A stretch of 64,000 nt of DNA, from assembly GCA_945883505.1 (NCBI GenBank), contig CAMCXL010000003.1, forward strand, positions 1 to 64,000, read 5' to 3'. Source of the stretch: Rhodoluna limnophila. GTDB lineage: Bacteria > Actinomycetota > Actinomycetes > Actinomycetales > Microbacteriaceae. Below, one piece after another: positions 1 to 64,000 of the stretch; the first letter of the stretch is position 1; the number at the start of each line of letters is the position of its first letter. A model generated the notes under the pieces. That model was given only the letters and a program-made list of their open reading frames with translations. It was not told the origin of the DNA and made no database searches. Made by a program: the position numbers and the translations under genes.

Positions 1-279
1 TCTAACCTATGGTGGCAGTCAATTTCCAAGGCTGCATCAGGTGAGTTCACTCCTCAAGAGGCTATGAACGAGCTTGCAGCTGCTCAGGATGACGTCATGA
101 TCCGTCTAGAAGCATCGAACCCTGATGCTAACTGTGCGGTCAAGATGAACCCAGAGCAGGACGAGCAGTACTGGCTCGACCAGCCAGGTGCCCCGGTTGC
201 GAAGCTTGCAAACGAGAAGCCTAAGGGTGAAACCCAGAACTATGACGAACTAGTCAAGCGCTGGGCTGCAGCCAACTAA
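1..279 (+). CDS. ABC transporter substrate-binding protein, C-terminal fragment (glycerol/sugar type)
   Basis: The frame is open from base 1 to the TAA at 277-279, giving the last 92 residues; the ORF-track start at 64 is an internal ATG. The tail contains WLDQPGAP followed by KLANEKPKGET and YDELVKRW. From memory this resembles the C-terminus of the COG1653 binding proteins that travel with glycerol ABC transporters (GlpV type). The family assignment rests on that resemblance and on glpK lying 1 kb away. The protein would act outside the membrane, delivering substrate to a permease that is probably encoded upstream of the window. A strong terminator follows directly, so this is the last gene of its transcription unit. 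Confidence 0.6.
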   Translation, partial: SNLWWQSISKAASGEFTPQEAMNELAAAQDDVMIRLEASNPDANCAVKMNPEQDEQYWLDQPGAPVAKLANEKPKGETQNYDELVKRWAAAN

Positions 280-301
280 TTTGGCTGTAAAGTAGAGAAA
301 T

Positions 302-341
302 ATGTTGGCTGGCAACTTCGGTTGCCAGCCAACATTTTTTT
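302..341 (+). terminator. Intrinsic terminator with UUCG tetraloop
   Basis: A perfect inverted repeat, TGTTGGCTGGCAAC at 303-316 and its complement at 321-334, encloses a TTCG tetraloop and is followed by seven T residues (335-341). It ends the binding-protein transcript. Confidence 0.95.
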
Positions 342-384
342 ACTAAAACATCTGTCATAGCAAGCAAGTAAGAAAAGAGCCAAA

Positions 385-1212
385 TTGATTACCTCACCGG
401 TTATGCCCCTGTTAGATGGCAACACCATCCCGCAGCTTGGCCTTGGCGTATACAAAGTAGACAATGACACGGCTGCTCCTTTAGTTGCCCATGCACTAAC
501 CAATGGCTACCGCCTCATTGACACTGCCTCGATGTATGAAAACGAAGCGGGAGTGGGGCAAGGTATTAGGGATTCTAGAGTGCCTCGCGAAGAGGTTGTG
601 GTCGCCACCAAATTTTGGATGGATGGCTTAGGTTTTGAAAATACCCTCAAAGAATTCGACAAGAGCCTGAAGCTTCTAAAGCTTGAATACCTTGATCTTT
701 ACTTGATTCACTGGCCGGCACCCAAGCGTGGTCTTTTATATGTCGACTCCTGGAAGGCGATGGAAAAGCTCAAGAATGAGGGCGTCATTCGTTCCATCGG
801 GGTTTGTAATTTCCACACCCACCACATTGACGAAATCCTTAAAGTAGCCGAGCACAAACCGGTGCTAAACCAGATCGAACTTCACCCCTGGCTCACCCAG
901 GAAAAAGTCTTGGAATACGACAACTCGCACGGGATCGTGACTCAGGCCTGGTCGCCTTTAGCCCGAGGCAAGATTCTTGAAGAGCCAATGCTTGAAACTT
1001 TTGCCAAAGAACACGGGAAGTCTGTGGCTCAGATTGTGTTGCGCTGGCACATCCAAAGGGGAGTGGCGGTTATTCCAAAGTCAAACTCCAAAGAGCGCAT
1101 CATTGAGAACATGAACGTGTTTGATTTTGAACTTACGCAAGAGCAGATGTCAGCGATTACCGGTCTGAACACAAACTTTAGAACCGGCGTGGACCCAGAG
1201 GATCGAAACTAG
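385..1212 (+). CDS. Aldo/keto reductase (AKR5, diketogluconate-reductase-like)
   Basis: 275 residues, a normal length for the (alpha/beta)8-barrel NADPH-dependent aldo/keto reductases. The catalytic tetrad is visible: D46 and Y51 in LIDTASMYENE, K76 in VVATKFW and H109 in LYLIHWPAP. The IPKSNS motif near residue 230 binds the NADPH phosphate. The annotated start is TTG at 385 behind a purine-rich stretch; ATG at 403 is an alternative that still keeps the barrel intact. It converges on glpK with only three bases between stops. The substrate cannot be read from sequence. A role in reducing small aldehydes or ketones linked to glycerol or sugar use is inference from context. Confidence 0.9.
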   Translation: MITSPVMPLLDGNTIPQLGLGVYKVDNDTAAPLVAHALTNGYRLIDTASMYENEAGVGQGIRDSRVPREEVVVATKFWMDGLGFENTLKEFDKSLKLLKLEYLDLYLIHWPAPKRGLLYVDSWKAMEKLKNEGVIRSIGVCNFHTHHIDEILKVAEHKPVLNQIELHPWLTQEKVLEYDNSHGIVTQAWSPLARGKILEEPMLETFAKEHGKSVAQIVLRWHIQRGVAVIPKSNSKERIIENMNVFDFELTQEQMSAITGLNTNFRTGVDPEDRN

Positions 1213-1215
1213 AAG

Positions 1216-2718
1216 TTAGTCCACCCAGTCGAGAGTTTTTGTGACGGCTTTTTTCCACTGCTTGATCTGACGCTGGCGCTCAGCATCATCCATATTTGGA
1301 ATCCAGCGCTTGCCTTCGTTCCAACGGGATCTGAGCTGATCAAGATCTTCCCAGAACCCAACCGCGAGTCCTGCCGCGTAAGCAGCCCCCAAAGCAGTGG
1401 TTTCTGTCACAACTGGACTGATAACTGGAACGTTCAAGATATCTGCCTGGAACTGCATCAGGGTGTTGTTTTGGATCATTCCGCCATCGACTTTTAGTTC
1501 GGTGAGTGCAACCCCCGAGTCGGCGTTTAGGGCATCTAGGACCTCTAGGGTCTGGAACGCAACCGCCTCGAGGGCGGCCCGGGCGATGTGTCCCTTGTTG
1601 ACGAACCTGGTTAGTCCAACCAGTGCTCCTCTGGCGTCTGGTCGCCAGTATGGGGCGAATAGACCGCTGAAAGCCGGAACGAAGTATGCGCCGCCGTTGT
1701 CCTTTACGGTTTTGGCCATGTCCTCAACTTCTGGGGCGTTGTCAAAGAAATTCAGGTTGTCGCGAAGCCATTGAATCAAGGAGCCGGTGACGGCAATTGA
1801 CCCCTCAAGGGCGTAAACCGGCTTGGCATCGCCTAGCTTGTAGGCAACGGTTGTAAGCAGTCCATTTTTAGAAAGCACAATGTCTTCACCGGTGTTGAAA
1901 ATCAGGAAGTTACCGGTTCCGTAGGTGTTTTTTGATTCACCCTTGTTAAAAGCAGCCTGGCCAAAAGTTGCCGCGTGCTGGTCTCCCAAGATTCCCGAGA
2001 TTGGAACATCGCGAAGCAAGCTCGACTCACTTACGATTCCGTAAACCTCGGAAGATGAGCAAATCTCGGGAAGTATCTGAGTTGGAATTCCAAACTCCGC
2101 TGCCACTTGCTCATCCCATGCCAGGGTGCGAAGATCCATCAGCATTGTTCTACTGGCGTTAGTGACGTCGGTTTTGTGCACGCCGCCTTCAACACCGCCG
2201 GTGAAATTCCAAAGCAACCAGGTGTCCATGGTTCCAAACAGCAGATCGCCAGCTAGGGCTGCTTCCTTGGCTCCGGGAACGTTTTCTAAAATCCAGACAA
2301 TTTTGGTTCCGGAGAAAAAAGTCGCCAGTGGCAAACCGGTTTTTTCTCGGAAGCGATTAATACCGCCGTCTTGAGCTAGCCGATCTACGATCGGCTGAGT
2401 TCTAGTGTCTTGCCAGACCAGAGCGTTATAGACCGGAATGCCGGTGTGCTTGTTCCAAATCACGGTTGTTTCACGCTGGTTAGTAATACCAACCGCGGCG
2501 ATTGAGTGGCGAGTGATGTTTAGGCTACCGAGGGCTTGACCCACAACCGCACGAGCGTTATCCCAGATCTCCATGGCATCGTGCTCAACCCAGCCAGCCT
2601 GGGACATGATTTGCTTGTGTTCAAGCTGGCCAGAAGCTAAAGCGCTTCCGGCTTCGTTGAAGATGATTGCTCTAGTGCTGGTTGTTCCCTGATCGACAGA
2701 GATGACAAACTTTTCCAT
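1216..2718 (-). CDS. glpK: Glycerol kinase
   Basis: Phosphorylates glycerol to sn-glycerol 3-phosphate with ATP in the cytoplasm. 500 residues, close to the usual length (about 500). The FGGY-kinase N-terminal phosphate motif DQGTTSTRAIIF lies at residues 9-20; glycerol-contacting NQRETTVIW and the C-terminal motif GALVGLTR are present, as is the ATP-site motif LKVDGGMIQNN. It faces the aldo/keto reductase tail to tail. Together with the ABC binding protein at the left edge it suggests a glycerol uptake locus. No glpD or regulator lies within the window. The glycerol 3-phosphate made here would also feed PlsC and balance GpsA encoded at 17-19 kb. Confidence 0.97.
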   Translation of the reverse strand: MEKFVISVDQGTTSTRAIIFNEAGSALASGQLEHKQIMSQAGWVEHDAMEIWDNARAVVGQALGSLNITRHSIAAVGITNQRETTVIWNKHTGIPVYNALVWQDTRTQPIVDRLAQDGGINRFREKTGLPLATFFSGTKIVWILENVPGAKEAALAGDLLFGTMDTWLLWNFTGGVEGGVHKTDVTNASRTMLMDLRTLAWDEQVAAEFGIPTQILPEICSSSEVYGIVSESSLLRDVPISGILGDQHAATFGQAAFNKGESKNTYGTGNFLIFNTGEDIVLSKNGLLTTVAYKLGDAKPVYALEGSIAVTGSLIQWLRDNLNFFDNAPEVEDMAKTVKDNGGAYFVPAFSGLFAPYWRPDARGALVGLTRFVNKGHIARAALEAVAFQTLEVLDALNADSGVALTELKVDGGMIQNNTLMQFQADILNVPVISPVVTETTALGAAYAAGLAVGFWEDLDQLRSRWNEGKRWIPNMDDAERQRQIKQWKKAVTKTLDWVD

Positions 2719-2787
2719 TGATTCTTAGGCTCTAACTTCCTTGGTAGATTCGCTTTTCCTCAAGAATACTGCAATCGAGCCTTGGAT

Positions 2788-4428
2788 TTATATTGCTCGT
2801 TCTAGAGCATCCATCCCAGCTCGCCAGGTGGTGTATCCGCCGGAGAGGTTCCTGGCCTTGATGCCGTGACCTTTTAGAAGCTGAACCGCGGTGTGTCCGC
2901 GCTGTCCAACAGCGCAGTGCACCACGATGTCTTTACCCTTGACCTCGTGAATTCTTTGTCTTAGGTCATTGACCGGAATCAACAAAGCACCCGGGATGGC
3001 ACCGGCTTCGTTCTCATCGTCGGTTCGAACATCGACAATTACTGTTCCGGACTTTTGAAGATCCTCGATCTCGTGCCACTGAACGCTCTCGGTCTTACCG
3101 GTGAAGACGTTGTCGCCGACGTATCCGGTTTGGTTGATGGCGTCCTTGGCCGAACCAAAAGCCGGCGCGTAGGCAAGTTCTAAGTTCATCAAATCTTGCA
3201 CGGTGAGCTTTGCATAAATAGCTGTTGAGATGACATCGATTCTCTTATCGATGCCGTCAAGCCCAACAGCCTGAGCTCCAAGGAGTTTTCCAGTTTTGCC
3301 ATCGAATAAGACTTTGAGCGAAACCCTTTCCGCTCCTGGGAAATAACCGGCGTGCGAGCTTGGGTGCAGGTGAATAATCTCTGCTGCGATTCCAAGTTTT
3401 TTGGCTGACTTTTCGGTAAGTCCGGTAGCCGCAATTGCCATTCCAAAAGCCCCAATGATTCCGGTTCCAATGGCAGGCTTGACCGCTACCTTTTCTCCGG
3501 CAATCACGTCGGCAACTAGCCTGCCGTGACGATTGGCTAGGTTTGCAAGCCAGATCTGCTGGCCAGCTCCTGTAAAGGAGCTGGTCTTTTCGGCTGCATC
3601 ACCGACAGCGAAGATGCTCGGGTCTGAGGTTCTCTGGTGTTGATCTACCCATATGGCTCCCGAGTCGCCTATCTGGAGTCCTGCCTCAACGGCCAGGTGG
3701 TGATCTGGAACAACACCGGCAGCTGAAACCACAAAGTCAGCCGGGATTGTTTCACCGGTAGATAGCTTGACCGAGTGCGGGCCAATTTCCTCGGCCGAAG
3801 CATTTAGCTTGAGCACAATTCCGTTTTTCTCAAGGTGTGCCTGGAAAGGCTCAATGATCTCTGGATCAAATGCTGGCAAGATGCTTGGACCCAGTTGAAC
3901 CACCGTGGTCTTCACTCCGCGGTGAATTAGGTTTTCAGCCACCTCGATACCGATAAAGCCTCCACCGAGAATGACAGCAGACTGACCTTTGAAGTTATCA
4001 ACCTGCAGTTTTAGTTTGGCGGCGTCTTCTACGTCTCGAAGGACAAAGGCGCGCTCTGCTCCGTGGATTGGTAGCGCCCTTGGCTTGGCACCGGTTGAAA
4101 TAACAAGGTTGTCGTAGGACTCGTCGTAAGAAGTGTTGTCTTGCACGTTCAGCACAGTCACGGTCTTGGCTTCTTTGTTAATTTTCGTGACTCTTGATAG
4201 CACCCGGACATCTAGATTGAAGCGGTCTTTGAGTGACTCAGGTGTTTGAAGAAGCAGGGAGGATTCTTTCGGGATGATCCCACCGACGTGATACGGCAAT
4301 CCGCAGTTGGCGAAAGAGACATTTGGACCTTGCTCGAAGATGATGATCTCGGCATTTTCTTGAAGCCTTCGAAGTCTGGTGGCAGCCGACATGCCGCCTG
4401 CGACTCCGCCGATGATTACTGTTTTCAT
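2788..4428 (-). CDS. CoA-disulfide reductase / rhodanese fusion (CoADR-Rhd)
   Basis: 546 residues. The N-terminal 440 residues form a pyridine nucleotide-disulfide oxidoreductase: the FAD site is IIGGVAGGMSAA, the NAD(P)H site is VILGGGFIGIE, and a single redox cysteine sits at C42 in SFANCGLPY, the position of the CoADR cysteine. Residues about 455-546 form a rhodanese domain with active-site loop CAVGQR (C505). Such fusions reduce CoA disulfide, CoA persulfide or polysulfide using NAD(P)H. A SD-like AGGA precedes the ATG. It lies 30 bp downstream of a CsoR-family repressor on the same strand, so the two probably form one operon. Polysulfide or persulfide detoxification is the inferred role. 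NADH oxidase activity is a possible side function. Confidence 0.92.
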   Translation of the reverse strand: MKTVIIGGVAGGMSAATRLRRLQENAEIIIFEQGPNVSFANCGLPYHVGGIIPKESSLLLQTPESLKDRFNLDVRVLSRVTKINKEAKTVTVLNVQDNTSYDESYDNLVISTGAKPRALPIHGAERAFVLRDVEDAAKLKLQVDNFKGQSAVILGGGFIGIEVAENLIHRGVKTTVVQLGPSILPAFDPEIIEPFQAHLEKNGIVLKLNASAEEIGPHSVKLSTGETIPADFVVSAAGVVPDHHLAVEAGLQIGDSGAIWVDQHQRTSDPSIFAVGDAAEKTSSFTGAGQQIWLANLANRHGRLVADVIAGEKVAVKPAIGTGIIGAFGMAIAATGLTEKSAKKLGIAAEIIHLHPSSHAGYFPGAERVSLKVLFDGKTGKLLGAQAVGLDGIDKRIDVISTAIYAKLTVQDLMNLELAYAPAFGSAKDAINQTGYVGDNVFTGKTESVQWHEIEDLQKSGTVIVDVRTDDENEAGAIPGALLIPVNDLRQRIHEVKGKDIVVHCAVGQRGHTAVQLLKGHGIKARNLSGGYTTWRAGMDALERAI

Positions 4429-4458
4429 TTTTTTCCTGGATTCTTAGAAGAAGTGGAT

Positions 4459-4716
4459 TTAGGCAAGTGACATAAAGGCTTTTTCGAGTTCTGCTCTATT
4501 GGCAGTTCCTTTGGCATCTGTTCCACACTTAGCCATGCCGGTGGCAATAATGGCAAAGCCTGCCTTGGTGAGGGCGGAGTTGGCAGCTGAGAGCTGGTTC
4601 AGAATTTCGGTGCAGTCTCTGCCCTCATCGAGCATCTTGATGACTCCGGCCAGCTGGCCATTTGCTCTAACTAGGCGGTCTCGGGCTTTTTTGAGGTCCT
4701 GGGGATCAATTTGCAT
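4459..4716 (-). CDS. CsoR/FrmR-family repressor, CstR-like (persulfide-sensing type)
   Basis: 85 residues from the ATG at 4716; the ORF-track version of 153 residues would run through the operator and the divergent gene and is rejected. The family is an all-alpha tetrameric repressor (DUF156). The two ligand cysteines are C35 (GRDCTEIL) and C64 (MAKCG), 29 residues apart. The residue four before the second cysteine is G60, where Cu-sensing CsoR has its histidine ligand. Two cysteines without that histidine is the pattern of CstR, which senses persulfides. A GTATACCC-N4-GGGTATAC palindrome lies 40 bp upstream. The neighbouring rhodaneses and CoA-disulfide reductase support a sulfur rather than copper role. 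Family assignment is firm; the inducer is inference. Confidence 0.88.
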   Translation of the reverse strand: MQIDPQDLKKARDRLVRANGQLAGVIKMLDEGRDCTEILNQLSAANSALTKAGFAIIATGMAKCGTDAKGTANRAELEKAFMSLA

Positions 4717-4756
4717 GACAAGTATCCTTTGGTTAGTTGCTGCATTATGATTTTTA

Positions 4757-4776
4757 GTATACCCTAGGGGGTATAC
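4757..4776. promoter_or_regulatory. Palindromic operator for the CstR-like repressor
   Basis: Perfect inverted repeat GTATACCC (4757-4764) and GGGTATAC (4769-4776) around TAGG. The A/T-flanked C/G-tract palindrome is the type bound by CsoR/CstR repressors. It lies between the repressor (minus strand) and the rhodanese lipoprotein (plus strand). A minus-strand -10-like TATACT (4756-4761 on plus) overlaps it, so binding could block both directions. Confidence 0.75.
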
Positions 4777-4792
4777 GAAAGGAAACACCAAA

Positions 4793-5164
4793 TTGACCAA
4801 ATTCTTCAAAATTCTTAGCGCAGCTTTCATCGCAGCAATTGCCGTGACCGGACTTACCGGTTGCGCAGCCCAGGAGCCAATCGACATGAGCCAGTACGCA
4901 GCAGTGATTGATGTTCGCACCCCGGCTGAAACCTCCGCGGGTCACCTCGACGGATCACTGTTATTTGATGTTCAGGACCCAGCCTTCATGGCGTCTCTTG
5001 AAACCTTAGACAAGTCAGCCAACTACTACATTTACTGCCGCTCAGGAAACCGCTCCGGCCAGGCAATCCAGATCATGAAAGATGCTGGCTTCACAGGTGA
5101 GCTAGCAAACGGTGGATCGCTGGCTAATGCAGCTTCTGAAACCGGTATCGCGGTAGTCAAGTAG
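4793..5164 (+). CDS. Rhodanese-domain lipoprotein
   Basis: 123 residues from a TTG start preceded by GAAAGGA at good spacing. Residues 1-23 form a signal peptide ending in the lipobox LTGC (C24), so the mature protein should be anchored to the outer face of the membrane. The rest is one rhodanese domain: YAAVIDVRTPAE at the start and the active-site loop CRSGNR with C82. Rhodaneses carry sulfane sulfur as a cysteine persulfide. It sits directly downstream of the CstR-type operator and is divergent from the repressor, which suggests induction by reactive sulfur. Its extracellular position complements the cytoplasmic CoADR-rhodanese fusion. A methyltransferase follows 7 nt after the stop. Confidence 0.88.
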   Translation: MTKFFKILSAAFIAAIAVTGLTGCAAQEPIDMSQYAAVIDVRTPAETSAGHLDGSLLFDVQDPAFMASLETLDKSANYYIYCRSGNRSGQAIQIMKDAGFTGELANGGSLANAASETGIAVVK

Positions 5165-5171
5165 TAATTCG

Positions 5172-5780
5172 ATGAACAAAGCCTTTTGGGATGAAAAGTA
5201 CTCCACAGATGAGTATGTCTATACCAAGGATGTAAACCGCTTTGTCAAAGAAAGTTTGTCCGACCTCGCCCCTGGCAAGATGATTGATCTTGCCGGGGGC
5301 GAAGGCCGTAACACGGTCTTCTTCGCCGAAAAGGGCTGGCAGGCAGAAAACGTTGACCTATCGAGCGTTGGTTTGGAAAAGTGCTTGGTGCTGGCCAAAG
5401 AGCGCGCGGTCTTAGATAAAGTCTTCACCACCCAAGCCTCAGCATTAGTTTTTGAATCCAAGCTCGCTCCAGTTGATTTGGGTGTTTGTGCCTATCTTCA
5501 GATTCCGCAGGCCGATCTTGAAGTTGCCATCACTCGCCTGGTTGAGAACATTTCGCCGGGTGGAGTTTTCTTTGGGGTGTGGCACGCACTCGAAAACCTA
5601 GAAGAAGGATTTGGGGGACCGCAGGACCCAGAGCTGTTGCCATCGACTGAGTCGATGACGGCTCTTTTATCCAAGCTCCCGCTAGAGATTTCCTTTGTCA
5701 CCAATCGCGATGGACAGGTTCAGACCAAGGAAGGTCTAAAGCCCTCGATTACCTTGACCGCTATGGCCATAAAGGTTTAG
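5172..5780 (+). CDS. Class I SAM-dependent methyltransferase
   Basis: 202 residues. Motif I is MIDLAGGEGRNTVFFAEKGW at about residues 37-56, followed by the acidic end of strand 2 (NVDLS), as in TehB- or thiopurine-methyltransferase-like Rossmann enzymes. No substrate-recognition domain is obvious, so the substrate is unknown. The ATG lies 7 nt after the rhodanese stop, so the two are almost certainly co-transcribed from the operator-controlled promoter. This raises the possibility that it methylates a sulfur compound. That is inference from position only; nothing in the sequence proves a thiol acceptor. Confidence 0.85.
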   Translation: MNKAFWDEKYSTDEYVYTKDVNRFVKESLSDLAPGKMIDLAGGEGRNTVFFAEKGWQAENVDLSSVGLEKCLVLAKERAVLDKVFTTQASALVFESKLAPVDLGVCAYLQIPQADLEVAITRLVENISPGGVFFGVWHALENLEEGFGGPQDPELLPSTESMTALLSKLPLEISFVTNRDGQVQTKEGLKPSITLTAMAIKV

Positions 5781-5800
5781 AGCAACCAAATACACTCGCC

Positions 5801-5806
5801 TAAACT
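5801..5806 (+). promoter_or_regulatory. -10 element of a leaderless promoter
   Basis: TAAACT ends 7 nt before the ATG at 5814, so transcription should begin at or next to the start codon. It sits inside the perfect inverted repeat GCCTAA-AC-TTAGGC (5798-5811), which could also be a regulator site. Confidence 0.6.
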
Positions 5807-5813
5807 TAGGCTC

Positions 5814-6077
5814 ATGCCCAAGCCCAAAAAGCCAGTTCCCCCAACACCTGGGGAAACTACCGACATGGAGGCCTACGAGCCCTTCGATGCTGAGTGGCGA
5901 AGGATTGGCCTAACGGCTCCTTCCAGGAGAGCACTGGTTGATGCCAAGCTCTATAAGGTCTCGGACCTTAGAAAACTAACCGAGTCAGAGCTTTCATCCC
6001 TTGGGGGATTGGGTAAATCAGCCGTTGCCAGGCTCAAGGTGATCATGCACGGCAAGAGAATCTCGTTTCGGCTCTAG
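5814..6077 (+). CDS. Small helix-hairpin-helix protein (RpoA-CTD-like)
   Basis: 87 residues. The first 25 are proline-rich and probably disordered (PKPKKPVPPTPGE). Residues 30-87 contain a helix-hairpin-helix unit: APSRRALVDAKLYKVSDLRKLTESELSSLGGLGKSA resembles the C-terminal domain of RNA polymerase alpha and similar DNA-binding HhH modules, with hairpin GGLGKSAVARL. A nucleic-acid-binding role is therefore likely, but the biological function is unknown. It follows the methyltransferase by 33 bp yet has its own leaderless-type promoter. The coding frame and start are well supported; the function is not. Confidence 0.75.
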   Translation: MPKPKKPVPPTPGETTDMEAYEPFDAEWRRIGLTAPSRRALVDAKLYKVSDLRKLTESELSSLGGLGKSAVARLKVIMHGKRISFRL

Positions 6078-6178
6078 TTCTAAGGGGTCTATTCCAAGCC
6101 AGTAAAGTTGAGGTTCTGCCTCTTTATTGGGTTTTTTAGGTAGTTGTATAGAGGTATCAAGAGTTTTTGGAGAAGTAA

Positions 6179-7207
6179 TTGGCTAAAAGCGTGAAGCTGG
6201 GTGTAATCCCAGGAGATGGCATCGGACCTGAGGTCACGGTTCATGCCGTTCGCGCTCTTGAGCTGGCAGCTCCAGAAGTTACATTTATAAAGACCGAGTA
6301 TGACTTTGGCGCCAAGCGCTATAACGCAACCGGTGAGGCGCTTACCGAGGCTGACTTAGTTGAGCTTTCGAAAGAAGATGTGCTGTTGCTGGGAGCCATC
6401 GGAGACCCAAGCGTTCCCTCCGGCATCTTGGAGCGGGGCTTTTTGTTGAAGCTACGCTTTGGCTTTGATCACTTTGTGAACTTGCGTCCAACCAAACTAC
6501 TTCCGGGGGTGGTATCTCCTTTGGCTAACCCTGGAGAAATTGACTTTGTGGTGGTTCGTGAGGGCACCGAGGGTTTATACCTTGGCCAGGGTGAAGTGAC
6601 CAATAAAGGAACTGCGCAGGAGACAGCAACCGAGTACTCGATCAACACCGCCTCGGGGGTTGAGCGGATTGTTCGCTACGCCTTTGAGCTAGCTTCCACC
6701 CGCGCTCGCAAGAAGCTGACTTTGGTCCATAAGCACAACGTGCTGGTTAGGGCAGGAAGCCTGTATCAGGACACCGTGAACCGAATTGCCAAGGAATACC
6801 CCAGTGTTTCCCACGATTACCTGCATATTGACGCGGCCACTATTTTTATGGTCACGGACCCTGCTCGCTTTGATGTGATTGTGACCGATAATCTATTTGG
6901 AGACATCATTACTGACCTGGCCGCCGCCATAAGCGGAGGCATCGGGTTAGCTGCAAGTGGAAACATAAACCCAACGGGGAAGTTCCCATCGATGTTTGAG
7001 CCGGTACACGGATCCGCTCCTGATATTGCAGGCCAAAACAAGGCCAACCCAACCGCAGCCATTCAATCGGCTGCAATGCTTGCCCGTCACATCGGGGAAG
7101 TTGAAGCTGCTAACCGGCTAGAAGCCGCAATAGCAACTGCACTAGCCAAAGGCCAGTCGGGTAAATCAACAACTGAGATTGCTAACGCAATCTTCGAGAA
7201 TCTTTAG
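6179..7207 (+). CDS. leuB: 3-isopropylmalate dehydrogenase
   Basis: Oxidises and decarboxylates 3-isopropylmalate to 2-ketoisocaproate with NAD+, the third step of leucine synthesis. 342 residues, typical of the actinobacterial LeuB branch. The N-terminal [12 protein letters not shown], the substrate and metal motif [15 protein letters not shown], and the NAD-site motif [13 protein letters not shown] are all present. The start is TTG at 6179 behind GGAGAAG. It opens a run leuB-ilvE-FAH on one strand, with ilvE starting 9 nt later. leuC and leuD lie separately at 13.9-15.9 kb. The 100 bp upstream carry no gene and no clear promoter. Confidence 0.96.
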
Positions 7208-7216
7208 AGGAATGTC

Positions 7217-8308
7217 ATGAGCTTGAGCTTCAAGGTCACAAGGAATCAAAAGCCGCTTCCTGATTCAGAGCGCGAGGCGATTATCGCCAATCCAACTTTT
7301 GGAACGCACTTCACCGACCACCAGGTTGTTGTGGTGTGGGAAAAAGACAAGGGCTGGCACTCAGCTGAAGTGATTCCCTATGGCCCGATTCTGATGGATC
7401 CATCCAGTGCTGTTTTGCACTACGGACAGGAAATCTTTGAAGGCATCAAGGGCTACCGTCACGACGACGGATCGATCTGGACCTTTAGGCCACAGATGAA
7501 CGCCGAGCGCTTACAAAGAAGTGCGAAGCGGATGGCCTTGCCTGAGCTTCCGACCGAAATCTTTATCGAGTCTTTGAAGCAGCTAATCGCCGTTGACGGA
7601 GCCTGGGTGCCAAAGCCAGAAAACGAAAAGACTTTGTACTTTAGACCTTTTGAGATTGCCGCCGAGAACTTCCTTGGCGTTCGATCAGCTCACCGCGCCG
7701 AGTACCGGGTTATTGCATCTCCGGTGGGGCCTTATTTCACCGGGGGAGTAAAGCCGGTATCAATCTGGATTGCCCTGGATTCTTCTCGTGCCGGCAAGCA
7801 CGGCACCGGAGAAGCAAAAACCGGTGGTAACTACGCTGCATCGTTGTTGGCGCAGAACGAAGGATATGAGCACGGTTGCTCGCAAGTGATGTTCTTGGAT
7901 GCCGACAGTGCGACCTATATAGAAGAGCTCGGCGGCATGAACTTATTTTTTGTCTATAAGGACGGCCACGTTGTGACACCGGCATTGGATGGAACCATCC
8001 TTCGGGGTATCACCAGGGACTCGATTATTACTTTGTTGAGCGATAGAGGCCACGAGGTTCAGCAAAGAAAAGTAACCCTCGATGAAATTCGTAAGGGTTT
8101 CTCCTCCGGAGAAATCACCGAGATCTTTGCCTGCGGAACAGCTGCTGTTATCACTCCCGTTGGATCACTAAAATCCCGCGAAGAGGAAATCGGCTCGGCC
8201 GATGCCTTACCTGGAGCACTTACCGTTTCACTTCGTGAGGAGCTAACCAGCATTCAGTATGGCCGGCTAGAAGATAAGCACGGCTGGATGCACAGGCTCT
8301 CGGCATGA
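7217..8308 (+). CDS. ilvE: Branched-chain amino acid aminotransferase
   Basis: PLP-dependent fold-type IV transaminase that makes leucine, isoleucine and valine from their 2-keto acids with glutamate. 363 residues, the usual length of the group II BCAT found in actinobacteria. The PLP lysine is probably in GEAKTGGNYAASL near residue 200; the class motif EELGGMNLFFV near 237 and the phosphate loop FACGTAAVITPV are present. AGAGGA lies at good spacing before the ATG. It directly follows leuB, which supplies 2-ketoisocaproate. Its stop overlaps the next start by 4 nt (ATGA), indicating translational coupling. Confidence 0.96.
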   Translation: MSLSFKVTRNQKPLPDSEREAIIANPTFGTHFTDHQVVVVWEKDKGWHSAEVIPYGPILMDPSSAVLHYGQEIFEGIKGYRHDDGSIWTFRPQMNAERLQRSAKRMALPELPTEIFIESLKQLIAVDGAWVPKPENEKTLYFRPFEIAAENFLGVRSAHRAEYRVIASPVGPYFTGGVKPVSIWIALDSSRAGKHGTGEAKTGGNYAASLLAQNEGYEHGCSQVMFLDADSATYIEELGGMNLFFVYKDGHVVTPALDGTILRGITRDSIITLLSDRGHEVQQRKVTLDEIRKGFSSGEITEIFACGTAAVITPVGSLKSREEEIGSADALPGALTVSLREELTSIQYGRLEDKHGWMHRLSA

Positions 8309-9060
8309 AAATAGCAAGATTTTCTAACGGTGCCGAGCCTAGGTACGGAATCGTTGATGGACCGGAACTGGTTGTTCTAAAAGGTCACCCGCTAGCTGTT
8401 GGCTACGACACAACCGGTGAGCGCATTCCACTCAAGGAAGTGAAGCTTTTGGCACCAACGATTCCCTCGAAGGTGATCTGCATCGGTAAAAACTTTGCCG
8501 ATCACGCAGCTGAAATTGGCGAAGAGGTAACCCTCGAGCCGCTTATTTTCTTTAAGCCTTCGAGTGCAATCATTGGCCACGGGGAAGCAATTGTGCTTCC
8601 GGAGCAGTCAAGCCAAGTTGAGTTAGAAGCAGAGCTGACTTTAGTGATCGGCAAGATTGCCAAGAACGTCTCGGAAAAGGACGCTTTGGATTACATCTTC
8701 GGATACACCATCGCCAACGATGTCACGGCCAGGGATTTGCAGTTTGGTGATGGCCAGTGGGCCAGGTCGAAGGCTTTTGATACTTTCTGCCCACTGGGTC
8801 CTTGGATTGAAACAGAGTTTTTGCCAGAGAGCCAAGTCATCGAGTCGCGCATCAACGGAGAGACAAGACAGCACGTCTCGATTTCGAAGATGACTCACAA
8901 CATTCGAACCATCGTGTCCTACGTTTCAAAGAACATGACCCTGCTGCCCGGGGATATCATCCTGACCGGATCCCCGGCTGGAATCAGTGTCATTAGCTCG
9001 GGGGACTTGATTGAGTGTGAAGTTGAGGGCATCGGTATCCTCACAAACACCGTGGTCTAG
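8305..9060 (+). CDS. Fumarylacetoacetate hydrolase family protein
   Basis: 251 residues, single FAH domain. The family motifs are visible: ICIGKNFADHAAEIGE, FFKPSSAIIGHGE, the metal-binding VELEAELTLVIG and GYTIANDVTARDLQ, and the C-terminal LLPGDIILTGSPAGI. Members hydrolyse or decarboxylate 2-oxo and acylpyruvate-type compounds with Mg2+ or Mn2+. The specific reaction here is not readable. Its position between ilvE and gltX is common in actinobacteria. The 4-nt overlap with ilvE means co-translation, so a housekeeping role in keto-acid repair is plausible but inferred. Confidence 0.9.
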   Translation: MKIARFSNGAEPRYGIVDGPELVVLKGHPLAVGYDTTGERIPLKEVKLLAPTIPSKVICIGKNFADHAAEIGEEVTLEPLIFFKPSSAIIGHGEAIVLPEQSSQVELEAELTLVIGKIAKNVSEKDALDYIFGYTIANDVTARDLQFGDGQWARSKAFDTFCPLGPWIETEFLPESQVIESRINGETRQHVSISKMTHNIRTIVSYVSKNMTLLPGDIILTGSPAGISVISSGDLIECEVEGIGILTNTVV

Positions 9061-9063
9061 CTT

Positions 9064-9083
9064 GGGTATTACTGGGCATACCC
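9064..9083. repeat. Inverted repeat GGGTAT-N8-ATACCC
   Basis: Perfect 6-bp arms four bases after the FAH-family stop codon. It could form a hairpin at the 3' end of the leuB-ilvE-FAH transcript, but no T-run follows, so it is not a classical terminator. Confidence 0.4.
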
Positions 9084-9124
9084 TCGGGGCCGCTGTCTCA
9101 ATCGCGTTCTAGACTTAGCCCATA

Positions 9125-10630
9125 ATGACAAGCCAAATCACAGCCCCTTTTTCAACCGCGACCGGAAAAGATGTTCGGGTGCGCTTTTGCCCGAGCCCAA
9201 CCGGAACCCCGCACGTTGGCTTGGTTCGCACAGCTCTTTTTAATTGGGCCTACGCCCGGCACACCGGCGGAACCTTTATCTTTCGCATTGAGGACACCGA
9301 CCAGGAAAGAGACTCTGAGGAAAGCTACGAGCAGATCATTGAGGCTTTGACTTGGCTTGGACTTGATTGGGACGAAGGCATCAACGTTGGCGGACCTAAC
9401 GAACCGTATCGCCAGTCTGAGCGAATGGATATCTATAAAGAAGTAGTTGAAAAGCTCAAGGCCGCGGGGCACCTATACGAGAGCTTCCTAACCGGAGAAG
9501 AAATCGATGCCAGGAACGAAGCTGCGGGTCGAGCCAAGCAGCTTGGCTACGATAACTCAGAGCGCGATTTAGACAGGTCTCAAAAAGATAAGTACCTGGC
9601 CGAAGGAAGAACTCCAGCCCTTAGACTTCGGGTGCCTGATTCGGAGATTAGCTTCACTGACCTAGTTCGCGGAGAAATCACTTTCCCGGTTGGATCATTT
9701 CCTGACTTTGTCGTGGTTCGCCCAAACGGCCAGCCGCTTTATACCCTTGTGAACCCTGTGGATGATGCCCTGATGGGTGTGACTCACGTGCTTCGAGGTG
9801 AAGACTTACTTTCTTCAACCCCTAGGCAGATAGCTCTTTACAACGCTATGGTTCAGGCCGGAATCACAACCTGTATCCCACAGTTTGGTCACCTGCCATA
9901 CGTGATGGGAGAAGGAAATAAAAAGCTTTCCAAGCGAGATCCTGAAAGCAACCTGTTCCACCACCGTGACCGTGGATTTATCCCAGAGGGTCTTTTGAAC
10001 TACCTGGCACTACTGGGCTGGGGTCTTAGCGCCGACCAGGACATTTTCTCCCTAGATGAGATGGCCAAGGCCTTTGACGTGAAGGATGTAAACCCAAACC
10101 CGGCGCGGTTTGACCTGAAAAAAGCCGACTCGATAAACGCCAGCCACCTCAGGGCGCTAGCTCTTGAGGATTTCACAAAGCGGCTAATTCCTTACCTGCA
10201 AAAAAATGCAGTTATATCCTCGCCAGCAACTTCAGGGGAGCTTGAGATTTTATCTAAGGCTGCACCTCTTATTCAGGAGCGCATCCAGGTGCTGAGTGAG
10301 TGCGTTGGAATGCTGAGCTTTTTGTTTGTTGACTCATCGAAGATTCAAATCGAAGAGGATGCCAAAAAGGGTCTTCCAGAAAACGCGAAGGCAATTACCG
10401 TTGCAGCAATCGAAGCAATCAAGTCGCTGGATGATTTCTCAACCGAGAAAATCCAAGCTCTGCTCAATGAGGTTTTGATTGAACAGCTTGGTGAAAAGCC
10501 CAAGAATGCTTTCGGACCGCTGCGCACAGCGATCTCAGGCCGTCGTGTTTCACCACCACTATTTGAGTCGATGGAAATTCTAGGTAAGGCCGAGACACTA
10601 GCTCGACTAGAGCTGTTTGCCCGTAGCTAG
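9125..10630 (+). CDS. gltX: Glutamyl-tRNA synthetase
   Basis: Class I synthetase that charges tRNA-Glu. In actinobacteria it normally also misacylates tRNA-Gln, which GatCAB then amidates. 501 residues, full length. The HIGH-type motif is PHVGLV (from H30) after FCPSPTGT, and the KMSKS equivalent is KLSKRDPE near residue 273. The C-terminal anticodon-binding helical domain is complete. A TAGACT -10-like element ends 9 nt before the ATG, so the leader is at most a few bases. tRNA-Gln(CUG) lies 50 bp downstream on the same strand, which fits the indirect Gln-tRNA pathway. Confidence 0.97.
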
Positions 10631-10680
10631 CTCGCAAGCTAGGATTGGAAGCTGGGCCAGGGCCCAAGAAAAAAATCCCT

Positions 10681-10752
10681 TGGGGTATGGTGTAATTGGC
10701 AACACGGATGATTCTGGTTCATTTGTTCTTGGTTCGAGTCCAGGTACCCCAG
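10681..10752 (+). tRNA. tRNA-Gln (CTG anticodon)
   Basis: Cloverleaf: acceptor TGGGGTA/TACCCCA, D-stem GTGT/ACAC, anticodon stem GATGA/TCATT with loop TTCTGGT (anticodon CTG at 10714-10716), and T-stem CTTGG/CCAGG around TTCGAGT. The discriminator is G and the CCA end is not encoded. It lies just after gltX. Confidence 0.93.
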
Positions 10753-10756
10753 CAAG

Positions 10757-11392
10757 TTAGATTTCTAGGCTGTCGCCAACTTTTAGATAAGTAAAGCTCC
10801 CACCGTTTTCTTCTGTGACCTGCTTCACTCGGCTATTGTTTAGATCGTGGCCCAAATCACTAAGTAGGACATTGTGGGTTGCGAAGCTTTTTTCTGGTCT
10901 AACGGCTGAAATAAAATCCATAACATCGCCGATTTTTAGCCACGGGGCGCTGGTTGGGCAGGCTAAGAGTCTTACTTTCTTTTCCGGAGTGGTGTAGCTA
11001 TCTCCCGGATAGTAAAGAGCGTCGTTTACCATAACGCCGGTGTTTTGAATCAGCGGAATACTCTGGTGGATTATCTGGTGCATATCCCCAAAGAACTCAA
11101 AGCTAAATCCTTCGACCTGATAGAAATCACCGTGATACACAGTTGTCACTGGAAGTGAAGACAGCTTGGCAGCGACCTCGCTGGTTCCAAAAATCTTTAG
11201 CCCTGGGTTATTAGCCAGTAGACCAGCGGCTTGGGCTTCGAAGCAGTGATCGTCGTGTGAGTGAGTAATTACTAGGGCCACTACCTCCTTGGCACTTGAG
11301 ACATCCTCGGTATAAAAGCCAGGGTCAATAAAGGCTTTCTTGCCGTCATTTGCTAGCTCTAGGCAGGCGTGACCGCGCTTGGTTATCTTCAT
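10757..11392 (-). CDS. MBL-fold metal-dependent hydrolase (UlaG/YtnP-like)
   Basis: 211 residues from the ATG at 11392; the longer ORF-track start lies inside the divergent lipid-kinase gene. The fold begins with MKITKRGHACLEL. The metal motif is THSHDDH near residue 69, followed by further ligands in FGDMHQ, YPGDSY and ATHN, as in metallo-beta-lactamase-fold hydrolases. The subfamily is the beta-lactamase superfamily domain 2 type that often acts on lactones, phosphodiesters or RNA. The substrate is unknown. A TAGACT -10 element ends 7 nt before the ATG, confirming the short start. It is divergent from the diacylglycerol-kinase-like gene. Confidence 0.88.
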   Translation of the reverse strand: MKITKRGHACLELANDGKKAFIDPGFYTEDVSSAKEVVALVITHSHDDHCFEAQAAGLLANNPGLKIFGTSEVAAKLSSLPVTTVYHGDFYQVEGFSFEFFGDMHQIIHQSIPLIQNTGVMVNDALYYPGDSYTTPEKKVRLLACPTSAPWLKIGDVMDFISAVRPEKSFATHNVLLSDLGHDLNNSRVKQVTEENGGSFTYLKVGDSLEI

Positions 11393-11399
11393 ATTCCGT

Positions 11400-11405
11400 A
11401 GTCTA
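11400..11405 (-). promoter_or_regulatory. -10 element of a leaderless promoter (MBL hydrolase)
   Basis: TAGACT on the minus strand, 7 nt before the ATG at 11392. It supports the 211-residue start over the upstream ORF start. Confidence 0.6.
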
Positions 11406-11433
11406 GCTTTTAGCCAAAGCGTGCCTACGGTGC

Positions 11434-11439
11434 TATTGT
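11434..11439 (+). promoter_or_regulatory. -10 element of a leaderless promoter (lipid kinase)
   Basis: TATTGT on the plus strand, 6 nt before the ATG at 11446. It is divergent from the MBL promoter 28 bp away. Confidence 0.55.
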
Positions 11440-11445
11440 CTGACA

Positions 11446-12351
11446 ATGCGCATAGGCCTAGTTGTGAACCCGGTTGCCGGAGGCAACCGTGGAGCCTCGA
11501 TCGGGGCTGAGGTTCTTGCCTTGCTTTCGGCAAGCGAACATTTAGTCACCAACCTCAGCGGAGCAAATCTTCTAGAAGCTAAAGAGCGCATTCAAGTTGC
11601 AATTGATTCCAAATCAGTTGACGCCTTGGTGTTTGTTGGCGGGGACGGAATGGTGCATCTTGGGACAAACCTTTGTGCCAATAAAGATTTACCAATGGCG
11701 ATAGTGCCGGCCGGCACCGGAAACGATGCGGCACTGGTTTTAGGCATGCCACTAGCCAATACCGCTGAGTCAGTTCGTTTAGTTCTTGAAGGCCTTGGGT
11801 CACCCAAGAATATTGATGCCATAAAGATCTCTCACGGAACTACTCAAACCTGGGCACTGGGTTCAGCATCTGCTGGCTTTGATGCCCTGGCTGCCGCCAG
11901 GGCCAATGCCATCAGTTGGCCGAAGGGCCCGATGCGTTACTACGTGGCGATGTTGCTTGAACTTGCCAAGTTCAAGCCGATTAAGTACCAGAGTGTGATT
12001 GATGGCAACCCACGTGATTTTGAAGCAATGCTGTGTGTGGTCAGTAACACCGGTGTCTATGGTGGGGGCATGCTGGTAGTTCCCGATGCAGCCGTGACCG
12101 ATGGAGTCTTGGATGTTTTGCTTGTGAAAAAGATGAGCCGGATCAAGTTTGTGACCATATTTCCAAAGGTTTATAAGGGAACCCACGTAACCGATAAGGA
12201 CGTTGAGATTCTAAGAGCGAAAAATATTTCAATTACCGCAAGCGGTATGCCAATTTACTCAGACGGTGAATACGTTGGTCAAGCGCCGTTTCAAGCAGAG
12301 GTTGTGCCCGGAGCGTTGAAGGTGATTGCCCCCGCGATCAAAGGGGTCTAG
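11446..12351 (+). CDS. Diacylglycerol/sphingoid-type lipid kinase family protein
   Basis: 301 residues. The DAGK catalytic domain starts at residue 1 with IGLVVNPVAGG. The nucleotide motif VGGDGMVH lies near residue 64 and PAGTGNDAA near 88, both diagnostic of the DAGK/LCB5/YegS superfamily. The C-terminal beta-sandwich ends with YSDGEYVGQAPFQAEVVPGALKVI. Such enzymes phosphorylate diacylglycerol or related lipids at the inner membrane face. Whether this one recycles diacylglycerol or acts in glycolipid synthesis cannot be told. It has no SD sequence but a leaderless-type promoter. tRNA-Glu follows 42 bp downstream. Confidence 0.92.
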   Translation: MRIGLVVNPVAGGNRGASIGAEVLALLSASEHLVTNLSGANLLEAKERIQVAIDSKSVDALVFVGGDGMVHLGTNLCANKDLPMAIVPAGTGNDAALVLGMPLANTAESVRLVLEGLGSPKNIDAIKISHGTTQTWALGSASAGFDALAAARANAISWPKGPMRYYVAMLLELAKFKPIKYQSVIDGNPRDFEAMLCVVSNTGVYGGGMLVVPDAAVTDGVLDVLLVKKMSRIKFVTIFPKVYKGTHVTDKDVEILRAKNISITASGMPIYSDGEYVGQAPFQAEVVPGALKVIAPAIKGV

Positions 12352-12371
12352 TTAGTCAATGGCTGGTGTGG

Positions 12372-12377
12372 CATAAT
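12372..12377 (+). promoter_or_regulatory. Probable -10 element of the tRNA-Glu promoter
   Basis: CATAAT, five of six matches to TATAAT, 16 nt upstream of the mature tRNA 5' end. No convincing -35 is visible at the expected distance. Confidence 0.4.
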
Positions 12378-12393
12378 GGCAAGGTTGCTATAC

Positions 12394-12466
12394 GGCCCCA
12401 TCGTTTAGCGGCCTAGGACACTGCCCTCTCACGGCAGCGGCGCGGGTTCGAATCCCGCTGGGGTCA
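12394..12466 (+). tRNA. tRNA-Glu (CTC anticodon)
   Basis: Acceptor GGCCCCA/TGGGGTC, anticodon stem CTGCC/GGCAG with loop CTCTCAC (anticodon CTC), T-stem CGCGGG-type pairing around TTCGAAT, and discriminator A. CCA is not encoded. Confidence 0.95.
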
Positions 12467-12468
12467 CA

Positions 12469-12506
12469 AAATTCGCTCCTGATGAGAAGATCTCGGGAGC
12501 GAATTT
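12469..12506. terminator. Hairpin between convergent tRNA-Glu and MFS gene
   Basis: AAATTCGCTCC (12469-12479) pairs perfectly with GGAGCGAATTT (12496-12506), and an inner GAGA/TCTC pair extends the stem. There is only a short T-tract on either strand. Its position three bases after the tRNA suggests a terminator serving one or both directions. Confidence 0.6.
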
Positions 12507-12517
12507 CCCTTTAAGGT

Positions 12518-13795
12518 TTACTCGTGAACTGGCAGGTCTTCAATGTTGGCTGTTTTTGCAAGTTTTGCTCGGTAGTTACCAACAATCACCGAGGAAACCA
12601 CAATCACGCTTACCGGAACAAGGGCAATTAGGTTTAACCCAGTAAATAGGTATAGCGCAACGAAAGTACCGGCAATTGCGCCACCGAATGCTCCAGATAG
12701 GTTCATGAGTGAATCGCTGAGGCCTTGCACGTTAGTTTTTTGATCAACCGGCACGCTAACTGCCAAAAGCGCTGATCCAGATACCGTTGCGGCTGACCAG
12801 CCAAGACCTAAAAGAAACAGTCCGATGGTCACCAGGTGCTGCTGCTCGGATCCCAGGCCTGCTAATAGCAGTGCTGCCACAAATATAAGCTGGCCAGTCA
12901 AGACGGTCTTGACTGGACCGATCTTGTCGCTCAGGATTCCAAACAGCGGGGCGAAGGCATACATCCCCAAAATATGGAGCGAGATAACAAAGCCAACAAC
13001 CGTAAGAGACCCGCCGTGACTTGTCACGTGAACTGGAGTCATGCTCATGACCGAGACCATAACCATGTGAGATAGCGCGATACTGATCATCGCGTAGGCG
13101 GCAACCGGATGCTTTTTGAGGGTCGAAAACGCACTTGCCAATGAGACCTTAGGTTTGGTCTTTAGGCTTTCGGCCGCAATTTGTTTGGCAACCAATAGCG
13201 GGTCAGGCCTAAGGCCAAACCAGAACACTGTGGTGGCAAGCACCTGGGCTGCGATTGTGAAAACGAAGGGACCGGTTAGTTCCGGAAGACCTAGGAATTG
13301 CCCAACAACTTCACCCGGTCCAAAAAGATTTGGTCCGGTCACCGCGCCGATGGTGGTTGCCCAAACCACCAAGGAAAGATCTTTTCCAACATTTTTACCG
13401 GTTGGAATATCGGTTGCTGCGAAGCGAGCTTGGAGTCCAGCTGCCGAACCTGAGCCGAGTAAGAAAAGCGCAATAAGAAGTAATGGGAAGAACCTAACCT
13501 CGGCGGCAACAATCACTAGAGCCGCACCAGAAATTGCAAGTGCTGCTCCTAGCGCAAGTGCAATTCTTCTTCCTCTTGCAAAAGCAAGTCTTGCTAGAGG
13601 AATAGCCCAGATAGCTGCACCCAGGGTTGAAAATGTTGCGGCAGCACCGGACCAAGCAACGGTTCCAGAAAGATCAGCGGCTAGCAGTGCTCCGATAGAA
13701 AGTGTTGATCCGAGGCCGAAGCCTCCGAGGATTTGGCCTAGGGCTAGGGTTCTTACCGTTCTTTTCTGCAGGAATTCAAGGCCTAAATCATTCAC
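12518..13795 (-). CDS. MFS transporter
   Basis: 425 residues with about 12 hydrophobic segments and the typical two-half layout. The loop 2-3 and loop 8-9 signatures appear in degenerate form: [13 protein letters not shown] in the first half and [15 protein letters not shown] in the second. The latter is a good G-x-x-x-D-x-x-G match. It should be a cytoplasmic-membrane secondary transporter; the substrate is not deducible. The GTG start at 13795 is fixed by TAGATT ending 6 nt upstream. A 237-residue plus-strand ORF inside it (13116-13829) is a codon shadow. Confidence 0.9.
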
Positions 13796-13801
13796 CTGCC
13801 C

Positions 13802-13807
13802 AATCTA
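13802..13807 (-). promoter_or_regulatory. -10 element of a leaderless promoter (MFS gene)
   Basis: TAGATT on the minus strand, 6 nt before the GTG at 13795. Confidence 0.6.
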
Positions 13808-13860
13808 CTCCTCGATTGGTAAACTATAGATTCAGCAAATTTGAGGTGTCAAAAAAGCTA

Positions 13861-15288
13861 ATGTCGACAAAATCCAAGCCACTAACACTGGCGGAAAAGC
13901 TCTGGGCCAGCCATTTGGTGGCCCAGGGTAAAGATGGCGCACCCGACCTTTTGTATATCGACCTCCACCTAGTTCATGAGGTCACTAGCCCCCAGGCCTT
14001 CGATGGTCTTCGCCTGGCTGGACGCAAGGTTCGTCGGCCCGACCTAACTATCGCAACCGAGGATCACAACACCCCAACCATTGACATCGATAAGCCAATT
14101 GCTGACCTGACTTCAAGAACCCAGATCGAGGCTCTTCGCAAAAACGCTGCCGAGTTTGGTATTCGACTTCACTCGCTGGGAGATAAGAACCAGGGCATCG
14201 TTCACGTGGTTGGTCCGCAGCTTGGTCTTACCATGCCGGGCATAACTGTGGTGTGTGGCGATTCACATACCTCGACCCACGGAGCCTTTGGAGCCTTGGC
14301 TATGGGAATTGGAACCAGCGAGGTTGAGCACGTGCTTGCAACCCAGACTCTGCCGCTTAAGTCTTTCAAGACCATGGCCATCAACGTCGAGGGAACGCTG
14401 CGCCCAGGGGTCACCGCAAAGGACATCATCCTGGCCGTTATCGCCAAGATCTCAACCGGTGGTGGCCAGGGCTATGTCCTCGAGTATCGCGGCAGTGCTA
14501 TTCGCGCTCTTTCCATGGAAGGCCGAATGACAATTTGCAATATGTCGATTGAGGCTGGAGCTCGTGCCGGAATGGTGGCACCGGATGAGACCACCTTCGC
14601 GTACCTAAAGGATCGCCCACACGCACCCCAGGGTGCCGATTGGGACAAGGCCCTTGAGTACTGGAAGTCTTTGCCAACCGACGAAGGCGCCGTTTTTGAC
14701 GCCGAGGTATTTCTAGACGCTGACAAACTCGATCCATTTGTTACCTGGGGCACAAACCCAGGTCAAGGTGTTTCGCTTTTAGATTCGGTTCCAGACCCCG
14801 CCGACATAAAAGACCCGAACGAGCGAGCTGCCGCCGAAAGAGCTCTGGAATATATGGATCTGAAAGCTGGAACTCCGATGAAGGAGATTGCGGTTCAAAC
14901 TGTCTTTCTTGGTTCTTGCACCAACTCTCGCATCGAAGATCTTCGTGCGGCGGCAGCGATTGTTAAGGGCCAGAAAAAAGCCGAGGGTGTTCGCATGATG
15001 GTGGTTCCAGGTTCTCAGAAGGTTCGACTCCAAGCCGAAGAAGAGGGTATCGACAAGATTTTCAAAGAGTTCGGTGCTGAGTGGCGCTTTGCCGGATGCT
15101 CGATGTGCTTGGGTATGAATCCAGACCAGTTAGCTGTTGGCGAGCGAGCCGCATCAACCTCAAACCGAAACTTCGAAGGACGACAGGGTAAGGGAGCAAG
15201 AACTCACTTGGTTTCACCGCTGGTTGCAGCCGCTACCGCAATTCGTGGAACGCTGTCTTCTCCAGCTGATCTTGAGGTACTGGTCTAG
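13861..15288 (+). CDS. leuC: 3-isopropylmalate dehydratase, large subunit
   Basis: Isomerises 2-isopropylmalate to 3-isopropylmalate with LeuD. 475 residues from the ATG at 13861; the ORF-track start at 13702 lies inside the divergent MFS gene and is rejected. The N-terminus [20 protein letters not shown] is the family's own. The three [4Fe-4S] cysteines are in FLGSCTNSR and [12 protein letters not shown]. The motif [15 protein letters not shown] is intact. GAGGTG lies 13 nt before the ATG. It opens a long same-strand run leuC-leuD-murA-plsC-gpsA-ddl with zero or negative gaps. Confidence 0.97.
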
Positions 15289-15891
15289 ATGGAAAAAGTA
15301 GAGAAGTTTTCTGGAGTTGCCGTTCCACTAAAGCGCTCCAACGTTGACACCGATCAGATCATTCCGGCGGTTTACCTAAAGAGGATTACCAAGACCGGTT
15401 TCGAAGATGCGCTGTTTGCATCTTGGAAACAAGATCCAGAATTTGTTTTGAACCAGCCGATATTTGCAAACGGCGAGGTGCTAATCGCGGGTCCTGATTT
15501 TGGCACCGGATCCTCAAGGGAGCACGCCGTTTGGGCACTAAAGGACTGGGGCTTTAAGGCTGTGTTCTCGGCTAAGTTTGCCGACATCTTTCGCGGCAAC
15601 TCCGGCAAGCAAGGCTTTATCACCGGTGTCATCACAGAAGATGAAACCAAAGCCTTCTGGGACTTAATTGATGCAAACCCAGGCGTAGCAGCAACCGTTG
15701 ATCTGCCAAACCAGACAGTATCTATTGGAGAGCTAACGGCGAGTTTCGAAATTGATCCTTATACCAAGTGGCGATTGATGGAAGGGTTAGACGATATCGG
15801 ACTCACCCTTCGGGACGAGCCGGCAATTACATCTTTTGAAGCAAACCGCGAGTCCTGGCGACCCAAGACCCTTCCAGCCAAGGGGGTCTAG
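15289..15891 (+). CDS. leuD: 3-isopropylmalate dehydratase, small subunit
   Basis: 200 residues, the swivel domain that completes the LeuCD active site. The motifs [13 protein letters not shown] near residue 20 and [17 protein letters not shown] near 69 are diagnostic. The ATG follows the leuC stop with no gap (TAGATG), which suits equal subunit production. Its own stop overlaps the murA GTG by one base. Leucine biosynthesis is thus transcriptionally joined to cell-wall precursor genes here, an arrangement known from Microbacteriaceae. Confidence 0.97.
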
Positions 15892-17204
15892 TGAGCACGA
15901 TTGTCGTAAACGGCGGAAAGCCGCTAGTTGGTCGCGTTGACCTAAAGGGAGCAAAGAACTTAGTTACCAAGGCGATGGTTGCGGCTCTTCTGGCCGATAG
16001 CCCATCCGTTCTAAAAGATGTTCCAAAAATCAGCGACGTGGAAGTTGTTTCAAGACTTCTCGAGCTACACGGCGTAACGATTGATTTCGATGACGCTGGG
16101 ATCATGAAGCTAGATCCAAGAGGGGTCAAGCAAGCTCGAATGGTGGACATCGACGCTCACGCCGGATCTTCCCGAATTCCAATCTTGTTTTGTGGACCTC
16201 TACTGCACCAGCTTGGCGAAGCTTTCATCCCGGACCTAGGTGGCTGTCACATCGGCGACCGTCCGGTTGATTTCCACCTCGATGTGCTCAGGCACTTCGG
16301 GGCAATCATTGAAAAAAGCCCTAACGGCACCAGGCTTAGCGCCCCGAACGGTCTACACGGAGCCAAGGTCACTCTTCCTTACCCGAGCGTTGGTGCTACC
16401 GAGCAGGTGCTACTTACCTCGGTTAGAGCTAAGGGCATCACCGAGTTATCGGGTGCGGCGATTGAGCCAGAGATTATGGACCTCATTGCCATCTTGCAAA
16501 AAATGGGCGCCATCATCTCGGTTGACACCGATCGAGTAATTCGCATTGAGGGAGTCGAATCCCTTATTGGTTACACTCACCGAGCTTTGTTTGACCGCAA
16601 CGAGGCAGCCTCTTGGGCAGCAGCAGCTCTTACCACTCAAGGAAATATCTTTGTTGGCGGAGCCAAGCAACTTGAAATGACAACTTTTCTAAACGTCTTT
16701 AGAAAAGTTGGCGGTGCCTTTGACATCGACGATGACGGAATTCGCTTCTACCAAAAAGGTGAAGATCTGCACCCGGTGGTAATCGAAACCGATGTTCACC
16801 CCGGTTTCATGACCGACTGGCAGCAGCCGTTGGTTGTTGCCCTTACCCAGGCCAAGGGTCTATCGATTGTTCACGAGACTGTTTATGAGAACCGTTTTGG
16901 ATTCACTGATGCGCTTGTGAAGATGGGTGCTCAGATTCAGATTTATCGAGAGTGCCTGGGTGGAAACCCTTGTCGCTTCGGACAAAGAAACTTCTATCAC
17001 TCGGCCGTTATTTCTGGAGCAACACCTTTGATCGGTGCCGACATCGAGGTTCCGGATTTGCGCGGCGGCTTTAGCCACATGGTGGCAGCTCTTGCAGCTA
17101 AGGGTGTGTCAAACGTGGGCAATGTCCAGTTGATTTCGAGGGGATACGAGCACTTCCTCGACAAGCTAGGTAATCTCGGGGCCGACTTTAGCTATTCTGA
17201 GTAG
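15891..17204 (+). CDS. murA: UDP-N-acetylglucosamine 1-carboxyvinyltransferase
   Basis: Transfers enolpyruvate from PEP to UDP-GlcNAc, the first committed step of peptidoglycan synthesis, in the cytoplasm. 437 residues, standard length for the inside-out alpha/beta barrel. The active-site cysteine is present (C119 in LGGCHIGDRP), so fosfomycin sensitivity is expected in principle. LKGAKNLVTKAMVAALL at the N-terminus matches the UDP-sugar-binding KN motif. The GTG start overlaps the leuD stop by one base (TAGTG). plsC starts 2 nt after its stop. Confidence 0.97.
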   Translation: MSTIVVNGGKPLVGRVDLKGAKNLVTKAMVAALLADSPSVLKDVPKISDVEVVSRLLELHGVTIDFDDAGIMKLDPRGVKQARMVDIDAHAGSSRIPILFCGPLLHQLGEAFIPDLGGCHIGDRPVDFHLDVLRHFGAIIEKSPNGTRLSAPNGLHGAKVTLPYPSVGATEQVLLTSVRAKGITELSGAAIEPEIMDLIAILQKMGAIISVDTDRVIRIEGVESLIGYTHRALFDRNEAASWAAAALTTQGNIFVGGAKQLEMTTFLNVFRKVGGAFDIDDDGIRFYQKGEDLHPVVIETDVHPGFMTDWQQPLVVALTQAKGLSIVHETVYENRFGFTDALVKMGAQIQIYRECLGGNPCRFGQRNFYHSAVISGATPLIGADIEVPDLRGGFSHMVAALAAKGVSNVGNVQLISRGYEHFLDKLGNLGADFSYSE

Positions 17205-17206
17205 TC

Positions 17207-18007
17207 ATGGCTAGACAACCAAGAGTAATTCCGATGCCAAACATCACCTCAAATGAGATGACCCTGGCGGTTCGAATAGTTGCCGGAATTCTTGCTCCAA
17301 TTGTCAGGCTGATGTTCAAAGTTGAAGTCGAAGGAATGGAGAAACTTCCCAAATCCGGGGCTTACATTTTGGCCCCAAATCACGCCACCAACGTCGATGC
17401 TCTAGCAGTTGCTTACTTCATTTACATAAAGACCAAGCGAGCACCGCATTTTTTGACCAAGGAGAAATTGTTTCGGATTCCCTTGGTTGGATCAATACTC
17501 TTAGCAGCTGGCCAAATACCGGTATTTAGAACCGGTGGGCAGCGAAACGATGACTCGCTGCGGGTGGCTCATGCCTATCTTCAAGCCGGTCACTCGGTTT
17601 GTGTTTTCCCGGAAGGCACCCTCACCCGGGACCCGGACTTCTGGCCGATGCGGGGAAAGACCGGAGCGGTGAGGCTTGCTCTTGACTCCGGTGTTCCTGT
17701 TTATCCGGTTGGACAATGGGGTAGCGAAAAAGTCATGGCGCGCTACTCCAGCAAGTTTCGTCCTGGATTCTGGAAGAAAGTTTCTTTTCTGGTCGGCGAT
17801 GAGATTGACCTTCAGCGGTTTCGTAAACCAAACCCCGCCCCTGCAGAAGTTTTGGAAGCAACCGAGGTTGTCATGAGCGCAATCACAAAATTGGTTGAGC
17901 AGCTTCGAGGCGAGAAGGCCCCCGATCGTCGCTGGGATCCGATAGCGGCAGGTCAGGCAACGACTGGAAACTTCATTAAAAAAGCCAAAAAGGGTGAAAT
18001 CAGTTGA
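17207..18007 (+). CDS. plsC: 1-acyl-sn-glycerol-3-phosphate acyltransferase
   Basis: Acylates lysophosphatidic acid to phosphatidic acid at the inner membrane. 266 residues. The HX4D acyltransferase motif is NHATNVDAL near residue 60, and the substrate motif is FPEGTLTRD near 143. A hydrophobic N-terminal stretch (residues 18-40) likely associates with the membrane. The gene sits between murA and gpsA, whose product supplies the glycerol-phosphate backbone, and its stop overlaps the gpsA TTG start by 4 nt. The exact acceptor could be another lysolipid, but the context favours glycerophospholipid synthesis. Confidence 0.93.
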   Translation: MARQPRVIPMPNITSNEMTLAVRIVAGILAPIVRLMFKVEVEGMEKLPKSGAYILAPNHATNVDALAVAYFIYIKTKRAPHFLTKEKLFRIPLVGSILLAAGQIPVFRTGGQRNDDSLRVAHAYLQAGHSVCVFPEGTLTRDPDFWPMRGKTGAVRLALDSGVPVYPVGQWGSEKVMARYSSKFRPGFWKKVSFLVGDEIDLQRFRKPNPAPAEVLEATEVVMSAITKLVEQLRGEKAPDRRWDPIAAGQATTGNFIKKAKKGEIS

Positions 18008-19002
18008 CCAAGGTTGCGGTAATCGGAGCCGGTAGCTGGGGAACCACCTTTGCTAAAGTCTTGGCCGACGGTGGCTCTGAAGTTGCGCTCTGGTCAAGAA
18101 GATCTGAGCTTGCCGAAGAGATAAATACTTTTCACCGAAACGGAGACTATCTGCCGGGGGTGAACTTGCCAAAAACAATGTCAGCCTCGGATGACATCTC
18201 TAAAGTTCTTGCTTCGGCTGCCCAGGTCTATTTGTCGGTTCCATCTCAGTCGCTTCGCGAGAACCTTGCCGAATGGGGTCACCTGATTCCAAAAGACGCG
18301 TTGGTTGTGTCCCTAATGAAGGGCGTCGAGAAAGACTCCGGGCTTCGAATGAGCCAGGTCATTGCTGAATCAGGGATTGACTCCTCAAGAATCGTTGTGG
18401 TGTCGGGGCCTAACTTGGCACTTGAAATTGCCGATGAGCAACCGGCGGCATCGGTTGCAGCCTCTAGTTCACTTGATTCTGCGAAACTTGTAGCGGCGGC
18501 TGCAACCAACTCTTACTTCACAACCTTCACCAACACAGACGTTATTGGAACCGAGTTCGGGGGAATCTTGAAAAACTTGATTGCCGTTGCAATAGGTATC
18601 GTCAATGGGGTTGGCTACGGCCAAAACACCAAGGCGTCAATCATGACTCGTGGAGTATCTGAGATCTCAAGATTTGCCGTGGCATTTGGGGCAAAGCCTA
18701 CGACCATGGTCGGGCTCGCAGGTCTTGGCGACCTGATTGCCTCGAGTGAGTCACCGCTATCGAGAAACCACAAGGCCGGAGAGATGCTTGGTAAGGGATA
18801 CTCCAAGAAGGAAGTTCTGGCAAGACTTTCCCAGACCGCCGAGGGTCTAGCCTCGGTATCCACCATCTTGGAACTGGCTCGGGCCAAGGGAATTAGCATG
18901 CCAATTGTTGAGCAAGTGGAGCTTGTAATTGAAGGCAAGATGAGTCCGAAGGACATAGCTCCGCATTTGACCCACGAAACCGAAGAACCGCAGGGCGAGT
19001 GA
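18004..19002 (+). CDS. gpsA: NAD(P)H-dependent glycerol-3-phosphate dehydrogenase
   Basis: Reduces dihydroxyacetone phosphate to sn-glycerol 3-phosphate for phospholipid synthesis. 332 residues, standard length. The N-terminal Rossmann motif is VIGAGSWGTTFA, the family motif VSLMKGVEKDS lies near residue 102, the catalytic-lysine region is GGILKNLIAVAIG near 183, and GLAGLGDLIAS follows. The start is TTG, overlapping the plsC stop (TTGA). ddl begins at the gpsA stop codon. GlpK offers a second source of the same metabolite when glycerol is available. Confidence 0.97.
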   Translation: MTKVAVIGAGSWGTTFAKVLADGGSEVALWSRRSELAEEINTFHRNGDYLPGVNLPKTMSASDDISKVLASAAQVYLSVPSQSLRENLAEWGHLIPKDALVVSLMKGVEKDSGLRMSQVIAESGIDSSRIVVVSGPNLALEIADEQPAASVAASSSLDSAKLVAAAATNSYFTTFTNTDVIGTEFGGILKNLIAVAIGIVNGVGYGQNTKASIMTRGVSEISRFAVAFGAKPTTMVGLAGLGDLIASSESPLSRNHKAGEMLGKGYSKKEVLARLSQTAEGLASVSTILELARAKGISMPIVEQVELVIEGKMSPKDIAPHLTHETEEPQGE

Positions 19003-20084
19003 TGAGTAAAAAAATGCGCGTGGCAGTTTTGTTGGGTGGCAAATCCAACGAACACTCAATCTCGGTGGCTTCCGCCGGGGGAGTAATGGGATCTCTTGAT
19101 ACCTCAAAGTTTGAACTGATTCCAATTGGAATCACCAAAAAAGGCGAGTTTGTTCCCTTCGATGTTGACCCAAAAAAGCTGGCATTATCCGAAGGTCTTC
19201 AACAGGTCAAATTCAGCGGCGAAACAATCAGCTTTAGCCTGGATGGCTCGAAAGAGATTTTCCTAACTGACAGCAAGGAAAAGCGCTCAAGCCTTGGAGT
19301 GATTGACGTTGTGTTCCCGGTGCTACACGGTCCATTTGGCGAAGACGGAACCATTCAGGGATTTTTGGAGCTAGCCGGAATTCCATACGTTGGCAACGGG
19401 GTTTTAGCTTCTGCGGTAGCGATGGATAAGCAGTTTAGCAAGACACTGTTTAAGGCGGCTGGGATTCCAACCCCGGACTTTATGGTTGTGACAGCCAAAC
19501 AAATGGTGAATGATCCAGAGTCTGCCATTGAAGGATTAAAAAAGCTAAAGCTTCCGGTTTTTGTCAAACCCGCACGAGCTGGTTCTTCGGTTGGAATATC
19601 CAAGGTCAAAAACTTCGATGATCTTGCAACGGCGGTTGCCGATGCCCTCGAGCACGATGACAAGGTGATTATTGAAGTTGGAGTATCGGGTCGAGAGATT
19701 GAGTGTGCGGTGCTGCAGGGCAGATCGGATGAGCCTGAGCGGGTGTCGGTGGCCGGAGAAATTGTTGTCACGGGACGAGAGTTTTATGACTTTGAGGCCA
19801 AGTACGTTGACTCAGACGCTGCCACACTCACCTGCCCGGCGAAACTATCTGACCAAGAGCTTCAACAGATGCAGAGCTTGGCAAGGAAAGCCTTTAGGGC
19901 TTTGGGTTGTACCGGACTTGCCAGAGTTGACTTTTTCTTGACCCAGGATGGCTTTTTGCTCAATGAGATCAACACCATGCCTGGGTTTACTTCTATCTCG
20001 ATGTTCCCGCGCTGTTTCGCAGAATCCGGAATGAACTTTACCGAGCTGGTAACAGAACTTATTGAGCTGGCGCTAGAAAACTAG
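18999..20084 (+). CDS. ddl: D-alanine--D-alanine ligase
   Basis: ATP-grasp ligase making the D-Ala-D-Ala end of the peptidoglycan stem peptide. 361 residues. The N-terminal domain has VLLGGKSNEHSISVASAGGV, the central domain has FVKPARAGSSVGISKV, and the C-terminal metal site is FLLNEINTMPGFTSISMFPR. The tract gives GTG at 18999; ATG at 19002, which overlaps the gpsA TGA stop, is equally likely. It ends the leuC-to-ddl run. Its stop codon overlaps that of the convergent DUF3515 gene within a CTAG. Confidence 0.97.
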   Translation: MMSKKMRVAVLLGGKSNEHSISVASAGGVMGSLDTSKFELIPIGITKKGEFVPFDVDPKKLALSEGLQQVKFSGETISFSLDGSKEIFLTDSKEKRSSLGVIDVVFPVLHGPFGEDGTIQGFLELAGIPYVGNGVLASAVAMDKQFSKTLFKAAGIPTPDFMVVTAKQMVNDPESAIEGLKKLKLPVFVKPARAGSSVGISKVKNFDDLATAVADALEHDDKVIIEVGVSGREIECAVLQGRSDEPERVSVAGEIVVTGREFYDFEAKYVDSDAATLTCPAKLSDQELQQMQSLARKAFRALGCTGLARVDFFLTQDGFLLNEINTMPGFTSISMFPRCFAESGMNFTELVTELIELALEN

Positions 20085-20539
20085 TTCGTAATCTCGGTGC
20101 AGCGCTTGGTGGCTTTCAGCACACCAACCGAAGCTGCCAGCTGCTCCAAAACAGTCACTCCCGCAACCACGGTCGAGTCAATGATGACCTCGGTGGCTGG
20201 GAAGCGGGCATAGCTTATAAACCTAAAGCTCGGGGCATTGGAATCATCAATCAACCAGTCAACCTCTGAAGCAGTGACGCAAGCAAGCGCGGAGGTTTCA
20301 ACCGGGTCTAATCCGCACCTCAGTATCACCGCAACCGGTTCACCCCAGGCGGCGGTGGACTGAGCGTTCACGCTTCGCTTTGGCTGCTCGGCAACCGTAT
20401 CGGGCAGCCGAACAATGATCTCGGCGCACTCCGGGTTATTGGCATCGGCGGCAGGATCTAGGACCACCATTGGTGCACAACCCGCGAGCAAGGCGCTGCC
20501 AATAACTAATACTCCAAGCCAGAGCTGTGTTTTTCTCAT
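20081..20539 (-). CDS. DUF3515 family lipoprotein
   Basis: 152 residues from the ATG at 20539; the 186-residue ORF-track version would run into thiL. Residues 1-20 are a signal peptide ending in the lipobox LLAGC (C21). The mature part has three more cysteines, with C-terminal TKRCTEI. The protein matches the actinobacterial DUF3515 family, which typically lies between ddl and thiL as here. It should be attached to the outer membrane leaflet. Its function is unknown. TAGCCT ends 8 nt before the ATG, suggesting a leaderless transcript that overlaps the thiL promoter. Confidence 0.85.
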   Translation of the reverse strand: MRKTQLWLGVLVIGSALLAGCAPMVVLDPAADANNPECAEIIVRLPDTVAEQPKRSVNAQSTAAWGEPVAVILRCGLDPVETSALACVTASEVDWLIDDSNAPSFRFISYARFPATEVIIDSTVVAGVTVLEQLAASVGVLKATKRCTEITN

Positions 20540-20547
20540 CGAAAATA

Positions 20548-20553
20548 AGGCTA
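20548..20553 (-). promoter_or_regulatory. -10 element of a leaderless promoter (DUF3515)
   Basis: TAGCCT on the minus strand, 8 nt before the ATG at 20539. It overlaps the thiL -10 by two bases. Confidence 0.55.
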
Positions 20554-20557
20554 CCTT
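20552..20557 (+). promoter_or_regulatory. -10 element of a leaderless promoter (thiL)
   Basis: TACCTT on the plus strand, 6 nt before the GTG at 20564. It shares two bases with the divergent DUF3515 -10. Confidence 0.55.
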
Positions 20558-20563
20558 TGATTT

Positions 20564-21538
20564 GTGGATGACAAGACCCTCCAGCAACTCGGCGAAATAG
20601 AGAGCCTGAAGCGAACCGTGGCAAGGCTTAAGCCAGCGCAAACCGCGCTGGTTGGTTCCGGCGATGACGCGGCCGTAGTTTCAGCAAAAGACTCTTTTCT
20701 GGTTTCTACCGACACCCTCGTTCAAGATCACGATTTCAAGCTTGAGTGGTCAACCGGTTTTGATCTGGGGTTCAAGGCTGTGGCTTCGAATCTTGCCGAC
20801 ATTGCAGCTATGGGAGCTACGCCAACTGTTTTGGTAGTTGCCGTGGTGGTTCCCGAAACCACAAAGATTAGCTGGCTCGAGGAATTTGCCGATGGCCTGC
20901 AAGCTGCCTGCGACAAGCTTTCCCCGGGAGCTTCTATTGTGGGCGGGGACCTAGCAGCCGGTGACCAATTGGTTGTTTCGGTGACTGTGCACGGAAGCCT
21001 GGACGGGTTGCAGCCTGTTCTTCGTTCTGGAGCAAAGCCTGGGGATCTGGTTGCGGTTTGTGGTTCACTCGGAAAAGCTGCCTGCGGATTGGCCCTATTG
21101 CAATTTGGCAAAGATGACTTGATTCGCTCCTACGACGACTGGGTAAATGCTCAGCTTCGACCCGAGCCACCAATCAACCAGGGCGTTGTTGCAAACCAAG
21201 CTGGGGCTAGCAGCATGCTGGATGTTTCAGATGGACTAGGCAAAGATCTGCTCCGGATTGCAAATGCTTCAGGCGTTGCTATCGAGATCTACAGCAAAGA
21301 TCTTTTGGGTTTTGAAGCGATGCTCGAACTCCCTGCTCAGTCGCTAGATGTGAATCCAAGGCAGTGGGTTTTATCTGGCGGGGAAGATCACGCGCTGCTA
21401 GCAACTTTTCCGCCGACGGCGCAAATCCCAAGATCTTTCAAGGTGATTGGAAAAGTACTAGCTGCAGGCGAACCTGCAGTCTTACTTGACGGTGAACCGG
21501 CTGATGTATCCGGTTGGGATTCAGTTTTAGGAAGCTAG
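20564..21538 (+). CDS. thiL: Thiamine-monophosphate kinase
   Basis: Phosphorylates thiamine monophosphate to the active pyrophosphate, with ATP and Mg2+. 324 residues, PurM/AIR-synthase fold. Metal and ATP motifs are GSGDDAAVV near residue 30, ATVGGDLAAGD-type IVGGDLAAGDQ near 122, DVSDGLGKDLLRIA near 215 and SGGEDHALLATF near 263. The start is GTG, placed by the leaderless-type -10. No other thiamine biosynthesis gene lies in the window. The gene ends 7 bp before the convergent dapD. Confidence 0.95.
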   Translation: MDDKTLQQLGEIESLKRTVARLKPAQTALVGSGDDAAVVSAKDSFLVSTDTLVQDHDFKLEWSTGFDLGFKAVASNLADIAAMGATPTVLVVAVVVPETTKISWLEEFADGLQAACDKLSPGASIVGGDLAAGDQLVVSVTVHGSLDGLQPVLRSGAKPGDLVAVCGSLGKAACGLALLQFGKDDLIRSYDDWVNAQLRPEPPINQGVVANQAGASSMLDVSDGLGKDLLRIANASGVAIEIYSKDLLGFEAMLELPAQSLDVNPRQWVLSGGEDHALLATFPPTAQIPRSFKVIGKVLAAGEPAVLLDGEPADVSGWDSVLGS

Positions 21539-21544
21539 CAACAG

Positions 21545-22486
21545 TTAGCGGTGAAGCTCGCTGTTTAGCACCACACCAGCACCGGAGCGAGATAGGGCCT
21601 CAACTCTTCCGGTTAGCGAGTTTCGTCTAAACAACAAATTGGCAACTCCGGACAGCTCAGAAGCCTTGAGGTTCTTTTCGCCCTCGTCGGTAATCAAGGT
21701 GAGCTTGGTACCGGCTGTGACGTAGAGACCGGCCTCAACAACTGTGTCATCGCCGATTGAGATTCCAATGCCGGAGTTTGCTCCAAGCAGGGCGCGCTTT
21801 CCGATGAAGACTTTTTGCTTGCCACCACCAGAAAGTGTTCCCATGATCGATGCTCCGCCTCCGATGTCTGCACCATCGTCGACTATTACCCCCTGGGAGA
21901 TTCTTCCCTCAACCATGGAAGCTCCTAGGGTTCCTGCGTTAAAGTTCACAAAGCCCTCGTGCATGACGGTTGTTCCAGGAGCTAGGTGAGCTCCTAGCCG
22001 GACCCTTGAGGCGTCTGCGATGCGGACCTTTTTTGGTGTGACGTAGTCAAGCATTCTTGGGAACTTATCCACTGAGTGGATTGAAACCCCAGCTTTGGTA
22101 AGAAGTGGTCTTAGTTGATCGAGGTCCTCTAGGGCAATTGAACCAATTGAGCTAAAGGCAACAATTGGAAGGGTAGCGATTAGCCCCTCAAGGTTTATTG
22201 AGTTTGGCTTGACCAAAAGGTGTGACAACAGGTGAAGTCTTAGGTATGCATCTTCCACAGAAGTTACTGGCTGAGTGAGGTCGGACTCGGTTCTAACTAC
22301 TCCGGTTGTCACAAGCCTTCTGGCATCTTCACCAACTAGAGCATCTAGCTCACGGGGTACTACCCAAAGCTCGTCGGTGACGGGGGCAGCTCCTAGCTTT
22401 GGATCCCTGAACCAAACGTCTAGAACGTTGCCTCTTTGGTCATAGGTTGCCAATCCGTGTCCCCAGGCAGTTGAAATCTCAGTCAT
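21545..22486 (-). CDS. dapD: 2,3,4,5-tetrahydropyridine-2,6-dicarboxylate N-succinyltransferase (actinobacterial type)
   Basis: Succinylates tetrahydrodipicolinate in the succinylase branch of the DAP/lysine pathway. 313 residues, the length of the actinobacterial DapD class (about 315) rather than the 275-residue enterobacterial one. The C-terminal half is a left-handed beta helix with hexapeptide-like repeats such as VRLGAHLAPGTTVMHEGFVN and IGGGASIMGTL. It is divergent from dapE, which acts two steps later; succinyl-DAP aminotransferase (dapC) is not in the window. TAATCT ends 6 nt before the ATG. Confidence 0.95.
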   Translation of the reverse strand: MTEISTAWGHGLATYDQRGNVLDVWFRDPKLGAAPVTDELWVVPRELDALVGEDARRLVTTGVVRTESDLTQPVTSVEDAYLRLHLLSHLLVKPNSINLEGLIATLPIVAFSSIGSIALEDLDQLRPLLTKAGVSIHSVDKFPRMLDYVTPKKVRIADASRVRLGAHLAPGTTVMHEGFVNFNAGTLGASMVEGRISQGVIVDDGADIGGGASIMGTLSGGGKQKVFIGKRALLGANSGIGISIGDDTVVEAGLYVTAGTKLTLITDEGEKNLKASELSGVANLLFRRNSLTGRVEALSRSGAGVVLNSELHR

Positions 22487-22492
22487 CCCTCA

Positions 22493-22498
22493 AGATTA
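22493..22498 (-). promoter_or_regulatory. -10 element of a leaderless promoter (dapD)
   Basis: TAATCT on the minus strand, 6 nt before the ATG at 22486 and only 5 bp from the dapE -10. Confidence 0.6.
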
Positions 22499-22503
22499 CA
22501 AGC

Positions 22504-22509
22504 TAGGCT
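22504..22509 (+). promoter_or_regulatory. -10 element of a leaderless promoter (dapE)
   Basis: TAGGCT on the plus strand, 8 nt before the GTG at 22518. It favours GTG over the in-frame ATG at 22527. Confidence 0.5.
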
Positions 22510-22517
22510 CTTGAACT

Positions 22518-23603
22518 GTGGCGAGTATGAAACTAAATCTCTCGGGGGATGTTGCCGAGCTAACCCGCGAACTGGTTGATATCGAGTCGGTTTCGGGAAA
22601 CGAAGGCCAAATAGCCGATGCCATCGAGCAAGCCCTAGCTTCCTACCCACACCTTTCTATTACTCGCGATGGCAACGCTGTCGTAGCCAAGACCAACCTG
22701 GGGTTAGCAAAGCAGGTAATCATTGCTGGGCACATTGACACCGTTCCGGTGGCGGATAATCTTCCCTCCAAGCTGATGTCCTTTGAGCGCGAGCAGGTTA
22801 TCTGGGGTCGCGGCACGGTGGATATGAAAGCCGGGGTTGCGGTCATGCTGAAGCTTGCCGCCGAGATAACAAAACCGGTGATGGACGTGGTTTGGGTGTT
22901 CTATGACCAGGAGGAAATCGAGGCTACCAAAAACGGTCTTGGTCGATTGGTTCGAAACCACCCGGAGCTTATCAAGGGTAGCTTTGCTATTTTGTGTGAG
23001 CCAACTGCAGCCACCGTCGAGGGTGGCTGCAATGGAACCATGAGAGTAGAAATAGCCCCCGCTGGCATCAAGGCTCACTCGGCAAGGCCCTGGATGGGCT
23101 CAAACGCGATTCATAAACTCGGGGGAGTGCTCAATGTTCTGAACGCTTACATGCCCGAAGAGATTGAAGTTGACGGGCTGGTGTTTAGGGAGAGCCTAAG
23201 TGCGGTTTCAGTTTCCGGAGGCATAGCGTCGAACGTGATTCCAGATCAAGCCCTAATCACGCTGAATTATCGCTTTGCTCCATCCAGATCAGTTGCTGAT
23301 GCAACTAATCACCTAAAAACAATGTTTCAAGACTTTGAGCTCAATGTGGTTGATAGCGCCGCTGGCGCAAGACCGGGCATGAATTCACCAGAAGCTAAGG
23401 CTTTTGTTGAAGCTGTTTCGGCACCGGTGAATCCAAAATATGGTTGGACCGATGTTGCCAGATTCAGTGAAATGGGCATACCTTCAGTGAACTACGGTCC
23501 TGGAGACCCCAATAAAGCGCACGCTGACGACGAAAACGTGCCTGCTAGTCAGATATACGCCTGTGAGGCTGGATTACGAAAATTTCTTGCTCCAAATCTT
23601 TGA
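22518..23603 (+). CDS. dapE: Succinyl-diaminopimelate desuccinylase
   Basis: Removes succinate from N-succinyl-LL-DAP to give LL-DAP, for lysine and peptidoglycan. 361 residues, M20 zinc peptidase fold. The metal-site motifs run in order: IIAGHIDTVPV near residue 71, WGRGTVDMKAGVAVML near 95, FYDQEEIE near 131, CEPTAATVEGGCNG near 160 and GPGDPNKAHADDENV near 330. The dimerisation or lid domain occupies about residues 180-295. It is divergent from dapD and followed by DUF3117 on the same strand, matching the order in other actinobacteria. Confidence 0.95.
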   Translation: MASMKLNLSGDVAELTRELVDIESVSGNEGQIADAIEQALASYPHLSITRDGNAVVAKTNLGLAKQVIIAGHIDTVPVADNLPSKLMSFEREQVIWGRGTVDMKAGVAVMLKLAAEITKPVMDVVWVFYDQEEIEATKNGLGRLVRNHPELIKGSFAILCEPTAATVEGGCNGTMRVEIAPAGIKAHSARPWMGSNAIHKLGGVLNVLNAYMPEEIEVDGLVFRESLSAVSVSGGIASNVIPDQALITLNYRFAPSRSVADATNHLKTMFQDFELNVVDSAAGARPGMNSPEAKAFVEAVSAPVNPKYGWTDVARFSEMGIPSVNYGPGDPNKAHADDENVPASQIYACEAGLRKFLAPNL

Positions 23604-23647
23604 TAAACTTGGGGGTAGGTAAGCCGAAGTAATCAAGGAGTCTAGTT

Positions 23648-23827
23648 ATGGCAGCAATGAAGCCACGCACCGGTGATGGCCCAATGGAAGCAGAACGAGA
23701 ACCACGCGGTTTGATCATTCTTCGCGTACCCCTTGAAGGCGGCGGCCGTCTAGTTGTTTCAGTGAATGACGACGAGGCCAAAAACCTGCACCAGGTTTTA
23801 GAAGGCGTAGTTAAGAAGAAGAAGTAA
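23648..23827 (+). CDS. DUF3117 family protein
   Basis: 59 residues, below the ORF-track cut-off. The sequence begins MAAMKPRTGDGPMEAERE, followed by GLIILRVPLEGGGRLVVSV, and ends in a lysine cluster; it matches the conserved actinobacterial DUF3117 family. AAGGAG lies 8 nt before the ATG, a good SD site. Its function is unknown; it is small, soluble and well conserved. Its last 17 bases overlap the end of the convergent O-methyltransferase gene, so both C-termini share DNA. Confidence 0.88.
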   Translation: MAAMKPRTGDGPMEAEREPRGLIILRVPLEGGGRLVVSVNDDEAKNLHQVLEGVVKKKK

Positions 23828-24452
23828 GTTTCTTGCTTGCTATAAGCAAGCCGTCTCCAATTGGAGAAAGGGCAGAGACAAAGTCTTGTTGCCCAGAGAA
23901 AAACCTCAAAACATCGCGATAAGCGCTAGTTGCGTCATCGCGCATCGCAGGGTCCGGGACTCTGTCTCGCCACAAAGCATGGGCGATCGCCACAACCCCA
24001 CCGGGACGAAGCAACCTTGAAGCTTGGCTCAGTTGAGCCTCCAGATCAGCTCTGTCGGCGTCGAGGAAAGCAAGGTCGTAGGCGGCATCAGCCATGTTCG
24101 ACATCACCTCGACCGCCATTCCAGAGATCACCCTGGTTCTAGTCGGGGCAATCTTGGCGTCTTTGAAGGCAAGCTTTGCGGCAACCTGGAATTCTGGCTG
24201 GGAGTCGATAGTTGCAAGCACCGAATCCTCCGAAGCACTCAGCATCCAAAGAGCAGAGACACCAGCGCCGGTGCCGGCCTCGACGATCGCCTTGGCCGAA
24301 AGAGCCGAAGCTAAAACGGCTAGGTGTGCTCCGACCGAAGCCGTGATGCATTCAATCCCGAGCTCTTCGGCTCTTGCCCTTGCCTCAACTATGGCTGGGC
24401 TCTCCGAAGGGAAATCCTCGGTGTATTTCCAGCTTGAAATCTTGTCAACCAT
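23811..24452 (-). CDS. O-methyltransferase family protein
   Basis: 213 residues, class I SAM-dependent fold of the caffeoyl-CoA/catechol O-methyltransferase type. Motif I is AIVEAGTGAGVSALWM near residue 56, the acidic strand-2 residue is in LATIDSQPEF, and the metal-type aspartates are in DLAFLDADRADLEAQL near 131. It corresponds by position to the O-methyltransferase next to sigE and tatB in other actinobacteria (for example Rv1220c). The substrate is unknown. Here sigE, its anti-sigma factor and htrA are absent between it and tatB. Confidence 0.9.
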   Translation of the reverse strand: MVDKISSWKYTEDFPSESPAIVEARARAEELGIECITASVGAHLAVLASALSAKAIVEAGTGAGVSALWMLSASEDSVLATIDSQPEFQVAAKLAFKDAKIAPTRTRVISGMAVEVMSNMADAAYDLAFLDADRADLEAQLSQASRLLRPGGVVAIAHALWRDRVPDPAMRDDATSAYRDVLRFFSGQQDFVSALSPIGDGLLIASKKLTSSS

Positions 24453-24517
24453 TTATGCGTATCTCCTAGTGTCAAAGCCTATTCTCAGGAGGGCAAAATA
24501 CCCCGCAGCTAACGAGG

Positions 24518-24523
24518 TAACCT
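24518..24523 (+). promoter_or_regulatory. -10 element of a leaderless promoter (tatB)
   Basis: TAACCT ends 6 nt before the GTG at 24530. Confidence 0.6.
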
Positions 24524-24529
24524 GAAAGG

Positions 24530-24874
24530 GTGTTTGGACTCTCTGGCGAAAAGCTATTAATCCTCGGGTTGATAGCGATTTTTGTGCTGGGCCCGGACAA
24601 GCTCCCACACTACGCCCAGCAGTTGGCAAGGCTCGTGAAGTCATTAAAGCGCATGGCCGAGGGGGCCAAGGGGCAGCTCCAAAATGAGCTCGGTGAAAAC
24701 GTTGACTGGAAACAGCTTGACCCGCGTCAGTATGACCCGAGAAGAATCATTCGCGAAGCGCTTGCCGAAGGCGAAGCGGTAAATCCGATTGCAACTCTTA
24801 ATAAACCGGTTCAACAAACTCAGCCAAAGCTAAAAAAAGGTGAGGTAGCTCCCTTTGATGCGGAAGCTACCTAA
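24530..24874 (+). CDS. tatB: Sec-independent protein translocase subunit TatB
   Basis: 114 residues. One N-terminal transmembrane helix (residues 7-20, LLILGLIAIFVLGPDKLP) with the conserved F-G-P hinge is followed by an amphipathic helix rich in K, R and E (YAQQLARLVKSLKRMAEG) and a polar tail. This is the TatA/B layout; length and the LGPDKLP hinge favour TatB. It passes folded twin-arginine substrates to TatC. The start is GTG with no SD but a leaderless-type -10. tatA and tatC are not in the window. Confidence 0.9.
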   Translation: MFGLSGEKLLILGLIAIFVLGPDKLPHYAQQLARLVKSLKRMAEGAKGQLQNELGENVDWKQLDPRQYDPRRIIREALAEGEAVNPIATLNKPVQQTQPKLKKGEVAPFDAEAT

Positions 24875-24895
24875 AAAATATATCTTCTTGCTTGA

Positions 24896-26410
24896 TTACT
24901 TGAGCAGCTTGGCCAGTAGGTTCATCATCGGTGCCATGGCGTTGTATTGACGGGCCCTGGATGGGAACTTCAGTAATCCGGTCGAGACTCCAACTGTCCT
25001 GGCCTCGGTAAATCGCAAGATTCCGTACTGGCCATTTCTTCTTCCAACACCTGATTGCTTCATGCCACCCATTGGTGAATCAAGTGATGCCATCGAGGCG
25101 CGGTAGCCCTCGTTCACATTCACCGATCCAGCCATGATTCTGCCCGCCACCTGCTTGGCCAACTTGGTTGGGCCAACCACCGAAGCGTTTAGTCCGTACT
25201 CGGTGTCATTGGCCAAGTTAACAGCTTCGTCGATGGTGTCGTAGCCAACCACCGCAATCAGCGGTCCAAAGACTTCCTCGCGGGCTAGCCGCATGTCCTC
25301 ATTGATGTTTGTTAGAACTGTTGGTGCGTAAAAGTAGGGACCGAGCTCAGGCAGAGCCTTGGCTCCGGCCAAAACCTTTGCTCCCTTGCCAACTGCATCA
25401 GAGACAAAGTCTTGCACTCTGGTCAGCTGATTGATTCCGGTAAGGGTTCCCATATCCATCGCGAAGTCATTGCTTTTGCCAATCGCCATCGATGTCACAC
25501 GCTGGGCTAGCTCGCGCTGAAACTCTTCCTTGACGTTATTTGGAACATAGACTCGCTCGATTGACACGCATAGCTGCCCTGAGTTTCCAAAGGCTCCGGC
25601 GATGGCCTTTTCGGCGGCGTCGCCAAGTTTTGCACCGGGCAAAACAATCAAAGGATTTTTGCCACCGAGTTCCAGTGAAAAACCAATCAGGCGCTTGGCA
25701 GCTCGCTCTGCTACCACTCGACCGGTTGCAGTTGATCCCGTGAAGGCCACAAAGTCAACCGAGTCGGTGATGGCGTTTCCAACGGCTGCTCCTTCGCCAA
25801 CCACAATTGTCCAAGCCGATTCTGGAATGCCGGCTTGAACCGCTAGTGATCTTGCGTAGAGCGAAACTAGAGCTGTTTGGTTATCGGCTTTTTGAATTAC
25901 AGCATTTCCTGCAACCAGGGCTGGAAGAACATCGAGCATCTGAAGCGCTAGCGGATAGTTCCAGGGGGTGATTATTCCAACTAGACCCACCGGTGTATAC
26001 ATAACGTAGGACTTCGTCAAAAGTGGAACACCGGCAATTGTGTTCTGGGTCTTTAGAGTTTTAGGAGCCGTCTTGGCAAAGTATCTTGCGGAACCTAGCG
26101 AACCGGCGACTTCTTCGAAGGCGTGAGCTCTGGATTTTCCAGTTTCTAACTGCAATAGATCCATCAGGTTGTTTTGGTTTTGAAGCAGCAGGTCGTGAAG
26201 TCTAGAAAGAGCTTTGGCTCGTTCCTTGACCGGGACATTTGCCCAACCGGGCTGGGCCAGCCGGGCATCTGCTACTGCCTTGGCAATTTGTCCAACGCTT
26301 AGCTGGGGAAGATCGTAGATCTTCTTACCCGTTGACGGGTTCACAATCGTGACCGCCTCGGCGGATGGAGGTAGGTGGGCCAGTAGGGTATCGATGCTGG
26401 TTTCGCTCAT
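24896..26410 (-). CDS. Succinate-semialdehyde dehydrogenase / aldehyde dehydrogenase
   Basis: 504 residues, NAD(P)+-dependent aldehyde dehydrogenase superfamily. The catalytic glutamate is in FSLELGGKNPLIVL near residue 248 and the catalytic cysteine in GNSGQLCVSIERVYV near 282. The cofactor motif is FTGSTATGRVVAERAAKRL. The closest family by overall pattern is actinobacterial GabD2-type succinic semialdehyde dehydrogenase, but substrate choice is not certain. TAGAAT ends 6 nt before the ATG. It lies between tatB and mrp, where it has no clear functional partner. Confidence 0.88.
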   Translation of the reverse strand: MSETSIDTLLAHLPPSAEAVTIVNPSTGKKIYDLPQLSVGQIAKAVADARLAQPGWANVPVKERAKALSRLHDLLLQNQNNLMDLLQLETGKSRAHAFEEVAGSLGSARYFAKTAPKTLKTQNTIAGVPLLTKSYVMYTPVGLVGIITPWNYPLALQMLDVLPALVAGNAVIQKADNQTALVSLYARSLAVQAGIPESAWTIVVGEGAAVGNAITDSVDFVAFTGSTATGRVVAERAAKRLIGFSLELGGKNPLIVLPGAKLGDAAEKAIAGAFGNSGQLCVSIERVYVPNNVKEEFQRELAQRVTSMAIGKSNDFAMDMGTLTGINQLTRVQDFVSDAVGKGAKVLAGAKALPELGPYFYAPTVLTNINEDMRLAREEVFGPLIAVVGYDTIDEAVNLANDTEYGLNASVVGPTKLAKQVAGRIMAGSVNVNEGYRASMASLDSPMGGMKQSGVGRRNGQYGILRFTEARTVGVSTGLLKFPSRARQYNAMAPMMNLLAKLLK

Positions 26411-26416
26411 GGCCTA

Positions 26417-26422
26417 ATTCTA
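26417..26422 (-). promoter_or_regulatory. -10 element of a leaderless promoter (aldehyde dehydrogenase)
   Basis: TAGAAT on the minus strand, 6 nt before the ATG at 26410. It lies in the 23-bp gap after mrp, so the gene need not depend on mrp transcription. Confidence 0.6.
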
Positions 26423-26433
26423 CGAAGCAATTA

Positions 26434-27543
26434 TCACCTTGGACTAAGCGGTAGACGTCTTCCAGCTAACTCACGGCCAGTGCCTGCAATTTTTTGGGCA
26501 ATCTGCTCGATTGCTAAAGCGGCAAGGTCGTTGGATTCTTGCCCAAGTAAGGGGTTACCGGTGTCGGAGCCTTCCCGAAGCGGGATAGAAATTGGGATTT
26601 TACCCAGTAGCAAAACTTCCGTTTTTGAAAGTTCTGAAAGGTGGCTTGCCACGAGCTCGCCGCCGCCTGACCCAAAAAGCTCAATTCTTTGATCTCCTTG
26701 CTGGAGGTAGCTCATATTCTCAATCACACCAAAGATGGCCTGACCGGTTTGTAAGCCAACCGCACCACTTCGCTCGGCTACCTCGCTGGCTGAGATCTGA
26801 GGGGTTGTGACAACAATTGTTTTGGCGGTTGGAAGTAGCTGACCTAGGGTGATTGCGATATCTCCTGTTCCAGGGGGTAAATCAACCAGCAGCACATCAA
26901 GATCGCCCCAGAACACATCGGATAAGAACTGCTCGATGGCTCGGTGCAGCATTGGTCCTCTCCAGGCAACCGGAGTGTTTCCCTCGATAAACATTCCAAT
27001 CGAAATCACCTTCACACCAAATGCCACCGGGGGAAGAATCAGTTCATCGACCCGGGTTGGCTTTTCGGTGATGCCAAGCTGACCAGGAATCGAGAACCCG
27101 TAGATGTCGGCATCGATCAAACCCACCCGAAGACCCTGGGCGCTTAGTGCAACTGCCAGGTTTGCTGTGAGGGTTGATTTACCAACACCTCCTTTGCCTG
27201 AGCCGATGAGAAAGATATTTGTCAGGGTGGTTTCGTCGAAGGGGTTGTGCTTCATGGGCTTGCCACCACGAAGTTTTATTTTTAGGGCATCGCGCTCTTC
27301 CGGAGTCATCACAGAAAGCTTTATGGAAACTGATTTGATGCCTTCAACTTGTTCAATGGCGGCTTTGGACTCGCTCTCGATTCTTCGAGAGGCCGGACAA
27401 CCCGTGATGGTTAGCTTTATCTCAACCTCGGCAACGCCTTCCGAGCTCACCGAGATTTCGCCCACCATGTCAAGTTCCGTTAGGGGAATGCGAAGCTCGG
27501 GGTCGATTACCTTCGAGAGGGCCTGGATTATTGCATCTTGCAC
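26434..27543 (-). CDS. mrp: Mrp/NBP35-family iron-sulfur cluster carrier ATPase
   Basis: 369 residues. An N-terminal MIP18/DUF59 domain (residues 1-85, with the conserved TGCPASRRIE) precedes a deviant Walker A P-loop, GSGKGGVGKSTLTANLAVAL, near residue 112. These proteins carry Fe-S clusters to apoproteins. The usual CxxC that bridges a cluster between subunits is not seen after GVIENMSYLQQ; from memory actinobacterial members often lack it. The GTG start is fixed by TAGAGT ending 6 nt upstream. Likely clients in this window are LeuC and possibly AdnA. Confidence 0.93.
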   Translation of the reverse strand: MQDAIIQALSKVIDPELRIPLTELDMVGEISVSSEGVAEVEIKLTITGCPASRRIESESKAAIEQVEGIKSVSIKLSVMTPEERDALKIKLRGGKPMKHNPFDETTLTNIFLIGSGKGGVGKSTLTANLAVALSAQGLRVGLIDADIYGFSIPGQLGITEKPTRVDELILPPVAFGVKVISIGMFIEGNTPVAWRGPMLHRAIEQFLSDVFWGDLDVLLVDLPPGTGDIAITLGQLLPTAKTIVVTTPQISASEVAERSGAVGLQTGQAIFGVIENMSYLQQGDQRIELFGSGGGELVASHLSELSKTEVLLLGKIPISIPLREGSDTGNPLLGQESNDLAALAIEQIAQKIAGTGRELAGRRLPLSPR

Positions 27544-27549
27544 CCCTCA

Positions 27550-27555
27550 ACTCTA
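27550..27555 (-). promoter_or_regulatory. -10 element of a leaderless promoter (mrp)
   Basis: TAGAGT on the minus strand, 6 nt before the GTG at 27543. Confidence 0.6.
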
Positions 27556-27587
27556 AGGCTTTCAAGTTTCGTGCGAGAATAGGGGTT

Positions 27588-28094
27588 ATGAGTCCAAAGC
27601 AAAACGATCAGCTCGCACAAGACGGTTCCAGTCTTGCCAGCTTCACCGACTACAAGCAGGCGGTTTCCTACGTTGAGAAACTGATTGAGAATGACTTTCC
27701 AGCCAAGCTGGTTTCAATTATTGGCACCGATCTAAAAACGGTTGAGATCATAAAGGGCAAATTGGGCTACGGACGAGTCTCTATCTCTGGGGCAATAACC
27801 GGTTCCTGGCTTGGATTGTTCTTCGGTCTGATCTTTGGTGTTACCGGAACGGCAACTGAACAGCTGCTTCTAACAAACGTGTTAGCTGGAATCATCATCG
27901 GTTCCGGCCTCGGAATGCTACTCAACATTCTGCGCTTTAGTGTCACCAAAAATCGCAGGGGATTTATCTCGGGCCAATCGGTGATTGCGAAAAAGTACGA
28001 GGTCATTGTTCCAAACGCCCAGGTCAAGCTAGCTAAAAAAGCTGCTTCGGCTGGAAGTGCCAAGGCTAAAAAGCCAGCTAAAAAATCTAGCTGA
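27588..28094 (+). CDS. YflT-like general stress membrane protein
   Basis: 168 residues from the ATG at 27588; the ORF-track start at 27531 overlaps mrp and is rejected. Residues 17-60 resemble the YflT/general-stress-protein-17M domain (SFTDYKQAVSYVEKLIENDFPAKLVSIIG). Two glycine-rich hydrophobic segments follow (GAITGSWLGLFFGLIFGV and VLAGIIIGSGLGMLLNIL), then a lysine/alanine-rich tail (AKKAASAGSAKAKKPAKK). The tail may bind DNA or acidic lipids. The function is unknown. Position next to mrp matches many actinobacteria. The last 8 bases overlap convergent pepP. Confidence 0.78.
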   Translation: MSPKQNDQLAQDGSSLASFTDYKQAVSYVEKLIENDFPAKLVSIIGTDLKTVEIIKGKLGYGRVSISGAITGSWLGLFFGLIFGVTGTATEQLLLTNVLAGIIIGSGLGMLLNILRFSVTKNRRGFISGQSVIAKKYEVIVPNAQVKLAKKAASAGSAKAKKPAKKSS

Positions 28095-29469
28095 GGCTAG
28101 CCATCCAGGCTTCGATCTCATCTGGTGTTCTTGGAAGAGCGCGAGAAAGATTCTCAACCCCGTCCTTAGTCACCAGAACATCGTCTTCAATGCGAATACC
28201 GATTCCCCTAAATTCTTTAGGAGCGAGTAAATCATCCTCGTGGAAGTAAAGCCCAGGCTCAATAGTGAAAATCATTCCTTCTTGCAGTTCGGCGTCTAGG
28301 TACATTTCCTTGCGAGCTTCGGCGCAATCGTGAACATCTATGCCCAAGTGGTGACTAGTTCCGTGCACCATCCACCTGCGGTGAAACTGCTTGTTCTCAT
28401 CTAGTGACTCTTCAGATGAAACCGGCAAGATTCCCCACTCTGCGGTTTTTGAAGCGATCACTTTCATTGCAGCGGCGTGGACTTCACGAAACTTAACTCC
28501 TGGCTTAGCAACAGCAAAGGCAGCATCGGCTGCCTCGAGAACAGCCAAGTAAATCTCCCTCTGGGTTTTGGAATACTTTCCAGATACCGGAAGGGTCCTT
28601 GTGATATCAGCGGTATACAGCGAGTCCAGTTCAACCCCGGCGTCCACAAGCACCAACTCGTTGGCCTTTACTTCGCCATCGTTAGAGATCCAGTGCAGCA
28701 CGCAGGCGTTTTTGCCCGAAGCCGCGATGGTGTCATAGCCCAAGTCATTTCCCTCAAGTCTGGCCCTGGCAAAAAAGGCAGTTTCAATCACTCGCTCGCC
28801 CTTTGGGATGCCAACCGAGTGAGGAAGTGCTCGAACAATGTCTTCAAAGCCTCGGACGGTTGAGGAAACTGCCTGTCTCATCTGGTCAATCTCGTAAGAG
28901 TCCTTTACAAGCCTCAGCTCAGAAACAAACTGAGCTAGCTCTTTGTCGCCAAGGTCTATCTTCGGAGTTCCTTCCAAAAACGCGTCTAACTCTGAAAGGT
29001 CCCGGGTTTCGATATCCAGAAGAGTCGAAATCTGCTCGAGGGTTGGCCTTGCTCCTACCCAGAACTCTCCGATGGCAGAGTTGGCGAAGAACTCATCGGA
29101 ATCCTTGCCGGCTGTTGGGCGAAGAAACAAAATGTGCCTTGGTTCTTGCCTTGCATCAATTACCAGAACTGAGTCAGCAACTGTTTTTGAGCCCCAGCCG
29201 GTTAGGTGGGCAAAGGCAGCGTGCGGCCGATAGCGATACTCGGTGTCATTGGATCTGGTTTTTGGTTCTCCTGCTTCAATAACTAGAACTTTCCCGGGGA
29301 ATTGGCTTGCTACCGCAAGACGTCTTTTTAGTGCAAAGGAAGCACACTTATCGGTTTGGATTTTTGGTGAACTGTGATCTGCCCAGCCACTGGAAATGAA
29401 ATCTAGAAACTCTTTGCTGTGCGGGGTGCGGGATCGAGTTTCGTCCTTGCCCTGATCGCTTGCGCTCAT
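28087..29469 (-). CDS. pepP: Xaa-Pro aminopeptidase (aminopeptidase P)
   Basis: Removes N-terminal residues that precede proline. 460 residues with an N-terminal creatinase-like domain (1-200) and a C-terminal pita-bread M24 domain. The five metal ligands can be placed: the two aspartates in LVDAGVELDSLYTADITRTL, the histidine in HGTSHHLGIDVHD, and glutamates in FTIEPGLYF and GIRIEDDVLVT. It is a cytoplasmic protein-turnover enzyme with no signal peptide. It is convergent with the YflT-like gene and divergent from the PHP gene 77 bp away. Confidence 0.94.
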   Translation of the reverse strand: MSASDQGKDETRSRTPHSKEFLDFISSGWADHSSPKIQTDKCASFALKRRLAVASQFPGKVLVIEAGEPKTRSNDTEYRYRPHAAFAHLTGWGSKTVADSVLVIDARQEPRHILFLRPTAGKDSDEFFANSAIGEFWVGARPTLEQISTLLDIETRDLSELDAFLEGTPKIDLGDKELAQFVSELRLVKDSYEIDQMRQAVSSTVRGFEDIVRALPHSVGIPKGERVIETAFFARARLEGNDLGYDTIAASGKNACVLHWISNDGEVKANELVLVDAGVELDSLYTADITRTLPVSGKYSKTQREIYLAVLEAADAAFAVAKPGVKFREVHAAAMKVIASKTAEWGILPVSSEESLDENKQFHRRWMVHGTSHHLGIDVHDCAEARKEMYLDAELQEGMIFTIEPGLYFHEDDLLAPKEFRGIGIRIEDDVLVTKDGVENLSRALPRTPDEIEAWMASLS

Positions 29470-29545
29470 TGAACTATTGTGTCACTGTCGAGGATTGAAT
29501 TGCCGGTTGCGTAGGCTTGCAGGTAACAGATAAGGGCTTTTTCCT

Positions 29546-30430
29546 ATGGTCAAAATCGACCTCCACACTCACTCCACCAGATCCGACGGGCTTGATAGCC
29601 CGACCCAGTTGATGGAGAACGCCGCCAAGGCAGGCATCGAGATTATTGCACTAACCGACCACGACACCGTTTCTGGTTGGGATGAGGGTAGGTCTAGCGC
29701 AGCAAAGCTTGGTCTGGGATTTGTCCCTGGCATTGAGGTCACCTCGGTTTCTGATGTCACAAGAAACGAAAAGACCTATCGGATCAGCGTTCACCTGTTG
29801 GCCTATCTTCCAGACCCAGACCACCAAGCACTTGAAGTTGTTTTGGATGATACGGTTGCAACCCGCGAGGCCAGGGGTAGAGCGATTGTTGAAAAACTAG
29901 CCGAGCAGATTCCAATTACCTGGGAGATGGTTTTAGATCATTTAGATAAGGGTGCGACCATCGGTCGCCCCGCTATCGCGGACACCCTTGTGACCATGGG
30001 GCTGGTAGCTGACCGAAGCGCTGCCTTTGATTACTACCTGTCTACCGACGGCCCTTTTTACGTTTCACACTCCGCGGTTTCAACAATTGACGCCATCGGA
30101 TTGATCCGTCAGGCCGGGGGAGTGCCAGTGATTGCGCATCCGCTAAAAGGTGTTGGTCCAGACACTGATCCCGAGGATCTACCCATCGCACACTTCGAGG
30201 AAATGATTCAAGCCGGTCTTCAAGGAGTCGAGGTTTATCACAGAGACGTTCCTGAGACCGCCAGGAAGTGGCTTTTAGATTTAGCCGATAAACACAATCT
30301 TGTTGTCACGGGCTCTTCCGATTATCACGGTCTTGAAGGCAAGCCCAATCGCCTGGGCGAGAACACAACCTCGCAAGAAATGCTTGATCGAATCATTGAA
30401 CTTGGAACCGGAACTAAGCCTTCGCTTTAG
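29546..30430 (+). CDS. PHP-domain metal-dependent phosphoesterase
   Basis: 294 residues. The PHP metal motifs are in order: DLHTHSTRSDG at residue 5, ALTDHDTVSGW near 35, PGIEVTS near 60, IAHPLKG near 198 and GSSDYHG near 259, all intact. It therefore looks catalytically competent. The closest characterised relatives are RNase AM/YciV and 3',5'-nucleoside bisphosphate phosphatases; which applies here is uncertain. The stop codon overlaps that of the convergent DEAD-box helicase by 4 nt. Confidence 0.9.
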   Translation: MVKIDLHTHSTRSDGLDSPTQLMENAAKAGIEIIALTDHDTVSGWDEGRSSAAKLGLGFVPGIEVTSVSDVTRNEKTYRISVHLLAYLPDPDHQALEVVLDDTVATREARGRAIVEKLAEQIPITWEMVLDHLDKGATIGRPAIADTLVTMGLVADRSAAFDYYLSTDGPFYVSHSAVSTIDAIGLIRQAGGVPVIAHPLKGVGPDTDPEDLPIAHFEEMIQAGLQGVEVYHRDVPETARKWLLDLADKHNLVVTGSSDYHGLEGKPNRLGENTTSQEMLDRIIELGTGTKPSL

Positions 30431-31812
30431 CTAGGTGTTTGACCGCTTCTGGTGCGGTTTCTAGTTCTATTTCTAGGCGGCTGCTTGTGCTCTGATTTAC
30501 CCTCGTGCGGGACCCTTGGCTTATGAGGCTCTGATTCTTTTTTGTGGTGCTTGGGCCGCTCTGAAGTTCTTGGCTTTGAGCCTTGAGTTCTGGAATTTGA
30601 ATTCGATGGTTTGGTGTCCACTTTGGTCGAGGCTCGAATTCTTCCCTTGGTTCCAGCTGGGATGTTCAGGTCAGTGAATAGGTGCTCCGAGCTGGAGTAA
30701 GTTTCCATTGGATCTGGCTGACCAAACTGTAATTCTTTGTCTATGTGGGTCCAGCGAGTTAGGTCGTCCCAGTCCACAAAAGTCACCGCAATACCCAACC
30801 TTCCGGCACGGCCAGTTCTTCCAACTCGGTGAAGGTATGCCTTCTCGTCCTCCGGGACAGAGTAGTTGATGACGTGGGTCACGTCGTCAACGTCAATGCC
30901 TCGGGCTGCAACTTCGGTTGCCACCAGGATGTCTTTTTTACCGGTGCGGAAAGCCGTCATTGATCTTTCTCTGGCTTCCTGGGTCATGTCACCGTGCAGC
31001 GCGCTTGCATTAAAGCCGCGGTCAATAAGTTCCTCGGCGAGCTTGCCGGCTTGACGCTTGGTGCGGCAGAAGATGATGGTCTTTCCTCTTGCCTCAGCCT
31101 GCAGAATTCTTCCGACCACCTCGTCTTTATCTAGAGAGTGAGCTCGGTAAACAAACTGTTTGATGTCAGCCTTGGTGAGTCCTTCGTCAGGGTCATTGAC
31201 TCTGATGTGAACTGGCTTGTTTTGGTACTTTCTTGCCAAAGAAACGATTGCCCCTGGCATGGTCGCCGAGAACAACATGGTCTGACGGTGCTCTGGGGTG
31301 TAGGCAAAAAGTCTTTCAACATCGGGTAAGAATCCAAGATCCAGCATTTCGTCGGCTTCGTCTAGCACCATGAACTGGATGTTGCCAAGGTCGAGTTTTT
31401 TCTGCTTCGATAAATCGATTAGTCGCCCCGGGGTACCAACAATGATTTGCGCTCCGGCATCAATCTCAGCTACCTGGCCTTCGTAGGCCTTGCCGCCATA
31501 GATGGCGGCAACGGTTGTGGATCGATTACTTGAGGCAAGCTTTAGATCTTCTGCGACCTGGATGGCTAATTCTCTAGTTGGAACAACAACCAGCGCCTTG
31601 GCGCCGTGCGCCGGGTCTAGTCCAAGACTCTGGATAAGAGGCAGCCCAAACCCAAGGGTCTTTCCGGTTCCGGTTTTGGCCTGACCGATGATGTCTTGGC
31701 CAGTTAGGGCCAGCGGGATGGCTTGTTCTTGGATTGGAAATGGGGCGGTAATTCCTCTGCCCTCGAGGGCCTGGCAGATATCGCTGTCGATACCTAGATC
31801 TTTGAATGTCAA
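30427..31812 (-). CDS. DEAD-box RNA helicase
   Basis: 461 residues. Motifs run in order: Q-motif FPIQEQAIPLAL, I AKTGTGKT, Ia PTRELA, II VLDEADEML, III SATMP, V ARGIDVDDV and VI HRVGRTGRAG. The last 80 residues are a basic, disordered tail (KPHKPRVPHEGKSEHKQPP) that probably binds RNA. The start is TTG behind AAATAGGAG, and TATAAA further up is a likely -10. It is the counterpart of the RhlE-like helicase beside the MiaE-like gene in other actinobacteria. Roles in ribosome assembly or RNA decay are likely. Confidence 0.94.
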   Translation of the reverse strand: MTFKDLGIDSDICQALEGRGITAPFPIQEQAIPLALTGQDIIGQAKTGTGKTLGFGLPLIQSLGLDPAHGAKALVVVPTRELAIQVAEDLKLASSNRSTTVAAIYGGKAYEGQVAEIDAGAQIIVGTPGRLIDLSKQKKLDLGNIQFMVLDEADEMLDLGFLPDVERLFAYTPEHRQTMLFSATMPGAIVSLARKYQNKPVHIRVNDPDEGLTKADIKQFVYRAHSLDKDEVVGRILQAEARGKTIIFCRTKRQAGKLAEELIDRGFNASALHGDMTQEARERSMTAFRTGKKDILVATEVAARGIDVDDVTHVINYSVPEDEKAYLHRVGRTGRAGRLGIAVTFVDWDDLTRWTHIDKELQFGQPDPMETYSSSEHLFTDLNIPAGTKGRIRASTKVDTKPSNSNSRTQGSKPRTSERPKHHKKESEPHKPRVPHEGKSEHKQPPRNRTRNRTRSGQTPS

Positions 31813-31864
31813 AATGCTCCTATTTATACCTTTCCTACTCTACTTGGGCATCTAATAAGGCGTA

Positions 31865-31870
31865 TATGCT
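31865..31870 (+). promoter_or_regulatory. -10 element of a leaderless promoter (ferritin-fold gene)
   Basis: TATGCT ends 6 nt before the ATG at 31877. The intervening GGAAGG touches the start codon and is too close to act as an SD site. Confidence 0.55.
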
Positions 31871-31876
31871 GGAAGG

Positions 31877-32650
31877 ATGTTTGAGTGGCTAAAGGCGTTT
31901 CGCAAAAAGGTTAGCAAGCTAGCCCTTCCCGACCGCCAGGAGCGAGCCGGTAGGAACCAGGGCAAGGTAAACCTCAAGCCCTACACTCCAGAACCTAAGG
32001 TTTACCTCGGCCAATTGGCCTATCTGTTGCTTTCAAACTTTGAGATCTTAACTAACGAGTTGAAGTATGCGCCCACCACCGCTTATAAGGCAGAGCTTTC
32101 CGAAGCTGCCGCCAAGACTTTTGAAAAGTATCGGACTGTCTCCAAAAAACTCTCCGGGCTCGGCTTTGATGTCACTGACTCGATGGATCCATTCGTTGAG
32201 CGAATTGATACCTTTCACTCTCGAACTAGCGGAATTGACTGGTACGAGTCGGTAATCAAGATTTACCTGGTGTCTGGTCTGCTGGATGATTTCTATCGAA
32301 GGCTAGCGGTTGGTTTACCTAGCGAGCTTCGGGAGGATGTTGAAAAGGCTTTGAATGATAAGACCTTCGAGAAATTCGCCAAGCGGGTTCTAATCGAAGG
32401 AATGGCTGGCAACGAAAGTCTCGAGTCAAGACTTGCCCTCTGGGGAAGAAGACTGATGGGGGATGTCTTGCTTGAAGTTAGGGCAGCCTTCGATAACCGA
32501 AAGCTTGCAGGATCGGATAAGGATTCCAAGTTATCCCTTGAGCAAGAGCGCAAGGTAAATCTTGAGTCTTACGCCAAGATTGAGCCACTGGTCACCGAGA
32601 TGATTGCGGCCCACTCGCTTCGAATGGATGCGGTCGGTCTTACCGCGTAG
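31877..32650 (+). CDS. MiaE-like ferritin-fold protein (apparently metal-site-degenerate)
   Basis: 257 residues, all-helical. It matches the actinobacterial ferritin-like family annotated as MiaE_2 (tRNA hydroxylase-like), including the tail ESRLALWGRRLMGDVL and the conserved neighbours DEAD-box helicase and DUF3107. A di-iron ferritin-like site needs ExxH pairs. Only two histidines occur in the mature protein (TFHSRT, IAAHSL), and neither has a glutamate three residues before. The position where I expect the first ExxH reads KTFEKYRTV. Enzymatic tRNA hydroxylation is therefore doubtful; a structural or regulatory role is possible. Convergent overlap of 11 bp with the next gene. Confidence 0.8.
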   Translation: MFEWLKAFRKKVSKLALPDRQERAGRNQGKVNLKPYTPEPKVYLGQLAYLLLSNFEILTNELKYAPTTAYKAELSEAAAKTFEKYRTVSKKLSGLGFDVTDSMDPFVERIDTFHSRTSGIDWYESVIKIYLVSGLLDDFYRRLAVGLPSELREDVEKALNDKTFEKFAKRVLIEGMAGNESLESRLALWGRRLMGDVLLEVRAAFDNRKLAGSDKDSKLSLEQERKVNLESYAKIEPLVTEMIAAHSLRMDAVGLTA

Positions 32651-32924
32651 CGGCTAGGGCTTGGTTGTCTGACTGCTCGCGCTTTTTCTCCAGCGCCTTG
32701 GCACCAAAGAACATAGCAATCGGCATCGAAACCATCACGATGGTCCAGATCCAGCCATCGACATAGCTAAAGCCGAGCCAGGTAAGAACTATCCAAATTA
32801 CTGAACCGGTGGCTAGGCCAATCGCGGGCGGCACAAGCACCCCGTAGCGGTCGGAGGTTATCTTGACGTATGGTGCCACCAGTGCAAGCACTGCGGTATA
32901 GAAAACGATGAATAAAAATTCCAT
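32640..32924 (-). CDS. Small hypothetical membrane protein
   Basis: 94 residues with three predicted transmembrane segments: residues 2-20 (FLFIVFYTAVLALVAPYV), 31-49 (VPPAIGLATGSVIWIVLTW) and 55-75 (GWIWTIVMVSMPIAMFFG). A charged cytoplasmic tail follows (EKKREQSDNQ). I do not recognise a characterised family. Its ATG overlaps the DUF3107 stop by one base (TAATG), so the two are co-translated, and orthologues in this position are common in actinobacteria. The function is unknown. Confidence 0.75.
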   Translation of the reverse strand: MEFLFIVFYTAVLALVAPYVKITSDRYGVLVPPAIGLATGSVIWIVLTWLGFSYVDGWIWTIVMVSMPIAMFFGAKALEKKREQSDNQALAATR

Positions 32925-33148
32925 TAGGAGATAAACCCAACCCTTCTAGCTTCCTCGGCACCAATTTCTAGGTAGGAAATTCCCTCGGTTGGCACAAGGA
33001 ACACATTGCCCTTAGAGTCGGTCAGGCTAATCAACTTGGCTCCCGATTCGATACTCGAGGAAACTTTCGCCTCCAGCTGCTCTGCGGTGTCCGCGGTGTC
33101 GAAGCTAAGCTCACGAGCCGAGTGTTTGATTCCAATTCTGATGTCCAT
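32924..33148 (-). CDS. DUF3107 family protein
   Basis: 74 residues from the ATG at 33148, with AAAGG 6 nt upstream; a TTG two codons earlier is less likely. MDIRIGIKHSARELSFDTADTAEQLEAKV and the C-terminal SYLEIGAEEARRVGF match DUF3107, a small conserved actinobacterial protein (the TB9.4 type in mycobacteria). The function is unknown. TAATCT about 20 bp upstream is a candidate -10. It is divergent from adnA and leads a two-gene unit with the membrane protein. Confidence 0.85.
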   Translation of the reverse strand: MDIRIGIKHSARELSFDTADTAEQLEAKVSSSIESGAKLISLTDSKGNVFLVPTEGISYLEIGAEEARRVGFIS

Positions 33149-33230
33149 GACCAACCTTTCTGGTACTAGATTACGGCCTTTCTGGCAGGGCCAAAAACCA
33201 GCTGTCAGTGGCTTTTAGTATCTTTGGAAA

Positions 33231-36200
33231 ATGACCGATCCGAAATTTATCCGTAATCAGGGAATCGAATCAGTCAAAGACTTTGAGCTTTCGCCTACCC
33301 AATTGCAGGCAACGCAGTTGCCTGCCAATGCGGTTGCAACCGTTATTGGCTCTCCTGGGTCAGGTAAAACAAGCTGCCTGATGGCCAGGTTCCTGAAACT
33401 GGTAGCTGATGGAATCTCCTCCCAAGAGATTGTTGTTATTGCTGCCACCAGGGAAAGCGCCAACAGCTTGCGCGATCAGCTCGCTCTCGAGTATCAGGGT
33501 GCAACAAACGGGCCCCTGGCAAAGACCCTAACTAGCTTGGCGTTTTCAATTTTGGCAAGCGATGCTAAACAATTAGGTGAGTTAGCTCCAGTTCTAGTAA
33601 GCGGTAGCGAGCAAGACCAGCTTCTAAAGCAAGTTTTGGAACAACAAGATTCAACTCTGTGGCCCAAGCAGCTAGATGCTCAGGTTCGTGCCCTTACTGG
33701 TTTTAGAACCGAGCTTCGAGATTTGATTACTGTTTGCCTCGAGCACGGTATCAACCCTGCCGGACTCAAAGAATATGGCAAGAGCCAAAACTTACCCCAG
33801 TGGATTGCGGCGGCAGATTCTTTTGAGCAGTACCTTGTAAAGCTCAAGGCAGCAGATCGCGCCAGATACGACTCAGCGTCTTTACTTCGCGAAGCCGCTT
33901 CGGTACTTGCCGAACTAGATTCATTTCCTGCTCCGTTGGGTGAAATAAAAGCGATATTGGTTGATGATGCCCAGGAGCTAACCCCGGCAGCAGCGGAACT
34001 TCTTTTTCAGCTCAGTAGATTCGGCGCTGGCGTTAGCTTATTTGGAGATCCAGATAGTGCAACTCTTGGCTTTCGCGTTGCCAATCCAAGGGCCATGAGT
34101 GAGCTGGCTGACAAAATTGCAGCTGGGATTTCATCATCAGTTGAGCAAGTTTTTCTAGAGCCAACCCACGCGATTCGGCGACCTGAGATTTCCTCCGCGC
34201 TTTCTAAAATCAGTGCACAGATTGAAGTTGCTAGGGCCGGTAGGCAACGAAAAGGCCTAAATCCACCGGCTGGAGTTATGGCAACCGGTGAGGCGCTAGA
34301 GGTCAAGGTTTTTCGCTCCGAGAGCGAAGAGCTAAGTTTTGTGGCTGGAATCCTTCGAAAAAGACACCTGTTTGATGGAGTTGCCTGGTCCAAGATGGCG
34401 GTGGTGGCAAGAAGTCGCCAGTCCTTAGAACAGCTTGCGCTATCGCTAAGTGGCGAGTCGGTTCCGATACAAATCATGGGATCGGCTTCATCTTTGAATA
34501 ATGAGCACGCCTCCGGTGAGCTTCTTGGCTTGGCAAGAATTTGTCTAAGCGGTGAGCCGGTAACTGCCGAAATAGCTAGTTGGATCCTCAGCTCTGAGCT
34601 TTCTGGATTAGACCAACTTGGAATCTTGCGACTTCGTCGCTCGCTTCGAAAGGTAAGCGAAGATAGTGAAATCTCCTCCGATCAGCTGCTCGAGGATGCT
34701 TTTGCCAATCCAAATATGCTTTCACTGATTCGCTCGAGCGAAGCAAGAGCAGCCGAGAAAATGGTTCGGCTGATGGCTGCAACTCGTGAACTTGCAGCGG
34801 TTGCTGGAGCCACAGCCGAAGCCGTACTTTGGAATTTGGTGGCTGAAACCAAGATTCTGGAAAGATCCGTTGAGCTTTCCAGGGGAGTGTCTGAAGTTTC
34901 GCTCCAGGCCGGCCGCAATTTGGACTCATTACTTAGATTATTTGCAGCTGCGGTTCGTTATGCCGAGCGCAATCCAGCTTCCAAGCCATTGGATTTCATT
35001 CAAGATCAGCTCGATCGGGAAATTCCAGAGGACTCACTTGCGCTAAATAATAGATCTCAAGAACAGGTGCTGCTCTTGACTCCCTCAGCTCTAATCGGTA
35101 GGCGCTTTGATACCGTGGTGCTTCCTGGTTTGTCCGAGGGAGTTTGGCCAAACCTAAAACCAAGATCTTCGTTGCTTGGAGCTAACGCTTTGGATGCTTT
35201 AGTTGCCGGTGAGGTGCAACTAGCTTCAGAGCTGAAAAGATCCGAGCTAACCGGTGAGCTTCGCATGCTTAATAAGGCAGTCGGAGCTGCCTCAGAGCGT
35301 TTGATCATGACCGCAACCGATCACCAGGAGCAGCAACTTTCGCAATTTTTACCACTTATCCATGGCAGCTACCCAGAAACCGAAAGTGTTATTTACAAAA
35401 CCCACACACTTCGATCCATGGTTGGAAACCTCAGAAGATCCCTTGCCGTGGGACAAGGAACCAACACCAGCGAGCAAGCCCTCGGTCTGGCTCGCCTTGC
35501 GGCAGCCGGGGTTCCAGGTGCAAGTCCAAAGAACTGGTATGGACTGCTACCAATCTCGACCGAAGAGCCACTTACAGATTTAGCCAACCAGACACTGCAG
35601 CTTCGGCCCTCCCAACTGGATAATTTCTTGAAGTGTCCGCTGCACTGGTTTATTGAAACCCACGGCGGATCTTCCGGTTCGTTTTCGGCATCGCTTGGTT
35701 CGCTAATTCACGAAGTGCTGGAGGTGACTGAAAGCTCGGAATTGGAAGAGCTTGAAAAACTCAAGCTCTCGCGTTGGAATTCCCTTGAATTTGAGGCGGA
35801 CTGGTTAGAGGAATTGGGTAAGCGCCAAGCCGCCCGCATGCTCACAAACCTAGCTAGCTACCTAAAGCAATTTGAAGACGCCGTAGGCAAAGTATTAGCC
35901 AGGGAGCAAAACTTTAGCTTCGAACTTGGAAACATCCAGGTTCGAGGCCAGGTGGATCGAATCGAGCAACTTGCCGATGGCAATGTTGTGATTGTTGATC
36001 TAAAAACCGGAAAGCTTGCCGCCACCGCCGAAGACACCAAAACCAATCCCCAGCTAGCTCTTTACCAAATGGCGGTACTCGAGGGCGGCTTTGAAAATCT
36101 TACCGGCCTAAAGCCGGAAGCCTTAGCGGGAGCAAAGCTACTAATTGTTGGCGGGGAAAAATACGCCGAGCGGAACCAACCGGTGATGGGAGAGTCCGAA

Positions 36201-36350
36201 TCAGCCAGATTCAAGAAGCTACTTTTGGATTCCTCGGAGGGGATGTCAAAGCCGGTCTTTGTTGCCCAGCTTTCCAATCACTGTGAGCAAGAGCGAGAAT
36301 ATGGTTCCTGCTCGCTGCACCTAACTAGGGCGGTGAGCTATGTCGGGTAG
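33231..36350 (+). CDS. adnA: AdnA-type helicase-nuclease subunit
   Basis: 1039 residues; subunit of the actinobacterial AdnAB complex that resects double-strand breaks. The N-terminal UvrD-like motor has Walker A GSPGSGKT at residues 39-46. Motif II is VDDAQE near 244 rather than the DE-x-Q of active motors, which fits AdnA as the weaker motor. The C-terminal RecB-like nuclease has VRGQVDRIE and VIVDLKTGK near 921. A cysteine in LKCPLHW and two near the C-terminus (NHCEQEREYGSC) could hold an Fe-S cluster. TAGTAT lies 9 nt before the ATG. adnB overlaps its end by 11 nt. Confidence 0.92.
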   Translation: MTDPKFIRNQGIESVKDFELSPTQLQATQLPANAVATVIGSPGSGKTSCLMARFLKLVADGISSQEIVVIAATRESANSLRDQLALEYQGATNGPLAKTLTSLAFSILASDAKQLGELAPVLVSGSEQDQLLKQVLEQQDSTLWPKQLDAQVRALTGFRTELRDLITVCLEHGINPAGLKEYGKSQNLPQWIAAADSFEQYLVKLKAADRARYDSASLLREAASVLAELDSFPAPLGEIKAILVDDAQELTPAAAELLFQLSRFGAGVSLFGDPDSATLGFRVANPRAMSELADKIAAGISSSVEQVFLEPTHAIRRPEISSALSKISAQIEVARAGRQRKGLNPPAGVMATGEALEVKVFRSESEELSFVAGILRKRHLFDGVAWSKMAVVARSRQSLEQLALSLSGESVPIQIMGSASSLNNEHASGELLGLARICLSGEPVTAEIASWILSSELSGLDQLGILRLRRSLRKVSEDSEISSDQLLEDAFANPNMLSLIRSSEARAAEKMVRLMAATRELAAVAGATAEAVLWNLVAETKILERSVELSRGVSEVSLQAGRNLDSLLRLFAAAVRYAERNPASKPLDFIQDQLDREIPEDSLALNNRSQEQVLLLTPSALIGRRFDTVVLPGLSEGVWPNLKPRSSLLGANALDALVAGEVQLASELKRSELTGELRMLNKAVGAASERLIMTATDHQEQQLSQFLPLIHGSYPETESVIYKTHTLRSMVGNLRRSLAVGQGTNTSEQALGLARLAAAGVPGASPKNWYGLLPISTEEPLTDLANQTLQLRPSQLDNFLKCPLHWFIETHGGSSGSFSASLGSLIHEVLEVTESSELEELEKLKLSRWNSLEFEADWLEELGKRQAARMLTNLASYLKQFEDAVGKVLAREQNFSFELGNIQVRGQVDRIEQLADGNVVIVDLKTGKLAATAEDTKTNPQLALYQMAVLEGGFENLTGLKPEALAGAKLLIVGGEKYAERNQPVMGESESARFKKLLLDSSEGMSKPVFVAQLSNHCEQEREYGSCSLHLTRAVSYVG

Positions 36351-39300
36351 TGAACCAAAGGCCAAGTATTCAGCTGTTGAAATATTTAGAGTCATCAAGG
36401 ATTTTGAACTAGCTGAGGAAAAGATTCAGGCAATTCAAAATGCTCCACTGGATTCGCCATCGCTTGTGGTGGCCGGGGCCGGTAGCGGTAAAACTGAGCT
36501 GTTGGCGGTTCGGGTGCTTTGGCTAGTGGCAAATGGCTTTGCAAGGCCCGAGCAAATTCTTGGTTTAACTTTCACCAAGAAAGCTGCCACCGAGTTATCC
36601 AAGCGAATCTTTGAAGCGCTAATCAAACTTCGGGAAAGCGCTTTCTGGCCAGAGGATCTTGAGTTTGAGTTTGTTTCGCCAACAATCTCGACCTATAACG
36701 CATTTTCCAATCAGATCTTTCGAGAAAACTCGCTAGCTCTTGGCTACGAAAGCGAATCAACCCTGCTGAGCGAAGCCTCTGCCTTTCAGTTGGCTAGAGA
36801 AGTTTGCGTTAGGTACGGCTCTAGTGTTTCCGGAAGTCTGAGCGACCTAGAGCTAAACCTTGAGAACCTGGTCCAAAAAGTTCTCGAACTTTCGCAGGCC
36901 ATGAGCGATAACGGGAGCTCCGCCGAGGCAGTTCGCGAACTGATTGAGCAAACCGCTTACCGCATTGGTTCACTGCCTAAAAAAGCTGGCCAAGAAGTTG
37001 ATTCACGCTTTGGATATATAGAAGACCTGGTTGAGGCACTAAAGCCCACACCGCTGATTGCCGAGTTAGCAGAGCGGTTCCAGCAGGAGAAAAAGAAGCG
37101 CTCCTTGGTGGACTACTCAGATCAGGTTGCACTTGCATATAAAGCAGTGACTGAAATTGATCAGGCTGCCATGGATGTTCGGCAAAGCTATGGCCAGGTG
37201 CTACTTGATGAATATCAAGACACCTCGGTACTACAAACCAATCTACTGTCAACACTTTTTTCTAAGACTTCGGTTTTTGCAGTTGGAGATCCAAATCAGT
37301 CAATCTACGGTTGGCGTGGGGCAAGTTCTTCAAACCTTGACCAGTTCAGCTTGGACTTTGGAAGCGTGAAGCTTTTTTCTTTGCAGACTAGCTGGCGAAA
37401 CCCGGTCAAGATTTTAGGAATGGCTAACCGCATTTCCGAACCTCTCCTAACCCCCGCTAGCTACGAGATTAAGCGAAATGAATTCGAGCGGGTCCTTCCG
37501 GTAAAACTAATGCCTAAGCAAGAGGCAGTTTCTGGGGTCACGGATTTTGCGTTTGAGCAAGACATTGAAAAAGAGGCTGAGAAAGTTGCCAGCTGGCTAA
37601 AGCCAGCTGCAGCTTCGGGAAAAAGTTGCGCGGTACTAATGCGCAAGAGATCTTCGATGGCGCTATTTGTTGAAAAGCTGCAGCAGCAGGGGATTGAAGT
37701 CGAGGTTGTCGGACTCGGTGGATTACTGGAACTTCCAGAAATTGTTGATCTAGTTTCAGCACTGAAAGTAGTTCAGCGATCAGATGCTGGAAGTGAACTG
37801 ATCAGACTCCTCACCGGAGCGAGGTGGCGGATAGGAGTCAAGGACATTGATCGCCTATTCGTTATTGCCAGGAAGCTGTCGGGCCCCAGGCAAGAAGGTG
37901 TCTTCCGGGAAGAGCTGACCATAGTCGAGGCACTAGATCTTGTACTGAACGAAAAACTTGAGCTTCTCAAGGAGTTTTCGGAAGTCTCACTTGCAAGGCT
38001 GCAAGAAGCAGCCCGGCTGTTTCAGAATCTGCGCTCGGCAACGGCCTTGCCGTTGACGGATTTTGTAAGGGTTTGTGCTGAAGAGCTGTGGTTGGACATC
38101 GAACTTCGGGCTAACCCAAAGCTTCAAAACCCGATGGCGCAGCTGCAGTCGTTTTATGAAATAGTTGCCAGTTTTGGGATTGGTTCCGCTTCGGCACTGT
38201 TGGGTCAGTTTTTGAACTGGCTGGATTACGCGGCCAAAAAGGAACGCTTTGAGATTCCCAAGGGCAGCCCCGGAGCCGGTGTTGTTCAGGTTCTTACCGT
38301 CCACGCTGCTAAAGGATTGGAATGGGACTACGTTGCAATTCCAAATCTGGTCGAAGACGATTTTCCCTCTAAACCAAGATCAGTTTCTGGTTGGCTTTCG
38401 GGAGCGGAATTACCTTATCCGCTTCGCGGTGATGCTCAATCGCTCCCAGTATTCAGTCTCGATGCAGCCAAGACTCAAGCCGATGCCAAGGCGGCGGTTG
38501 AAAACTTCAAGGCAGAAAATAAGGAGCATCAGCTTCGGGAAGAGTTCAGACTTATCTATGTTGCGATTACCCGTTCGAGACAGGCTTTATTACTTTCTGG
38601 TTCCTATTGGAAACCGGCTAACTCAGGTCACAGAAAACCTTCCAGATTCATGATCGAGCTCGCCTCCGGTGTCTTTGAATTTCCGGAATTGGAATCAGCT
38701 GAGAATCCGCTGGATTTAGCTCCACGCATTCAGTCTTGGCCACTTGAACCCATCGGTGACGCTCACAGAGTTGCACTAACTGCGGCTGCTGCGGATGTGG
38801 AGCAAGCTACTGGAAAGCTATCTAGTATCTCGGCATCTGATCTATCGGGATCTACGCTCCACGAAGAAATTGATCTACTGCTTCGCGAACAAGATGATCG
38901 AATAAGGGCACTTTCGGAAGTTTCTCTACCGGTTCGAATCCCAGCTTCAAAGTTCAAGGAATTTATCTCTGATATTTCGGCCCAAGCAGCTAGCTACCTA
39001 AGGCCGGTTCCAGCCAAGCCCTATCGGCAAACCAAAACCGGAACCGCGTTTCATTCCTGGATTGAGGACTTTCTGATCTCCGAGGTTGATAACCAGAGTG
39101 AGGAAATTGCGGATCTGGCTGAAATCTTTAGAAACTCCAAGTTCCGGGAGCTAACTGCTTGTGATGTGGAAATTGAAATCAACCTGACCCGAGGGCTAAA
39201 CACTTTTGTTTGTAAGTTGGATGCCGTTTTCCAAGTTGGCGACCGGTTCAAAATCGTGGACTGGAAAACTGGCAAAGCGCCAGTTGGCGAAGCGGATCAG

Positions 39301-39477
39301 GAAAGCATGGCCTTGCAGCTGGCCCTTTATCGATTTGCTTACTCGGAGCTTCGCTCGATCCCGATTGAGAACATTGACGTTAGCTTCTATTTTGTAAGCG
39401 ATGATATGGAACTTATCCCCGAAGACCTACCAAATCCGGATCAGCTTATGAGAATGTGGGAAGAGCTCTTTAGTTAG
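36340..39477 (+). CDS. adnB: AdnB-type helicase-nuclease subunit
   Basis: 1045 residues; the lead motor and second nuclease of AdnAB. The SF1A motifs are canonical: GAGSGKTE at residues 46-53, LTFTKKAATEL, LLDEYQDTS near 288, VGDPNQSIYGWRGA, VLTVHAAKGLEWDYV and YVAITRSRQALLL. The C-terminal RecB-like nuclease has FHSWIED, CKLDAVFQ and IVDWKTGKAP near 972, followed by QLALYRFAY. Its ATG lies inside the adnA 3' end (11-nt overlap), giving coupled synthesis of the two subunits. Its stop overlaps that of the convergent phosphotransferase-like gene by 4 nt. Confidence 0.94.
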   Translation: MSGSEPKAKYSAVEIFRVIKDFELAEEKIQAIQNAPLDSPSLVVAGAGSGKTELLAVRVLWLVANGFARPEQILGLTFTKKAATELSKRIFEALIKLRESAFWPEDLEFEFVSPTISTYNAFSNQIFRENSLALGYESESTLLSEASAFQLAREVCVRYGSSVSGSLSDLELNLENLVQKVLELSQAMSDNGSSAEAVRELIEQTAYRIGSLPKKAGQEVDSRFGYIEDLVEALKPTPLIAELAERFQQEKKKRSLVDYSDQVALAYKAVTEIDQAAMDVRQSYGQVLLDEYQDTSVLQTNLLSTLFSKTSVFAVGDPNQSIYGWRGASSSNLDQFSLDFGSVKLFSLQTSWRNPVKILGMANRISEPLLTPASYEIKRNEFERVLPVKLMPKQEAVSGVTDFAFEQDIEKEAEKVASWLKPAAASGKSCAVLMRKRSSMALFVEKLQQQGIEVEVVGLGGLLELPEIVDLVSALKVVQRSDAGSELIRLLTGARWRIGVKDIDRLFVIARKLSGPRQEGVFREELTIVEALDLVLNEKLELLKEFSEVSLARLQEAARLFQNLRSATALPLTDFVRVCAEELWLDIELRANPKLQNPMAQLQSFYEIVASFGIGSASALLGQFLNWLDYAAKKERFEIPKGSPGAGVVQVLTVHAAKGLEWDYVAIPNLVEDDFPSKPRSVSGWLSGAELPYPLRGDAQSLPVFSLDAAKTQADAKAAVENFKAENKEHQLREEFRLIYVAITRSRQALLLSGSYWKPANSGHRKPSRFMIELASGVFEFPELESAENPLDLAPRIQSWPLEPIGDAHRVALTAAAADVEQATGKLSSISASDLSGSTLHEEIDLLLREQDDRIRALSEVSLPVRIPASKFKEFISDISAQAASYLRPVPAKPYRQTKTGTAFHSWIEDFLISEVDNQSEEIADLAEIFRNSKFRELTACDVEIEINLTRGLNTFVCKLDAVFQVGDRFKIVDWKTGKAPVGEADQESMALQLALYRFAYSELRSIPIENIDVSFYFVSDDMELIPEDLPNPDQLMRMWEELFS

Positions 39478-40490
39478 AAAAGCTCTTCGTTTTTGGTCTC
39501 TGGCGCACGAGGCGATGACGCAAGATTTTCTTGGGCAATTGAGGCGGCCAGAGGAGCAGGGTGCAAGCGCTCGGCTTTTCCTGATTCGACTTCTTCGGTA
39601 AGTACCAGCAGCATTCCAACCGCATCTTCGATGATTTCCTGGTTGCCGGTTGAGTATCCGTGAAGCAGCCACCTGGTTAGCTCTAGTTCGCTATAAAGCA
39701 GCGCACGTGGCCAGATGTTGCTGTCAGACCCAGGTCTTGCTTCGTAGTAGCGAGCCATCAAGTTTCTAGAAAGCTCAGGAACTGCGCCACCAAGGATCCA
39801 AGAAAGATCTTCGGCTGGGTCTGCGATTCTTAGTCCAGACCAGTGCAGCACTCCGGAAACTTGTCCATCTAGTTCTAGCATGCTGTGTCCATTCAGGCTG
39901 CCGTGAATGACGGTGGGCTGATACCTAAACAAGCTGACATCTTCAAGAGCTGATTCCCAGCGCTGCAACAAAACTGGAGGGACTTTTCCGGTCTGCGCTG
40001 CCCGGTCTAGTTCGGAAACTCGGTACTTCAAGTTTGAAGCGGGATCTAATTCTGGAAATCCGGCGCTTTGGACTAGCTCCACTGGAAGTTTGTGAATAGT
40101 TGCAATCGCGGTTGCAATACTCAAGGTCAGGTCGGAAATTGCTTCCACTTGCGCTATCTCGATTGAGTTTCCATAGACGAAGTTGAAAACCATTGCACGC
40201 TGACCGTCGGAGTCTTGAGTGTCGCCGATTAGTTGGCTCACCTCGAAGGGCAGGTTCAGTCGAATAACGGGGGTAAAGGTCTTGATGGCACGAATCTCGG
40301 CTTCGAGCTCTGTTCCGGCACTTGCACTGTTTGCCATGCGAACCACAAAGTGCTCACCGCTCTTGGCTGTTAGAAGAGCTGCGTCAAAGGCACCGGAAGT
40401 TCCGCCATCTAGGTGCTTGACCTGGGCGAAGTCGAACTGGGGAACGGCGTCTTTCGCTAGGGCCGCTAAAATCAAGGGAGATCTAGCCAT
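39474..40490 (-). CDS. Phosphotransferase-fold protein with degenerate active site
   Basis: 338 residues with the aminoglycoside/choline-kinase fold: glycine-rich GGTSGAFDAALL and VVRMA in the N-lobe, and HGSLNGHSMLELDGQVSGVLHWSGLRIADPAEDL near residue 195 in the C-lobe. Aligned with the usual HGDLHPGN and GVIDW-x-x-x-x-x-DPA pattern, the catalytic aspartate is serine, the metal asparagine is serine, and the second metal aspartate is histidine. The ATP lysine position reads arginine. It is unlikely to transfer phosphate, so an antibiotic-resistance label would mislead. The place between adnB and nudC is conserved in relatives. TAACCT ends 6 nt before the ATG. Confidence 0.85.
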   Translation of the reverse strand: MARSPLILAALAKDAVPQFDFAQVKHLDGGTSGAFDAALLTAKSGEHFVVRMANSASAGTELEAEIRAIKTFTPVIRLNLPFEVSQLIGDTQDSDGQRAMVFNFVYGNSIEIAQVEAISDLTLSIATAIATIHKLPVELVQSAGFPELDPASNLKYRVSELDRAAQTGKVPPVLLQRWESALEDVSLFRYQPTVIHGSLNGHSMLELDGQVSGVLHWSGLRIADPAEDLSWILGGAVPELSRNLMARYYEARPGSDSNIWPRALLYSELELTRWLLHGYSTGNQEIIEDAVGMLLVLTEEVESGKAERLHPAPLAASIAQENLASSPRAPETKNEELF

Positions 40491-40496
40491 AAATTT

Positions 40497-40502
40497 AGGT
40501 TA
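40497..40502 (-). promoter_or_regulatory. -10 element of a leaderless promoter (phosphotransferase-like gene)
   Basis: TAACCT on the minus strand, 6 nt before the ATG at 40490. Confidence 0.6.
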
Positions 40503-40547
40503 GACAACATTGCCCGATCTATTCAGTTTCGCCACGCGAGGGATAAA

Positions 40548-41504
40548 GTGACCCGGAATCAGCTGCCACCACTGGCTCGCCAGGCCCTCGATCGAGACTA
40601 CTTATCTCGCGATATTCCTGACCTTTATTCCAAGCTCCGGGACCAGCCCAACTCCCTTGCACTTGTGATGCACGCGGGCAAGGTTTTAGTTTCCAGCACA
40701 AAACAAGCGACCCTTGACCTGAGGCCGCTTTCGCAAGCTCCGGCAGATTCCCTAGTTGCTTATCTTGGTAAAACCGATCGGGACAGTGGGCAAGTTAGAG
40801 CTGGAAGCGCTATTTGCCTTGCCGTCATAAATCAAAAGCAGGCAGAGAGCATCGAGCCAGACCCGAAGCGCTGGGTTAGCCTTCGAGCATCGGGGGCAGG
40901 GCTTTCTGATTTAGATGCTGGGATCTTCACTCAAGGGCTTGCTTTGTACAACTGGCACCAAAGCCATACTCACTGCCCAAACTGCGGAAGCCAAACCGTC
41001 ATCGAAAAAGCCGGTTGGGTAAGACGCTGCAAAAAAGATGACCTTGAGCTTTTTCCAAGAACTGATCCAGCAATCATTGTTTCGATCATCGACGAAAGCG
41101 ATCGAATTCTGCTTGGTTCGCAGGGTGTCTGGGAAGCAAATCGTTGGTCGATACTGGCCGGTTTTGTTGAGCCCGGGGAATCGCTTGAGGCTGCAGTTAT
41201 TCGCGAGATGAAGGAAGAATCTGGCTTGGATGTTTCAGAGCCAAAATACATTTACTCTCAGGGCTGGCCCTACCCGTACTCGTTAATGGTTGGCTTCAGT
41301 GCCAAGGCGAGCTCTGCCCAGAGTCTTAAACCAGACGGTGAAGAAATTGTTCGGCTGCGCTGGTTCTCGAGGCAAGAGTTAGCCAACGAGGCAGCAGAGC
41401 TTTTATTGCCGAGTAAAGCATCTATTTCACGCGCGATGATTGAGCTTTGGTTCGGAAAAGAAATTTCCTCGGCGAGCGAGACTTCGAGCAATGGCCAACA
41501 GTAG
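40548..41504 (+). CDS. nudC: NAD(H) pyrophosphatase / RNA deNADding enzyme
   Basis: 318 residues. Domains in order: an N-terminal NUDIX-like domain, a zinc ribbon (CPNCGSQT near 143, then one further cysteine in RRCKKDD) and a Nudix domain with box GFVEPGESLEAAVIREMKEESGL near 205. The NADH signature appears as SQGWPYPYSLM. The fourth zinc cysteine of E. coli NudC is replaced by aspartate, as I recall for other actinobacteria. It cleaves NADH or NAD-capped RNA to NMN and AMP products. The GTG start follows GAGGG. uvrD2 starts 14 nt inside its 3' end. Confidence 0.93.
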   Translation: MTRNQLPPLARQALDRDYLSRDIPDLYSKLRDQPNSLALVMHAGKVLVSSTKQATLDLRPLSQAPADSLVAYLGKTDRDSGQVRAGSAICLAVINQKQAESIEPDPKRWVSLRASGAGLSDLDAGIFTQGLALYNWHQSHTHCPNCGSQTVIEKAGWVRRCKKDDLELFPRTDPAIIVSIIDESDRILLGSQGVWEANRWSILAGFVEPGESLEAAVIREMKEESGLDVSEPKYIYSQGWPYPYSLMVGFSAKASSAQSLKPDGEEIVRLRWFSRQELANEAAELLLPSKASISRAMIELWFGKEISSASETSSNGQQ

Positions 41505-43179
41505 CGCTCAAGAGATTCTGGCTGGGCTAGATCCCAAGCAGCAAGTGGCCGCCCAAGCTTTGGTTGGCCCAACTTGCATACTGGCTGGAGCGGGAACCGG
41601 CAAAACCAGAACTGTCACCCACCGCATCGCCTACGGAATAGCAACCGGGCACTTCGCAGCCAATCGGGTTTTGGCACTCACCTACACTAACCGCGCTGCC
41701 GGTGAACTCCGGTCACGACTGCGATCGCTAGGGGTTGGCGCAGTTTCGGTTAGGACTTTTCACGCCGCAGCATTGGCACAACTTGAATACTTCTGGCCTC
41801 AGCTAGTTGGTGTTCCAGCACCGTCAATCCTGGACTCAAAAGCCAAGATGATTGGACAAGCCGCCAAGTCGCTTTCTATTAACTTAGATAACGCAGCGCT
41901 GAGGGATATGGCAAGTGAAATTGAATGGCGCAAGTACTCGATGCTTTCAATGGATGAGTATTCCGAGCTTGCTGATTCGAGGCCCAAGGTTGCGGGACTA
42001 AGTTTCCAAAAGAACATCGAAATTCAAAAGATTTACGAGCAGGAAAAGATTCGAGCCCAAAAATTGGACTGGGAAGATGTGCTGGTTCTAACTCTGGGGC
42101 TTCTAAAGGCTGAACCCAGGGCCCTAGCGCACGTTCAGAGTCAGTACCGGTTTTTCACAGTCGATGAGTATCAGGATATTTCTCCGCTTCAGCACGCACT
42201 TTTGGATCAGTGGCTCGGAGATCATGCTGAGCTTTGTGTGGTTGGAGACCCAAATCAAACCATTTACTCTTTCACCGGTGCAAGCAGTGAATTCCTAAGG
42301 GACTTTGCAGACCGCTTTCCTGGAGCGAACGTTGTGGATCTAACAACCAACTACCGCTCGACTCAGCAGATAGTCTCTTTCGCCAATCGCCTAACCAGCG
42401 ATGTCGCGCTTGGTGCCTCGCTTGAGGCTGCTGGTCCATTCGGAGTTGCGCCACAGATAGTCAAATACGATTCCGCTCAAGCTGAGGCCAAGGCGGTGGC
42501 GTTGGTTATCTCCGAGGCCATTCAATCCGGAGTTTCGAAAAGTGAAATTGCGGTGCTATATCGAATCAACAATCAGTCTGAAGTTTTGGAGCGGGCTTTG
42601 GATGAGCTTGGAATCAACTATCAGCTTCGAGGCGGCGAACGGTTTTTTTCAAGACCCGAGATAAAAAGTGCAGTTCAGCTAATTCGAGCCGAGGCACTTA
42701 GTCCAGTTAGTAAGCCTCTTCATCAAGCGGTGAGCGACATCGTTAGATCTCTTGGCTGGCAAGCAAGCAAGCCCACCGAGGTCGGAGTTGTTGCAAGTAA
42801 GTGGGAAGCTCTGAACTCGCTACTTTCAATGCTGGATGATTTGCCGGAAGGAGCGGGAATTAAGGAGTTTGCTCTTGAGCTTGCAGACCGCGCACACTCG
42901 CAGCATGAACCAACCACCGAGGCGGTAACTCTTTCAACCATTCACGCTGCTAAGGGTCTGGAGTGGCCTTTGGTTTTTATCGTCGGGGTCAACGAAGGCT
43001 ACCTACCGATTAGCTATGCCAAGTCAGTTATGGCAATCCAAGAGGAAAAAAGACTTTTGTATGTTGGCATCACAAGGGCGATGCGCGAGCTAAGACTTTC
43101 CTACGCAAGCTTTGATTCCTCAAGGGAGCGATCTCCCTCGAGATTTATCTCGCTACTTCAGGCCCCGTCAGCCGAGTAG
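41491..43179 (+). CDS. uvrD2: UvrD2-like SF1 DNA helicase, short form
   Basis: 562 residues from the ATG at 41491; the ORF-track start at 41440 lies deeper inside nudC. Helicase motifs are complete: GAGTGKTRTVTHRIAYG, LTYTNRAAGEL, TVDEYQDISPLQ, VGDPNQTIYSFTGAS, TIHAAKGLEWPLV and YVGITRAMREL. The position after nudC and the motif spelling match mycobacterial UvrD2. That protein is about 700 residues with an HRDC domain and a tetracysteine zinc module; this one ends soon after motif VI (FISLLQAPSAE) and has neither. Its last 12 bases overlap the convergent metalloprotease. Confidence 0.9.
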   Translation: MANSSAQEILAGLDPKQQVAAQALVGPTCILAGAGTGKTRTVTHRIAYGIATGHFAANRVLALTYTNRAAGELRSRLRSLGVGAVSVRTFHAAALAQLEYFWPQLVGVPAPSILDSKAKMIGQAAKSLSINLDNAALRDMASEIEWRKYSMLSMDEYSELADSRPKVAGLSFQKNIEIQKIYEQEKIRAQKLDWEDVLVLTLGLLKAEPRALAHVQSQYRFFTVDEYQDISPLQHALLDQWLGDHAELCVVGDPNQTIYSFTGASSEFLRDFADRFPGANVVDLTTNYRSTQQIVSFANRLTSDVALGASLEAAGPFGVAPQIVKYDSAQAEAKAVALVISEAIQSGVSKSEIAVLYRINNQSEVLERALDELGINYQLRGGERFFSRPEIKSAVQLIRAEALSPVSKPLHQAVSDIVRSLGWQASKPTEVGVVASKWEALNSLLSMLDDLPEGAGIKEFALELADRAHSQHEPTTEAVTLSTIHAAKGLEWPLVFIVGVNEGYLPISYAKSVMAIQEEKRLLYVGITRAMRELRLSYASFDSSRERSPSRFISLLQAPSAE

Positions 43180-44460
43180 ATCGCGAAGGGCAACGTCCAT
43201 GGCGTCGTCGGTTCCCTGGCTGCGAAGTTTTTGGATCAGAAGCTTTGGGTTCTGAATGTCTGCATCGGTTGGCATTAGATCCGGGTGAGACCAAATCGAG
43301 TCGCGTTTTTTGATTCCAACTTCGTCAGTTATGTCATTCCAAAGCGCCGAAGCTTCGCGAAGTTTTCTCGGTCGAAGCTCCAATCCGATTAGGGTCAAGA
43401 AGGTCTTTTCAGCCGGGCCTCCCGATGAGCGCTTTCTTCTGACCACTTCGGCGATTGCGGCTGATCGGGGCAGGCGAGTAGTTGCGCGCTGAGTCACGCA
43501 ATCTACCCATCCTTCAATCAGGGCCAGCACCGTCTCTATTCTTTCTAGCGCCTGAGTCTGCGACTCGGTCCTGGGTGAAATTAGGGCTCCGGTTTCAAGT
43601 GCCTTTTGGATATTTCCAATATCGGTTGGGTCAAAGTTTTCCGACATCTCAACAATTCTTGAGTTGTCGATGGTTATTTCTCTGGCGTATGAAGTAATCA
43701 AGTTAACGGTGTAGTCGCGAAGCCACTTACTTTGCTTGAATAACCTGGCGTGAGCCAGTTCCCGAATAACCAGATAGAAATAGACCTGGTCAGATTCCTC
43801 ATCCAGTTCTTCAACAATCTGGGCCAGGTTCTGCGCCACAAAGGCTGCTCTCGGTTCCTTAAAAATAGGTAGCCCGATGTCGCCTCCGCTTAGCACTTCC
43901 TCGGAAAGTTTTCCAAGGGCTTGACCGAGCTGCATGGCAAACATCACAGAACCAGCCGATTTCATTATTCCGCTGGCTTGGCTTAGAAAACCGGAAAACT
44001 CATCCGGGAGATTCTCTTGAAAGTTTTCGGTTAGGGCATCTGACATTCGGTTCGCTACCGGGGTGGCAAGGTCTCTAAATAGTCCGAGTGAGTCGGCAAC
44101 CCACAGCTCTCTAGATAACAGCTTGGGTTCGGAAGATAGCGAAGCAATCTCGGTTGCTTCATCGAGCCATAATCGCCCAGTGGCGGCAGCGTTGGAGATT
44201 GCGATACCAACCGACTCCGGAACTTTTTTGCTGCTTTGGTTTGCTATTTGTCTGGCTTGAGTCTCAACCAGTTGCCAGTTGACACCTTCTGTTTGGTCGC
44301 CGGGGACAATGGAGTTGGTGAGCTGAGCCAACATTTCCTGGAGCGCCTTTGGGTCAACCGGAAGACCGGCTGCTCTGGCTATTTCCTCTGGGTTAAGTTG
44401 TTCGCCAGCAAGGAACTTGCGAAGCAATGCCTCGAAATCCTCTGGTCTTGGCTCGTCCAA
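43168..44460 (-). CDS. Zincin_2-family (DUF2342-like) putative zinc metalloprotease
   Basis: 430 residues. The family motif is visible as FYLVIRELAHARLFKQSKWLRDYTVNLI near residue 230, an E-x-x-H arrangement in the place of the usual metal site of actinobacterial Zincin_2 / F420-biosynthesis-associated proteins. The C-terminal segment (GGPAEKTFLTLIGLELRPRKLREASALW) is also typical. Proteolysis has not been shown from sequence, and no signal peptide is present. The start is TTG with AGGAG 7 nt upstream. It lies between uvrD2 and the Lon/PDZ protease, the same order as in mycobacteria (Rv3195 region). Confidence 0.87.
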   Translation of the reverse strand: MDEPRPEDFEALLRKFLAGEQLNPEEIARAAGLPVDPKALQEMLAQLTNSIVPGDQTEGVNWQLVETQARQIANQSSKKVPESVGIAISNAAATGRLWLDEATEIASLSSEPKLLSRELWVADSLGLFRDLATPVANRMSDALTENFQENLPDEFSGFLSQASGIMKSAGSVMFAMQLGQALGKLSEEVLSGGDIGLPIFKEPRAAFVAQNLAQIVEELDEESDQVYFYLVIRELAHARLFKQSKWLRDYTVNLITSYAREITIDNSRIVEMSENFDPTDIGNIQKALETGALISPRTESQTQALERIETVLALIEGWVDCVTQRATTRLPRSAAIAEVVRRKRSSGGPAEKTFLTLIGLELRPRKLREASALWNDITDEVGIKKRDSIWSHPDLMPTDADIQNPKLLIQKLRSQGTDDAMDVALRDLLG

Positions 44461-44547
44461 CTGTTTCTCCTAACTCACCTTCTTATTCCTAAGGGTACTT
44501 GCCAAGCTGGGGATTTTGTTGGCCCGTAGCTTCTAGCTTGCTGGGTG

Positions 44548-44568
44548 TTCGCCGAGAGCGTTGGCGAA
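44548..44568. repeat. Inverted repeat TTCGCC-N9-GGCGAA
   Basis: Perfect 6-bp arms in the 124-bp divergent gap between the Zincin_2 gene and the Lon/PDZ protease gene, 16 bp before the TTG start. It could be an operator or a leader hairpin; nothing else in the gap was recognised. Confidence 0.35.
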
Positions 44569-44584
44569 ACGGGCAAATAAATAG

Positions 44585-45721
44585 TTGGCTCGCCTAGGCT
44601 TTAGTTCAACACAATCTCTCAGGGCGGTAATGACTTTTTTCCAAAAGCGATGGGGCAAAACTAGCGCGGCGATCAAAGCTAAGCGCGGCGTGGGTTTCTT
44701 CGCAGCCCTTACTTTTCTAGTGGGAGCTCTGACCCTGGCACTATTGCCAACCCCTTATCTAATTGAGCGACCTGGACCAACTTTTGATGTCCTGGGGGAG
44801 ATTTCGGGTGAGCCGGTAATCAAGATCAACAACCAGCCAAGCTACGAGTCCGAGGGCCGACTGGATGTGCTAACCGTCAGCGTAGTTGGGAGACCCGAGC
44901 GAACTCCGAACTGGGTAGAAATTGTTTTGGCCTGGCTTGACTCCTCCCAAAAGGTTGTTCCCGTTGAAGCGCTTTACCCGCCTGATCGAACCAGCGAAGA
45001 AGTTCGAGCGGAGTCCAGCGCGATGATGGAAGTTTCGCAACAGGACGCTGTGGCTGCAGCTCTTGGATACTTGGGCTACGACTCACCCAGGGAGATCTAC
45101 ATCGCCGAAGTCACGGCTGACTCACCCTCGAGTGGCAAGTTGGTGGCTGCTGATTTTGTTATCTCCGTCAATGACCAAAGGCTTACAAGCGTTGAGCAGC
45201 TTCGAGAAATTATCGGGGCCTGGGACGAGATCTCTGAAGTATTTGTCACCGTGAACCGTTCGGGAGAGTTATTGACCGAGCAGATAACCCCTCGCAAAGA
45301 TGCCGAGGGTAATTTCAGACTCGGGATTTTAGTTGGCTATAAATACGATTTCCCGGTTGATATTGAACTGCAGCTTGGCGAGGTGGGGGGACCATCCGGG
45401 GGAATGATGTTTGCCCTTGGCATAATCGATCGACTCACCCCGGGAGATCTAACCGGTGGTTTACACGTCGGGGGAACTGGAACAATCCAGCAATCTGGGA
45501 TAGTTGGGCCAATCGGAGGGGTAGTTCAGAAACTTTATGGCGCCAAAGCTGCCGGTGCCACGGTGTTTCTAGCTCCTGCGGGCAATTGCCGTGAAATTGC
45601 TGGGAACGAACCCAGTGGCCTGAGGGTTGTTAAAATAGAACAACTGCGAGATGCCGTTTCGGCTCTCGAAAAGCTTTCAAAGAATCAAGACTTGGCAAGC
45701 CTGCCTAGCTGCACCAATTAG
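44585..45721 (+). CDS. PDZ-Lon serine protease (YlbL-like), membrane anchored
   Basis: 378 residues from TTG 44585; an ATG at 44630 is a possible alternative start. One N-terminal transmembrane helix (FFAALTFLVGALTLALLPTPYLIE) is followed by LIERPGPTFDVLG, a PDZ domain (about 165-240, VTADSPSSGKLVAADFVISVNDQRL) and a Lon-type proteolytic domain. The catalytic serine is in GGPSGGMMFALGIIDRL and the lysine in GGVVQKLYGAKAAG. It should degrade substrates outside the membrane. UPF0182 follows 11 nt later, matching the mycobacterial Rv3194c-Rv3193c pair. Confidence 0.92.
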   Translation: MARLGFSSTQSLRAVMTFFQKRWGKTSAAIKAKRGVGFFAALTFLVGALTLALLPTPYLIERPGPTFDVLGEISGEPVIKINNQPSYESEGRLDVLTVSVVGRPERTPNWVEIVLAWLDSSQKVVPVEALYPPDRTSEEVRAESSAMMEVSQQDAVAAALGYLGYDSPREIYIAEVTADSPSSGKLVAADFVISVNDQRLTSVEQLREIIGAWDEISEVFVTVNRSGELLTEQITPRKDAEGNFRLGILVGYKYDFPVDIELQLGEVGGPSGGMMFALGIIDRLTPGDLTGGLHVGGTGTIQQSGIVGPIGGVVQKLYGAKAAGATVFLAPAGNCREIAGNEPSGLRVVKIEQLRDAVSALEKLSKNQDLASLPSCTN

Positions 45722-45732
45722 AAATCGGGAGA

Positions 45733-48606
45733 ATGATGACTCAAGCACCAGCCGCACCCATGGGAAGACCCAAGGTCTCGCCAGCCACAATCGCCCTGAT
45801 TGTATTGGTGGTAATTGGTGCCATCTTGCTAAGCGTCGCTGACCTATACACCGATGTGATGTGGTTTGACCAGCTTGGATACTTGAGCGTTTTATCTACC
45901 CAGATTTTTTCTCAGGTTGGACTATTCGCAGCAGCAGCGGTGACCTTTGCTTTGATCACCGGAGTAAGCCTTGGTTTGGCATATCGATTTAGACCGGTTT
46001 ACATTCGTTTCCCAGACGAGAATTCACCATTCGAGCAGTATCGTCAGCTACTGGAGCAGCTAAGAAAAGTAGTGATGATTGGTGTTCCGATTGTTTTGGG
46101 CGTGCTGGCTGGTTTGGCGGTGGCACCTTCCTGGGGAATCGTTCAGAGCTATATAAATCGAACCTCCTTTGGTGAGACCGATCCGCAGTTTGGCTTAGAC
46201 ATCTCGTTCTACCTATTTGAGCTACCTTTTTACACCGGCCTGATTGGCTTTTTGTCTGCAGCCCTGCTTCTTGGGTTAATTCTGACCGCGGGTGTTCACA
46301 TTATTTACGGCAGCATCAAATTCAATGGCCGCGAAACCTTTGTGTCAAAGGCGGCCAGGGTTCAAATTGGTCTGTTGGCGTTTTTATACCTTCTTGCTCA
46401 GGGCGCATCTCTTTGGTTGGATCAGTATCTGACACTTACTAGCTCTAGCGGTTTGTTCACGGGTGCAACTTACTCCGACGTAAACGCTGCCATCCCAGGT
46501 CTTCAGATTCTGTCTTTGATCTCGGTCGTGGTTGCGCTGTTGTTCTTGCTCGCGGCCTTCATTGGAAAGTGGCGCCTACCGGTGATTGCTACCGGTTTGA
46601 TGGTGGTTAGCTCACTTGTGCTCGGAGGATTGTTTCCCTGGGCGGTTCAGACCTTCCAGGTTGTTCCGAACGAGCGAACTTTGGAAGCGCCGTTTATTGA
46701 TCTAAACATCAAGGCCACTCGCGATGCCTACGGCATAGATGTCGTAGAAAAAGTTGATTACAACGCCAAAACTGAGGCAACGCCCGGAGCACTTCGCGCG
46801 GACGCCGAGGCAACCGCCTCGATTCGAATTATTGACCCGGCTCTGGTGAGCGCATCTTTTAGGCAGCTCGAGCAGTTCCGTCAGTACTACAACTTCCCAA
46901 ACCTTTTGGATGTTGACCGCTACGAGATTGATGGTGTAGTTCAGGACACCGTGATTGCGGTTCGCGAACTAAACCAGGGTGGTCTTGGAGACTCTCAGTC
47001 TTGGTATAACAACACAATTGTTTACACTCACGGCTATGGAGTGGTTGCGGCATTTGGAAACCAGAGAACCGTTGATGGACAGCCCGTGTTTATGCAGTCC
47101 GGTATACCAACCAAGGGAAAACTCGGTGAATACGAGCCTCGGGTTTACTTTGGCGAGAACTCTCCGGCGTATTCGATTGTTGGAGCACCAGCTGGAGCAG
47201 AGCCGCTAGAGCTTGACTTCCCAGCCGGCGAAGGCGCAGACGATCAGACCTACAACACCTTCTCAGGCGAAGGCGGTCCGAGAATTTCTGGAATCATTCC
47301 TCGGCTGGCTTACGCACTGAAGTTCCAGAGTGAGCAGATTTTGCTATCTGATGCTATCAACTCCGAATCTCAGATTCTCTATGATCGCAACCCTCGCGAA
47401 CGCGTAGCTGCGGTTGCTCCATATCTTCAGTTGGACTCCGATGTTTATCCGGCAATTGTTGATGGTCGTTTGGTTTGGATAGTTGATGGATACACAACAT
47501 CCAATGATTACCCTTACTCCAGGTCTGAAAACCTAGCTCAGATGATTGCCGACAGCACTTCGGCCAACCTCTTGCTTCGAGGCCAGGTCAACTACATTCG
47601 CAACTCCGTAAAGGCAACCGTTGACGCCTATGACGGCAAGGTGACTTTGTATCAGTGGGATGATGAGGATCCAGTTCTAAAGACCTGGATGAAGGTTTTC
47701 CCAGACACCGTTTTACCAATGTCTGAGATGTCTGGTGACTTGCTAGCGCACGTTAGATACCCAGCTGACTTATTCAAAGTTCAGCGCTCACTGCTTGGTA
47801 GCTATCACGTAACCGAAGCGGGGTCTTTCTACTCTCAGCAGGATGCTTGGATGACTCCAAACGACCCTGTTGGTGGAGCCGGAATCGGAACCCTGCAGCC
47901 TCCGTACTACCTAACGATGCAGGTGCCTGGAACAGAGACACCAAACTTCTCGATCTATTCGACATTCATCCCGCGCTCCACCGGTGAGTCTGCCAGAAAC
48001 GTGCTGACCGGTTACCTCGTGGCAAACGCCGATGCGGGTAGAGAAGCTGGAAAGAAATCAGCCGATTACGGACAGCTGACGCTACTAACTTTGCCAAAGA
48101 GCACGATTGTCCCAGGTCCCGGTCAGGTGCAGAACAACTTCAACGCCGACTCGGAAGTTTCCAGGTTGCTAAACATTTTGCGACAGGGATCAACCAGAGT
48201 TCTAAACGGAAACCTATTGACTCTTCCAGTTGGTGGCGGCTTGCTATACGTCCAGCCGGTTTACATTCAGTCAACTGGTGAAACCAGCTTCCCGTTGCTT
48301 CAGAAGATTCTTGTTGCCTTTGGTGACCAGATTGCGTTTGAGGATACTCTCGACCAGGCACTAACGGTGTTGTTCGGATCTACTGGAATTGATCCGGAGC
48401 CGGCGCCGACTGATCCAGAAGCAGACCCAACTGAGCCATCAGAGCCTGCTACTCCATCGGTAAACCTACAGCTAGCGCTTCAGCAGGCTCTTGAGGCAAT
48501 TCAGGAAAAGGAAGCCGCGATGGCAGCCGGTGACTGGACTGCGTTTGGACAAGCTGAACAGAAGCTTCAAAGAGCAATTGAAGCTGCACTCGATGCAAGC
48601 CGATAG
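45733..48606 (+). CDS. UPF0182 family membrane protein
   Basis: 957 residues. The N-terminal 320 residues carry about seven transmembrane helices; the first starts near IALIVLVVIGAILLSVADLYTDVMWFDQLGY, a family hallmark. A large extracellular domain follows (about 320-880), with repeated aromatic and acidic stretches. The tail has a proline/glutamate linker (EPAPTDPEADPTEPSEPATPS) and a short alanine/glutamate-rich helix. The function is unknown across the family. The start is ATG at 45733 or the next codon, with GGGAGA just upstream. It is co-transcribed with the Lon/PDZ protease. Confidence 0.92.
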   Translation: MMTQAPAAPMGRPKVSPATIALIVLVVIGAILLSVADLYTDVMWFDQLGYLSVLSTQIFSQVGLFAAAAVTFALITGVSLGLAYRFRPVYIRFPDENSPFEQYRQLLEQLRKVVMIGVPIVLGVLAGLAVAPSWGIVQSYINRTSFGETDPQFGLDISFYLFELPFYTGLIGFLSAALLLGLILTAGVHIIYGSIKFNGRETFVSKAARVQIGLLAFLYLLAQGASLWLDQYLTLTSSSGLFTGATYSDVNAAIPGLQILSLISVVVALLFLLAAFIGKWRLPVIATGLMVVSSLVLGGLFPWAVQTFQVVPNERTLEAPFIDLNIKATRDAYGIDVVEKVDYNAKTEATPGALRADAEATASIRIIDPALVSASFRQLEQFRQYYNFPNLLDVDRYEIDGVVQDTVIAVRELNQGGLGDSQSWYNNTIVYTHGYGVVAAFGNQRTVDGQPVFMQSGIPTKGKLGEYEPRVYFGENSPAYSIVGAPAGAEPLELDFPAGEGADDQTYNTFSGEGGPRISGIIPRLAYALKFQSEQILLSDAINSESQILYDRNPRERVAAVAPYLQLDSDVYPAIVDGRLVWIVDGYTTSNDYPYSRSENLAQMIADSTSANLLLRGQVNYIRNSVKATVDAYDGKVTLYQWDDEDPVLKTWMKVFPDTVLPMSEMSGDLLAHVRYPADLFKVQRSLLGSYHVTEAGSFYSQQDAWMTPNDPVGGAGIGTLQPPYYLTMQVPGTETPNFSIYSTFIPRSTGESARNVLTGYLVANADAGREAGKKSADYGQLTLLTLPKSTIVPGPGQVQNNFNADSEVSRLLNILRQGSTRVLNGNLLTLPVGGGLLYVQPVYIQSTGETSFPLLQKILVAFGDQIAFEDTLDQALTVLFGSTGIDPEPAPTDPEADPTEPSEPATPSVNLQLALQQALEAIQEKEAAMAAGDWTAFGQAEQKLQRAIEAALDASR

Positions 48607-48611
48607 GTAAG

Positions 48612-48642
48612 TTGCAAGCCCAAGCTTGAAAAGTGGTAGATT
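48612..48642 (+). promoter_or_regulatory. Candidate promoter of initiator tRNA
   Basis: TTGCAA (48612-48617) and TAGATT (48637-48642) are separated by 19 bp and end 10 nt before the tRNA. The spacing is long, so this is tentative. Confidence 0.4.
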
Positions 48643-48652
48643 AGAGCTTCGC

Positions 48653-48729
48653 CGCGGGGTGGAGCAGTTCGGTAGCTCGCCGGGCTCATAACCCGGAGGT
48701 CGTAGGTTCAAATCCTGCCCCCGCAACCA
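48653..48729 (+). tRNA. Initiator tRNA-fMet (CAT anticodon)
   Basis: 77 nt including an encoded CCA. The first base C and position 72 A do not pair, and the anticodon stem has three consecutive G-C pairs (GGG-CTCATAA-CCC); both are initiator hallmarks. T-arm GTAGGTTCAAATCCTGC-type. It is the only tRNA in the window with encoded CCA. Confidence 0.96.
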
Positions 48730-48739
48730 CTTGAAAAAA

Positions 48740-48764
48740 CCCCATCCTTTGGATGGGGTTTTTT
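48740..48764 (+). terminator. Intrinsic terminator after tRNA-fMet
   Basis: CCCCATCC (48740-48747), loop TTT, GGATGGGG (48751-48758) and six T residues. The A-run before the stem lengthens it and makes it potentially bidirectional. Confidence 0.93.
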
Positions 48765-48802
48765 CTTTGTGTAAAACTTCTGCGCCAAGTAAGAAACCAA
48801 TT

Positions 48803-48808
48803 TAGTTT
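48803..48808 (+). promoter_or_regulatory. -10 element of a leaderless promoter (secreted protein)
   Basis: TAGTTT ends 7 nt before the ATG at 48816. It supports this start over the ORF-track start at 48753, which lies in the terminator. Confidence 0.55.
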
Positions 48809-48815
48809 TCTTTGC

Positions 48816-49817
48816 ATGAGAAAAAATCTATTTGGAAGTTTTAGTTTTGCAAGTGTCTTAGTTGCCACCGCGCTGGTGGGTTTTGATACTCAGATTGCCA
48901 TGGCTTGTTCCGGTGGGGGAGCTTCGAGCTCTGGGGTATCTCACGGCTCAAGTCTGGGTTCTGGATCGGTGACGGTTTGTGTTGGTTCAAGTGGTGGATC
49001 AGCTGGCTCATCTTCGACCAAAACCATCACCAAGACAGTGAGAGTCAAGGTAGCTGAAAAGCCCAAGCCACCGCCTCCAAAGGCAAAGCCCAAGGCAAAG
49101 GTTGTAGCGCAGTCGGCACCAAAGCCCCCAACTTCGCCGGTGCAAGTAAGTTGTCCGAGTGCCGGGGTGATGGCAAGTATGCCTCGCTCGGCCGATGCCG
49201 CTGAGCGCTGGGTCGAATCAATTTGCTCGCCTGCTCCCAAAACAGTGTCAGCTCCGAAACCAGCTCCTAAGGTCAGTGCGAAGTCAAGGTATGAAACCAG
49301 AACAATAACCGAAACCATTACTATCGAGACGCCCGGTTTTTCTTACACAGATAACGACGCTGTGCAGTTTTACCCAAACGCCCTGCGCGCAATAATGACT
49401 CCGGACAAGGTTTTGGCTATCGGGACAGCTGCTAGCTTTTCTTCAAACCCGACCGCTCACTACGGCAGCTCCACGGTTTTGGGTAAGCAGGCTCAGGTGC
49501 ATTTCGTGCCACAGCAAACCGGCTGGTCCTTCAGTGACGGGGTTAGTAAATCCGGCGCCGATACCAGCAGGTCTTTTGGTACCGCGGGTAAATATCAGGC
49601 AGTTGCCTGGGTGGAATATCAGGTCAGCTATCGGTTGGTTGGAGAAACCACTTGGCAAGAGGTAGCCGGACTTTTGAGCGTTGAAAGCAATACTCTCGAG
49701 GTCTTAGTTGGCGCCTCCTATCTCAAAGCTGACCAGAAAAGCCAGGGAGCTCTGCTGGTGGGAGAAGACTGCCGGTCCAGATCCAGCTCTTTTGGTTGTG
49801 ACCTATTAGGCAATTAG
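48816..49817 (+). CDS. Secreted cysteine-containing protein of unknown function
   Basis: 333 residues. Residues 1-30 are a Sec-type signal peptide (FSFASVLVATALVGFDTQIAMA, AMA cleavage site). The mature protein begins with a Ser/Gly-rich stretch and then a lysine/proline linker (EKPKPPPPKAKPKAK). The C-terminal 170 residues are beta-rich and PKD/Ig-like in feel (SFGTAGKYQAVAWVEYQVSYRL). Six cysteines, all after the signal peptide, could form three disulfides. I do not recognise a family. The low-complexity linker resembles wall-spanning regions, so a cell-surface role is inferred. HtrA follows 71 bp downstream. Confidence 0.75.
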   Translation: MRKNLFGSFSFASVLVATALVGFDTQIAMACSGGGASSSGVSHGSSLGSGSVTVCVGSSGGSAGSSSTKTITKTVRVKVAEKPKPPPPKAKPKAKVVAQSAPKPPTSPVQVSCPSAGVMASMPRSADAAERWVESICSPAPKTVSAPKPAPKVSAKSRYETRTITETITIETPGFSYTDNDAVQFYPNALRAIMTPDKVLAIGTAASFSSNPTAHYGSSTVLGKQAQVHFVPQQTGWSFSDGVSKSGADTSRSFGTAGKYQAVAWVEYQVSYRLVGETTWQEVAGLLSVESNTLEVLVGASYLKADQKSQGALLVGEDCRSRSSSFGCDLLGN

Positions 49818-49888
49818 AGGGAATCTATCTGGGTCATCTAAGGTTTCTCTCAGTATCTGCTCAGCCATCTTTGCCATGATGGAAGCAG

Positions 49889-51145
49889 ATGAAAGGCCAC
49901 CAAAAAATGACCAACTCAGATCAAGAGCCCAGTGGGCTAAGTCGCATCAACAGCTACAACAAGCAGTTCCTGTTCGATCCGCCGCCCACGCTCTCACCAG
50001 CAAAAGTGAAGAAAAAGCGCGATAAGGAAAAGCGTCTAACGTTTTTCACCGCCACCTCGGTTGCTGTCCTGGGCGCAATAATTGGAGCATCGGTGGGTGC
50101 CGGGGCAGGTGTTGTAGCTCACAACTATCTGACTAGACCCTCTGCGATTGTGGTCAATAACTTAGAAAACGTGAACTGGGCAACGGCAGCCTCAGCCACA
50201 GCTGCACCTTCAGTTGTTACCATCAGAGTTGCTGGGGGTTCCTCCGGCGGCAATGGCTCAGGTGTTGTGCTGACAAGCGATGGCTACATTCTTACCAACG
50301 CTCACGTAGTGAGTGTGAATGGCTCAACAGAAAATGTTCGACTATCGGTTCGAACCAATGACGGCGGAGTTTTCAGTGCCACTCTTGTTGGAGCAGATCC
50401 AACCAATGACTTGGCTGTAGTGAAGATCGAACCAACTAAGCCACTAACTCCAATTGTTTTCGCTGATTCTGCCAAGATCAATGTCGGCGATCAAGTAGTT
50501 GCCATCGGTGCCCCGCTTGGTCTGGAAGCTACCGTGACCAGGGGAATCATCTCAGCACTTAATCGAACCATTCAGGTTGCTTCATCGGAGTCACCGGATC
50601 AGTCAAGTCTGGAGTTTTGGTCCGGAAATACTGGCCGACCAATCAACTTGAACGTGATTCAAACTGATGCCGCGATTAACCCTGGAAACTCCGGTGGTGC
50701 ATTGGTAAATGACCGCGGAGAACTAGTTGGAATCAACGTAGCAATTGCGACCGCAGGATCTTTTGCTCAATCGGGCAACATCGGAGTTGGTTTTGCGATT
50801 CCGGCCAATGTTGCAAAGCGAATCGCAGATGAAATTATTGTCGGCGGTGAAGCAAGCCATGGGCTTTTGGGAGCACTGGTTTCCGACGCGATGTCATCAG
50901 ATGACGGAGCCGGATTCCCTATTGGAGTCCAGGTGGTTGAGGTGACCCCGGGGGGAGCTGCGGAGCTAGCCGGCATTAAAGCTGGCGATATCATCACCCG
51001 TGTTAATTCAAAGACAGTTACTACTGCCAGTGAACTAACGGCAGCCGTCAGGCAAGAGCCGGCCGGTTCTACAGTTAAGATTGAACTTATTAGAGAAGAC
51101 GTTCGATTGACCATCTACGTTGTTTTGCAGGACGCCAAAGAGTAA
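49889..51145 (+). CDS. HtrA/DegP-like membrane-anchored serine protease
   Basis: 418 residues from ATG 49889; ATG 49907 is also possible. One transmembrane helix (about 50-75, TFFTATSVAVLGAIIGASVGAGAGVV) anchors an extracytoplasmic trypsin-like domain. The triad is the histidine in LTNAHVVS, the aspartate in DPTNDLAVVK and the serine in NPGNSGGALV. A single C-terminal PDZ domain (about 325-410, GGAAELAGIKAGDIITRVNS) follows. It handles misfolded envelope proteins. In many actinobacteria an htrA lies between sigE/rseA and tatB; here the only htrA of the window is in this place instead. Confidence 0.94.
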   Translation: MKGHQKMTNSDQEPSGLSRINSYNKQFLFDPPPTLSPAKVKKKRDKEKRLTFFTATSVAVLGAIIGASVGAGAGVVAHNYLTRPSAIVVNNLENVNWATAASATAAPSVVTIRVAGGSSGGNGSGVVLTSDGYILTNAHVVSVNGSTENVRLSVRTNDGGVFSATLVGADPTNDLAVVKIEPTKPLTPIVFADSAKINVGDQVVAIGAPLGLEATVTRGIISALNRTIQVASSESPDQSSLEFWSGNTGRPINLNVIQTDAAINPGNSGGALVNDRGELVGINVAIATAGSFAQSGNIGVGFAIPANVAKRIADEIIVGGEASHGLLGALVSDAMSSDDGAGFPIGVQVVEVTPGGAAELAGIKAGDIITRVNSKTVTTASELTAAVRQEPAGSTVKIELIREDVRLTIYVVLQDAKE

Positions 51146-51160
51146 AAGGGGAATACCCAG

Positions 51161-51427
51161 GTGACAGAACCGGCTCCGCTCCAAACCGAAGAACTTGGCA
51201 CTGACACAACAACCGCTCCCAAGCTCCACGAACCCGGAGATCATGAGAGATTTTCTCACTACGTGAGAAAAGAGAAGATTGTTGAGTCAGCGGTAATGGG
51301 AACACCTGTGATTGCCCTTTGTGGCAAGGTGTGGATTCCAGGAAGAGACCCAAAGAATTTTCCGGTGTGCCCAGCCTGCAAGGAGATTCACTCGAAGCTC
51401 AAACCAGGCGACGAGGATAAAGGCTAA
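51161..51427 (+). CDS. DUF3039 family protein
   Basis: 88 residues, GTG start. The core HERFSHYVRKEKIVESAVMGTPVIALCGKVWIPGRDPKNFPVCPACKEI matches the actinobacterial DUF3039 family. One cysteine in ALCGKVW and a CPAC pair suggest a small zinc-binding fold. The function is unknown. It follows htrA by 15 bp on the same strand and is probably co-transcribed. Its stop codon overlaps that of convergent pncB by 4 nt. Confidence 0.85.
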   Translation: MTEPAPLQTEELGTDTTTAPKLHEPGDHERFSHYVRKEKIVESAVMGTPVIALCGKVWIPGRDPKNFPVCPACKEIHSKLKPGDEDKG

Positions 51428-52725
51428 ACAAATTTTGTGGGAATCGCCGGCTCACCTTTGGTGAGCCTTAGCGCACTAGAAGGCAAAGCCTTCTTCGCCA
51501 TTTGGTGATGCGATCTAGCCGCTTCGACGGCTTTTTTTCCAGTGGTTCCAGATTGAATCTCCCCATCGAGCATCAGGGGAATCAATAGTTCCCGGTCGCC
51601 AGAGGAAATAGTTCCTGGGTTTTTCGAACTTACCTGCTCAGTAATTGCAATCTGATTTTCGTCGTGAATTCGAACGGCATGTTTTCTTCCTCCGAGATTA
51701 GTTTTCTTAGCCGACTGCTTGGAAACCGCGAGCCACTCACCGGAGTCATTTTCGTAAGCCACCATTTTGTATACAAAGCCGGCTGCCGGAACTGAGGATC
51801 CGGTCACCACTGAAGTTCCCACACCGTAGCTATCCACCGGAGCAGCCGCTAGTGCGGCAATCGCATACTCATCAAGATCGTTAGTCACGGTGATCTTGGT
51901 GTTGTTCGCGCCCAATTTATCAAGTAGTGCTCGCGCTTTGGCAACTTCAATTGGTAGATCGCCCGAGTCAATCCTTACTCCCGCAAGCTTGGTCCCTGCA
52001 ACAGTTATGGCGTTTTGAATACCCGCTTCGATGTTGTAGGTGTCAACCAGAAAAGTTGTGTTTTCCCCAAAGGCCTCGAGCTGGGCAGCGAAGGCAAGTT
52101 GCTCACTCTCGTGAAGCAGGGTGAAAGCGTGCGAGGCAGTTCCCATGGTTGGAATTCCGTAACTTCGTCCGGCCTCAAGGTTAGAAGTTGCGCTAAAACC
52201 CGCGATGTATGAGGCCCTAGCTGCCGCAACCGCTGATGATTCACCGGTTCGGCGGGAGCCCATCTCAGAAACACTTCTCGGGCCGGCTGCGGTTACCATT
52301 CTGCTGGCCGCACTTGCCACTGCGCTGTCGTAGTTCAATACCGAAAGAATTAGGGTTTCCAGAATTACCGCTTCGGCAAAGCTTGACTCAACGATTAGCA
52401 CGGGGGAGTAAGGGAAGTAAACCTCGCCCTCGGCGTAGCCGAAGATACTGCCAGAGAATTTGTATGTCGATAGCCAGTTTGCAGTTGCTTGATCAACAAT
52501 GTCTTCTTGCAGCAACCACGAAAGCTCTTGTTCGCTAAATCGAAACTGCTCAATAAGTTCAAGCAATCTTCCGCTTCCGGCAAAAACTCCATAGCGGCGG
52601 CCACCGGCTAGGTTTCTGGAAAAAACTTCAAAGACACCTCTGCGGTGAGCTTTTCCAGACCGAAGGGCCGCTCGGAGCATAGTCAGCTCGTAGCGATCTG
52701 TTAGTAGGGCACTGGTTGAAAGCAC
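51424..52725 (-). CDS. pncB: Nicotinate phosphoribosyltransferase
   Basis: Converts nicotinate and PRPP to nicotinate mononucleotide in NAD salvage. 433 residues. The family motifs are LLTDRYELTML at residue 7, GSRRTGESSAVAAARASYIAGFSATSNLEAGR near 155, FLVDTYNIEAGI near 223 and VRIDSGDLPIEV near 247. The active-site histidine is expected in MGTASHAFTLLHESE. The GTG start at 52725 has TAGGCT 6 nt upstream. It is divergent from murI, in the same arrangement as in mycobacteria. Confidence 0.95.
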   Translation of the reverse strand: MLSTSALLTDRYELTMLRAALRSGKAHRRGVFEVFSRNLAGGRRYGVFAGSGRLLELIEQFRFSEQELSWLLQEDIVDQATANWLSTYKFSGSIFGYAEGEVYFPYSPVLIVESSFAEAVILETLILSVLNYDSAVASAASRMVTAAGPRSVSEMGSRRTGESSAVAAARASYIAGFSATSNLEAGRSYGIPTMGTASHAFTLLHESEQLAFAAQLEAFGENTTFLVDTYNIEAGIQNAITVAGTKLAGVRIDSGDLPIEVAKARALLDKLGANNTKITVTNDLDEYAIAALAAAPVDSYGVGTSVVTGSSVPAAGFVYKMVAYENDSGEWLAVSKQSAKKTNLGGRKHAVRIHDENQIAITEQVSSKNPGTISSGDRELLIPLMLDGEIQSGTTGKKAVEAARSHHQMAKKALPSSALRLTKGEPAIPTKFV

Positions 52726-52731
52726 AATCCA

Positions 52732-52737
52732 AGCCTA
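52732..52737 (-). promoter_or_regulatory. -10 element of a leaderless promoter (pncB)
   Basis: TAGGCT on the minus strand, 6 nt before the GTG at 52725. Confidence 0.6.
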
Positions 52738-52754
52738 GCCCGACGGGCCGGCAA

Positions 52755-52760
52755 TAGAAT
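52755..52760 (+). promoter_or_regulatory. -10 element of a leaderless promoter (murI)
   Basis: TAGAAT ends 6 nt before the GTG at 52767. It is divergent from the pncB -10, 17 bp away. Confidence 0.6.
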
Positions 52761-52766
52761 TGGGGC

Positions 52767-53579
52767 GTGAGTCAACCGCGAAGCAGTGCGCCAATTGGAG
52801 TCTTTGACTCCGGTGTTGGTGGCTTAACAGTTGCCCGTGCGATCATCGACCAGCTCCCGAACGAATCCCTAATTTACGTTGGCGATACAGCCAACACACC
52901 CTACGGCCCCAAGCCGCTGTCTGAGGTTCGTGAACTTGCCCTGGCGGTTATGGACAAGTTAGTTGATGAGGGAGTCAAGGTTTTAGTAATTGCCTGCAAC
53001 TCCGCCTCGGCGGCAGTTCTAAGAGATGCCCGCGAGCGCTATACCGAAGGGCGAGGAATTCCTGTTGTCGAAGTTATTCAGCCGGCTGTTCGAAGAGCGG
53101 TTGCCTCGACTTCGAAGGGCAAGGTTGGAGTAATTGGAACCCTCGCAACAATAAATTCTCGTGCCTATGAAGACGCCTTTGCAGCTGCCGTTGAAGTCGA
53201 GCTATTTAGTGCGGCCTGCCCGAGTTTTGTTGAATACGTCGAGCGCGGAATTACCTCCGGCCCAGAAATAATTGCTGCCGCGAAGCAGTATCTGGCTCCA
53301 TTGAAAGAAGCCGGTGTGGACACCTTGGTTCTTGGCTGCACTCACTACCCGCTCCTAACAGGCGCTATCTCACTGGTGATGGGCGCCGAGGTGAATCTAG
53401 TTTCTTCCGCGGAAGAAACCGCCAAGGATCTTTATAGGGTTTTGGTGGACAAAGATTTGCTTCGAGTAGAAACTTCTTCGCCAACTTTGAGCTTTCGCGC
53501 AACCGGTGACGCATCGGCATTTGAGAAATTGGCCAGAAGGTTTCTGGGACCAGAAGTTTCCACTGTGGAAAAGCTTTAG
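52767..53579 (+). CDS. murI: Glutamate racemase
   Basis: Makes D-glutamate for peptidoglycan, independent of PLP. 270 residues. The N-terminal [14 protein letters not shown], the first catalytic cysteine in [11 protein letters not shown] near residue 76 and the second in [11 protein letters not shown] near 188 are all present. The GTG start is set by the leaderless-type -10. It leads the set murI-rph-rdgB, with 15 bp to rph, the same order as in mycobacteria. Confidence 0.96.
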
Positions 53580-53594
53580 AAATAGACTAGGAAG

Positions 53595-54338
53595 TTGAGT
53601 GACTTGGAAAGAGTAGACGGACGCAAGCCCGATCAGTTGCGCGAAGTAAGTGTCGAGCGCGGTTGGTCTGCTCATGCTGAAGGCTCGGCACTGATTAGCT
53701 TTGGCGAGACCAAGGTGCTTTGCACAGCTTCATTTACAAATGGTGTGCCGCGCTGGAAAGTTGGCAAGGGCGAGGGCTGGGTCACAGCCGAGTATTCGAT
53801 GTTGCCAAGGGCTACCCACACCAGATCAGACCGCGAAGCGGTCAAGGGCAAACTCGGCGGAAGAACTCACGAGATTTCCAGACTCATCGGTCGAGCTCTA
53901 AGGTCGATTGTCGACTTCAAGGCACTTGGGGAAAACACCATCGTGATTGACTGTGATGTTTTGCAGGCCGATGGTGGAACCAGAACCGCTGCCATAACGG
54001 GTGCCTACATAGCCCTGGTGGATGCAATCGAGTGGGGTAAGGCCAATGGTTTTATCGCTGAGAAAAAGAACCCACTTTCTGATTCCATTGCCGCAATTTC
54101 GGTTGGGATCATCGATTCTGTCCCGATGTTGGATTTGGCATACACCGAAGACGTTCGAGCAGAAACCGACATGAACGTTGTTGTTACCGGTTCCGGCAAG
54201 TTCGTCGAAGTTCAGGGCACCGCCGAAGCCGCACCTTTTGACCGCGCTGAACTAAATGCTTTGTTAGACCTTGCGCTAAAAGGAACTAGCGAATTAGCTC
54301 TAGTGCAGGCCAAGATTCTGGAAAGCCCGAGAGCCTAA
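53595..54338 (+). CDS. rph: Ribonuclease PH
   Basis: Phosphorolytic 3'-5' exoribonuclease that trims tRNA precursors. 247 residues, hexameric PNPase-like fold. [13 protein letters not shown] at the N-terminus, [22 protein letters not shown] near 54 and [24 protein letters not shown] near 116 are diagnostic. The start is TTG behind TAGGAAG. Three of the four tRNAs in this window lack an encoded CCA, so 3' trimming followed by CCA addition is needed for them. rdgB starts 1 nt after its stop. Confidence 0.96.
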
Positions 54339-54339
54339 C

Positions 54340-54915
54340 TTGCAGCTGGTACTTGCAACGCATAACCCTCATAAGGTCAAGGAAGTGGCGGCCATACTTG
54401 AGCCGATTGTTGCCGGCTTAACAATCGGAGGCTACGACGGACCTGAGCCGATTGAAGACGGTACTTCTTTTCTAGAAAACTCTCTAATCAAGGCAAGAGC
54501 TGCTTTTTTACACACCGGTCAAACTTCGATTGCCGATGACTCCGGTATTGCGGTTGAGATCCTTGGCGGTGCACCCGGTATTTTCTCTGCTCGCTGGTCG
54601 GGTTCAAAAGACGATGCTAGAAATCGTCAGCTGCTGCTTGCTCAGTTGGCGGATGTTCCAGAGGGTAATCGTCAAGCCAGCTTTATCTGCACAATCACTA
54701 TGGTCGGGCCCGATGGTGAGCAGAGCTTCACAGGAGTTTGGCCAGGGCGAATTGCATTTTCGGAAACGGGATCAAATGGCTTTGGTTATGACCCAATTTT
54801 TATCCCGGAGGGCTTTGAGGTTTCGGCTGCGGAGCTCGAGCCGCTGGTTAAGAACTCAACCAGCCACAGAGCGATGGCGCTTTCGCAACTGGCTAGCTAT
54901 TTGCGCCCCCAGTAG
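54340..54915 (+). CDS. rdgB: XTP/dITP diphosphatase (HAM1 family)
   Basis: Hydrolyses ITP, dITP and XTP to keep non-canonical purines out of nucleic acids. 191 residues. LVLATHNPHKVKEV at the N-terminus, SIADDSGIAVEILGGAPGIFSARW near 65 and GSNGFGYDPIFIPEG near 145 are the family motifs. The start is TTG, one base after the rph stop. Its last 12 bases are antisense to the 3' end of tRNA-Arg on the other strand. Confidence 0.95.
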   Translation: MQLVLATHNPHKVKEVAAILEPIVAGLTIGGYDGPEPIEDGTSFLENSLIKARAAFLHTGQTSIADDSGIAVEILGGAPGIFSARWSGSKDDARNRQLLLAQLADVPEGNRQASFICTITMVGPDGEQSFTGVWPGRIAFSETGSNGFGYDPIFIPEGFEVSAAELEPLVKNSTSHRAMALSQLASYLRPQ

Positions 54916-54975
54916 GATTCGAACCTACGCTCCCGCCTCCGGAGGGCGGTGCTCTATCCCCTGAGCTATGGGGGC
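54904..54975 (-). tRNA. tRNA-Arg (CCG anticodon)
   Basis: Acceptor GCCCCCA/TGGGGGC, D-stem GCTC/GAGC, anticodon stem CCGCC/GGCGG with loop CTCCGGA (anticodon CCG), T-stem GTAGG/CCTAC around TTCGAAT, discriminator G. CCA is not encoded. Its 3' acceptor strand overlaps the rdgB stop codon in antisense. Confidence 0.95.
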
Positions 54976-55103
54976 AATGCGTTCCAAGCCTAACAGCGTG
55001 GCTTCAAATGGGCCTTTCTCGGTATGATTTAAAAGAATTCCCTTTATTTACCTAAGGTGTTTCTCACAGCCGAGATCTTTGAATTCTTATTTAGCTCCTA
55101 ATT

Positions 55104-56774
55104 GTGAGGCCAATCTTGACTCCAGCGGAATTAGCTGTAGCCATTCGCCGCATCTTGGTTCAGATGCAAGCCGATGGCTCGCTCTCCGCGGCCGAGCTCC
55201 CTGCAGAGATTGTGGTTGAGCGACCAAAAAACCGTGAGCACGGTGACTGGGCTACTAACGCAGCAATGCAACTGTCTGGCACATTTAATCTAACCCCAAG
55301 AGCTTTTGCAGAGCTTCTGGCTCCACGAATCGAAGCCCTCGACGAGGTCTCCAAGGTCGACATTGCTGGTCCTGGGTTTATCAACATCACCTTGAATTTG
55401 GCAAGTGCTGGAATGCTTGCCAGAACAATCGTTGAGGCCGGCTCGGCTTATGGCAAGGGTGAAGCCCTGCTGGGGCTAAAGATGAACCTAGAGTTTGTTT
55501 CTGCCAACCCAACTGGCCCAATTCACATGGGTGGAACCCGCTGGGCAGCGGTGGGGGATTCGCTGGCTAGGGTTCTTGCTTTCCAGGGTGCGGAAGTCAC
55601 TAGGGAGTATTACTTCAATGATCACGGCGAGCAGATAGACCGCTTTGCTAGATCTCTACTGGCTCGCGCCAAGGGCTTACCCGCGCCCGAAGATGGCTAT
55701 GGCGGAGAATACATCGAGCAAATCGCTAATGCAGTGATGGCTTCTGCAACCAAGGACATTCTTGCGCTGGAGGACGAAGCTGCCCAGGAAGCATTTAGAG
55801 CAGCCGGTGTGGAATTGATGTTTCAGGAAATTCGTGAATCGCTTCACGAATTCGGAGTTGATTTTGACGTGTATTTCCACGAGAACTCGCTGCACGAATC
55901 CAAGGCAGTTGAAAGAGCGATTTCAAGGCTTCGCGAGCTGGGTCACGTATTTGATGAAGATGGTGCAATCTGGCTTCGCTCAACCGAGTTCGGTGATGAC
56001 CGCGATCGAGTGATCGTGAAATCTGACGGCAAGCCCGCCTATATCGCAGGCGATTTGGCTTACTACCTCGACAAGCGTGAGCGTGGATTCGATCGTTGCT
56101 TGATTATGTTGGGAGCCGATCACCACGGCTATGTTCAGCGCATGATGGCAATGTGTGCCGCTTTTGGGGATGAGCCTGGGGTGAACCTCGAAATACTTAT
56201 TGGTCAGATGGTTAATCTTTTGCGCGACGGGGAACCGGTTCGAATGTCCAAGCGAGCAGGTACCGTGGTGACCATGGAAGATCTGGTTGAGGCAGTGGGT
56301 GTGGACGCGGCTAGGTATGCGCTCGCAAGGTCTTCCTCGAACTCCCAGTTGGATATCGACTTGTCTCAACTTTCGAAAAAGACCAACGATAACCCGGTGT
56401 TTTATGTTCAGTACGCTCACGCCAGAACTCAGCAGGTAGCAGTCAATGCCAAGAGTATGAAGGTGGATCACTCAATGTTTGATCCAGCGCTATTGAATCA
56501 CCCCACCGAAACCGATTTGCTCGCCAAATTGGGAGAGCTCCCAAGACTTGCGCAGCAATCCGCTGAGTTTAGAGAACCTCATCGCATCGCAAGATACATT
56601 GAAGAAGTTGCCGGTAGCTACCACCGTTGGTATGACAACTGCCGGGTTATTCCTCTAGCTGATAAGCCGGTGGAAGCGATTCACTCCACCAGGTTGTGGC
56701 TAAATGACGCAGCCGGCGTGGTCTTGAGAAATGGGCTGGGCCTTCTTGGCGTTTCTGCCCCGGAGCGGATGTAA
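55104..56774 (+). CDS. argS: Arginyl-tRNA synthetase
   Basis: Class I synthetase, 556 residues. Domains: N-terminal tRNA D-loop-binding domain (about 1-110), Rossmann catalytic domain with the HIGH-type motif [12 protein letters not shown] near 138 after [13 protein letters not shown]-type RMSKRAGT near 388, and a DALR anticodon-binding domain. The HMGG spelling instead of HIGH is, from memory, usual in actinobacteria. The start is GTG. The 128-bp gap upstream, shared with divergent tRNA-Arg, holds a TATGAT (55023-55028) that may be a -10. It heads argS-lysA-hom-thrC-thrB-rho-prfA. Confidence 0.97.
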
Positions 56775-56776
56775 TC

Positions 56777-58183
56777 ATGAGTTCAAATCAGAAAAAGTTT
56801 GCCCCGGAGTGGCTGCTAGAGCCAAAAGATATCAACTCGATTGAGCAATCGGTTTGGCCAAGCGGTCTTGCCAGAACTGCCAGCGGCGATGTCTCAATTG
56901 CTGGTGTGCCGGTTGGTCAACTTGCCACTCAATTTGGCACACCTCTCATGGTGATTGACCAGAATGACTTTTTTGCTCGAGGAAAGAAAGTAAAGAAAGC
57001 TTTCGATGACGCCGCCGCTCGAATTGGAACAAGTTCAAAAACTTACTACGCCAGCAAGTCACTTCTGACAACTGAAATAGTGAAGTGGATTGACAAGCTC
57101 GGTTTGAATCTTGATGTTTCCACCGGTGGAGAGTTAGCGCTAGCGCTGGCGGGGGGAATCAGCCCGGACCGAATTGGCCTGCACGGAAGCAATAAGTCCT
57201 TATTCGAAATAGGTAAGGCGGTCACTGCCAACGTTGGAACCATAGTTATCGATTCCGACATCGAGATCGAGCGAATTGCTTCGGTTGCTGGGGCGCAGGA
57301 CAAGATCCAGGCTGTGCGCATCCGCGTCAATTCTGGCGTGCACGCCCACACCCACGAGTACCTAGCAACGGCAAGAGAAGATCAGAAGTTTGGTATTGCG
57401 ATTTCTGACGTACCTGCTCTGGTTGAAAAAATCAGGTCACATTCTCACCTAAAGTTTCTGGGTCTTCATTCTCACATCGGTTCGCAGATTTTCTCGATGG
57501 ACGGCTTCATTGAGTCGGTGAGAAGACTTTTGCCGCTTCACAAGCAGCTACTTGCCGGCGGAGAAGTCCCAGAGCTGAACGTAGGTGGGGGCTTCGGTAT
57601 TAATTACACCTCCGCCGATAAGGCTCCAGAAATTGAGCAGTTTGCCGACCGCATTGCGGACGAGGTTGCCAAGATTTGCAGTGAACTTGAAATCAGCGTT
57701 CCGGTTTTGTGCTTTGAGCCAGGGCGAGTAATTTCAGGGCCCGCTGGCATAACCCTTTATAACGTGGGAACCATCAAGGATGTTCAGCTAAATGAGGACG
57801 GAGTTTCGGGGGTTAGAAAATACGTCAGTATCGACGGCGGCATGAGCGATAACGCCAGGCCAAGTCTTTACGGCGCCGACTACTCTCCGATTCTGGCATC
57901 GCGAGTTTCGAGTGCGGCGTCTGTCCTTAGCCGAGTTGTTGGTAAGCACTGCGAGAGCGGTGACATCGTGGTTAAGAATTGCTACCTGCCCGAGGACATT
58001 AGCCCGAATGATCTTTTGGCGGTTGCGGCAACCGGTGCCTATTGTCATTCCCTTGCCAGCAACTACAACTACGTCACCAGGCCAGCCATTGTTGCGGTCA
58101 AGGACGGCAGCGTGCAGCTAGTTCTTAGGGCAGAGACCGAAGCCGATATGTTCGCCCGCGACCCTGGGTACTCGGAAGAATAA
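56777..58183 (+). CDS. lysA: Diaminopimelate decarboxylase
   Basis: PLP enzyme that turns meso-DAP into lysine. 468 residues, fold-type III alanine-racemase-like barrel. The PLP lysine is in TYYASKSLLT near residue 92. The phosphate-binding GGGFGINY near 273, the FEPGRVISG motif near 314 and the catalytic cysteine region KNCYLPEDI near 397 are seen. It starts 2 nt after argS. With dapD and dapE at 21-23 kb it gives three DAP/lysine genes in the window. Confidence 0.96.
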   Translation: MSSNQKKFAPEWLLEPKDINSIEQSVWPSGLARTASGDVSIAGVPVGQLATQFGTPLMVIDQNDFFARGKKVKKAFDDAAARIGTSSKTYYASKSLLTTEIVKWIDKLGLNLDVSTGGELALALAGGISPDRIGLHGSNKSLFEIGKAVTANVGTIVIDSDIEIERIASVAGAQDKIQAVRIRVNSGVHAHTHEYLATAREDQKFGIAISDVPALVEKIRSHSHLKFLGLHSHIGSQIFSMDGFIESVRRLLPLHKQLLAGGEVPELNVGGGFGINYTSADKAPEIEQFADRIADEVAKICSELEISVPVLCFEPGRVISGPAGITLYNVGTIKDVQLNEDGVSGVRKYVSIDGGMSDNARPSLYGADYSPILASRVSSAASVLSRVVGKHCESGDIVVKNCYLPEDISPNDLLAVAATGAYCHSLASNYNYVTRPAIVAVKDGSVQLVLRAETEADMFARDPGYSEE

Positions 58184-58199
58184 GACAAGGTAGTTTGGA

Positions 58200-59525
58200 T
58201 TGAGTATGGAGTCGAATGTGAGTGAGTATCGCCCAATCCGGGTTGCCCTGCTTGGTGCCGGATCAGTTGGCGCTGAGGTGGCCAGGCTTTTGCTTTCGCA
58301 AAAAGCGGAACTTGCCTCTCGCATTGGTGCTGAACTTGAGCTAGTTGGCGTTGCGGTTCGAGACCTAAAAACCAAGCGCAATGGTTTTCCTAAAGAGCTT
58401 CTAACAACCGACGCCGAAAGTTTGATTCTTAGCGCAGACATTGTCATCGAAGTCATGGGCGGTCTCCAGCCAGCTAAGGACTACATCCTGCTAGCTCTAA
58501 ACTCCGGATCAGATGTCATCACAGCCAATAAGTCACTTCTTGCAACCCACGGTTCAGAGTTGTTCAGAGCCGCTGAGCAAGTTGGTGCACAGCTTTACTT
58601 CGAGGCCTCGGTTGCCGGAGCTATTCCGATTATTCGCCCACTGAGGGAATCTCTTGCCGGCGATCGCGTGAAGCGAATCATGGGAATCGTGAACGGATCA
58701 ACCAACTACATTCTTGACCGCATGGATAAAAGCGGAGCAACTCTAGAAGCTGCGATGAAAGAAGCCACCGAGCTTGGCTACCTAGAAGCTGACCCCTCGC
58801 TTGATGTTGAAGGCTACGACGCCGCGCAAAAAGCTGCAATTTTGGCTTCTCTTGCTTTCCACACCGAAGTTCCACTCGAGAGTGTTTACCGCGAAGGAAT
58901 CACCGGTATCTCGGCCGAGCAGATTGCTGCTGCTAAGCGCGAGGGTTTCGTCATTAAGCTTTTGGCAATTTGTGAGTTCATTGAGGCTGACGAGGCAGGA
59001 CCTGAGGGAATTTCAGTTCGGGTCTATCCGGCCTTGGTTCCAAGGTCTCACCCGTTGGGATCTGTGGACGGAGCATATAACGCGGTTTTTGTTGAAGCCG
59101 AAGCTGCCGGCCGACTGATGTTCTATGGATCTGGTGCTGGAGGAACCCAAACCGCTTCCGCGATTTTGGGCGATGTGGTTTCTGCTGCCAAGCGCCACGT
59201 TGCTGGCGGGCCGGGTCTGACTGACTCAATTCACGCAAACTTTGAAGTATTGGGCATGGGACGAGTGAAGACTCGCTACGTGATTCAGCTAGAGGTAAAG
59301 GATCAGCCTGGGGTGCTAGCCAAGATTGCCACTCTCTTTGCAACTCACAACGTTTCTATTGAAACGGTTGAGCAGGCGGTTCTTGGACGCGATAGCTCAA
59401 CCGCCAGCTTAGAAATTGGAACCCACCTGGCTAGCGATGCTGCGTTGGCTGCGGTGGTTGAGGCCCTGAAGTCCAACGATGCCGTCCAGTCAGTTTCTTC
59501 TGTTATTCGGGTAGAGGGCTTGTAA
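58200..59525 (+). CDS. hom: Homoserine dehydrogenase
   Basis: Reduces aspartate semialdehyde to homoserine at the branch to threonine and methionine. 441 residues. The NAD(P) site is VALLGAGSVGAEVARLL, the catalytic region is GIVNGSTNYILDRM near 165, EADPSLDVEGYDAAQKAAILASL near 200 follows, and a C-terminal ACT domain (about 360-430, VIQLEVKDQPGVLAKIATLFA) probably gives threonine feedback. The start is TTG 58200 or ATG 58206; neither has a strong SD. It lies between lysA and thrC. Confidence 0.96.
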   Translation: MSMESNVSEYRPIRVALLGAGSVGAEVARLLLSQKAELASRIGAELELVGVAVRDLKTKRNGFPKELLTTDAESLILSADIVIEVMGGLQPAKDYILLALNSGSDVITANKSLLATHGSELFRAAEQVGAQLYFEASVAGAIPIIRPLRESLAGDRVKRIMGIVNGSTNYILDRMDKSGATLEAAMKEATELGYLEADPSLDVEGYDAAQKAAILASLAFHTEVPLESVYREGITGISAEQIAAAKREGFVIKLLAICEFIEADEAGPEGISVRVYPALVPRSHPLGSVDGAYNAVFVEAEAAGRLMFYGSGAGGTQTASAILGDVVSAAKRHVAGGPGLTDSIHANFEVLGMGRVKTRYVIQLEVKDQPGVLAKIATLFATHNVSIETVEQAVLGRDSSTASLEIGTHLASDAALAAVVEALKSNDAVQSVSSVIRVEGL

Positions 59526-59576
59526 TGAAAATTAGTTTTGTAGTTTCGGCTAGTTCTTTCGAGAGGAGTGTTTACC

Positions 59577-60668
59577 GTGTTTGGTAGACCAAAAAAAGCG
59601 CACCAGTGGCGTGGTGTTATAAACGAGTACTTCTCTCGACTGGACGTAGACAAAAACACTCCAATTATCTCCCTCGGCGAGGGCGGCACTCCTCTGGTAT
59701 CGGCACCGGCACTTGCCAAGCTGGTCGGGGCTGACCGGGTCTATCTAAAGTTTGAAGGAATGAACCCAACCGGTTCATTCAAAGATCGCGGTATGACCAT
59801 GGCGGTATCCAAGGCAGTTGGGCAAGGCGCTAAGGCGGTTATTTGTGCTTCAACTGGAAACACTTCTGCCTCGGCTGCTGCCTACGCGGCAGCCGCCGGA
59901 ATCCAATCAGTTGTTTTGGTTCCAGAAGGCAAGATCACCCTTGGCAAACTAAGTCAGGCGGTTGCCCACAAAGCTCAGATTCTTCAGGTGCAGGGAAACT
60001 TTGACGACTGTCTAACTCTTGCAAGAGACCTCTCGGATAACTATCCAGTTCACCTCGTGAACTCGGTGAACCCGGACCGAATCGAAGGACAGAAAACAGC
60101 TGCCTTCGAAGTGGTCGATTTATTGGGCGAAGCGCCAGATTTTCATGTGCTACCGGTTGGAAATGCCGGTAACTATTCGGCCTATTTCAAGGGCTACCAG
60201 GAAGATTATAAAGTTCGTCGCATCAAGAAGCTTCCAAAAATGTATGGCTACCAAGCCGAAGGCTCCGCTCCTTTTGTTTTGGGCGCACCGGTGAAAAACC
60301 CTGACACCATTGCAACCGCAATTCGCATTGGAAACCCGGCTTCTTGGGACCTGGCTCAAACCGCCAGAGAAAAAAGCCAGGGTAAGTTCGGAGCCGTTTC
60401 GGACAAGGAAATTTTGTGGATGCACCGATTCCTATCTCAGGAAGTTGGAGTGTTTGTTGAGCCGAGTTCGGCCACCGGAGCGGCGGGTCTTTATAAGGCT
60501 TCCCAGACCGGAGAAAGCTTTGCTGGCGCTTTGATTGTGATCACAGTCACCGGGCATGGCCTGAAAGACCCGATGTGGGCCTTGAAGGACGAAGACGGTG
60601 GAGAAATTACACCTCAGGCAGTTTCGAACAACGCCGCCGAGGTGGCAGAGCGTTTGGGGTTGGCTTAG
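59577..60668 (+). CDS. thrC: Threonine synthase
   Basis: Converts O-phosphohomoserine to threonine with PLP. 363 residues from the GTG at 59577, chosen because GAGAGGAG lies 8 nt upstream; the ORF-track GTG at 59568 is inside that SD site. The PLP lysine is in GMNPTGSFKDRGMT near residue 61, the phosphate loop in VGNAGNYSAY near 197. It is the short actinobacterial class (about 360 residues). hom precedes it and thrB follows after 3 nt, completing homoserine to threonine. Confidence 0.96.
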   Translation: MFGRPKKAHQWRGVINEYFSRLDVDKNTPIISLGEGGTPLVSAPALAKLVGADRVYLKFEGMNPTGSFKDRGMTMAVSKAVGQGAKAVICASTGNTSASAAAYAAAAGIQSVVLVPEGKITLGKLSQAVAHKAQILQVQGNFDDCLTLARDLSDNYPVHLVNSVNPDRIEGQKTAAFEVVDLLGEAPDFHVLPVGNAGNYSAYFKGYQEDYKVRRIKKLPKMYGYQAEGSAPFVLGAPVKNPDTIATAIRIGNPASWDLAQTAREKSQGKFGAVSDKEILWMHRFLSQEVGVFVEPSSATGAAGLYKASQTGESFAGALIVITVTGHGLKDPMWALKDEDGGEITPQAVSNNAAEVAERLGLA

Positions 60669-60671
60669 AAA

Positions 60672-61607
60672 ATGACTGTGGCTGAAGGCACTGTAGTAAA
60701 GGTAAGGGTTCCTGCAACTTCTGCAAACCTGGGCCCGGGTTTTGACACGCTCGGTATCGCACTTTCTTATTACGATGACCTGGAAGTAACGGCTCAAAAA
60801 CCCGGCAAGGTTTCCGTTGAAGTAGTTGGCGAGGGCAAGGGGCAAGTTCCACTGGATGAATCACACCTTGTGGTTCGTGCCATTCTTGAAACCTTCAAGC
60901 GAGCAGGGCAGCAAGCCCCGGGTCTTTCGCTAAAGGCAGTGAACCGCATCCCTCACGGTCGAGGAATGGGATCTTCCGGAGCAGCAGTAGTTTCGGGAAT
61001 CATGGCAGCCAAGGGCTTACTCAAAGGCATTGCCGAAGTAAGTGACAAGTTGATGCTAGAGATAGCAACTGAGTTTGAAAATCACCCTGATAACGTGGCG
61101 CCGGCTTTATTTGGGGGACTGAGCATTGCCTGGGAGGACGAGCTAGGACCCCACACCAAGAAGCTTTCAGTGCACCGGGGGGTTTCTCCGCTGGTGCTTG
61201 TTCCAAGCACCAAGATGTCGACGGAGTTGGCAAGGTCCATGCAGCCAGAATCTGTTCCTCACGCTGATGCTGTGTTCAACGTTTCCCGCTCAGCACTGCT
61301 GGTAGCCGCCATGGTTTCTTCACCGGAGCTGTTACTTGCGGCCACCGAAGATAAGCTGCACCAGAACTATCGGGCAGCTGCCATGCCTGAGACCGATCAG
61401 CTGATTCAACTACTTAGGTCCAATGGGCATGCGGCCGTTGTCTCTGGTGCCGGACCTTCGGTCCTGGTGCTGGCCAGTGACCCAGCCCAGCGCCTAAGGG
61501 CCAAGGAATTAGTGGAAAAGAAGTACCCAAAGTGGCAACCGCTACTGTTGGCCGTGGACAACAAAGGTGCTACGCTAGAGATACACCAAAAACAAGACGG
61601 CAAATAA
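60672..61607 (+). CDS. thrB: Homoserine kinase
   Basis: Phosphorylates homoserine for ThrC. 311 residues, GHMP kinase fold. The motifs are RVPATSANLGPGFDTLGIAL near residue 12, the ATP loop RIPHGRGMGSSGAAVVSGI near 95, and the C-terminal AVVSGAGPSVLVLA near 255. All are intact. ATG is 3 nt after the thrC stop. The 126-bp gap downstream before rho contains structured leader sequence but no clear terminator. Confidence 0.96.
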   Translation: MTVAEGTVVKVRVPATSANLGPGFDTLGIALSYYDDLEVTAQKPGKVSVEVVGEGKGQVPLDESHLVVRAILETFKRAGQQAPGLSLKAVNRIPHGRGMGSSGAAVVSGIMAAKGLLKGIAEVSDKLMLEIATEFENHPDNVAPALFGGLSIAWEDELGPHTKKLSVHRGVSPLVLVPSTKMSTELARSMQPESVPHADAVFNVSRSALLVAAMVSSPELLLAATEDKLHQNYRAAAMPETDQLIQLLRSNGHAAVVSGAGPSVLVLASDPAQRLRAKELVEKKYPKWQPLLLAVDNKGATLEIHQKQDGK

Positions 61608-61630
61608 GCGTCAAATCTAGGTGCAATCCC

Positions 61631-61704
61631 CGCAGAAAATAACTGCGATACCACGCGATTCAAATCGTGTTGGCGATAATCAGATTTTTTGGAAATCGGT
61701 TATC
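61631..61704 (+). promoter_or_regulatory. Structured leader upstream of rho
   Basis: Three hairpins lie in the thrB-rho gap: CGCAG/CTGCG (61631-61647), ACGCGATT/AATCGTGT with a G-T pair (61653-61670), and a nested GATAA(GATTT/AAATC)TTATC (61675-61704). None is followed by a T-run, so they look like a regulatory leader rather than a terminator. Autoregulation of rho is a known phenomenon; its mechanism here is not shown. Confidence 0.45.
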
Positions 61705-61733
61705 TAATCACTCAAGAAAGAGCAATCACATAA

Positions 61734-63260
61734 ATGGATGAAGTCCAAGACACTAAGCCGGTACGCAAGTCCCGCAGAGCAGTTGCCGAAACGGCAGCTC
61801 CAGCAGAGGCAGCGGAATCCGCTACCAAGAAGACTCGAACCAGAAGTTCCAAACCAGCCGAAGAAAGATCAGACTCAGGCGAAGTCAAGGCTACAAGCCA
61901 AGGCTCCTCCTCTAGCGACTCAGCTTCGGACTCGGGCTCAAGCTCAGACTCCGGAGATCGCCGCAGAAGCCGCGACTTCGACGACGAGCGCCGTGGTGGC
62001 GGTCGTAACTCAAGAAACCGCAATCGCTACCGTGACCGTGACCGCAGACGCGGCGGTGGCGGCGGCGGAAATGACCGCGAAGAAGCAGAACCAGAGATTT
62101 CCCCAGACGATGTTTTAATCAGCGTTGCTGGAATCCTTGATGTCCTAGACAACTACGCGTTTGTTAGAACCAGCGGCTACCTGCCAGGTCCCAACGACGT
62201 TTACGTTTCTTTGGGCCAGGTCAAAAAGTATGGACTCAGAAAAGGTGACGCCGTAGTTGGCGCGATCCGCCAGCCACGTGAAGGCGAGGGCCAGGGTCGC
62301 CAAAAGTTCAACGCGCTAGTTCGCGTTGACACCGTTAACGGTCTAGACCAGGACGCCTCCGCCGAGCGCGTCGAGTTCAGCAAGCTAACCCCGCTTTACC
62401 CTCAGACCAGACTGCGTCTGGAGACCGAGCCAAATAAGCTTTCAACCCGAATCATCGACTTGGTAGCCCCAATCGGTAAGGGTCAGCGTGGACTAATTGT
62501 TGCGCCTCCAAAGGCCGGTAAGACACTTATTCTCCAGGCCATTGCAAACTCAATTGCAGTGAACAACCCAGAGGTTCACTTGATGGTTGTCCTAGTAGAC
62601 GAGCGTCCCGAGGAAGTTACCGACATGCAGCGAACAGTCAAGGGCGAAGTGATTGCTTCCACCTTCGACCGTCCAGCCGAAGATCACACCACAGTTGCAG
62701 AACTTGCAATTGAGCGCGCCAAGCGTTTGGTTGAGCTGGGTCACGACGTTGTTGTTTTGCTTGACTCGATTACACGCCTTGGACGTGCTTACAACCTGAG
62801 CGCTCCTGCGTCGGGTCGAGTTCTTTCCGGTGGTGTTGACTCGTCAGCGCTTTACCCACCAAAGAGATTCTTTGGTGCCGCCAGAAACATTGAAGATGGC
62901 GGATCGCTAACTATTTTAGCTACCGCTCTAGTTGAGACCGGTTCCAAGATGGACGAAGTTATCTTCGAAGAGTTCAAGGGAACTGGAAACATGGAGCTTC
63001 GCTTGTCTAGATCACTTGCGGACAAGAGAATCTTCCCAGCGGTTGACCTAAACGCATCTGGCACCAGACGCGAAGAGATGCTGATGAACCCAGACGAGAC
63101 CAAAATCATTTGGAAGCTTCGTCGCGCTCTTGCAGGACTAGAGCAGCAGCAGGCCCTAGAGCTTGTTTTGAACAGACTCAAGGAAACCTCCAGCAACGTT
63201 GAGTTCCTAATGCAGGTTCAAAAGTCCATGCCTGTTCCTTCTGGTTCCGACGGAGAATAA
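61734..63260 (+). CDS. rho: Transcription termination factor Rho (N-terminal domain missing)
   Basis: 508 residues, RNA-dependent hexameric helicase. Residues 1-120 are disordered and rich in S, R, G and D ([17 protein letters not shown], then [17 protein letters not shown]). The cold-shock RNA-binding domain is about 128-195 ([18 protein letters not shown]), Walker A is APPKAGKTL near 257, and Walker B is [10 protein letters not shown] near 340. The Q-loop/R-loop region is complete. A TAA stop lies in frame directly before the ATG, so no N-terminal extension is possible. The usual three-helix Rho_N domain is absent. prfA overlaps its stop by one base. Confidence 0.96.
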
Positions 63261-64000
63261 TGCTTGATTCAGTCCAGCCCCTGCTGGCTGAGCATGCCTC
63301 GCTTCAGGAGCAGTTATCCGATGCAGCAGTGCATCAGAATCCGGCCTTGGCTAAAAAACTCAACCGACGCTACGCGGAGGTAAGTGCGATTGTTTCGGCC
63401 TACCACCAGCTAGTTGAACTAAACGATGACCTGGCGGCCACCAAGGAACTTGCCAAAGAAGACGAAGCATTCGCATCTGAACTACCGGCAGTTGAACAAA
63501 GGGTCACCGAGGCTCAAGAAAAGCTTCGTCGCCTCTTGATTCCAAGAGATCCGGATGACGGTCGCGACATCATCATGGAAATCAAAGCCGGTGAAGGCGG
63601 TGCGGAGTCCGCACTGTTTGCAGCGGACCTGCTTCGGATGTATATCCAGTACTCCAATTCCAAGGGTTGGAAGACCGAGATTTTAGACAAGAATGAATCG
63701 GACCTTGGCGGCTACAAGGATGTTCAGCTTGCAATTAAGGGAAATTCCAACGACCCCGCTGAGGGAGTCTGGGCTCACCTGAAGTATGAGGGTGGAGTCC
63801 ACCGAGTTCAGCGCGTTCCGGTAACCGAAACTCAAGGCCGAATTCACACCTCCGCAGCCGGAGTCTTGGTCTTTCCTGAAGTTGACGAGCCCGAAGAAGT
63901 TGAGATTAGCCAAAACGATATTCGTGTTGACGTCTTCCGCTCATCGGGTCCCGGTGGTCAGTCCGTAAACACTACCGACTCAGCCGTTCGAATCACGCAC
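63260..64000 (+). CDS. prfA: Peptide chain release factor 1 (5' part, cut by window end)
   Basis: Open from the ATG at 63260 (overlapping the rho stop, TAATG) to the window edge, 247 codons. It is missing from the ORF track because it has no stop here. The N-terminal coiled helical domain [19 protein letters not shown], the domain 2 segment [25 protein letters not shown] and the catalytic loop [20 protein letters not shown] near residue 232 identify RF1/RF2. [14 protein letters not shown] is also seen. RF1 rather than RF2 is favoured by the absence of a frameshift site and by synteny with rho. rpmE, which often separates rho and prfA, is absent. Confidence 0.95.

Follow-up and report, generated by a model that had tools for sequence, protein, structure and literature searches.

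A compact locus in a tiny freshwater bacterium (1.22-Mb genome, close to Rhodoluna) is best read as a sulfane-sulfur (persulfide) response with a methylation arm, in which a SAM-dependent methyltransferase (MT) is predicted to methylate H2S; we put the probability of this reading at roughly 0.6. The locus was analyzed in a window of 64,000 nucleotides (the whole stretch of DNA under study) and consists of two divergent arms, with a CsoR-family repressor and a CoA-disulfide reductase (CoADR)-rhodanese fusion on the minus strand and a rhodanese lipoprotein and the MT on the plus strand, where 7 nt separate the lipoprotein stop from the MT start. The first-pass annotation had described the same four genes; their coordinates match, and their families were confirmed by Pfam and PDB. 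The features are:

2788..4428, minus strand: CoA-disulfide/CoA-persulfide reductase fused to a rhodanese domain at its C-terminus, 546 aa, with Cys42 and, in the rhodanese part, Cys505 (Pfam, PDB, Cys positions)
4459..4716, minus strand: CsoR/DUF156-family repressor, probably of CstR type, 85 aa, ATG at 4716 (PF02583, alignments, orthologs)
4757..4776, no strand: inverted repeat GTATACCC-TAGG-GGGTATAC, predicted to act as the one operator of both arms, with the core ATACCCTAGGGGGTAT at 4759-4774 (consensus match, conservation)
4793..5164, plus strand: rhodanese lipoprotein, secreted, lipid-anchored, single-domain, 123 aa, TTG start (PF00581, sequence)
5172..5780, plus strand: class I SAM-dependent MT, 202 aa, predicted sulfide/thiol S-methyltransferase (PF03848/PF13649, AF2 model, sulfur context)

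Repressor, operator, and sulfur-transfer proteins

The repressor belongs to the CsoR/DUF156 fold family (PF02583 at E 1.3e-19, scoring over the gathering threshold). It contains exactly two cysteines (C35 and C64) and no histidine, and alignments to InrS, Streptomyces lividans CsoR, and Geobacillus CsoR place Gly60 at the position of the metal-ligand His. Structures aligned with it include 7mq1-3, 4adz, and 4m1p. C35, G60, and C64 are invariant among 11 repressor orthologs, which bears out the initial description of a two-cysteine repressor without metal histidine. Its gene adjoins sulfurtransferase and CoA-persulfide reductase genes, the neighborhood by which CstR proteins are recognized. Judged by its sequence and setting, assignment as a di-thiol, persulfide-sensing repressor of the CstR type is supported.

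In the intergenic gap, ATACCCTAGGGGGTAT fits ATACCn6GGTAT, the site bound by the sulfane-sulfur sensor ScCsoR (PMC7533328). The chance expectation is 0.03 sites in the window at ≤3 mismatches, and the site at 4757-4776 matches with 0 mismatches. What had been called a perfect palindrome is perfect in its 8-bp arms (GTATACCC and GGGTATAC) but not in its 4-bp spacer TAGG, which is non-palindromic. The site is kept between both arms in 11/11 syntenic loci, 10 of which share the same 16-mer core despite diverged flanks; it is likewise present in 11/11 CsoR-bearing named loci and in all examined Microbacteriaceae loci with CsoR beside the lipoprotein. We thus predict a single operator common to both arms, of a motif type that is shared by copper and persulfide sensors and cannot tell them apart. 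Other ATACCn6GGTAT sites in the genome were assessed as possible further members of the regulon, but all were discarded: two lie inside genes and one between convergent genes. A scan of sigma-70 promoters returned nothing above chance.

The fusion protein carries the Pfam domains Pyr_redox_2, Pyr_redox_dim, and Rhodanese and has the CoADR-RHD architecture (Pyr_redox, dimerization, and C-terminal rhodanese domains, with Cys42 and Cys505). Its best PDB matches are BaCoADR-RHD (3icr, 1e-148) and EfCoAPR (8a56, 3e-140). As it falls below the NCBIfam CoA-disulfide reductase equivalog cut-off (TIGR03385, 462.6 vs 578.8 bits), it is named here after its closest solved homologs and its architecture rather than as a TIGR03385 equivalog. 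The lipoprotein shows the lipobox LTGC with Cys24 and a rhodanese domain (PF00581, 5.8e-10) with the active-site loop C82-RSGNR. Sequence and conservation of the repressor, the reductase fusion, the rhodaneses, and the common operator therefore uphold the view of a minimal reactive-sulfur response locus, with one rhodanese (the exported lipoprotein) outside the membrane and one (in the cytosolic fusion) inside.

The methyltransferase and its sulfur neighborhoods

The MT starts with MNKAFWDEKY and, inspected by eye, has no N-terminal hydrophobic stretch, indicating a soluble protein of 202 aa without signal peptide. It matches regions of PF03848 and PF13649, and its AF2 model is confident and globular (pLDDT 96), with Slr1183 and then TehB as nearest fold neighbors. 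Slr1183 is also the closest solved structure by sequence (2kw5, 3mer, 2n47; 2.7e-24), the identity being ~30% to Slr1183 and ~15% to TehB. The substrate of TehB is tellurite, and we know of no established role of Slr1183 in sulfur metabolism. Assignments as TehB equivalog (25.8 vs a cut-off of 219.5 bits, NCBIfam TIGR00477) and as thiopurine S-methyltransferase TPMT (PF05724, 18.2 bits vs a gathering score of 26 bits) were not supported. The glycine-rich motif of the MT and its close homologs is DLAGGEG (AxGxG). Homologs in two genomes of the same class (G390 and G427) are 23-29% identical to the MT and carry GCGEGG motifs; these may resemble MddM1, for which GxGxG is reported and which is known here by its published description, and the MT of the locus would then form a separate subfamily. 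The MddM1 share reported for Streptomyces (19.75%) fits neither the MT subfamily (11/150) nor the subfamily together with its sister types (109/150).

The first-pass annotation had made its case depend on adjacency of MT and lipoprotein in related genomes, and this adjacency is kept across several aquatic Microbacteriaceae genera, including genera of the Luna clade. Most relatives of Rhodoluna keep the MT together with a rhodanese but apart from CsoR; 24 Luna-clade MT loci retain a rhodanese and have neither CsoR nor the operator, and the MT is therefore not always controlled by CsoR. Conversely, the module of CsoR, CoADR, and lipoprotein is found without a neighboring MT in several genomes. 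One Micrococcales genome has an operator-like site directly between rhodanese and MT.

Beyond these relatives, members of the MT subfamily adjoin persulfide dioxygenase (PDO), SQR, rhodanese, TauE, or CsoR genes in Streptomyces and Nitriliruptoraceae, and in some Streptomyces the MT lies inside an SQR-PDO-CsoR locus. On plasmids of Paracoccus, Rhodococcus, and Arthrobacter, the neighbors are rhodanese with SQR-like and SulP genes, DsrE, TauE, or cydAB, and Rhodococcus plasmids combine the MT with DsrE and thioredoxin/CcdA genes. Among loci outside Microbacteriaceae, sulfur genes occur near 20/50 subfamily MTs and near 0/30 sister-type MTs (p=2e-5); about 60% of the subfamily MTs elsewhere in the phylum have no sulfur neighbor within 4 kb. 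The MT is thus not a local oddity, as its subfamily recurs in sulfide and persulfide loci of unrelated bacteria. This recurrent placement strengthens the original idea of an MT capping a thiol or sulfide, and it suggests that the MT of this locus probably makes a methylated gas from leftover hydrogen sulfide.

The genome itself has no detectable match to SQR or persulfide dioxygenase. Across Microbacteriaceae, SQR or PDO was found in 0/18 genomes with the MT compared with 44/182 others (p=0.015, uncorrected for phylogeny and genome size); only the union of SQR and PDO is significant against 18 genomes, neither absence being so alone, and small genome size is a confounder. CoADR-Rhod, by comparison, occurs in 18/18 Microbacteriaceae genomes with MT orthologs vs 59/182 others, again uncorrected for phylogeny and genome size. 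Since SQR and PDO matches that could account for H2S oxidation are absent, H2S is the most likely substrate of the MT.

Proposed circuit and its alternatives

We infer the inducer, the substrate, and the direction of flux as follows. Judging from the anatomy of the locus and the conservation of the operator, a di-thiol CstR-type repressor on a single operator would repress both arms; by analogy with CstR and ScCsoR, persulfide would modify C35/C64, upon which the repressor would leave and both arms would be transcribed. The lipid-anchored rhodanese would handle sulfane sulfur outside the membrane, and inside the cell the CoA-persulfide reductase-rhodanese would convert CoA-persulfide to CoA and H2S, as its Enterococcus faecalis homolog is known to do. 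Using SAM, the co-transcribed MT would methylate H2S and perhaps also methanethiol, and the volatile methanethiol/dimethyl sulfide so formed would diffuse away.

Known systems share parts of this circuit. The cst-like operon of E. faecalis (CstR, CoAPR, RhdA/RhdB; PMC9405070) likewise combines a di-thiol CsoR-family repressor, a CoA-persulfide reductase-rhodanese fusion, and separate single-domain rhodaneses, whereas the present locus is actinobacterial, has divergent arms on one predicted operator, exports a lipid-anchored rhodanese, and includes an MT. The ScCsoR circuit of S. coelicolor (CsoR, PDO, rhodanese, and sulfite transporter; PMC7533328) also relies on a two-cysteine actinobacterial CsoR-type repressor that senses sulfane sulfur and on the same operator consensus, but there persulfide is oxidized by PDO, while here the route is the reductive one through CoAPR, PDO/SQR are undetected, and an MT is added. 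H2S S-methyltransferases are already known (MddA, MddH, and MddM1/2), and H2S/MeSH S-methyltransferases of similar size and fold class in Actinomycetota raise H2S tolerance (PMC12904073). MddM1, a cytosolic class I SAM MT of ~200-210 aa from Actinomycetota, catalyzes the reaction predicted here, and compared by published description it appears to differ in its reported GxGxG motif. Neither rhodanese nor CsoR is mentioned in the text of that report (PMC12904073), and the literature searched held no prior description of an S-methyltransferase tied to rhodanese/CsoR loci.

The genomic association would serve equally well an MT acting on organic thiols or persulfides instead of H2S, for example by capping RSSH or a low-molecular-weight thiol to stop sulfane-sulfur propagation, and the DsrE and thioredoxin/CcdA neighbors on Rhodococcus plasmids handle protein persulfides. 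However, MddM1 and MddM2, which are actinobacterial S-methyltransferases of similar size, are inactive on CoA, Cys, and GSH (PMC12904073), and the model of the 202-aa MT, with small-nucleophile enzymes as nearest folds, seems to lack a large substrate cap; we consider this option unlikely. It is very unlikely, in our view, that the MT is TehB-like and acts on some other small nucleophile (tellurite, selenite/selenide, or halide), the locus then reflecting general chalcogen or oxidant stress: this is favored by Slr1183 as closest solved structure, by the fold similarity to TehB, and by a weak Pfam match to the latter, but the score lies far under the TehB cut-off and the recurrent neighbors are sulfide and persulfide genes, not tellurite or selenium genes.

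The locus might also serve sulfur acquisition: the CoA-persulfide reductase, together with the exported rhodanese, would use thiosulfate or sulfane sulfur from outside the cell to make the H2S needed for cysteine synthesis, and the MT would only vent any excess. PF01507 matches a single protein of the genome, CysD, and CysH was not found; reduction of sulfate is therefore probably not possible. PAPS reductase and sulfite reductase are likewise missing from Pontimonas, another streamlined member of Microbacteriaceae (PMC6106888). Yet a persulfide-type repressor suits detoxification better, the MT would squander scarce sulfur, and the sister loci in Streptomyces pair the MT with SQR and PDO, which together make acquisition quite unlikely. 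A copper sensor heading a copper or thiol-stress operon is hardly credible: it would agree with the CsoR family and the G/C-rich CsoR-type operator common to copper sensors, but an invariant Gly replaces the metal-ligand His, all associated genes are sulfur-transfer genes, and neither the four genes nor those directly next to them encode a copper pump or chaperone.

Meaning for sulfide fate in freshwater actinobacteria

Persulfide-triggered methylation of H2S hence remains our preferred reading. More tentatively, and at less than even odds, the MT could represent a distinct subfamily of sulfide S-methyltransferases, set apart from MddA, MddH, MddM1, and MddM2, whose members provide the sulfane-sulfur circuits of Actinomycetota and Proteobacteria with a methylation arm. 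In streamlined freshwater actinobacteria, the H2S from CoA-persulfide reductase would then leave by this arm, which would replace oxidation of the sulfide. The replacement idea is not general, because Streptomyces loci hold SQR, PDO, and MT together.

Reductive clearance of CoA-persulfide releases H2S, the fate of which in E. faecalis, the best-studied case, is stated to be unknown (PMC9405070); a predicted S-methyltransferase encoded together with the reductase, in a lineage where sulfide oxidation is not detected, offers a testable answer. Rhodoluna lacicola is reported to be genetically editable (PMC11577799), and a test therefore looks practical in a close relative. An unassigned MT subfamily that is spread across Actinomycetota and plasmid-borne in Proteobacteria also gains a specific predicted substrate. 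The locus may also be a source of methanethiol/DMS in oxic freshwater and, if methylation does replace sulfide oxidation in streamlined freshwater actinobacteria, common lake bacteria would be an oxic source of these compounds.

A divergent sulfur locus and its predicted operator

The 1.22-Mb source genome (11 contigs, 98% complete) carries a four-gene divergent locus, whose layout had been described correctly in the first-pass annotation. The locus is real and conserved, and the earlier interpretation is supported.

2788-4428, minus strand: CoA-disulfide/CoA-persulfide reductase-rhodanese fusion (CoADR-Rhod), 546 aa, leftward arm, 30 nt past the repressor
4459-4716, minus strand: CsoR-family repressor, starting at 4716, leftward arm
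4717-4792: intergenic region between the arms, 76 nt, holding an inverted repeat
4793-5164, plus strand: rhodanese lipoprotein, 123 aa, TTG start, lipobox LTGC, rightward arm
5172-5780, plus strand: SAM methyltransferase (MT), 202 aa, rightward arm, 7 nt past the lipoprotein

The locus is flanked by glpK past the reductase and by leuB 3' of MT. Directly 3' of MT, window positions 5814-6077 encode a small protein of 87 aa that weakly matches helix-hairpin-helix motifs and the C-terminal domain of RNA polymerase alpha; in several relatives leuB comes after MT, and a counterpart of this protein is not obvious.

The repressor gives a clear Pfam match (PF02583) and contains two Cys and no His. In alignments to structures, C35 and C64 occupy the CsoR cysteine positions, and Gly60 takes the position of the copper-ligand His of Streptomyces lividans CsoR, Geobacillus CsoR, and InrS; all three residues are invariant across 11 orthologs. 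CstR shows this di-thiol pattern, as does the sulfane-sulfur sensor ScCsoR, and the best PDB matches include 7mq1-3, deposited as CsoR and known as pneumococcal CstR. For the reductase, the matches to BaCoADR-RHD (1e-148) and EfCoAPR (3e-140) span the whole protein; it keeps Cys42 and the rhodanese Cys505, although its score falls short of the cut-off for the CoA-disulfide reductase equivalog in NCBIfam. CsoR-CoADR modules with operators are common in Microbacteriaceae, with additional rhodaneses that vary.

ScCsoR binds ATACCn6GGTAT (PMC7533328), to which the intergenic inverted repeat, GTATACCC-TAGG-GGGTATAC, is an exact fit; of the "perfect palindrome" noted earlier, the arms are indeed perfect but the 4-bp centre is not palindromic. 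Each of the 11 syntenic loci (the own locus and 10 others) has the site between its two arms, and 10 share an identical 16-mer. Across an 80-locus set, CsoR adjoins the lipoprotein in 11 loci, each with the intervening site, and none of the 24 Luna-clade loci with MT and a rhodanese neighbour but without CsoR has such a site. Site and repressor are therefore gained and lost together, which strongly indicates that the repeat is the operator of this repressor. As only the intergenic one of four matches to the ScCsoR-type site in the genome is in promoter position, the regulon probably comprises nothing beyond this locus. ATACCCCCCAGGGTAT (C10:36486-36501, L055) was rejected as a further regulon member: it lies outside any promoter, where a helicase-like and a cytochrome P450-like gene converge. 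Elsewhere, an operator-like site lies between rhodanese and MT in L216, with no CsoR in between, and further CsoR-type sites (ATACCCCTAGGGGTAT / ATACCCCCTAGGGTAT) are found 3' of ilvC (L032:2159, L033:2419, and L043:12983, the last about 230 bp upstream of serA).

Context, co-occurrence, and structure of the methyltransferase (METHYLTRANSFERASE)

Judged by MT sequence, a Rhodoluna limnophila MAG (86%) is the closest named relative. A search of 200 Microbacteriaceae returned orthologs with 38-60% identity in 17 other genomes, 10 of which keep the full divergent locus (genera g1, g12, g13, g46, and g81). CsoR is predicted to control MT in the own species and in several genera. Most Rhodoluna MAGs are an exception, MT there having a rhodanese as its constant partner. 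In one syntenic MAG (G012, L042:7426-8025) the MT gene contains an in-frame TAG and may be a pseudogene, unless the stop stems from misassembly. L141 (G013) has CsoR, CoADR-rhodanese, lipoprotein, and operator, with leuB directly after the lipoprotein, and MT looks to have been precisely lost from between these two genes. G010 has two lipoprotein copies (L147 and L034): one accompanies CsoR-CoADR and an operator, and a second lies with MT adjoining leuB and lacks an operator.

CoADR-Rhod occurs in 18/18 Microbacteriaceae genomes with an MT ortholog, among them the seven where the two genes are not neighbours, versus 59/182 others. SQR or PDO (persulfide dioxygenase) was detected in 0/18 MT genomes versus 44/182 others (p=0.015, the MT genomes being one clade). 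As the MT genomes form one clade of small genomes, these two patterns favour a functional link but are not proof of one.

Sulfur genes lie within 4 kb of MT in 46 of 80 named loci, and in the tree such loci fall in separate lineages: the Rhodoluna clade, the Aquiluna clade, Nitriliruptoraceae, where MT adjoins persulfide dioxygenase, and Streptomyces, with rhodanese-SQR-PDO-MT and CsoR-MT arrangements (Pfam-confirmed). Plasmids carry SQR-like/SulP/MBL/rhodanese/MT and peroxiredoxin/cydAB/MT (Paracoccus), MT/DsrE/CcdA/Trx and MT/TauE/rhodanese/SQR-like (Rhodococcus), and ArsR/SulP/MT (Arthrobacter). When 50 loci of the subfamily, drawn from Actinomycetota other than Microbacteriaceae, were compared with 30 sister-type MT loci, sulfur genes were found within 4 kb in 20/50 versus 0/30 (Fisher p=2.3e-5, uncorrected for phylogeny and with a Streptomyces-only control). 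MT homologs also lie near cytochrome bd genes (cydA/cydAB) in L239/L240 and in L165 (Paracoccus sediminicola plasmid p1), the latter also with peroxiredoxin; cytochrome bd oxidase tolerates sulfide.

The AlphaFold model of MT is confident (pLDDT 96). Its nearest folds are Slr1183, TehB, and a mycobacterial heterocyclic-toxin methyltransferase, with halide methyltransferase lower in the ranking; these are class I enzymes acting on small nucleophiles or small molecules. Residues invariant in 56 homologs include W6, N22, D39, G43, G45, R46, N47, G55, Y108, H138, N142, G149, and P150.

Proposed disposal or acquisition of sulfide

From the observed genes, residues, operator, conservation, context, and undetected SQR/PDO, the most likely pathway is one in which persulfide would free the repressor from DNA and both arms would be expressed. 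Outside the cell, the lipid-anchored rhodanese would take up sulfane sulfur; inside, the reductase-rhodanese would convert CoASSH to CoASH and H2S, which MT would methylate to MeSH, and perhaps DMS, products that would escape as gas. CoAPR is known to make H2S, whose fate was stated as unknown (PMC9405070), and Actinomycetota have H2S-inducible H2S/MeSH S-methyltransferases, which increase H2S tolerance (PMC12904073). Alternatively, the H2S may be made for sulfur acquisition. The sole PF01507 protein of the genome (C5, around 5787-6467, L158) is CysD, followed by CysN, and CysH had no match in this PF01507 search; the genome thus probably activates sulfate but does not reduce it, as reported for Pontimonas (PMC6106888), and acquisition therefore stays a live rival to methylation and escape.

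No earlier description of a CstR-type locus paired with a predicted sulfide S-methyltransferase was found in the single open-access library that was searched. The locus joins these two known kinds.
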